A stretch of 25,772 bases of DNA from a virus. Shown piece after piece: positions 1 through 25,772 of the stretch. Both the position numbers and the translations under genes were made by a program. The stretch's first letter is position 1. The number at the start of each line of letters is the position of its first letter. Below the pieces are notes generated by a model. That model searched no databases. It worked only from the letters and a program-made list of their open reading frames with translations, and had not been told where the DNA came from. The stretch is taken from positions 1 through 25,772 of IMG/VR virus record IMGVR_UViG_3300029990_000049; one strand, 5' to 3'.

Positions 1-1
1 T

Positions 2-3000
2 GGCCCACAGTTGGAAAGGAGTTTCCAGTCGCTTCTCCTCAACAACTTCGTAAATAGGAACACCATTCCTGAGCGCTGCGTAAACATAAAACGTTTTGTT
101 TTGTGGGGAAGGGGATATATCACGCAGGTCAATAGTACCAGAAGGAAGAACAAAAGGTTTTCCATTGAAGACTACTTTGATGTCAGTCTTAAAGAAGATC
201 ACCCAGCCTACTTCTGGATACACGGACCCAACTACAGGTCTGTTTACAACCCCATTGACAATAGTGGCCGCACCACCGGTTGTGTTAGCCCAGTCGTACA
301 TCGTTGCAATACCGTTATCAGGAGTTATAAACACCCCACCGCCTGCACTACTGTTACCTTGCTGAGAAGCACTAGTCCAACGACGAGTGTTTCGGTTGTT
401 ATAAGCAAAGTTAAAGTTTGAGGTGTACGCGTCCCCTGTGGTGTTGCCCATTACCCCACTGTTAAGGTGGCAAGACAGACTATTGCCGTTTAGATAATAG
501 AACGCCCTCATTGGACCAAGGGTTGACTGCGGAGATTCAGGGCCGTTGGCGTAACCACCAAAGACGCGAATCTGGTCAATAGCCGCGGAGTCTGCCCACC
601 AGTTAAATTTATCCGTAACCGTAAACCCAGTAACCTCTTTTCGGCCTTGGGCATTAGTGATGTATGTAGGTTGGATAACCATATACGTCGCGTGCATTCT
701 TGCACGAATCGCACTGTTTTCCGCGTCGACATAGGTAACCGCCGCAATAATTGGCAGCCACCCAAAACGTTCGAGTGAAGAAAACGTTGGGTCGGTCACG
801 GTAACAATGCAATCACGGCTACGGTTCTTAATATCTAAGAACTCAACCTGGTTTTTCAGCTGTTCCACAATTGCCGACGGATAAAGAATCTCAGCCGTTG
901 GAACAATTGTTATGGTTCCGTCTGGTTCGATACGTCGGTTGTAATCAGAGATCAACAGAATGTCATTGTCTCCGACAGGCGCCCCCCATCCAGTACCGAC
1001 TTTGTCAAGCTGGTTGTACTTTTTCTGACTGTTTGTGCAGAACATTGATTCACCAACATCAATACCATAAGTATCAAGCTGGCTTGAAGGCACACTGACT
1101 GTAGCCCCACCAATACCAGGCAAAGCGTTAACTTTGCGGATACTAGTTGTCAATGGACGCGAAACAACGTTATTCAGAAAAAGATTTGTCACTTCTGGAC
1201 GTGCCGCAAACTTCCCGTTGATATCTTTCCAGAAAAGTTCCAGCTTACCAAGGTCTGTACGGTCAGCCGCAATGTAATGCTCACCACCTGGACGATACAG
1301 TAACCCACGGACGTTAATAGACGACATTAACGGGCTGGCAATAGTTTCTTGCCAAGACCCGAAGTTAGACATCTCATCCCAACCACGTCCCCAGAATTTA
1401 GAAATGGTTGCGTATTTTGTTTTGGCGTTAACAATCTCAAAGAGAGTGCCGACTCTAGGGAACCCGCTGAACCCCATTGCTGCGGAACTAGCGATCCGTC
1501 CGTCTGGCAATACGTTAATACCTTGCCCGGCGTAGCTAAACACCAGCGAATAAAAAACGTTGTTTTGAACGTATTCACTAGGGAGTATAGGCGACCCCAA
1601 AATGTTCAGTGTGGGTGGTATTGCTGTTTTAGACGTGAGTGTCATTACTCCAGTTACTGGATCAAAATCATAGTTAATCTCTGGGACAAAGTTGAACTGC
1701 CCTTGGCCCGTTGGTGTGGAGTGAGAACCGTAATACGCAGATAGGAACTTCATCGCGTAGATGCCCTTACGGGAAGGGTCCTCAGCAACCATGACCGGGA
1801 GTGAACGATAGTTACCGATAACTCCGTTAGCCGGGGTTGGCGAATAAGTAAACAATGCTTTAGAAGTTAACCCGTTAGCGTTCACAAAAGAATACCAACG
1901 GAAGTAAGTGGAGTTATTCCACTGTACCCCATCCGCGTCAACAAAGGAAACCAATTGTAGAGTTGGAGTAACGTTAATGGTCGCTTGAACGTCAGCCAGC
2001 TTAACCCTGAAGAACTGTTTACCAACTAGCGGGTAACCAACACCTGGAGCTAGACCGCTACCTTTACTTGAGGACTGAATCAAGTAAATCCATTCACCCA
2101 TTAAAGCAACGCTCAGCATTGGGAACAAACTTGATGGCATTATGTTTGTCCCACCGCCAAATGTTGCGTCGACGATTGGCTGCAAGTTAACTTTGGAGTA
2201 AACGTGTTTTGCTGGATCAAGAGACCCGTTCGTCACACCAACGTAAAACAAGTTCTTACGACTATCCCCCACCAGGATTACTTCGTCCCCACTACCCTGT
2301 GCAATACGGTCGACACTCGCGTTATCCGCATCAAACTTAGGGTGCTCGTATTTAAAGCCGGAGTACACAAGCTTAGTTTTGGCGTAATCTTCCGTGTCTT
2401 GCATTACACTGTAATACAAACCAGCAGTACGACCATCCATACGGTTCCACAGGAAAGTAATAGTCCCGTCACTCTCTAAGCACATGCCGCCCGCTTCAGT
2501 AACACCACCGAAACCTTCAAAAGAACCGTCAATGTTAGCCGGGATGAAGTTAGTGTTACCAAAGCTGCTCAACGGCACCTTGTTACTGGCCAGCAACTCT
2601 GGGGCGTTAAAGCTCAGGGTGTTGATGATGGTTTTAAGACCACCCGGTGTCAGGTGCATGTCGTTGTTAGGTTTGAGCAGATCATCACCACGAGCTGTGG
2701 CAAAGTTGTCCACTAAAGGCAGCCCAATCTGGCCTTTGGTCAAACCATGCGCGTCATAGCTACCTTCATGTCGTGCCAAACTCTTAAGCAACTCAGTCCG
2801 GTATACCGTAATGTAGTTGTTAAGCAAATCAAGGTAATGCTCAATCTTGATCTGGGTTGGGGTACGCGAGTTAGCGTTGAGGTAATCAAGAAGCAGGGTA
2901 ATAAGTTCTACCATATCGCCAAAAGCGATCATGTCGTAGATCAAACTCATGCCGTGCAGTTCTGGTGGGAATACAACAGGTTTGTCCCGCAGGTTTTCCC

Positions 3001-3403
3001 AGTAGACCGGACGGTTGTCTTCGGCGGTCTCAAGAATCAAGCGCAACAGTGTGTTATCAAACAAACTGAAGTGCCCAACAATGTCGTAATCAAAGAACCC
3101 ATCAGTTACGTCTGGGTTCAAGATCTCGATCATGCAGCCGACTGGTTTAGCAGTAAGCTCGGTCAAACCACCCATGATCTTGTACATGCGCCAATCACCA
3201 ACACCTTCATCGTCTGCTTTGGTAAGCGGTTCCATGTTGGCGTTGTACAGGCGCAAAGACTTAACAAAGAAAGGAGCGTGAACTGGAATAACAATACGAC
3301 TACCAGGACCTTTGATTACCTTAAAGGGCTCACCCAATACACGGTTCTCGGGGTTCTGGTTAAGAATGTCGTTACGGTATTCGTGAACAATAGGAAAATT
3401 CAT
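2..3403 (-). CDS. Large fibre-like virion protein, C-terminus beyond left edge
   Basis: An open frame of 1134 codons begins at ATG 3403 and runs off the left edge with no stop. It has no complete ORF boundary in the window. The N-terminal ~200 residues are mixed alpha/beta. At residues 219-233 the stretch HGLTKGQIGLPLVDN resembles the 'GxTKaqVGLGNVDN' motif that recurs in many phage tail-fibre and baseplate-fibre proteins. The rest is rich in Gly, Asn, Ser, Thr and aromatic residues, as in beta-structured fibre or adhesin regions. It follows the 254-aa gene with an 11-base-pair gap, so the two are probably cotranscribed. The virion role is inferred from the motif, size and context. The exact part (long fibre, baseplate fibre or adsorption protein) cannot be assigned, and the receptor-binding end is probably outside the window. 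Confidence 0.65.
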   Translation of the reverse strand, partial: MNFPIVHEYRNDILNQNPENRVLGEPFKVIKGPGSRIVIPVHAPFFVKSLRLYNANMEPLTKADDEGVGDWRMYKIMGGLTELTAKPVGCMIEILNPDVTDGFFDYDIVGHFSLFDNTLLRLILETAEDNRPVYWENLRDKPVVFPPELHGMSLIYDMIAFGDMVELITLLLDYLNANSRTPTQIKIEHYLDLLNNYITVYRTELLKSLARHEGSYDAHGLTKGQIGLPLVDNFATARGDDLLKPNNDMHLTPGGLKTIINTLSFNAPELLASNKVPLSSFGNTNFIPANIDGSFEGFGGVTEAGGMCLESDGTITFLWNRMDGRTAGLYYSVMQDTEDYAKTKLVYSGFKYEHPKFDADNASVDRIAQGSGDEVILVGDSRKNLFYVGVTNGSLDPAKHVYSKVNLQPIVDATFGGGTNIMPSSLFPMLSVALMGEWIYLIQSSSKGSGLAPGVGYPLVGKQFFRVKLADVQATINVTPTLQLVSFVDADGVQWNNSTYFRWYSFVNANGLTSKALFTYSPTPANGVIGNYRSLPVMVAEDPSRKGIYAMKFLSAYYGSHSTPTGQGQFNFVPEINYDFDPVTGVMTLTSKTAIPPTLNILGSPILPSEYVQNNVFYSLVFSYAGQGINVLPDGRIASSAAMGFSGFPRVGTLFEIVNAKTKYATISKFWGRGWDEMSNFGSWQETIASPLMSSINVRGLLYRPGGEHYIAADRTDLGKLELFWKDINGKFAARPEVTNLFLNNVVSRPLTTSIRKVNALPGIGGATVSVPSSQLDTYGIDVGESMFCTNSQKKYNQLDKVGTGWGAPVGDNDILLISDYNRRIEPDGTITIVPTAEILYPSAIVEQLKNQVEFLDIKNRSRDCIVTVTDPTFSSLERFGWLPIIAAVTYVDAENSAIRARMHATYMVIQPTYITNAQGRKEVTGFTVTDKFNWWADSAAIDQIRVFGGYANGPESPQSTLGPMRAFYYLNGNSLSCHLNSGVMGNTTGDAYTSNFNFAYNNRNTRRWTSASQQGNSSAGGGVFITPDNGIATMYDWANTTGGAATIVNGVVNRPVVGSVYPEVGWVIFFKTDIKVVFNGKPFVLPSGTIDLRDISPSPQNKTFYVYAALRNGVPIYEVVEEKRLETPFQLWA

Positions 3404-3413
3404 CGGTTATCCC

Positions 3414-4178
3414 TTAATCGAGTTTTGCAGTACCGTCACGCAGTTGCCGACCAAATGCTTTCATTACATTCATGGTCACGGCTACGTTGCCATCGGCACC
3501 GGCCAGGTCTGCTTCAGTAGACGGGCGAAGGTTAGCTACGTCTGGGATACCAATATCACCAGTGGATGCGGCATGTGCTTCTGGAAGACGTTTTTTCAGG
3601 TGGTCTTCCAAAAGGGCCAGTGCGTCACCTTGGGCCGCTTTATCAGTCATGACAATGATAAGTGACTTAAGAGCAGCGTAAGCTTCCAGCCAGTCGTAAG
3701 TCTGTTCCAAAGGCTGTTCGTGTGGATCTGCTGGGAATGCGGTGGGAACGCCAATGAGGGAATCCCAGCTTGCCTGACGAGGGCTGTTAGCAACGTTAGC
3801 GACCAAGGTAGCAAATGCTACGTCATCAAGGATGAATGGTCCGCCAATGGTGTCATAGCTCGCTACAAGCACTTCACCAGGAAATGGCTTCAGCAAGACA
3901 AAAGCACCGTAAACATTTCGTTTGTACTTGTCCATGAAACGGTCAAAGGTATTGCAGAAAGCGTAGTCAACACCCAGTTCCAATTCAACATTGCTAGACT
4001 GGCGTTTCAGAACAAACTTCTTGGCTGCCCCGTTATTACGAGCCGCACTAAAGAACGGACCAGCCCGAACTACAAACACGCGACGGGTAGTATCGTTGGC
4101 TACCTTGACTACTTCGTTTTCAACGCGGCAATCGATGCGTTCTTGAAAGGGGTTCCAGTTGTAAATTGGTGCAGGCAT
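3414..4178 (-). CDS. Putative virion protein, unknown function (254 aa)
   Basis: ATG at 4178 is preceded by ACAGGAG, a good Shine-Dalgarno sequence. The 254 residues have no signal peptide, no membrane segment and no catalytic motif I recognise. The first ~140 residues look beta-rich (RVFVVRAGPFF, YGAFVLLKPFPGEVLVASYD). The C-terminal ~100 residues look helical, with a region of leucines and acidic residues (ALALLEDHLKKRLPEAH). It lies directly upstream of the fibre-like gene on the same strand and divergently from the 412-aa gene, which suggests a tail or baseplate component. I do not recognise the family. The reading frame is secure from length, ribosome-binding site and tight spacing; the function is only inferred from position. 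Confidence 0.6.
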   Translation of the reverse strand: MPAPIYNWNPFQERIDCRVENEVVKVANDTTRRVFVVRAGPFFSAARNNGAAKKFVLKRQSSNVELELGVDYAFCNTFDRFMDKYKRNVYGAFVLLKPFPGEVLVASYDTIGGPFILDDVAFATLVANVANSPRQASWDSLIGVPTAFPADPHEQPLEQTYDWLEAYAALKSLIIVMTDKAAQGDALALLEDHLKKRLPEAHAASTGDIGIPDVANLRPSTEADLAGADGNVAVTMNVMKAFGRQLRDGTAKLD

Positions 4179-4302
4179 GGGTGTTGCTCCTGTTAATAAT
4201 TACTGGAGTAGTTCGCATTTTATAGCCTACCCCTTAAAGTACGTTAAGGACTATAGATAAACCCCCTTAACAATTTCATAGAATCCACTGGAGTCAGTCC
4301 CT
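4179..4302. promoter_or_regulatory. Divergent intergenic region, probable back-to-back promoters
   Basis: These 124 AT-rich bases separate two genes read outwards, so promoters for both probably lie here. Visible elements are TATAAAATG-like sequence on the minus strand (around 4217-4226), TATAGATAA on the plus strand (around 4252-4260), and Shine-Dalgarno sequences next to each start codon. phiKZ-like phages use their own RNA polymerases with short AT-rich promoters, so host -35/-10 boxes need not be present. No exact start site can be assigned. Confidence 0.4.
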
Positions 4303-5541
4303 ATGTACAGCTATAAAAGGGCTGTTGGTGTTAGTCGTCGTTCTCCCAAAGGAGATGAGTTACTGGATATTGCAGGTATTCCCTGTAATACACTTTTTAC
4401 TGAATACAGTCGTTTGATTATTGTTGTGACCGATGTGTACAGTAATAAGGACGTAGCAATAGACCTTCAGTACTATTTGGTAGACCTTGGGGTCTTCCCT
4501 GGTAACATACAGGCGTGGTTAGACACAAAGGCAACCACACCCCTCAAGATTGAAGATACTGTCCCTGGTGACCGTTATCGCTTCGTCACAACTCATGACA
4601 TCCAGTACAAAGGGTTTAGCCTTTTGCCTGGTAATGCCCTGGCTGGTGACGATCGACAAGACATGTACAACACAGCAGACGCTCCGGACATTCGTGTAGT
4701 TAAGACCGATAACTCCGAAGTAGATTTTGATGCATTGGTAACCCGCGGGTTGTGGACAATCAATGGTCACCTTGTTCGTGCTGTAAAAGGTAATCGTTGT
4801 GTGTACCTTCTCAATGCAGGCAAACACTTTAATGTGGATGATAACATCCATGTTAATTACTTGAACTTCAATACGGTGAGTAAGCTTACTACTCGTCCTA
4901 TTGCTGCTGAAGATATTAAGTTTGAGATTATTGGGGATGTCAAATATCTTCATGTTTCAAGCAAGGTGTCTTTAAAGGACAAAACCGTCTGGATGAGTAT
5001 CGGAGGGAGACTCTACCAGAACGATGTAGTCCAACCAAGAGGTAACGACAGTTTTGCTATCAAGCTCAATAAGGTAGACTGGTTCTCTGCTATCTTTGAC
5101 TCTAAGCAACTGATCGATTTAAGTTCTGTTATAGACAAGGACCGTGATGTGGTAGGTAAGGATTTCTTCAGTACTGAGGAGTTCTTCACTAAGCTGCTTA
5201 CAGATCTTTCTTCGTTTATGGTAATTTTTGATAATCCTCGGTTATATGCCTCGCTAGTACCACTGGTGAGTTATTTGTACCCGTTTACTTACCACACGGA
5301 AGAAACAAAACAGATCCCGTTACTCACGGGCAACGGCTTGCTTCCTAAGTACTACGTCCGACGGATTATTAACCGTAGACTCTTGGACATTGATATTGGT
5401 GTTCAACGTGTTTACGCAAACAAAACAACCGGCATCCATAATGAGGGCAACCTCTATCATGGTTTCACTAATCGACATGACCCTAGCAAACTGCACAGCG
5501 GATACCTGCTGTACATAAGGGCTATTGTCCAGGGGGATTAA
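4303..5541 (+). CDS. Putative virion protein, unknown function (412 aa)
   Basis: ATG 4303 follows TGGAGT. The protein of 412 residues has no signal peptide or clear membrane helix. It is rich in beta-forming stretches (SRLIIVVTDVYS near residues 36-47, GDRYRFVTTHDIQYKGFSL near 87-105) and has a helical, hydrophobic part near residues 300-340. There is no recognised enzymatic motif. It is the first gene of a short plus-strand unit followed 4 bases later by the spanin pair, and it is divergent from probable tail genes. A tail or baseplate role is a positional guess; the family is unknown to me. Confidence 0.6.
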   Translation: MYSYKRAVGVSRRSPKGDELLDIAGIPCNTLFTEYSRLIIVVTDVYSNKDVAIDLQYYLVDLGVFPGNIQAWLDTKATTPLKIEDTVPGDRYRFVTTHDIQYKGFSLLPGNALAGDDRQDMYNTADAPDIRVVKTDNSEVDFDALVTRGLWTINGHLVRAVKGNRCVYLLNAGKHFNVDDNIHVNYLNFNTVSKLTTRPIAAEDIKFEIIGDVKYLHVSSKVSLKDKTVWMSIGGRLYQNDVVQPRGNDSFAIKLNKVDWFSAIFDSKQLIDLSSVIDKDRDVVGKDFFSTEEFFTKLLTDLSSFMVIFDNPRLYASLVPLVSYLYPFTYHTEETKQIPLLTGNGLLPKYYVRRIINRRLLDIDIGVQRVYANKTTGIHNEGNLYHGFTNRHDPSKLHSGYLLYIRAIVQGD

Positions 5542-5545
5542 ACCC

Positions 5546-6160
5546 ATGGGACAGGAGATCAAGGCATTGTTATTTTTCGACAAGTTTCGATCAATAGCGA
5601 CCTTCTTCGTTGTTCTTATTCTGGCTGTAATACTTGGAGTTCAATACTTCTTTCCTCGGCCGGTTAAGTTGGACCAAGAAGCACTCGCTTCGCTGCGTGA
5701 TGCAACTGAGCAGATTCGTCAGATGGTAAAGACCGCTGACAACTTTGCTCAGGAGGATCAAGCGTTTAAGACAACCCTCCAACAGCGCATTACCGCGCAA
5801 AGCAAATTGAGAGGAGACAACTATGCCACGCTGGCTAGAATGTATGGTGTCCCGGATTTGGATGACGGTACTCTTGCTACCAATGGTGGCATTAATTACG
5901 GCATGCAACCACAACCCGACGGTCTCGGAAGCAAATACCTACCTCCAGGTACAAGCGACCCAGGCCCAGTACGACACGTACAGCAACCAACTGACCTTAC
6001 TGCAAAAGCAACTGACCCAGGTATCGCCGGAGTTTCGGGAGGTGACTCCAGACCCACCTTCGGGGCGCGTATCGGAACTCTCCTCATTTCTGGAACGCAA
6101 CAACTGTCTCCGCCAGGATCTCAGTCTTCCGGAAAAGGACCAGTGCTACCAGATCACTAG
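5546..6160 (+). CDS. i-spanin (Rz-like inner-membrane lysis protein)
   Basis: I choose ATG 5546, with AGGGGG at 5531-5536, over the in-frame TTG at 5525, which would overlap the upstream gene. The 204-residue product starts with a short charged segment, then one hydrophobic helix (about residues 17-36: SIATFFVVLILAVILGVQYF). A probable periplasmic coiled-coil follows (about 43-90), then a low-complexity tail rich in Gly, Pro and Thr. This N-in, type II topology with a periplasmic coil is that of Rz-type i-spanins, which pair with an outer-membrane lipoprotein to disrupt the outer membrane in the last step of lysis. The assignment is strengthened by the lipoprotein gene that overlaps it in another frame. 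The Gly/Pro-rich C-terminus is probably shaped by the need to encode the overlapping gene. Confidence 0.78.
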   Translation: MGQEIKALLFFDKFRSIATFFVVLILAVILGVQYFFPRPVKLDQEALASLRDATEQIRQMVKTADNFAQEDQAFKTTLQQRITAQSKLRGDNYATLARMYGVPDLDDGTLATNGGINYGMQPQPDGLGSKYLPPGTSDPGPVRHVQQPTDLTAKATDPGIAGVSGGDSRPTFGARIGTLLISGTQQLSPPGSQSSGKGPVLPDH

Positions 6161-6311
6161 GGTAATTCTCATCCAGACCACACAAGTATTGGATGAGAAG
6201 GATATAACCCTCTGGGGCGCTAAGCAGACAATTCAGCAATTGGTCAAGAACATGAACCGTATCATTGACCTTGCCCCACGTCAGCCGACCACAACACTTA
6301 AACCACCCTAA
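5823..6311 (+). CDS. o-spanin (Rz1-like outer-membrane lipoprotein)
   Basis: This gene starts inside the i-spanin gene in another frame and runs 151 bases past its end. ATG 5823 has a strong ribosome-binding site, AGAGGAG, a few bases upstream. The 162-residue product has a lipoprotein signal: Arg residues, then the hydrophobic stretch TVLLLPMVALITAC. Its last four residues fit a lipobox with Cys28 as the acylated residue (codon at 5904-5906). The mature part has a predicted coil rich in Gln and Leu (about residues 45-68), a central acidic/Pro region, a second helical region, and a Pro/Thr-rich end. It has two further cysteines (near residues 93 and 106) that could form disulfides. Overlapping Rz/Rz1 pairs are the hallmark of two-component spanins. 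At about 135 mature residues it is much larger than lambda Rz1. Confidence 0.8.
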   Translation: MPRWLECMVSRIWMTVLLLPMVALITACNHNPTVSEANTYLQVQATQAQYDTYSNQLTLLQKQLTQVSPEFREVTPDPPSGRVSELSSFLERNNCLRQDLSLPEKDQCYQITRVILIQTTQVLDEKDITLWGAKQTIQQLVKNMNRIIDLAPRQPTTTLKPP

Positions 6312-6340
6312 TTAGTAAAGATGCAAACATAAACCATATA

Positions 6341-6372
6341 CCCTCTAGGAGCCTGCAAGGGCTCCTAGAGGG
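6341..6372. terminator. Bidirectional hairpin terminator between convergent genes
   Basis: A perfect 13-bp inverted repeat, CCCTCTAGGAGCC and its complement, encloses a 6-base loop. It lies between the end of the o-spanin gene (plus) and the end of the two-helix membrane protein gene (minus), so it can stop transcription from both sides. There is no long T tract on either strand, so efficiency is uncertain. Confidence 0.7.
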
Positions 6373-6406
6373 GTTATAGCTGCATCGGCACATAACTAGT
6401 CAACTT

Positions 6407-6793
6407 CTACTGTTGTCTGTCATCAGGTTGGGCTGGTGGGCTTGGAGCAATGATGTTAGCTACACGGCTACGGAAACGAGTCATGCTGCTGGCACCATTA
6501 AACAAAGTCTTCAGGGTCTGGTTAACAGACATCCAACTCCAGGCAATAAGGACTGGCCCGACAACCATGATAAACATGCTCGTCTCGCTAGGCCATACAT
6601 TGTGATCCCGAACGGAAAGGTAAATTACAGCAGAGTTGATCAGAGCAGTAATACAAACCGTGATAGACGCAGTAAGACCACCCAGGTTACGAAGACGAAC
6701 AGTCTCTCCCCCGAATACTTCTTTCTCTACGTCATTTTGGGTTTCGACAAGGCACTTCCCAGAAAGGCAGTTGTCATGCACTTGATCACTCAT
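6407..6793 (-). CDS. Two-helix membrane protein, holin candidate
   Basis: I choose ATG 6793, which overlaps the stop of the RuvC-like gene (ATGAGTGA). The longer frame back to 6871 would lie wholly inside that gene. The 128-residue product has a polar N-terminal ~40 residues, two hydrophobic helices (about 44-64, LTASITVCITALINSAVIYL; and about 76-98, MFIMVVGPVLIAWSWMSV), and a short basic then Pro/Asp/Gln-rich tail. Small size, two helices and probable N-in/C-in topology fit class II holins, and the spanin genes end just across the terminator. However, many small phage membrane proteins look alike, and this one is translationally coupled to a nuclease gene, not to an endolysin. Membrane protein is secure; holin is a guess. 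Confidence 0.6.
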   Translation of the reverse strand: MSDQVHDNCLSGKCLVETQNDVEKEVFGGETVRLRNLGGLTASITVCITALINSAVIYLSVRDHNVWPSETSMFIMVVGPVLIAWSWMSVNQTLKTLFNGASSMTRFRSRVANIIAPSPPAQPDDRQQ

Positions 6794-7424
6794 GAAAAAC
6801 CCCATAGTGTTTGGCAAGCATTTCACAACGATACAGTGTAACAGCAACGCTATCAGCACTGTGCTCGTCAATTACAGTGAGATCAAACCCCGTAGAGTCT
6901 AGATGCTCGTAAGCCATAACACCCTTGTGAACATCCTCTTTCTGGCTACCTTTAAAGTTAGCCCCAACAATGTCCTTTGCTGGATTAGGGAGAACACTAC
7001 TCACATGAATGCCGCGACTAATGTAAGCATTTTGAGCCAAAGACACAAACTGGATCAACTGCTTAAAGGTTAAAACACCAGCCCCTAAGAAGTTGTCCTC
7101 GATGATACCCGTTAGATGACGTTCACGAAGTTCCATCTCTCCATCGTCATGTAACACAAACTCTGTGGTATAGTAGTCTAAAAGCTCTCCTAGAGCCCTG
7201 GCCAAGCACCAGCTGCGAGCAGCCACAGATGTTCCATTGGTATCGTCGTATTGCACGGGTATGTCGTAGAGGACTTTATCTCCCTTGATGGTGTTTAAAT
7301 ACACCAGCTTGTAAGGAGTCTTAACTGTCAGATCCACATCAATAATGCACACACCCATGTTTGTGGTAGAAGGGTCAATTCCTATGACCCTTACTATCTC
7401 AGGAGTTTTTAAGTCCTTAGACAT
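6786..7424 (-). CDS. RuvC-like Holliday junction resolvase
   Basis: The 212-residue protein shows the RuvC/RNase H-fold signature. An N-terminal strand carries GIDPSTTNMG with the first catalytic Asp (D17). A mid-protein Glu lies in IIEDNF (E109). A C-terminal DEHSADSVAV holds the last acidic cluster (D186, E187, H188, D191), like the DxHxxDA motif of RuvC. Basic residues around 158-167 may contact DNA. Such enzymes cut four-way junctions using two metal ions; in large phages they probably remove branches so that DNA can be packaged. Its start overlaps the end of the 206-aa gene by 16 bases and its end overlaps the membrane protein gene by 8. It is an isolated enzyme in a run of apparently structural genes, which fits a role at packaging. 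Confidence 0.82.
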   Translation of the reverse strand: MSKDLKTPEIVRVIGIDPSTTNMGVCIIDVDLTVKTPYKLVYLNTIKGDKVLYDIPVQYDDTNGTSVAARSWCLARALGELLDYYTTEFVLHDDGEMELRERHLTGIIEDNFLGAGVLTFKQLIQFVSLAQNAYISRGIHVSSVLPNPAKDIVGANFKGSQKEDVHKGVMAYEHLDSTGFDLTVIDEHSADSVAVTLYRCEMLAKHYGVFHE

Positions 7425-8029
7425 ATGTGGCCCTTAACGTTACCACAGTGCAGCTTGATGATAGCCACCAAAGGCGATAATCCAACTACAAAGTCTTTTG
7501 GGGCTTTCTTGCTATCCCCCAAATAAACCAATTCAAACCCACAAGCTGAAAACTCACCAAAGGTCCCAGACATCCAGCGACCGTTGTAGTTATAGTTGTT
7601 TAAGAGGGTTGCCAATTCGTAAGACTCGGTGTTAACCGTTTCAAACTGTGGTAGCGGAACGCCCATAGGAAGTTTTTTCAAGAACTCCAGTTCTTCCGCC
7701 ATGTCCACTTTAAGAGGCTCAAACAAAAAGGAGATGACTTCTTTAGGTGGTGTCAGACCATCTGGACCACCTTTGACTGGACCAGAGACCATGTTGATAA
7801 ACGTCATCAACGAGTTACCAGTCTCAGCTTCAATAATGTCAATAACCAACTTGCCTTCAGTATTGCGATACGCTTGGCTTACCGCATATTTGGTTTGATC
7901 CAAACGGAAAGCCGGCATGTAAATGGTGCTAATCAGCTCAATGGCATCGTAGCTGTACATCCCCTCAGTAAGTGGGAGATGCGCATTAACGGAACCTAGC
8001 TGATCAGCCAAGGCGGCTAATGCGTCCAT
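7409..8029 (-). CDS. Unknown protein, probable virion or assembly role (206 aa)
   Basis: ATG 8029 lies 2 bases after the stop of the 315-aa gene, so translation is probably coupled. The 206 residues contain no signal peptide, membrane helix or catalytic motif I recognise. The N-terminal ~35 residues are helical. The middle is beta-rich (KLVIDIIEAETGNSLMTFINM) followed by a Pro/Gly loop (GPVKGGPDGLTPPKE). The end contains three cysteines. It overlaps the RuvC-like gene. Membership of the structural run suggests a small tail or head protein, but this is position only. Confidence 0.55.
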   Translation of the reverse strand: MDALAALADQLGSVNAHLPLTEGMYSYDAIELISTIYMPAFRLDQTKYAVSQAYRNTEGKLVIDIIEAETGNSLMTFINMVSGPVKGGPDGLTPPKEVISFLFEPLKVDMAEELEFLKKLPMGVPLPQFETVNTESYELATLLNNYNYNGRWMSGTFGEFSACGFELVYLGDSKKAPKDFVVGLSPLVAIIKLHCGNVKGHICLRT

Positions 8030-8031
8030 GA

Positions 8032-8979
8032 TCAGTTTCCTTGCGAAGCCGCACCGGCGGTAGAGTTAGTGAAGATCAGCATTGGTTCGCTGGCACCGTG
8101 GTCGTAGTCCATGTTCAGACGTTCGTTGTTCAGTGCACTACGTGCGTCACGTTCGGTGATGTAGTGTGCAGCAACAGCACTCTGTACTTCTGCAAAACGA
8201 ATGGTACCACCGCCACCAGTTTGTCCGTCGATTTGAGTATCAACACCCCAGCAGACCATGGTCTCGTTGATAGCCGCATAACTGGCATCACCGTACTTCT
8301 TCTGGCAAGCGTTAGCCAACTCTTGCAGGTCGCCTTGGTTAAAGCTGCAACCAAGAACAGCCGACGAGTTGATGTAGGTGTTGGAAACAGGAACGCTACC
8401 TTCGCTAGTAGTGGAGACAGGCTGTGGGTTAAACAGGCTGTCACGACTTGGCACGAACGGTACTGGCAGTTCGTTACCATTCTCGTCACGAGTAATCTTG
8501 TTGACTTCCGGGTTGTAGCGAGAGAAGTCAATCAGACGCAGGTAGTAGAACACGTAAGCTTGGCCATCGAAACCGTTCTCGATAACCCGCAGTCGATACT
8601 TGCCACGGTTAATGTTGTCAAAATCGTTATCAACCGGACGGCAGGCAACCGGGATATGAACAAACAAGTTCATGTCGATTGGTTGGTGCTGGTTAACCTT
8701 CATGATGGTCACACCCAGCGGGTTCTGACCAATGGCATTAGCACCACGGATACCAACACCAAAATACTTCAGCTCGAAGTTAGTCGGCATCTTTGGCCCG
8801 ATAGATTCTTCGGCCATGATGTCGTAACGTTCATTGAGGGTGGAGTACTTTGGCAGGGTGAACCCTTGGCGCGTGGCCAGGCACTTCATGATAATGTTGC
8901 CGTAAGGCGTGTTGGTGGTTGTTTGTGTAGGTACTTCCGACCGGTTCTGGTCTTGAATTTCAGAGGCGGACAAAGCCAT
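8032..8979 (-). CDS. Putative virion structural protein (315 aa)
   Basis: ATG 8979 follows AAGGAATTC at a normal spacing. The 315-residue protein is soluble in character, with an alternating beta pattern (YRLRVIENGFDGQAYVFYY at about 128-146), a Ser/Thr/Pro-rich loop near residues 185-205, and a C-terminal Ala/Ser/Thr/Gly-rich end. There are no catalytic motifs. Its leader resembles those of the major capsid and portal-like genes. It sits in a minus-strand run with 2- and 11-bp gaps to its neighbours. I cannot name the family; tail sheath-, tube- or collar-associated roles are all possible. Confidence 0.6.
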   Translation of the reverse strand: MALSASEIQDQNRSEVPTQTTTNTPYGNIIMKCLATRQGFTLPKYSTLNERYDIMAEESIGPKMPTNFELKYFGVGIRGANAIGQNPLGVTIMKVNQHQPIDMNLFVHIPVACRPVDNDFDNINRGKYRLRVIENGFDGQAYVFYYLRLIDFSRYNPEVNKITRDENGNELPVPFVPSRDSLFNPQPVSTTSEGSVPVSNTYINSSAVLGCSFNQGDLQELANACQKKYGDASYAAINETMVCWGVDTQIDGQTGGGGTIRFAEVQSAVAAHYITERDARSALNNERLNMDYDHGASEPMLIFTNSTAGAASQGN

Positions 8980-8990
8980 GGGTGAATTCC

Positions 8991-9404
8991 TTATGAACGA
9001 ATAAGTTGGAAGCTTGATTTAAAGCGCATAGAATCTGAGGAGATCACCACTAAAACATTGTCACGATCGACTACCAACCGACTAATGTCTTCTTCTTGCA
9101 ACTCATGACCGGTTCGGCGATAAATCCAATCGGCCATGAGAGCTTTATTAGTTGTGATGTCGACATCGGAAGTCTTACGTGGTGGAATTACCAGGGACTT
9201 AAGTTTGTTAAGCCCTGATAGGTCTACCTTGCGTACTTCGTGATAGACTGTTTCTGAACCTGGTCTGCTAACCTGAAAGACATTGTTGCCTCTACGGTTA
9301 ACAGTTACCAAGTCGAATTGCGTTGCCGCAATGATGTCTTTATCAGTAATGCGCAAGTCTTCAAAGTATTTCTTTTTGATGAGCTGCGTGGCTTTGTTAC
9401 TCAT
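8991..9404 (-). CDS. Small unknown protein (137 aa) in structural run
   Basis: The gene starts 2 bases after the stop of the 762-aa gene and ends 11 bases before the 315-aa gene. Both spacings point to translational coupling. The 137-residue product is basic at the N-terminus (KKKYFEDLRITDKD) with a beta-like centre (FDLVTVNRRGNNVFQVSRP) and an ...EEDISRLVVDRDNVLVVISSD segment near the end. There is no membrane helix or known motif. The reading frame is credible because of length and tight packing; the function is unknown. Confidence 0.55.
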   Translation of the reverse strand: MSNKATQLIKKKYFEDLRITDKDIIAATQFDLVTVNRRGNNVFQVSRPGSETVYHEVRKVDLSGLNKLKSLVIPPRKTSDVDITTNKALMADWIYRRTGHELQEEDISRLVVDRDNVLVVISSDSMRFKSSFQLIRS

Positions 9405-9406
9405 GA

Positions 9407-11695
9407 CTAGTTACCATCCTTCTTAGGAGGAGTCTGTTTAGCCAACACTCCGTAATAAGTTTTAGGGAGGTTAAACGTGTCATCAGGCGGCGTCAACAAC
9501 CCGTAGTAAGTCCTTGGGATGTAGAACGTATCGTCAGGTGTGCCCAAAATGCCGTAATACGTGTCAGGTATTATGAAGTAGTTAATTGGGTCGTCATTAC
9601 CAATAGAACGGATGTACGAGTTATCTTGAACCTTAACAGTGTATTCAAAAGAGTGCTTGAACTTGTCAACACTCTTAATGAAGTTGTTATCTTTCAGCTT
9701 GATGGTCGAAGCCATGTCCGCTTCAATAGTAGGCCTATCTGGAAACAAAAAGGCCAATACAGATTCAAGTTCTCGGATACCGTCCATGTTGGATTGGACG
9801 TTAAGCATCACGTTTCCAAAGTCAGCATCAAGACTATTGCCAGGGCCTGTCAGTTTACTGTCACCAACTGACACTTCGTTTGGAAGTTCGGTAACACCGA
9901 TCTCATCAGCCATCTCTTTAATGAAATGGATGGTGTACGAAGAGAGCCGAGACATGATATCGATAAGGTCGCTTTGCTTGACCCGCATGTTTGGTTGGAT
10001 ATTGGTATCCCAGCCAGTCACACGTTTAAAGATATCCCAGGCAAACGTTTTGCACTCAGCCGCTGAGTAGTCAGAGAAGTCCAGGTTGTAATCACGCAAC
10101 AACAGATCGTACTTGGTATATTCGCCAAGCTTAACGAAACCTGAATCGTAAACTGTCTTAGTGGCGTTTTTAACTCGAGCACGTTTATTCAGATCGTAAA
10201 ACTGACTGTACATCTTCTTGTGTTTCCACATCGCCTCATAAACCTCAAAGGCGTACTGGACAAGATAGTCAGGGGCTACAAAGTTAGCAACTGGAAACCA
10301 AATGTTGCGGATATCGTAGGCAAGGTATTCGGGGTAAATAAAGTTCTTACCGCCAGCCTCATAGACGTCTGCAAGACTAGGTGGCTTAATTCGCATCACG
10401 TTCTGGTAATAAACTGGACCAATGTCAACAGGGTGGAACCCATTGCTATAATCGACCAGATACCGCCAAATGTGATACGCATCGGCAACTGTCATCTTGA
10501 TTTGTTTGCCAGTCTTTGGATCAGACACGACAACACGACCAGTGAACTTGTTATTGCCAACCAGATAGATCCATTCGTTATACACAACAGACATCAAAGT
10601 ATCAGCATGGCGGTTGGTGTAGTCACGCATGCTAGATTCTAAGACTTTAGTAGGTAGTTCCGAGTGAAGACTGTACTTACCACGTTCTAAGGCGTCCTGT
10701 TGATAGATGGCCGTTTGATCGTAGTTGTCCCTGGCTAACAACTGCTGTTTAAGAATAATCTGTTCAGTGGTGTTGTAGGTGGGTTCCCGGCCGTAGTCCT
10801 CAATGAGATTAAGGTTAAGACGGCGATACAACGGAGTTGGACTAAGATCTTCCAGCTGCGTTGCGGTACCTTCCACCATGTCAAACTTAGCCAGCGGAAT
10901 ATTTGCAATAGTCAGCAAATTCTCCATCAGCTTATTAAACGTCAACGTCTGCCCGGGGTTATTCTTAATCCAGGCAATGTTACGAAACAACCACATGGTT
11001 TGTTCGCGGTTAAGACTATTTTTATATTTGGAGAAATCCCCGTAGGAATCAATGTGGCTCCAGATATAAAAGTCATGACTGTGCCGAGTGTACATGTCTT
11101 CAATGCGAATTGTGTGAATTGCTTTGATGACGTCAGCCATAAGCAAACGGCTCATGGTAGGGAGAAACAAGTTATCCGTACCGATATATTCGTTGTTAAA
11201 AAGCTGACTGACTTCAGACTTAATAAAGTTTTGAAGCTTTGGAATTAACTGGTCCTCGTTCCACAATACTAACTTTTCATTGTACCGAAGAATCTTATAG
11301 TCATCGGCGGGAATCGTTTCCGCATAAGGGATCGGGGAGAGTATGCCGCGTATCAGTGTTGGTTGAGCTGGATAACGTTCGGTAAGCCGTTTAAACCAAT
11401 AACCGCCCTTAGCGTATTCACGGAAAGTAATCAGGTGAACACGCAGGTTCTCTTTGTTAAAGACGATTTCTTCGTCGTTATCCAGAGAGTTAACGGTCAT
11501 TGGTACGTCGGTCTCATGATAGTCCCCGTTAAGGTTCATGTAGTACCGCCAAGTAGCTTTATCTTCTTTTACAATATAACCCACACGCTCTAGGGCCTGG
11601 TTATATCGTTTTGCTAACGCCTCATTTTTGATAACCATGGTTCTTGCAAGGGAAAAGATGTCCCTGAAGTACCTGTCTTTATCAGCATTATTCAT
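9407..11695 (-). CDS. Large structural-type protein with three C-terminal TYYG repeats
   Basis: ATG 11695 opens a 762-residue frame, the first gene of a minus-strand run. The body is rich in Tyr, Asn, Asp and Trp, without signal peptide, membrane helix or enzymatic motifs; this is typical of large jumbo-phage virion proteins. Near the C-terminus two related segments, KLKDNNFIKSV and KVQDNSYIRSI, are followed by three exact-length 17-residue units (residues 707-757): FIIPDTYYGILGTPDDT, FYIPRTYYGLLTPPDDT and FNLPKTYYGVLAKQTPP. The same core occurs in the frameshift tail of the capsid gene. By position (between portal-like and tail-like genes) it may be a head-tail connection or tail component, but the family is not recognised. 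The start lies 25 bp from that of the divergent portal-like gene. Confidence 0.65.
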   Translation of the reverse strand: MNNADKDRYFRDIFSLARTMVIKNEALAKRYNQALERVGYIVKEDKATWRYYMNLNGDYHETDVPMTVNSLDNDEEIVFNKENLRVHLITFREYAKGGYWFKRLTERYPAQPTLIRGILSPIPYAETIPADDYKILRYNEKLVLWNEDQLIPKLQNFIKSEVSQLFNNEYIGTDNLFLPTMSRLLMADVIKAIHTIRIEDMYTRHSHDFYIWSHIDSYGDFSKYKNSLNREQTMWLFRNIAWIKNNPGQTLTFNKLMENLLTIANIPLAKFDMVEGTATQLEDLSPTPLYRRLNLNLIEDYGREPTYNTTEQIILKQQLLARDNYDQTAIYQQDALERGKYSLHSELPTKVLESSMRDYTNRHADTLMSVVYNEWIYLVGNNKFTGRVVVSDPKTGKQIKMTVADAYHIWRYLVDYSNGFHPVDIGPVYYQNVMRIKPPSLADVYEAGGKNFIYPEYLAYDIRNIWFPVANFVAPDYLVQYAFEVYEAMWKHKKMYSQFYDLNKRARVKNATKTVYDSGFVKLGEYTKYDLLLRDYNLDFSDYSAAECKTFAWDIFKRVTGWDTNIQPNMRVKQSDLIDIMSRLSSYTIHFIKEMADEIGVTELPNEVSVGDSKLTGPGNSLDADFGNVMLNVQSNMDGIRELESVLAFLFPDRPTIEADMASTIKLKDNNFIKSVDKFKHSFEYTVKVQDNSYIRSIGNDDPINYFIIPDTYYGILGTPDDTFYIPRTYYGLLTPPDDTFNLPKTYYGVLAKQTPPKKDGN
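9425..9577 (-). repeat. Three tandem 51-bp units encoding the TYYG repeat
   Basis: Three adjacent 17-codon units share F-x-(I/L)-P-x-T-Y-Y-G-(I/V/L)-L. Codons for the invariant residues differ between units (TAT TAC GGC, TAC TAC GGG, TAT TAC GGA). The repeat is therefore old and kept at the protein level, not a recent DNA duplication. Confidence 0.9.
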
Positions 11696-11720
11696 AAGTT
11701 AACTCGCTAAGGGAATTCAC

Positions 11721-14700
11721 ATGTCGTATAGATCTAGGTCCACTACGGTGGGCAATACCCCCGTAGATATCACTCAGGTACGGCAAAACTTTAGTAACAT
11801 GCCTACGTATATTCGGTCCACTCTTCGCAACGCTGTTCCTCTTAATGGCGTGTCACCAGAAAAAGGTGATGTTGGCGGTGTAGAAACCGTTAACCAATAT
11901 AAGTTACAGCGTCTCAGTGACGTTTTAAGCAACAACATCAATGCGGTGACTGACCTACGTGCCATTACGCCGTATGTGGACAAAGCAGAGCTGATTTGGG
12001 ACACTATCTTGCTTTACCCTAACGGTAAGCAGGACAAGATTCTTACGTACAGCACGCTGCCTTCCAAGCTGAAGAACGTCGCATTGCATACAGAACTGCT
12101 TAAGGTGTGGGAAGAATACTTCACCAACGACTATAAGATCGAGGAAGATCTTAGCAAAATGATTAAGGATATCCTCTGGAATACGGGGAGTTACGTCCTT
12201 TTTAATCTTAGTCGTCCTGGTCTTGATTACCTGATTAATGGTAGTGAAGTTGACCCTAAACACAATTCTGAAAATGAGCCTCTTGACGCCAAAGCTAGAG
12301 AAGGTGCCGAGGCTTTCCAGCTTTACGAGCGTAAGTTCCGTGAAGCAGCTATGAACGAGTTTAACAACTCGTTTGCAAACGACCCTACCAATAACAAGGT
12401 AAAGGTTCGTAACCTCGGTAAATTCATTAAAGACCCTAACAAGAAAGCCGCCCCGTCTGTTATTAACGGTTTGGAGCGCTTGCTTAAGGATGCCGGGTCT
12501 GTTCAGGAAGACGAGTATCGTCTGTTTGATAATGAGTTTGACCCTTCCAACGATATTGATATCACAATTACGGATAACCCTGCTTGCTTGTTCCTACCTC
12601 GCTTTCACCAGAAGCGTCGAGAAGAGCAACTGGGTAGTGTAGTTGGTCAAGAAAACATCAACATGATGGTGGAACGCGCTCTTAAGAAAGACAAAGATCG
12701 CGATCCAATCGGTCCTAACGACACAGACAAAAAAAGAAAGAAGGCTGCTCCATCTGACGCGACTACCCAAAACCTGGATTCGCATCAGGTTGCTGAGATT
12801 GCGCGGGAACTTTACCCAAGCCGAAACATTCGTTCTCAATCGATGCAGTTTGTTAAAAGCATTGATACTCTGTCAGTAGCACCTTACGGTCGTGGGTTGG
12901 TTTTCCATATCCCTAGTGAGGCATGTATCCCTATTCATCGTAATGGTGTACGCCGGGCGAATCCGGATATCATTGTTCTGATGGATCGTGATACTGGTGA
13001 GTTCCTTAAGAACACTACCGACCCTGAGTACTATCAGTCCACTTCAGCTGTTAGAGGCGGGCTCAGTAACAAGAACAAGACTGGTAGCGAGAACGCTATC
13101 ATCTCTAGTCTTCGTACTGTTCAGTCTGGTAAACCATGTGATTTCGACATGCGTGAGTTTGCAGACATTAACCGGTCTAACCTCATTCGTCAGTTCACGT
13201 CGGCTGTTATTAGCGACAAGGCTGATTCGGTAAGCATTACTCTGGACGAGGAAGTCAACAAGATCTTCTTGTCTCGTATGTTTGCTAAACAGGGTGTTCG
13301 TTGCTTGTATATCCCTGGTGAGGCTATTACCTACATGGCGCTGAAGTATAGCGAACTTGGTACCGGTCAATCGCTTACACAACTGGCTAAGATGCATATT
13401 GCCCGTCTGGCTGCTTTTGACGTCGCTGACACCCTGGCTAACCTCGAGGCTGCGCAACCCCATACGTTGATGAACATCACGCATGGTAAAGAGGATGGGG
13501 ACCCTGAGAACACGGCTGCTATTGCACGGGCTTCGTTCTACGATAACAACCCTGGTCTTCATAGTCTGATTTCCTCTGCACAGCTTTCAGTACCAAGCAT
13601 TGTGGAATCGATGCGTAACTCGTCGTTGACTATTAAAGTTAACGCCGGTGATAACCCATTGGTAGCCGTTCCTGAAATCGACATGCAGCATATGGAGAAG
13701 AACCACTTTAAACCGGTGGATGACACTTCGCGTCAAAAAGTTATGAATGACATTGCTAACTACTTCCACACTCCTCGCAGTTGGTTGGACGTTAGTGACG
13801 ATTCTAATAACTTCAAGATTGAAGCAATTACTGAACACGACATGGTTGTTAACCAAGCTGCTAACTGGCAGGATACCTTGGCTGACTTCGTTGTGGACTT
13901 CATGCGTAAACATACTCGTGTAAACGAGCCTCTGTTGAACGCATTGGTCGAAGTAATTGTAAAAAACAAGAAGCTTTGGAAGCCAGAAGGTAGTAAAGAA
14001 ACTATCGCTGGTGATGAGGGTCAAGTTGTAAACATGTTGTTGGCTGACTTCTTTACTGCGGTTAAGGTTAGTTTCCCTATTCCGTCCAGCATTGAGTCTA
14101 CTGACAAACTGAAGAACCAGTTGGAAGCTGTTGATGCACTGGTTACTAAGTGGATGGAGATTGCAAGTGGTGGGGCTATCCTCACTGACATCGCTACCGG
14201 CCTTGGATTTACCGATGGCAAGGCAAGCGGTGAAACAATCCTCAAACATGTTAAAGCTTACTTTTACACCGAAGCATTTAAACGTTACAACATTCCAATG
14301 CCATTTGACGATGTTGTCAATGATGGTAAGAGTGGTGGTATTGCTTCTCTGGTACATGGTATTATTCATCAGCAGGCTAACTCGCAAGAGTTCTTTGTTC
14401 AATACATGACCGAGAAACTCAAGAATGATAAATCATTCCTGAAGTCTCACAAGGCTTTGCTGGATAAGCTGCGCAGCGACATTGATGAAGCCAGCGGCGA
14501 AGAAGAAGAAACTCAAGATGGTGGTTTAGACGGCGAGACTAGTCTGACTGGTGATGTTGAACCAGGTACTGGTGGCGATAACCTCGACGTTGATGCAGAA
14601 CCTCCTGCTGAAGAAGAGGAAACTGAGGAGACTGGTGATACCAAACCAGGTACTGAAGAAGGCGAAGAAACTGGTACTGATGAACCCGCTGACGACGGTA

Positions 14701-14759
14701 ACTCTGGTAGCAGTGATCCAACTTCTCCAGACTACAACCCTTGGAAAGGCAAAAAATAA
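11721..14759 (+). CDS. Putative portal protein with acidic C-terminal tail
   Basis: ATG 11721 follows AAGGGAATTC. The 1012-residue product fits the portal plan seen in large myoviruses. It has an N-terminal helical part with a long alpha/beta core, a charged linker near 325-345 (DKKRKKA), the segment YIPGEAITYMALKYSELGTG near residue 529, a long helix after it (AKMHIARLAAFDVADTLANL), and FHTPRSWLDVSDDSNNF near residue 681 followed by more helices. From about residue 921 the tail is very acidic and repetitive, with two GDxxPGT copies, ending in PDYNPWKGKK. In phiKZ and 201phi2-1 the portal lies a few genes from the major capsid gene, as here. A portal forms the dodecameric DNA channel at one head vertex. 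A different large head protein is the main alternative. Confidence 0.6.
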   Translation: MSYRSRSTTVGNTPVDITQVRQNFSNMPTYIRSTLRNAVPLNGVSPEKGDVGGVETVNQYKLQRLSDVLSNNINAVTDLRAITPYVDKAELIWDTILLYPNGKQDKILTYSTLPSKLKNVALHTELLKVWEEYFTNDYKIEEDLSKMIKDILWNTGSYVLFNLSRPGLDYLINGSEVDPKHNSENEPLDAKAREGAEAFQLYERKFREAAMNEFNNSFANDPTNNKVKVRNLGKFIKDPNKKAAPSVINGLERLLKDAGSVQEDEYRLFDNEFDPSNDIDITITDNPACLFLPRFHQKRREEQLGSVVGQENINMMVERALKKDKDRDPIGPNDTDKKRKKAAPSDATTQNLDSHQVAEIARELYPSRNIRSQSMQFVKSIDTLSVAPYGRGLVFHIPSEACIPIHRNGVRRANPDIIVLMDRDTGEFLKNTTDPEYYQSTSAVRGGLSNKNKTGSENAIISSLRTVQSGKPCDFDMREFADINRSNLIRQFTSAVISDKADSVSITLDEEVNKIFLSRMFAKQGVRCLYIPGEAITYMALKYSELGTGQSLTQLAKMHIARLAAFDVADTLANLEAAQPHTLMNITHGKEDGDPENTAAIARASFYDNNPGLHSLISSAQLSVPSIVESMRNSSLTIKVNAGDNPLVAVPEIDMQHMEKNHFKPVDDTSRQKVMNDIANYFHTPRSWLDVSDDSNNFKIEAITEHDMVVNQAANWQDTLADFVVDFMRKHTRVNEPLLNALVEVIVKNKKLWKPEGSKETIAGDEGQVVNMLLADFFTAVKVSFPIPSSIESTDKLKNQLEAVDALVTKWMEIASGGAILTDIATGLGFTDGKASGETILKHVKAYFYTEAFKRYNIPMPFDDVVNDGKSGGIASLVHGIIHQQANSQEFFVQYMTEKLKNDKSFLKSHKALLDKLRSDIDEASGEEEETQDGGLDGETSLTGDVEPGTGGDNLDVDAEPPAEEEETEETGDTKPGTEEGEETGTDEPADDGNSGSSDPTSPDYNPWKGKK

Positions 14760-14771
14760 AAGACTAGAGAC

Positions 14772-14805
14772 TACTACTCCTACCGCTTGCGCGGTAGGAG
14801 TAGTA
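14772..14805. terminator. Strong bidirectional hairpin terminator
   Basis: A perfect 15-bp stem closed by a TTGC tetraloop lies 13 bases after the portal-like stop and 7 bases from the stop of the convergent minus-strand gene. T-rich sequence follows on the plus strand (ATCTTTTATTTG) and on the minus strand (CTCTAGTCTTTT), so it should work in both directions. Confidence 0.88.
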
Positions 14806-14811
14806 TATCTT

Positions 14812-15723
14812 TTATTTGTTTACGTTTGCCAGAACCCAGTGGACATTTGGCATGTCTTTGAGATCGTGCAGCTCAGTTACGGCGATCATGCCAGGAACTT
14901 GTTCTTCGGTTGCAAACAAGATCAAAGCGCTTTCGTTGTAGCCGAACTCTTCCGGCTCGTGCATTGTTGCCAGGTTGGTGATGAACGCCATGAAGTTCTT
15001 GGCAAACTCTTGTGCGTCGCCGAAAGCTTCTGGCCAGTTACCGGCCTGAAACACGTTGTGCAAATGACCAACCACAGTTTCTGGTTTGATAGTTGCCGTT
15101 TCGTCGGTGTATTCCAGGATATCGGTGAGTTTCACTACCATTGGAAAGGTGGTAGGGATTTCGTCACCCTGGTCGAGTTGGACTTCGGTGGCGATCTTGT
15201 TCAAACGATCGAAGTCGATCTTGTGAAACAGGGCCATTGCTTCGTCAACTTCCACCGGCGTTGGTTCGAAAGTTTTGTTGACGTACAGGTAAGCCCAGTA
15301 CTGCGTCTTGGCGCCTTGCGCGGCATTCATGCTGGCGATGGAGTCGATGACGTTGTTGGTGTTTGGTGGTGCCATGAAGAAGATGCAGTTTTCGGAGAAA
15401 GCTTCTGCTTCGTTCATGTCCAGGATGTTCAGCAGTGTCGCGGTGATACGCTCCAACAGGTTTTCCAGCCGCAGGAAGTCTTTAGGCCAGTTACCGACCC
15501 GGCGGATATCTGCAAAGGCTTGTGCGATAACAGAGACGTCCACGTAGGGATGTCCGGTGTCACCACGTTCTTTGAAAAGCAGGCGGCCAGGAATGGTAAT
15601 TGGAAAACTGTTAAAACGTGGGATCTCGCCAGTGTCCAGGAACGCGTCCAGGACCGGGCGGCTGAAAGTGAATACTTTCTGGAAATCTTCTTGGGAGGCA
15701 AACTTTGGTTGTGCATTTTCCAC
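14812..15723 (-). CDS. Unknown protein (303 aa), GTG start
   Basis: The start is GTG at 15723, with AGGAG about 8 bases upstream; no better ATG lies nearby. The 303-residue protein is acidic and mostly helical in appearance, with several Asn-Trp-Pro segments (VGNWPKDFL near 76-84 and AGNWPEAFGD near 230-239). These sit in similar surroundings and hint at an internal duplication. No signal peptide, membrane helix or catalytic signature is visible. G+C looks higher than in neighbours, and codons are more like those of the capsid gene, which suggests good expression. A terminator upstream and another downstream imply its own transcript. The function is unknown; a virion or scaffold-type role is possible. 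Confidence 0.6.
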   Translation of the reverse strand: MENAQPKFASQEDFQKVFTFSRPVLDAFLDTGEIPRFNSFPITIPGRLLFKERGDTGHPYVDVSVIAQAFADIRRVGNWPKDFLRLENLLERITATLLNILDMNEAEAFSENCIFFMAPPNTNNVIDSIASMNAAQGAKTQYWAYLYVNKTFEPTPVEVDEAMALFHKIDFDRLNKIATEVQLDQGDEIPTTFPMVVKLTDILEYTDETATIKPETVVGHLHNVFQAGNWPEAFGDAQEFAKNFMAFITNLATMHEPEEFGYNESALILFATEEQVPGMIAVTELHDLKDMPNVHWVLANVNK

Positions 15724-15767
15724 GGTGTTTCTCCTGATTTAAAATCGTTGGTTTTTTACTAAAAAGA

Positions 15768-15787
15768 AAAGCCCCAGTTAGGGCTTT
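15768..15787 (-). terminator. Rho-independent terminator after the 150-aa gene
   Basis: On the minus strand AAAGCCC pairs with GGGCTTT (7 bp, 6-base loop) and is followed by a T-rich run (TCTTTTTAG). This is a classical intrinsic terminator between the 150-aa gene and the 303-aa gene. Confidence 0.8.
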
Positions 15788-15798
15788 CCCGGATGGGA

Positions 15799-16251
15799 CT
15801 ATTTGACGTCACGAGCTTTCCAAGCGTCATAACCTTCTTTTACTTTTGCTTGCAGCTCTGCCAGCTTTTCTGGAGATACCAGATCAACTGCTTGCAGCTT
15901 ACCGTCGACCAGGAAATGGACGTCGGAGATGAAGCTTGCTGTGATGATGTTGGTGGATTGGTTTTCGTTGTAGTCGAGAATGGATTGCTCCATGGTTTTG
16001 TCAAACTTCTCAACTACACCGCCGCAGCTATCACGGCTGATATGTGGCAGGTTGAACGAGTCGACGTACATCGCGTTAAGCGAGAAGTAACGCGCATCGT
16101 GCAGGCTAACGGTGAATTCTTTATTGCCGGTAACCAGTTTAGCGAGACCGAAGATATTGCGCATACCGCCGCACGCATGGTCATCTTTGCAAGAACCGGC
16201 GGAGGTGTTTACTGCGGCCAGTACTGCTGCGAAATTGTTAACTACTTGCAT
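15799..16251 (-). CDS. Unknown small protein (150 aa)
   Basis: ATG 16251 is preceded by CAGGAG at good spacing. The 150-residue protein has three cysteines near its start and middle (CKDDHAC near residues 21-27 and SCGG near 75-78), which could bind metal or form disulfides. It has a beta-like centre and a helical, charged C-terminus (KLAELQAKVKEGYDAWKARD). No signal peptide or membrane helix is clear. It is flanked by terminators on both sides, so it is probably a single-gene transcript, and its codon use is relatively G+C rich. I do not recognise the family; an abundant small virion or accessory protein is a possibility. Confidence 0.55.
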   Translation of the reverse strand: MQVVNNFAAVLAAVNTSAGSCKDDHACGGMRNIFGLAKLVTGNKEFTVSLHDARYFSLNAMYVDSFNLPHISRDSCGGVVEKFDKTMEQSILDYNENQSTNIITASFISDVHFLVDGKLQAVDLVSPEKLAELQAKVKEGYDAWKARDVK

Positions 16252-16387
16252 GATAGAACTCCTGATTAGTAATCAAATGATTTACTGTTGTTATCTACCC
16301 AAGTAATATAGACTTGAACCATTTCAAAAGTTAAAACAATAGTGTATAACTCTACTGGCCTTTGTGGGCCAGTAGAGTTATTTACAG
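16252..16387 (-). promoter_or_regulatory. Intergenic region with probable promoter for the 150-aa gene
   Basis: These 136 AT-rich bases hold the hairpin that ends the upstream 783-aa gene, then leader sequence for the 150-aa gene. A GTCTATATTAC stretch (around 16305-16315, minus strand) is a possible promoter core, but phage promoter consensus is not known here and no start site can be fixed. Confidence 0.3.
16347..16380 (-). terminator. Hairpin terminator after the 783-aa gene
   Basis: A perfect 14-bp stem, TAACTCTACTGGCC with its complement, and a 6-base loop lie 8 bases past the 783-aa stop. The following minus-strand sequence is AT-rich (ACACTATTGTTTT) but lacks an uninterrupted T run. 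Confidence 0.7.
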
Positions 16388-18739
16388 TCAATCAGTTTTC
16401 AACAGTACCAAAGGTTTTTCGGCATTGATGTGACGCAGTGTTGCCACGTTACGATCTTCGACGCTGTAGCTGAACAGCCACAAGTGTTCGGTGCTGCTGA
16501 AACGGATCAGGTGATCACGATAACCAGTGAGGCAATCTTCACCCTCTACTTCTACCTGCACTTCTACCAATTGGAAGAGTTCTGGAAGAACACTACGTTT
16601 GATGTACTGTGCAACGTTTGTTTCGGCATGAATCGGACCGCCGTCGTTTACAACGTTAGCGATATAGAAATCGCGAATGAAGTAAACATTGTTGTCGTCT
16701 TTCAACTTGTCAATAGCTGACATGTTTTCCGGACTTTGGATGAAGCGGTTAACTTTGTGGAACATTTTGAGGTGACTGGTAATGTAGTTGTCAGCTTCAC
16801 TATCAATCAGGATGTTCCAAACCAGGGCGTCTTTGCCACGCAGGTGATCATTGAGATCCTGAATGTCGTTAACGAAGTTCTTGATCTGAAGCTTGCCGCC
16901 ACCGCCCTTACCTTCAAGAGCGTTGTAACCGCAGCTGTTTACCAGCCATTGGTTAGTGACATCAGTCAAACGACCGTTGATGAAATCGGCCAGCTTTTCT
17001 GGGATGATACCTTGTTCAAAGTAATGACGCAACAGCGCACCGGCTTCCACCAAGTTTGGACGCACATCCATTTCGCTGTCGGCGAAGAGGAATGGTAGGT
17101 CCTGGAACAATCGGGTTTTGATTTCCGGGCGTTCTACTTCGTACACGTCCCAAGAGCTGACGTCAGTGAACACGCAAGCAGCTTGGCCTTTCAGGCTGGA
17201 AGTTACTTTGTTGGTGATCAGATTGATGTCGGCGAGGATTGCACGCGAATCAGTGGACACCACTGGATCAGATACAACAATGGCTGGAGTGCCTTTGCCG
17301 TGTTTCTTGATCAGAGGGATTTTCACTACCAGGTCTTTGTCTGCGGCTTCTTCCAAAGATACTGGAACAATCGGCGGATACGAATCGCCGTCTGCGCGCA
17401 TTTTGTCGAGCGGTGGTAACAGGAGTGCTGGGTTCTGGATGAGGATTGGCACGTCAACGTTCTCCAAACGTACTGGGTAGCTAAACCAGCCATCATTCTT
17501 TTCCAGGTCGATGACAACTACGCGATAAATGTTGTGCGCAATTGCATGTTCTTGACGCTGGTCTGGATGCCGGCGGAACACGCGCTGAATGTACTTCCAG
17601 TCACCTTCTGCCACGTAATAGTGGTTAGTCCGGCCGGTGAACTTGAAGTAGTGGTTCAGATCGAACGTGTGTTTGTTTTGTATGTCGAGATTTTCCAGAT
17701 CGTTACGGAAGTTACCCCAAGTCATATTGACCTCTTCATGTTGTGGTTGGCTAGCGGCCTGATATTGGTGTTCTTGATAACCACCGGTGTTGAACTCTTG
17801 TGCATTACGGCGAATCATTTCAAAAGTCTTTTGCAGCTCAATGTTTTGGCTGCTTGCATCTACCTTGCGGCCTGGTGTGAACCCAAGGAATTCTGCATAT
17901 GTATCTGGATCGTTAAGTCGTGCATATTCAAGCGGTGTACTGATACGTTTTACAAAGTCAAGCTGTTGATATGGGAAAGGTGCATCAAAGAAATCCCACA
18001 TGATACTGAACTGCTCTTTGAATCTGTCCAGGTTGCTAAGAATATCTTCCAGTCGCTTTGGCAACCGATTAATCCAACCTTGACCTTTCTTGGTGTAGCA
18101 AATCCAGCTAAGGAACTCCAGGAGTAGCAAATGGCTAACAGCTAACTGCACACCATTAAAATAATCCTGCTGAGTCCACTCTTCTTTATTACTGCGACGC
18201 AACTCTTCGATCAGGATATAACCAAAGATAATCATACCCTGGTTTGCCACTGTCTTGATAAACTCAGGACGACGACTTATCTCATCTACAAAGTCTTTCT
18301 TTATTGGATCTACCGCACCGGTGATGTTGTCGAGAATAAACGAGTCACGAACGGTGATGTAGTTGTGATAGAACAGCTTTTGTTCACGACGCATCATGAA
18401 GTTAAAGAACTGCACCATCGGGTACTCTGCCTTGGAGATGTAATACTCTTGGCTACCGGCATCAATCCCCCCACCGGCCTCCAACATCCCTGCTAGCACT
18501 TCGTTAGTTTCAATACCACCAGCACCAGTACGCCAGTTAAACCCGCCTACTGGTTGTCCATTGCGCTCAGCAGCACCACCCATGATTGCGCGGATAGTGC
18601 TGCCAGGGGCCATAGCACCTGATTGTACACCTAACGGTTGTTGCCCTCCCATACCACCAATACCACGATGCTGGGCTGGCGGGTTTGCGTTGTCCAGATT
18701 TACCCCAAACTGTCTAGTAGAACGCAGTGAATCACTCAT
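16388..18739 (-). CDS. Large unknown protein with Gly/Pro-rich N-terminus (783 aa)
   Basis: ATG 18739 overlaps the stop of the RNAP-like gene (ATGA), so the two are translationally coupled. The first ~95 residues are low complexity, rich in Gly, Ala, Gln and Pro, and probably disordered. Next comes a helical part (about 95-330), a Gln-rich stretch near 315-340, and a beta-rich half with several YRVVVIDLE-like strands. A short poly-Gly segment (KGGGGK) lies near residue 623. There is no catalytic motif and no membrane helix. Position between an RNAP-like subunit and the portal-like gene suggests a head protein, an inner-body protein or a polymerase-associated factor. I do not recognise the family. 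Confidence 0.6.
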   Translation of the reverse strand: MSDSLRSTRQFGVNLDNANPPAQHRGIGGMGGQQPLGVQSGAMAPGSTIRAIMGGAAERNGQPVGGFNWRTGAGGIETNEVLAGMLEAGGGIDAGSQEYYISKAEYPMVQFFNFMMRREQKLFYHNYITVRDSFILDNITGAVDPIKKDFVDEISRRPEFIKTVANQGMIIFGYILIEELRRSNKEEWTQQDYFNGVQLAVSHLLLLEFLSWICYTKKGQGWINRLPKRLEDILSNLDRFKEQFSIMWDFFDAPFPYQQLDFVKRISTPLEYARLNDPDTYAEFLGFTPGRKVDASSQNIELQKTFEMIRRNAQEFNTGGYQEHQYQAASQPQHEEVNMTWGNFRNDLENLDIQNKHTFDLNHYFKFTGRTNHYYVAEGDWKYIQRVFRRHPDQRQEHAIAHNIYRVVVIDLEKNDGWFSYPVRLENVDVPILIQNPALLLPPLDKMRADGDSYPPIVPVSLEEAADKDLVVKIPLIKKHGKGTPAIVVSDPVVSTDSRAILADINLITNKVTSSLKGQAACVFTDVSSWDVYEVERPEIKTRLFQDLPFLFADSEMDVRPNLVEAGALLRHYFEQGIIPEKLADFINGRLTDVTNQWLVNSCGYNALEGKGGGGKLQIKNFVNDIQDLNDHLRGKDALVWNILIDSEADNYITSHLKMFHKVNRFIQSPENMSAIDKLKDDNNVYFIRDFYIANVVNDGGPIHAETNVAQYIKRSVLPELFQLVEVQVEVEGEDCLTGYRDHLIRFSSTEHLWLFSYSVEDRNVATLRHINAEKPLVLLKTD

Positions 18740-20394
18740 GCAATAGTTTCTCTAAATTTAAGGCGTCTATCAAACTGTTCATAAGCCTCCTTAAACTTAG
18801 GGTTCAAGGCGGTTACTTTTTCGTTTATCAGATAGATGCTAGGTAGGAGATAACCCCGCCCATCTGGACAGGGAGAAGATACCTTCAAATGGCTGTTTAC
18901 AAACAGCTGCGAGGTATGGATGAATGTCGAGCTGTCATTAGCATCGAAGTCACCTTTCTTCCTGTTACGAGACGAACTAGTAAACACCTTGTCCTGAGAC
19001 ATGCAACCCAGCATGTAGTCCACAAACGGAACGTCAGTCGGGGTAGCTTCCTGGATAAGGTTGGTATAACGTGCGTTGTCGATTTCTTTTGCATGGAACC
19101 GACTATTCATGAAACGTGAAACTTTCTTGTGGCTTAACTCTGAATTGTTCTTAATGTCGTGCTTAAAGCTGTTGGCTGCCGTGATGAGTTTGTCCATCGT
19201 GAATTCGACACTTGCCAGCTCTTTGTGAAACATTGTCGCGCGATCTGTTGTCTGAACAATCTCACTACGGTTAGTAATGATGTAATTGAACAGATCAAAG
19301 ATATTGCTGGCCATGATGTTCTGGGCCGCAAATCGTTTGATAGAGTCGTCATCCAGATACTCGTTGATCGAGATGAAGTGATCATTCATCAGGCGCATGA
19401 TGTATTCATTTGGATCGCCTGCTTTAACCGACGTACGGCCAATCAGGAGTTTCCAGTAGCTTGGATCGTCAATCCGGGATTCGTCAAAGTAACTTGACAT
19501 GCAATCCGCCACAAACTGTAAAGACGCTGCATACTGCAACCCAAGCGTGTTCAACGTAGTACGTTTACTAGACTTGTTACGGATTGCTACTCCGTAATCC
19601 AAACTGATGAACTCGCCCAAGAACTTGGGATTGTTCGTGCTAGACTTGGTAATGATTTCCCAGCGGTCTTTAGCCTTGCAGTCACTAACTAGAGCTTCTA
19701 CCGGGCCAAGCTCGTACTCACACTCCCCAAACATATCCATTGCTTTGCTAAAGCCCATGTCTGCGAACACGTACCAGGCAAGTAGTGGAGTTGGAACATT
19801 TTTACTGGTTATCTTCCGTGAGTTGGTAGGACTGTAGAACCGGTTGCTAGCAAGGTTAATACCTGCCGTCCGATACTTGGTCTGCCCACTGAGGTCAAAC
19901 ACATAATCATAGTTATAATGTTCAACACCAATCTTGAATTTAAAGCCCAAGACCTTAACAAACAGAGAACCATCTTTAGCAACTGGCAAACCTTTCTCTG
20001 CCAGAACCACTTGTAAACTGTAGTGCACCCCACGCAACCAAATGTCGCCATACCTGTCACAGTACGGAAGCATGGTGTAAGCATGCATCGGGATCATCTG
20101 CCCGCCTTTATCACGATACTCAAAGTTGAGCCGGACAGGGAACAGTGTTTCTTTGTGAATGTCGTACACACGGGTGCTGCTTGCGGTCAGGTAGCGAATA
20201 TATTCGCGAGGGGACACCCGTACCACATTAAGGAAGAATACGCCTCGGCTTTCGATACTCTTAAAGATAGCCTTTAGAGAGTTTTCGTAATACCGCTGCA
20301 CTCCTTCAAATTCCTTTAAGTGAAACCCATCCATCAGAGTTTGGTTAAAGGGTGGATACTCCGCTTTAATTGCATCGGCTATCAAGTGAAACAT
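18736..20394 (-). CDS. RNA polymerase beta-like subunit, N-terminal part (phiKZ nvRNAP type)
   Basis: I choose ATG 20394, with GAGGTG just upstream, over a TTG at 20406. The product has 552 residues. The segment MLPYCDRYGDIWLRGVHYS followed by LQVVLAEKG (about residues 108-135) resembles the bacterial beta region in which a Pro-containing loop leads into 'GxFxINGxExVxVSQ'. phiKZ-like phages encode split beta and beta-prime subunits, and the phiKZ non-virion RNAP subunit gp123 is encoded a few genes from the major capsid gene gp120, matching this placement and size. It would form part of the phage polymerase transcribing middle and late genes. No catalytic DxDGD motif is expected in this part. 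The call rests on weak motif resemblance plus gene order, so a structural protein remains possible. Confidence 0.5.
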   Translation of the reverse strand: MFHLIADAIKAEYPPFNQTLMDGFHLKEFEGVQRYYENSLKAIFKSIESRGVFFLNVVRVSPREYIRYLTASSTRVYDIHKETLFPVRLNFEYRDKGGQMIPMHAYTMLPYCDRYGDIWLRGVHYSLQVVLAEKGLPVAKDGSLFVKVLGFKFKIGVEHYNYDYVFDLSGQTKYRTAGINLASNRFYSPTNSRKITSKNVPTPLLAWYVFADMGFSKAMDMFGECEYELGPVEALVSDCKAKDRWEIITKSSTNNPKFLGEFISLDYGVAIRNKSSKRTTLNTLGLQYAASLQFVADCMSSYFDESRIDDPSYWKLLIGRTSVKAGDPNEYIMRLMNDHFISINEYLDDDSIKRFAAQNIMASNIFDLFNYIITNRSEIVQTTDRATMFHKELASVEFTMDKLITAANSFKHDIKNNSELSHKKVSRFMNSRFHAKEIDNARYTNLIQEATPTDVPFVDYMLGCMSQDKVFTSSSRNRKKGDFDANDSSTFIHTSQLFVNSHLKVSSPCPDGRGYLLPSIYLINEKVTALNPKFKEAYEQFDRRLKFRETIA

Positions 20395-20406
20395 GTGACA
20401 CCTCAA

Positions 20407-21543
20407 TCAGGAGAAGAGGAGTTTAAATCCTGTCAAGAATATACCGACCAGGCTACCTACGCCTTTAAGTAGCTCACCCCAGCCACTCAGGTTATTATGC
20501 TTCCTGGTATGATCAAGGGTAACTTTGGCATAGAACTCTTTATTACGCATTTCAAATTTATTGCGATCTGCTTCTTCTTTGCTGCTAATTTCCGAGCGAG
20601 AAGACTTATGAGCCGCAGCAGCTGCGTCCATTCTTAGTTTCTCTAATGCGTTCTTGTGATCTTGTTTCATGAACGTCATTTGGGTATTAGCTTCGTCTAG
20701 TTGTCTCTCCAGCTTGGACAGTTTAGCTTGTGCTTCACGCAACTCTTCAGACTTGCGCTCTAGCGCTTTAGAGATGTCCTTCAACTTGCCTTCAGCTTCA
20801 ACATACCGTTCGGTGTTACCACCTTTAGTAGCCTCAGCCTTGTTCATGAACACGCCAAGCTTTTCGAGGGACTCTTTGTCCAAGCCATCGAAACTGTAAA
20901 ATAGAATATCTGGTGAAGTATTACCGCTGTCAACTCCAACGTAGAGTCCGGCGTTAGTACCCGCGTCATGTTCTACTGGCACTTCAGTAGCCTTACCGCC
21001 CAGGTTTACGTAATACGGATGTTGCGTTCTACCCGGATCATTTACATAAACACAGTAATATGCCATGCGACGTTTGCCGGTTGAATCTTTTAACGCAGTA
21101 AGGACATCCCCAATTGTTGCTTTTGGAACATTCATAGGACTTCTGGAAAGATAGCCGCTTCCACGATATAAAGTCATACCTAGCATTTCACTGTGAATGT
21201 ATCCACCGTCTTCTGCTAAGTCTCCTGTTAACTTAACGTAGATTACCATGTTCATTGGCATGGTAGGAAAATAGGAGGCTCCCCGCCCCTTCTCTTCTTC
21301 CAGCTTTCCTTTGAATGCTTCCATCACATATTTGTCAAACTTTGTTGTTGCCTGGTCTGGATCAAATTCAATGCAGGTTGGAATAACCCCATTCATCCTG
21401 AGAACGACGACATCGCCAGTTGGAGAGTAATCAGCTTCTTTACGACGCTTGATAATGTAACTCAATCCACCTTTTATCTTTACGACAATGTCACTCGAAG
21501 AAGATCCATTAATAACTTCGCGCTCCAGCTTGAAACTATTCAT
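20407..21543 (-). CDS. Coiled-coil protein with C-terminal hydrophobic anchor (378 aa)
   Basis: ATG 21543 follows AAAGGTAG. The N-terminal ~230 residues are beta-rich (SDIVVKIKGGLSYIIKRRK; AYYCVYVNDPGR). Residues about 240-340 form a clear heptad-type coiled coil dense in Glu, Lys and Leu (LEKLKDISKALERKSEELRE region, then KLSKLERQLDEAN). A short Ala run follows, and then a hydrophobic C-terminal segment (ELLKGVGSLVGIFLTGFKLL) that could insert in a membrane. The gene ends directly before the RNAP-like gene and starts after a terminator downstream of the capsid gene. I do not recognise the family. A tail-anchored membrane protein fits the layout, and its place between capsid and RNAP genes is notable. 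Confidence 0.6.
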   Translation of the reverse strand: MNSFKLEREVINGSSSSDIVVKIKGGLSYIIKRRKEADYSPTGDVVVLRMNGVIPTCIEFDPDQATTKFDKYVMEAFKGKLEEEKGRGASYFPTMPMNMVIYVKLTGDLAEDGGYIHSEMLGMTLYRGSGYLSRSPMNVPKATIGDVLTALKDSTGKRRMAYYCVYVNDPGRTQHPYYVNLGGKATEVPVEHDAGTNAGLYVGVDSGNTSPDILFYSFDGLDKESLEKLGVFMNKAEATKGGNTERYVEAEGKLKDISKALERKSEELREAQAKLSKLERQLDEANTQMTFMKQDHKNALEKLRMDAAAAAHKSSRSEISSKEEADRNKFEMRNKEFYAKVTLDHTRKHNNLSGWGELLKGVGSLVGIFLTGFKLLFS

Positions 21544-21635
21544 ATTCCAAACTACCTTTATTAGTATGTCCTACCTTGATAATTTAGGTTTGAAATATTC
21601 TTTGTGATTAGCAAAATGCAAAAAAAAGGAATCAA

Positions 21636-21667
21636 CTACCCCACTCCCTTTTAAAGGAGTGAGGTAG
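21636..21667 (-). terminator. Rho-independent terminator downstream of the major capsid gene
   Basis: On the minus strand CTACCTCACTCC pairs with GGGAGTGGGGTAG (12 or more pairs including G-T) around a TTTAAAA-type loop. It is followed by TTGATTCC and a run of seven or more T (21621-21627). It separates the capsid transcript from the coiled-coil protein gene. Confidence 0.85.
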
Positions 21668-21696
21668 AAGAGACCAGATGCAACTAACCTAAACGC

Positions 21697-21786
21697 GCCT
21701 CATCGACAGTGTCAAGAGGGGTACTAGGCAGGCCCCTCTAACAGACCGTAGTAGGTCGATGGAAGGATGAGGCCTACGGGTTTCCC
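21697..21786 (-). promoter_or_regulatory. Candidate -1 frameshift signal at the end of the capsid gene
   Basis: The heptamer GGGAAAC (21786-21780) fits X XXY YYZ, and its phase matches the capsid frame (gcG GGA AAC CCG TAG). After a 6-base spacer, GCCTCATC (21773-21766) can pair over 8 bp with GATGAGGC (21704-21697). The loop between contains a second hairpin, AGAGGGG (21739-21733) with CCCCTCT (21721-21715), and a possible CCGTAG/CTACGG pairing that competes with the spacer. Spacer length and stem are as in known -1 sites. Folding is judged by eye only. Confidence 0.7.
21724..21780 (-). other. Predicted 18-residue frameshift tail of the major capsid protein
   Basis: After a -1 slip on GGGAAAC, translation continues in the -1 frame as PVGLILPSTYYGLLEGPA to TAG at 21726-21724, giving a 749-residue form in place of 732. 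The stretch has no start codon of its own. Its core LPSTYYGLL matches the three 17-residue repeats of the 762-aa protein at 8 or more positions, with different codons. That match is the main reason to believe this frame is translated. A recent indel or a sequencing error that split one longer gene is the alternative. Confidence 0.72.
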
Positions 21787-23972
21787 GCTTCGATGGCGCC
21801 TTGGATGCCAGCCAGAGCTGGAGCCAGACCTTCGATGGCGATGCGCTGTTTTGCCAGCTTGGTCAGCAGACCGTTATCACCCAGGAACTCTGCGGCGTCA
21901 GTGATCTTCAGCGAACCGATGATCGGGTTGAGCGCCCAGTGTTTGTAGGTAGGGATGGTCATGACCACACCGAAGTCCTGCTGATCACGAGTCACGTTAC
22001 CTTGTACAACGATGTTCTCTTTCGAGACAACGACGCCGACACCGCCCAGTGGGTTGATGTAATCGGAAGTCGAATCGTTTTGGGTAACGATCAGGATCTC
22101 ACCGATCTGGCTGTCGAAGTTGGTTTCGACGGCTTTCATGGTGGTCAGAGGACCCAGGGTACGAGCGTCGCCCAAACGGAGCAGGAAGCGGCACAGGTTC
22201 TGGTGAGCGATGATGTTCCACTTCGGAGAAGTAGCACCGCCGTATTCGGCGATCGCGGCGATACCGGACTTGGTAGTCAGGGCCGAAACGATGTCGCTGA
22301 TTTCGTTGGTGAACACGGCGCAGACTGCTTCCAGCACACCGGTGCTGTCTTGGGTCGATACGACGTCGGCCAGGGTGATCTTGCGGTTTACTGCGGCAGC
22401 TTGCACGTAGTGCATGCCTGGCAGGACGTTGGAACCCTGGTTGTTCGAGACCACAGCATGGCCGTCGATGGAGGTGATGTACGCCAGGTGCTCAGCAGCC
22501 ATGTCGAACGCTTTACGCGAGCACTGGTTGTTGATCGCCACCGACATTTGCTCGATCGCGTAGTCCAGGGAGCCCTGGTTCACGTCTTGCTTGTCGATTG
22601 GGTATTTCACAGACACCGGGTCGCCACGTTTGACGGACAGGTGCTTGTCGGCATCGAACACTTCGATACGGTAGCCGAAGTTACCGCGCGAGTTGTTGGT
22701 CACGTTACCGGTGATTTCGATACCGGATACGGAACCGTTGGTCAGGGTGCGGAACAGTGATTTCTGAGCGTCATCAGCGCGATCACGAGTGATCACGTTA
22801 CCGGTTGGGATGTGCTGGAGAGCAGTGATCGAAACCTGGCCGCCGTTCAGGCGCATGACGTTCTTTTGACGCTGGTAGTTGCCGTCCATCGACACGTCCA
22901 GCAGAGGGCGGTAGCCAGCTGCTTTCAGATCGGCGAACAGGGTCTCACCAACTTCCAGGCCGTCTTTGTCCTGTACAGCAAAACCGTTGTGACGGTTCAG
23001 CAGGATGGCCATTTTGCGGTCATCGGACGATTGGCCGTTCGAAGTCGGGATGAAGGTGTTGTTCGACATCGCCTTGGTGTTGATGAAGAACGTCTTGACA
23101 GTGCCCTTGATAGTAGCGGTCAATTGCAGAGTCTGACCGGTGAGCGAGTTGGACTCGATCTCGTCGGTAGCGGTGTACGGACGCTGGCCAGGGGTTTCGC
23201 ACAGGCCCAGGAAGTTCGGAATGACGCTCGGAACTTTCAGGAAGCTGGTCAGGTGGTTTTCGCGGCCCAGGGCATCAGCTTCCATGTAGGTAGCGGTCCA
23301 TGGGGTACGGTCGGCGGCTGGAACGAACAGCTCGCGGGTGTCGTCGGTGTCCGACTCAGGGTACACAGGGTGTACAGCCAGGGCGGATTCGGCGAACATT
23401 TTGCCGGAACGCAGCAGACCGAAGATCGGTTGCAGTTCGGAGGCGGACTGCCAGGCGCTGTTGCCGTAAGCGTAAGTACCCAGACCAGCGGCACGAACCT
23501 TCATCAGGACGCCTTCGTCTTCGTAACGAACGGTCAGGGTGGCGAACAGTGCTTCGGCGCCAGGAGTCTGCAAGTGGCTCTGGGCGTTGAGGGCCATGTT
23601 CAGAGCTTTGACGGTGGTTTCCGAGCCTTCCCAGTTCTGCATCGAGAAGCCTTCCAGGCCATCGACGGTACCGTAGAAGCTTTCGGTACGTTCAACGATG
23701 TCTTTCAGCTCGCTCGGAGCAATGTTGGTGGTACGGCCGAACGAGGATTGGAACGCGGCGAAGTTCTTGTCGTTCAGACGAGTGGCCAGCATGCCATTCA
23801 GCGATTGGCTCTCAGCGCCTTGAACACGAGCCAGGTCGAACTTGCTCGAGAAGCCAGAAAAGTTTTCCTGGCCTTGCACCGCGGTCAACGATTCGTTCTT
23901 CAGTGCATCAGCGATCAGCTGAACAAGGTTACCCTCGTTCTTGAGACCCATCTTAATCTGTTTGTAAGCCAT
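21774..23972 (-). CDS. Major capsid protein (phiKZ gp120-like)
   Basis: ATG 23972 follows AAGGAATTCC. The 732-residue zero-frame product is close in length to phiKZ gp120 (about 747). It has a charged N-terminal region, an Ala/Gly/Gln-rich middle, a long beta-rich body without membrane or enzyme motifs, and a helical end. The gene is visibly richer in G+C and uses a narrow set of codons (CTG, GGT/GGC, AAC, GAC, CAG) unlike its neighbours. This is usual for the most abundant virion protein and explains the long antisense open frames. In phiKZ the capsid protein is cut near residue 163 by a prohead protease; GAE at 138-140 is one candidate site here, unproven. A single-gene transcript is suggested by the upstream AT-rich leader and the downstream terminator. 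A frameshifted longer form is predicted. Confidence 0.85.
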   Translation of the reverse strand: MAYKQIKMGLKNEGNLVQLIADALKNESLTAVQGQENFSGFSSKFDLARVQGAESQSLNGMLATRLNDKNFAAFQSSFGRTTNIAPSELKDIVERTESFYGTVDGLEGFSMQNWEGSETTVKALNMALNAQSHLQTPGAEALFATLTVRYEDEGVLMKVRAAGLGTYAYGNSAWQSASELQPIFGLLRSGKMFAESALAVHPVYPESDTDDTRELFVPAADRTPWTATYMEADALGRENHLTSFLKVPSVIPNFLGLCETPGQRPYTATDEIESNSLTGQTLQLTATIKGTVKTFFINTKAMSNNTFIPTSNGQSSDDRKMAILLNRHNGFAVQDKDGLEVGETLFADLKAAGYRPLLDVSMDGNYQRQKNVMRLNGGQVSITALQHIPTGNVITRDRADDAQKSLFRTLTNGSVSGIEITGNVTNNSRGNFGYRIEVFDADKHLSVKRGDPVSVKYPIDKQDVNQGSLDYAIEQMSVAINNQCSRKAFDMAAEHLAYITSIDGHAVVSNNQGSNVLPGMHYVQAAAVNRKITLADVVSTQDSTGVLEAVCAVFTNEISDIVSALTTKSGIAAIAEYGGATSPKWNIIAHQNLCRFLLRLGDARTLGPLTTMKAVETNFDSQIGEILIVTQNDSTSDYINPLGGVGVVVSKENIVVQGNVTRDQQDFGVVMTIPTYKHWALNPIIGSLKITDAAEFLGDNGLLTKLAKQRIAIEGLAPALAGIQGAIEAGNP

Positions 23973-24060
23973 GGAAGGAATTCCTTTTTAAGCGTTGGAC
24001 GTTTAACAAATATATATATTTGTGTATCTACTACACATAACATACATATTGAAACGAGGT
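23973..24060 (-). promoter_or_regulatory. Capsid gene leader with 18-bp palindrome
   Basis: This very AT-rich 88-base leader must carry the main capsid promoter. It contains the perfect palindrome ACAAATATATATATTTGT (24006-24023). Upstream of that on the minus strand are AATATGTATGTTATG repeats, reminiscent of the short AT-rich, TATG-type late promoters described for phiKZ. The ribosome-binding region is itself palindromic, AAGGAATTCCTT. Exact start sites cannot be fixed by eye. Confidence 0.55.
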
Positions 24061-24609
24061 TTAAGGGTTTTGATTGCCCAGCAGTTTGTAAACTTCAGCC
24101 ATGGTGAACTCACCTACTTTACTGTCCACAATCGCACCGAAATGAGATTCCATGAAACCGTGAACATGCAAGATGGCCTCCAACAATGCACCAGAGAATG
24201 TTAGCGCAGAAGCCTTACTCCAGCTGGGCGGTGTTGTTTGGTTCTCGTCGTTAATAACAACCACGAGTTGATTACTTTTGAAAGAGCTGTATCCAAAAGA
24301 TGTTGCGTCGGTAAACGCGGCGGATAAGCTTTTACTGTCGACACTATTAAATGCCGCTTTTAACATCTCACCTTCATAATCTTTACTGAAGATTAAATCT
24401 GGGTCGAGCAAAGCAACACCGAGTTCTTTTGCAGCGCGGTATTGCATAGAAATGATTTGAGCAATTTCACCGTAAGTTGCCTTTTGATGATATGTCTCAA
24501 TCGTCGATAAGTTGCTCAACGGAATGCCGACCTTAGCCAACAACTTAACCATAGAGTTGGTCAAGAAGAATACTTCGATCGGGGAACCGTTAGGTGTCCT
24601 GAGAATCAT
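24061..24609 (-). CDS. Unknown protein (182 aa) upstream of capsid gene
   Basis: ATG 24609 follows CCAGGAG. The 182-residue protein is soluble, with an alternating helix/strand pattern (SPIEVFFLTNSMVKLLAKVGI; QLVVVINDENQTTPP) and a helical C-terminus (FTMAEVYKLLGNQ). No signal peptide, membrane helix or catalytic motif is seen. It ends 88 bases before the capsid start without an obvious hairpin, so readthrough into the capsid gene is possible. It is divergent from the helicase gene with only 28 bases between start codons, so its promoter must lie partly inside the helicase gene. The family is not recognised. Confidence 0.6.
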   Translation of the reverse strand: MILRTPNGSPIEVFFLTNSMVKLLAKVGIPLSNLSTIETYHQKATYGEIAQIISMQYRAAKELGVALLDPDLIFSKDYEGEMLKAAFNSVDSKSLSAAFTDATSFGYSSFKSNQLVVVINDENQTTPPSWSKASALTFSGALLEAILHVHGFMESHFGAIVDSKVGEFTMAEVYKLLGNQNP

Positions 24610-24637
24610 AGCGTTACTCCTGGGGAGTTTGTTTTAA

Positions 24638-25771
24638 ATGAATGACTTACTGGTATTAGTCAAATTGCTTTCAGCAATGTACCAAGCCAAGAAACTTAAA
24701 GATAAGGTTCTGCTAAAAGAACTGGAGGAGCTTTACGAGGAACTCCCACCGCCGCCACAGGAAGTGTTTGTCCAGAATAAAGAACTCCGTGACAGCATTA
24801 AAGCATCCGTACTTTGGCTCCTCAAAGAGCCTGACGATGAGCCGATCATAAAATTAGCACTTATGCAACGGGTTCGTCTGTTTTGTGTTGGTCAAGACGA
24901 TATCAAACTTGCAATTGAAGACGGTCTGGAAGACTTTGACGACGACTTGATGACGCGTAAAGTAATCTACAAACAGATTACCGATATCCGTCTGAGCTTT
25001 GAAGACAAAGGTTTCTCGGATAAATGGAAGCGGGCAACTAAAGCTTACTTCTACAAAGACATCCATGAAATTACAAAAGACGACTGGGTAAAGTTATCCG
25101 ATCTCATCAACGAACGCATGGGTACGTTGTACGAAGATAAACAGTCAGAAGTACTTTGCGAAATCAGCACCGAGTCGCCAACTAGTTTCCATGAAGTTAT
25201 TGCACTGGCAAAGAAAGAAAACAGTAAAGAAGGTATTATCAAAACTGGTATTCAGGCGCTCAATAAAGCACTGAGTCCGGATGGTGGCTTTCGTCGTAGT
25301 AAGTTCTACTTGCTTAACGCACTGACTAACCGTGGTAAGTCGCTTACTGTAGCGCACATGGTAGCCTCTGTAGGGCTCTATAACAAGCCTCAGTTGCGTA
25401 ACCCGTCTAAGATACCGACTATCCTCTTGGAATCGGCAGAAGACACCATGGACCTTATTATCCAGCGTATGTATAAGCTAGCTATTACTGTTAACAGTGA
25501 CAACGTTCCAGATTTCAACATTGCTGCTCAAGATGACATCGTCGAAGCTATTTGCAGTTGCTTTAAAGCAAATGGTTGGGTATTGATTATTAAGGTGATC
25601 GACTCCAACAAAGATGATTGCAATCAGATGTTTGACCGCATTCGTCGTATGGAACTCAAAGGCCACGAGATCATCTTCTACGCCTATGACTACCTGGCTC
25701 TGCAAAACTTTGACAAGCTCCCTGGTGAGACTAAATCAGACAAGCTACAGTTGTTGTTCCGTAAGGTTCGT
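24638..25771 (+). CDS. DnaB/SF4-type replicative helicase, truncated by right edge
   Basis: ATG 24638 follows TGGGGAG; 378 codons are present with no stop before the edge. The first ~190 residues are acidic and helical and do not obviously match the DnaB N-terminal domain. The RecA-like domain begins near 195, with Ile-Lys-Thr-Gly-Ile-Gln (TGIQALNKAL) as in DnaB 'TGFxxLDxxL'. Walker A is ALTNRGKS (228-235) with Lys234. An ILLESAED strand stands where DnaB has the SLEM motif, and Walker B is IIFYAYDYLAL with Asp351, as in DnaB 'IVIDYLQL'. It would unwind DNA at the phage replication fork as a hexamer using ATP. The last RecA-like motifs and the arginine finger lie outside the window. Confidence 0.78.
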   Translation, partial: MNDLLVLVKLLSAMYQAKKLKDKVLLKELEELYEELPPPPQEVFVQNKELRDSIKASVLWLLKEPDDEPIIKLALMQRVRLFCVGQDDIKLAIEDGLEDFDDDLMTRKVIYKQITDIRLSFEDKGFSDKWKRATKAYFYKDIHEITKDDWVKLSDLINERMGTLYEDKQSEVLCEISTESPTSFHEVIALAKKENSKEGIIKTGIQALNKALSPDGGFRRSKFYLLNALTNRGKSLTVAHMVASVGLYNKPQLRNPSKIPTILLESAEDTMDLIIQRMYKLAITVNSDNVPDFNIAAQDDIVEAICSCFKANGWVLIIKVIDSNKDDCNQMFDRIRRMELKGHEIIFYAYDYLALQNFDKLPGETKSDKLQLLFRKVR

Positions 25772-25772
25772 T

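Follow-up and report, generated by a model that had tools for sequence, protein, structure and literature searches.

Coat proteins that occur additionally in a minor, longer form made by frameshifting within the capsid gene are known from T7 (10B), T3, Lactobacillus phage A2 and Listeria phages (PMC5009743), and a like arrangement is predicted for the locus described here. The extensions in T3 and A2 are Ig-like domains, whereas the extension predicted here has 18 residues, and its core is met again at the C-terminal ends of further virion proteins; neither 'phage EL' nor 'phiKZ' is mentioned in the accessible portion of that review. Short peptides of 7 to 29 residues have also been suggested as the links by which receptor-binding proteins are held on an anchor protein in KP32/KP34, K1-5 and SP6 (PMC6872550, accessible portion). 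In those branched receptor-binding complexes the peptide is N-terminal and belongs to the attached protein; in the EL clade, by contrast, it is C-terminal, lies on the presumed scaffold side and is found on the capsid protein as well. A literature search conducted mostly without subscription journals retrieved no description of a frameshift in the capsid genes of EL- or phiKZ-type phages, and in the accessible part of the PaBG paper the term 'ribosomal frameshift' is confined to the title of a cited reference. Within the literature searched, the conserved -1 site at the end of the major capsid protein (MCP) gene is apparently undescribed, while frameshifted coat proteins and docking peptides are each already known.

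The whole stretch of DNA analysed, hereafter the window (25,772 nt), comprises virion genes of an EL-like jumbo phage, namely a phiKZ-type MCP, a polymerase-type protein, virion proteins and a 762-aa protein. The MCP and the 762-aa protein share 100% identity with those of G001, a 229-kb IMG/VR contig, and a near-identical twin of the window (L026) is included among the 25 MCPs counted below. The features of interest are as follows.

9407..11695, minus strand: 762-aa protein, homologue of phiKZ gp128 (baseplate inner peripheral region), PHROG_3222
9545..9571, minus strand: tag copy 1, IPDTYYGIL (six-frame scan)
9494..9520, minus strand: tag copy 2, IPRTYYGLL (six-frame scan)
9443..9469, minus strand: tag copy 3, LPKTYYGVL (six-frame scan)
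21774..23972, minus strand: MCP, 732 aa in the 0 frame, Pfam PhiKZ_MCP, PHROG_3231
21780..21786, minus strand: slippery heptamer G_GGA_AAC, then one codon (CCG), then the MCP stop (window sequence; the same heptamer in L026)
21724..21780, minus strand: predicted -1 frame tail after slippage, PVGLILPSTYYGLLEGPA and a stop
21739..21765, minus strand: tag copy 4, LPSTYYGLL, inside the -1 tail (six-frame scan)
21697..21773, minus strand: predicted hairpin, a putative frameshift stimulator, directly after the MCP stop and 6 nt after the heptamer

Six-frame scanning of the whole window with [ILV]PxTYYGxL located three copies near the C-terminus of the 762-aa ORF, at a spacing of exactly 51 nt (17 residues), and a fourth in the -1 frame beyond the MCP stop, with no match besides those four. 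The initial annotation had described the triplet as three exact 17-residue units; the period and the core are exact, but the units are not identical and their spacers vary. Its observation that the copies differ in codons is borne out at the matching G001 sites, where synonymous codons differ among copies. The fourth copy had been placed only in the capsid frameshift tail, which is correct within the window; the MCP tail is not the sole other carrier, because a third protein outside the window has the motif. The shared tag is confirmed as real and extends further than was first noted, and its consensus in the EL clade may be written as [IL]PxT[YDN]YGxL.

Frequent occurrence by chance, the outcome that had been named as fatal to the motif, was not encountered in the phage records scanned. 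Among five whole genome records scanned in six frames (G001, G010, G005, EL and RisingSun), 21/21 top-score hits belonged to one of three carrier types, that is, an MCP tail, a gp128-type protein or a protein with the PHROG_18233 domain, and ended 2 to 61 residues from the C-terminus; in that scan the RisingSun MCP tail was too short for the 16-residue ORF filter, and the tails of EL and G005 scored under the cut-off. At the DNA level, PxT-[YNDHFLIV]-YG gave 83 matches vs 16 for the reversed pattern over 22 records, most of the 83 being located in the MCP tail, at the 762-aa C-terminus and at a third location. Nine outgroups yielded 10 matches of the DNA pattern, 0/10 of which form a tag-like C-terminus: five are in stretches of at most 12 residues and the rest are without the x-L ending or located elsewhere. 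A chance origin of tag and heptamer is rejected on the reversed-pattern, five-record and outgroup counts together with the heptamer-window counts given further below. When the 58-residue C-terminal repeat was compared with phage records by tblastn, only weak matches were returned (best E about 2), and homology search with the repeat alone is therefore not useful.

A related string, PQTYYGWRP, is common to three clade genomes (G004, G010 and G017), where it is internal in another ORF; being internal and without the L, it was not counted as a tag. Its sites are the following.

L066 3311, L067 3929, L068 3818 (-): internal PQTYYGWRP (sequence)

With reference to the capsid gene, a -1 frame tail with YG-x-L is present past the MCP stop in 22/22 MCP loci of 22 related records, and again in FishSpeaker, MIZ-Pa99 and L237, the last being a genome found only via the third tagged protein. 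The tail thereby occurs in 25/25 EL-clade MCPs, some of them near-duplicates, with 21 distinct motif sequences and none dropped; vB_PQ1, with an MCP annotated in fragments, and L236 also have it and stand outside the count of 25. All 21/21 distinct motifs match x-x-[TAY]-[YFND]-Y-G-x-L, and the stricter P-x-T-[YFND]-Y-G-x-L is matched by 12/21, the remaining 9/21 departing from PxT. No such tail was found in 9/9 distant relatives (PDCC-1, Miami, VP4B, pTD1, AH04, OBP, D6, SXP01 and AhC3_1). The tail measures 18 residues in the window and the -1 open stretch 14-26 residues over 24 MCPs, and at this short length the tails contain no Ig-like extension domain. Over the three codon positions of the -1 frame, the variation within the motif is 0.40, 0.20 and 0.60. 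In the Y and G codons positions one and two are invariant, and position three of the G codon holds unequal bases in 73% of pairs. It can be deduced from this pattern that the tail is selected as a peptide, and the -1 frame overlapping the MCP end is open and under protein-level selection. The earlier interpretation is partly supported: its proposal of a selected short linear motif common to unrelated virion proteins is upheld, and a single binding partner of the copies would be a further supposition. A scan of IMG/VR with a site-plus-tail pattern drawn from known members returned 5/5 hits at EL-like MCP ends, one of them on a new contig.

An in-frame X_XXY_YYZ heptamer lies within the last seven sense codons of 19/22 MCP genes, the 22 being those with a distinct sequence after the stop, as compared with 1/2046 seven-codon windows elsewhere in the same genes and 0/9 outgroup genes. 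The heptamers seen are CCCAAAC/T, GGGAAAC, AAACCCG and AAAAAAC (for L045 an overlapping CCCGGGA is found first), and the three genes without a canonical heptamer, L030, L036 and L038, read GTA ACC CCG TAA. A -1 stop stands directly 5' of CCC AAA in L041, L043, L044, L123 and L237, and the tail can therefore be entered only at the heptamer in these five genes. Judged from its sequence, the MCP end is a conserved programmed -1 frameshift site with a predicted extended product, and the capsid copy of the tag, situated behind that site, should therefore be substoichiometric, as had been anticipated. It could alternatively be presumed that the -1 tail represents a vestige or an independent small ORF and owes nothing to frameshifting, in keeping with the annotation of the EL, RisingSun and FishSpeaker MCP genes as single 0-frame genes. 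However, the heptamer counts, the five genes whose -1 stop immediately precedes the heptamer and the third-position bias all oppose such an origin, which we hold to be extremely improbable. The genetic part of the account is well supported and very probably correct. The proteomic study of RisingSun lysate lists the MCP as gp83, and the word 'frameshift' is absent from its main text in the portion accessible (PMC6034870).

Excess folding follows the MCP stop. The 78 nt after the stop in the window fold with z -4.64, and a stretch starting one base later and reaching 31 nt further at the far end gives z -0.59, a result that speaks against the hairpin. Taking 78 nt from the stop, z<-2 is obtained in 17/22 MCP genes vs 5/110 coding windows of 78 nt; with varying start and length folded the number of genes ranges from 11 to 18 of 22, and coding controls reach z<-2 in 6, 5 and 14 of 110 windows at 60, 78 and 110 nt. 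Over these 78 nt the nine outgroup genes reach still greater stability (mean z -5.5 vs -3.3), owing to terminator-like hairpins, and folding energy alone is therefore no proof of a stimulator. A check for covariation among five close relatives gave a two-sided change in only 1/30 pairs of the hairpin. At the frameshift site Rfam gave no match and a terminator scan nothing, and a promoter scan gave one weak site on the opposite strand.

The 762-aa protein is homologous to PHIKZ128 (phmmer 5.9e-79), a protein whose structure is known from the phiKZ baseplate, where it belongs to the 'inner peripheral region'. The match to phiKZ gp128 (PDB 9xqs chain C) spans residues 8-596, and the tag lies beyond residue 596. 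A low-confidence model of the protein (mean pLDDT 49.9, and near 30 at the C-terminus, for which a mini-strand had been suggested), used solely for the gp128 match, returned 9xqs_C by Foldseek at 1.3e-22. Tag copies number 0 to 4 in the homologues, in accordance with the suggestion that copy number differs by protein. Random lack of the motif among homologues had been named as a refuting outcome; of 21 homologues 18 have at least one strict copy, L004 and L012 have none and the one in L021 is cut by the contig end. The FishSpeaker homologue, also uncut, has no copy either. With three uncut homologues lacking a copy vs 25/25 MCPs having the relaxed form, the tag would appear not to be strictly required on the 762-aa protein. 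The FishSpeaker homologue (L136 4012-6699), devoid of the tag, has other C-terminal repeats, SISGL and VSKSLTGL.

The third tag carrier, outside the window, is a PHROG_18233 protein of about 200 aa that ends in IPxTDYGxL; RisingSun gp197 shares the domain and is among the top-score tag carriers. A 13-member alignment of the family has the motif contributing 5/10 invariant columns at a mean identity of 41%, 12 of the 13 members having been chosen by the motif itself. G014 and G015, which were kept out of the alignment, have the variant PPTNYKQL; G011 has PPTYYGQL. A tagged member, RisingSun gp206, has been found in crude phage lysate by one 95% peptide (PMC6034870, accessible portion). The predicted structure is of good quality (mean pLDDT 91.5) and most resembles a chain from the phiKZ baseplate 'outer peripheral region' (Z 6.2, rmsd 4.3 over 127 residues), the next best match having Z 4.0; the Z 6.2 match is below the safe level of the tool and may reflect only a common arrangement. 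Foldseek against the PDB gave nothing at E<=0.001, and a PDB profile search with the family was rejected as chance-level (E>=0.14), its matches including flavivirus envelope proteins with a TDYG stretch. Folds like that of the third protein occur in predicted proteins of RisingSun/Joad and other jumbo phages, including tagless relatives. We infer that the third protein serves as an anchor or adaptor.

The PHROG_18233 domain is present in 20/32 records, comprising 18/21 EL-like IMG/VR records in addition to FishSpeaker and MIZ-Pa99, and in 0/9 of the outgroups that lack the MCP tail; the three EL-like records without it are partial contigs of 38, 126 and 143 kb. This distribution could indicate that the domain is itself the receptor of the tag, with tails inserting into a neighbouring copy in a donor-strand-like manner, in which event the tags on the capsid and gp128 would anchor PHROG_18233 assemblies. 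Its own tail has the tag, modelled with fair confidence (residues 181-190, pLDDT 86), and 19 of the 20 records have at least two matches to the family. Set against this, other ORFs have the same distribution and related folds exist in jumbo phages without the tag, and a receptor role for the domain is judged unlikely.

The second PHROG_18233 paralogue, which is untagged, often has a conserved C-terminal peptide of its own, for example YDGTYKYDGTIKY or FNGQFRYDGTLTY; a narrow pattern for this peptide matched two paralogues and nothing else in nine genomes. The untagged paralogue is found at the following positions.

EL 163316-163927, minus strand: untagged PHROG_18233 paralogue
G001 84690-85358, plus strand: untagged PHROG_18233 paralogue
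G005 66789-67406, plus strand: untagged PHROG_18233 paralogue

It stands directly upstream of the tail-fibre gene in G001, and in EL a lipase gene is between them. The paralogues would presumably be the same anchor equipped with different C-terminal peptides.

In 16/18 records having both, a PHROG_18233 gene and the chaperonin gene are no more than about 1.1 kb apart (EL gp146/gp147; G001 106525-108781). Proximity of this kind, along with the variant PPTNYKQL in G014 and G015, would suit a non-virion factor, such as the phage chaperonin, that reads the tag as a folding or assembly signal. All 9/9 outgroup genomes nevertheless encode a chaperonin and are without the MCP tail, the two genes are apart in RisingSun and FishSpeaker, and tagging a minor share of the MCP would not aid the folding of the bulk; we regard a folding signal as very unlikely.

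Overall, we propose that the EL-clade jumbo phages may use one C-terminal docking tag at several virion places. It would be displayed in 1 to 4 copies on most gp128 homologues of the baseplate, once at the C-terminus of the small anchor-like PHROG_18233 protein and, by way of programmed -1 frameshifting at the last MCP codons, on a minor fraction of the capsid subunits. The tag would most likely bring the same partner, for instance a fibre or decoration protein, to several virion sites; its dose would depend on the efficiency of frameshifting in the case of the capsid and on the tandem repeats in that of the baseplate. Taken whole, with docking tag, common partner and capsid frameshift, this explanation is slightly favoured. 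The prospects of a common partner in the virion are about evenly balanced, and the particular version wherein one fibre or decoration protein is mounted on both head and tail via one peptide, by frameshifting on the capsid and tandem copies on the baseplate, is put forward tentatively, at rather less than even chances.

The sharing of one signal by head and baseplate proteins would likewise be accounted for if the tag sent virion parts to an intracellular assembly site, be it a membrane or a replication compartment, and capsids of nucleus-forming phages dock on the phage nucleus. The bulk MCP is untagged, however, and three gp128 homologues are without tags, and we deem such targeting quite unlikely.

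Returning to the docking tag, ten G001 ORFs have counterparts throughout the five other clade genomes but not in any of three outgroups (blastp 1e-3). One of them, which runs antisense to the 762-aa gene, was not retained; nine are left, two of which are the PHROG_18233 paralogues, and not all nine are proven genes. These clade-specific ORFs are the first candidates for the tag partner, which could also predate the clade. To our knowledge the purpose of frameshift extensions on phage capsid proteins is unsettled. If true, the docking proposal would supply a concrete reason for a phage to make a minor frameshifted capsid protein and would suggest a way of setting the number of attachment points on the shell; with the peptide of the extension recurring on other virion proteins, the question of the extension becomes a binding experiment with a defined peptide.

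Further minor observations concern individual genomes. RisingSun gp201 (L053 14500-16164) and gp89 (L054 15756-18050) have in common a second C-terminal motif around DLGDI. The MCP of vB_PQ1 (L133, PQ516283.1) is annotated as several pieces, probably owing to sequencing errors in the record, and the EL-like phage MIZ-Pa99 (L132, PV472050.1) is filed under Straboviridae, probably by an error of taxonomy.

Follow-up and report, generated by a model that had tools for sequence, protein, structure and literature searches.

Extension of phage capsid proteins by frameshifting or readthrough is known in kind. In phage T7, a −1 frameshift in the major capsid gene yields gp10B, a minority, longer version of the capsid protein gp10A, and in phage Q-beta, readthrough of a UGA codon yields A1, a minority, extended form of the coat protein. 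In addition, Fraser and co-workers have reportedly described Ig-like domains that are added by frameshifting to capsid and tail proteins of phages. Here, we analyzed a 25,772-base stretch of viral DNA (the window) whose major capsid gene carries the sequence signature of a −1 slip near its 3′ end, as in T7. Whereas the gp10B extension comprises about 50 residues, the tail in the clade of the window is a linear motif of 12–19 residues. Unlike in T7, that motif recurs at the C-termini of other virion proteins, and the capsid belongs to the phiKZ family. As with the Ig-like domains, recoding would equip some of the virion subunits with an accessory module, but the tail is not a folded domain, and the short peptide would instead recruit a separate protein.

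The capsid proteins of phiKZ (gp120; PF25620; PDB 8y6v), EL, RisingSun, and FishSpeaker belong to the same family as that of the window. PhiKZ and its relatives have been studied heavily, and several of their virion protein structures have been solved, yet the capsid records examined annotate the gene to its first stop only, without any extension. The open-access literature that we searched, which leaves out most subscription journals, contained no report of capsid recoding in phiKZ-like phages; a preliminary description made from the sequence alone had likewise known of none. As far as this literature goes, what is new is a short, shared, docking-type motif and the recourse of related clades to two different modes of recoding.

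The 3′ end of the capsid gene in the window and in related phages

The major capsid protein gene of the window (732 aa) occupies positions 21774..23972 on the minus strand, with its 0-frame stop codon, TAG, at 21774–21776. Its product qualifies as a member of PF25620 PhiKZ_MCP (1.7e-129, 433 bits, against a curated cut-off of 27), matches the major head protein family phrog_3231 (4e-161), and in tblastn searches matched Erwinia phage RisingSun at 56% and Pseudomonas phage EL at 51%. The gene ends in GC[G GGA AAC] CCG TAG, where the bracketed heptamer (21780..21786, minus strand) has the slippery form X_XXY_YYZ and is in phase with the 0 frame. From there the −1 frame encodes the 18-codon tail PVGLILPSTYYGLLEGPA, followed by a TAG stop at 21724–21726 (tail and stop, 21724..21780, minus strand). 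Inside the tail lies the core docking-type motif LPSTYYGLL (21739..21765, minus strand), which matches C-terminal motifs of two other families of virion proteins. The preliminary description had reported the capsid gene, the in-phase heptamer, the −1 tail with its stop, and three copies of the motif in a 762-aa protein; these claims held and all coordinates were confirmed. It failed in one detail, having placed the heptamer two codons before the stop when a single sense codon (CCG) intervenes, and it missed a stem-loop.

This stem-loop (21697..21773, minus strand), a putative stimulator of the slip, begins 6 nt past the heptamer and consists of an 8-bp basal stem, GCCUCAUC/GAUGAGGC, enclosing inner hairpins. 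Its minimum free energy is −32.5 kcal/mol, with a z-score of −2.5. Among five representative phages, the spacer between heptamer and stem measures 5–7 nt and z ranges from −2.5 to −3.7. The mean structure z was −3.0 across 32 loci vs. −0.66 in random windows, and predicted structure was weak at three loci (L141, L146, and L147).

The preliminary description had suggested aligning the capsid gene 3′ ends of relatives. A profile built from five capsid proteins retrieved 39 IMG/VR loci, 37 of which extend beyond the capsid stop; a scan of genome contigs yielded no match. All 37 loci encode a −1 tail of 12–19 residues that carries [DNYFS]YGx[LV] and ends in a stop, and codon changes among the loci conserve the peptide. 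A canonical in-phase X_XXY_YYZ heptamer, with 0–3 sense codons ahead of the stop, is present in 30 of the 37 and takes the form CCCAAAC, GGGAAAC, AAAAAAC, or CCCAAAT. The heptamer and a tail with the same motif were also found in Shewanella phage FishSpeaker, which is outside the 37-locus set. Some loci are near-duplicates (32 loci represent 29 distinct core sequences), and one, L125/L001, encodes a capsid protein identical to that of the window and does not constitute independent evidence. In five complete genomes of relatives, an in-phase heptamer occurs within the last four codons of 16 of the 931 ORFs of at least 200 aa; five of these 16 are the capsid genes themselves, giving a background of about 1.2% (11 of 926 non-capsid ORFs).

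The remaining seven loci (L135, L136, L138, L139, L140, L151, and L156) have a non-canonical slip site and retain both tail and stem-loop. Their capsid genes end in GTA AAC CCG TAA (four loci) or GTA ACC CCG TAA (three loci). Counted from the codon before CCG, the stem is predicted to begin after 9 nt in five of the seven. A slip displaced by one codon, onto A_AAC_CCG or onto the stop-adjacent CCG, would shorten this spacing to 6 nt; the slip site of these loci is unresolved. The next capsid relatives, those of VP4B, PDCC-1, Miami, phiKp_32, AhC3_1, and OBP, have neither heptamer nor tail, so the capsid fold does not depend on the tail.

As a separate observation, a conserved AAACCTAcATTATC-like element lies 5′ of the next gene in the window (21574–21599, minus strand) and in the same place in EL, RisingSun, FishSpeaker, and L003. 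It is likely a promoter for the phage's own RNA polymerase.

Evidence for translation of the −1 tail

Codon differences show that the −1 extension is under protein-level selection. Among the 29 distinct tail cores, single-base codon differences were synonymous:nonsynonymous at 910:394 in the −1 frame, whereas the two alternative frames gave 267:759 and 211:762. Although such pairwise counts lack phylogenetic independence, the frames compared lie on the same DNA. Loci L001 and L002, whose capsid proteins are 98% identical, differ at none of the 88 nt across heptamer, tail, and stem and at 17 of the 300 nt immediately upstream.

One alternative is that the block behind the stop is an RNA regulatory element, such as an attenuator or a stability hairpin, in which the open −1 frame is incidental. 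The strong stem-loop that overlaps the tail speaks for it. Against it, the codon bias is confined to the −1 frame, in-phase heptamers occur far above the 1.2% background, the peptide motif is shared with other proteins through differing codons, and a separate terminator-like hairpin is found farther 3′ of the window capsid gene, at about 21637–21668. This alternative is all but excluded, and the −1 codon bias by itself rules out an element that acts only as RNA.

A second alternative holds that the tail belongs to a separate small protein that is started within the capsid gene, and an ATG, GTG, or TTG does precede the motif in the −1 frame at seven of the 32 loci. The other 25 loci have no such codon, so that frameshifting is the sole route to the tail there. 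Moreover, in five loci, RisingSun and FishSpeaker among them, the −1 frame opens a mere 10 nt ahead of the capsid stop, which places the slip at or next to the heptamer there. A separate tail ORF is therefore ruled out for most loci, and there is next to no room left for this explanation.

Chance as the origin of the tail was rejected on the basis of the −1 codon bias, the heptamer background, and the distribution of the motif across six frames (see below). The reading of the capsid gene end as a programmed −1 frameshift, which the preliminary description had advanced, was supported by every computational test proposed for it, with the reservation that seven loci have a non-canonical slip site. 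We consider −1 recoding at the end of the capsid gene almost certain. This assessment is based on comparative evidence, untested at the bench, and the extended product is inferred. The published mass spectrometry (MS) table for RisingSun lysate lists gp83 only as annotated, and a search of the tail frame is not described (PMC6034870).

Recurrence of the motif in other virion proteins

Outside the capsid tail, the motif (I/L)PxT(D/Y/N/F)YGxL is found almost only at the C-termini of the gp128 family and of an appendage-type protein of about 200 aa. The gp128 homologue in the window is a 762-aa virion structural protein (9407..11695, minus strand; phrog_3222, 3.6e-213) that matches PDB chains 9xqs_C PHIKZ128, 36za_sR, and 11lx_Bh. 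Three motif copies lie in its C-terminal region (9443..9571, minus strand): IPDTYYGIL at 9545–9571, IPRTYYGLL at 9494–9520, and LPKTYYGVL at 9443–9469. The gp128 gene adjoins that of the portal, and the phiKZ record lists gp128 as a head protein. In the window, the gene for the portal protein (phiKZ gp129 homologue; 11721–14759, plus strand) and that for the gp128 homologue are immediate neighbors on opposite strands.

A six-frame search of five complete genomes (G001, G003, EL, RisingSun, and FishSpeaker) with the pattern P.{0,2}[TASPY][DNYFE]YG.[LIVM] returned 20 matches, every one of which is in a capsid −1 tail or near the C-terminus of a member of the two families or of a related protein. 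They comprise the five capsid −1 tails, the C-terminal regions of gp128 homologues from three phages, the C-termini of paralogues in the ~200-aa family, and a 583-aa RisingSun protein. The earlier claim that the motif match exceeds chance thus held. The DNA form of the motif matched 46 times in 16 further genomes vs. two matches with a reversed control, and the readable matches among the 46 fall in the same three places except for two that are internal and unrelated and one or two that could not be placed. The gp128-like proteins of many phages bear several copies; no motif was found in the gp128 homologues of G003 and FishSpeaker. Motif variants partly co-vary within a phage, as in EL, where the capsid tail and the gp128 homologue both read PANYGRL.

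The ~200-aa family corresponds to phrog_18233. Its gene directly adjoins a phage GroEL-like gene in G001 (106522–107136; L028:6522–7136), G003 (143941–144570), and EL (150985–151626), and a GroEL-like gene is close to it in six further contigs. AlphaFold predicted a confident domain for the ~200-aa protein (pLDDT 92.5), with a motif-bearing end that lacks regular secondary structure. Foldseek matched this domain to further jumbo-phage proteins, among them RisingSun gp197 and portions of 1,100–1,400-aa proteins; a search of the same model against the PDB gave no significant match. Two RisingSun members of the family, the motif-bearing gp206 and gp207, were detected by MS of lysate, and the EL counterpart of gp207 was likewise retrieved (PMC6034870). 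The RisingSun motif proteins lie in a cluster of virion structural genes. The 583-aa RisingSun virion protein combines an N-terminal domain common to the motif proteins with a domain of repeated ~300-aa virion proteins. We interpret the ~200-aa protein as an appendage adaptor, a role that is inferred.

These observations bear on the main rival to an appendage hook, namely that the recoding is real and the tail serves as an assembly tag, for instance for chaperonin-assisted folding, for initiation at the portal vertex, or for placement in the prohead. In its favor are the GroEL-like genes beside or close to the ~200-aa gene, the adjacency of gp128 to the portal gene, and the record of phiKZ gp128 as a head protein. 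Against it, chaperonin genes are present in VP4B, Miami, and OBP as well, without a capsid tail, and the RisingSun motif proteins reside in a structural-gene cluster and share their N-terminal domain with the 583-aa virion protein. An assembly tag remains possible. The chaperonin as the unique partner of the motif is weakened because those three phages encode one without a capsid tail.

A search for partners by co-occurrence in eight genomes produced only a short, mixed, and uninformative list. One group of candidates, the ~300-aa RisingSun virion proteins (with an FN3-like start and a lectin-like domain, both recognized by eye), was not supported as a universal partner because RisingSun queries found no EL homologue. 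These proteins form a cluster at 173947–183901 of RisingSun and have repeated domains containing LLRGxWxFGYxGEV. In the published MS table, RisingSun gp200 and gp204 rank higher than the tail tube protein.

Predicted UGA readthrough in the phiKZ clade and a possible docking role

The frameshift of the EL/RisingSun type is absent from the capsid gene of phiKZ itself. That gene (gp120; L196:18269–20512) ends in UGA and is followed in frame by AGKGYRYLENGTIRYLEDGNARKLEE. UGA followed by an in-frame tail was also found in phiPA3, PS119XW, Phabio, 201phi2-1, Psa21, Noxifer, and Viktualia, making eight phages with phiKZ, and in seven IMG/VR loci of the phiKZ clade, some of which are copies of the eight phages. 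All phiKZ-clade capsid loci examined (L196–L203 and L224–L230) use UGA. The extension is conserved, spans 26–30 codons, and consists of RYLEDG-type repeats, R(Y)LEDGxxRYxEDGxxRxLE. Its synonymous:nonsynonymous ratio of 165:86 vs. 53:168 and 27:175 in the other frames indicates protein-level selection. Based on this comparative sequence evidence, we infer that UGA readthrough is likely in the phiKZ clade, although it is untested at the bench. The arrangement parallels the Q-beta coat protein and A1; A1, however, gains a long domain, whereas the phiKZ tail is short and resembles the C-terminus of another phage protein, gp143.

PhiKZ gp143 is a 177-aa virion structural protein with RYLEDG-type repeats at its C-terminus. 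When all of phiKZ was searched with a regular expression for the repeat, the only matches were the capsid extension, the gp143 C-terminus, and one unrelated 16-aa ORF. The gp143 homologues of all eight phages end with a similar repeat, and homologues were found in 69 records, all of Pseudomonas phages. Gp143 and the ~200-aa family are alike in size, motif position, and order of predicted elements. An alignment between them covered a plausible region, with homology that was not significant, and the structure model for gp143 was poor (pLDDT 50). Sister clades thus likely use different recoding for the same outcome, with the products in both being inferred.

We propose the following mechanism. 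A ribosome positioned on GGA-AAC would slip back by one base onto GGG-AAA, aided by the stem-loop 6 nt downstream, and would read on into PVGLILPSTYYGLLEGPA. A minority of capsid subunits would then carry a C-terminal tail of 12–19 residues. The motif would be recognized at several sites on the virion by a single partner, most probably a fibre or decoration module, and the recoding would cap the number of capsid subunits that bear the hook. The phiKZ clade would reach the same arrangement through UGA readthrough, with a tail that matches the gp143 C-terminus. The sequence evidence covers the frameshift signal, the conserved coding tail, the shared motif, and the parallel UGA case. Production of the extended proteins and their incorporation, docking by the motif, and the identity of what it docks are all inferred, with no peptide, reporter, or cryo-EM data on the extended capsid protein. 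Taken as a whole, a frameshifted minority of capsid subunits and a motif recognized by one partner is a likely arrangement.

The docking or decoration role had been an inference in the preliminary description and remains one; the product, its stoichiometry, and the partner have not been shown. Two observations strengthen it: the motif also terminates the gp128-like and ~200-aa proteins, the latter with RisingSun members detected by MS of lysate, and capsids of the phiKZ clade seem to acquire a comparable tail through UGA readthrough. Sequence comparison supports docking well, and we consider it more likely than not that the motif is a docking peptide. We stop slightly short of favoring a fibre or appendage module of the head as its partner, which is unidentified. 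A bolder reading, for and against which the case seems to us balanced, is that C-terminal docking peptides make up a code used across the whole virion of phiKZ-like jumbo phages, with the same peptide placed on a limited share of capsid subunits by −1 frameshifting (EL/RisingSun) or by UGA readthrough (phiKZ). The number of fibre or appendage modules displayed by the head would then be set by translation rather than gene dosage, and the clades would have evolved or swapped signals and peptides for one function.

Alternatively, the tail might be translated without having any partner, the motif having spread by duplication as a neutral by-product. No partner has been identified and some gp128 homologues lack the motif, as this explanation would have it. 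Against it stand the strong purifying selection on the tail codons, the retention of the tail in 37 of 37 loci, and the analogous phiKZ-clade system with its different motif, which together make a neutral by-product very unlikely.

Should the recoded capsid form exist, a conserved component is missing from proteomic and structural models of phiKZ-like heads, and tails that are flexible and low in copy number would average out of icosahedral maps. The shared motif offers a direct handle on the attachment of appendages to jumbo-phage heads. Related clades in which two forms of recoding serve one purpose would also provide an unusual test case for the question why the copy number of a capsid feature is set by translation instead of by an additional gene.

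A further set of paralogues in the ~200-aa family carries a different end repeat (RFNGQFRYDGTLTY, IYDGTYNYDGTITY). They are encoded at 163313–163927 in EL, 125816–126433 in G003, 84690–85361 in G001, and 179457–181163 in RisingSun. This repeat is reminiscent of the phiKZ readthrough tail and could possibly represent a second docking code.
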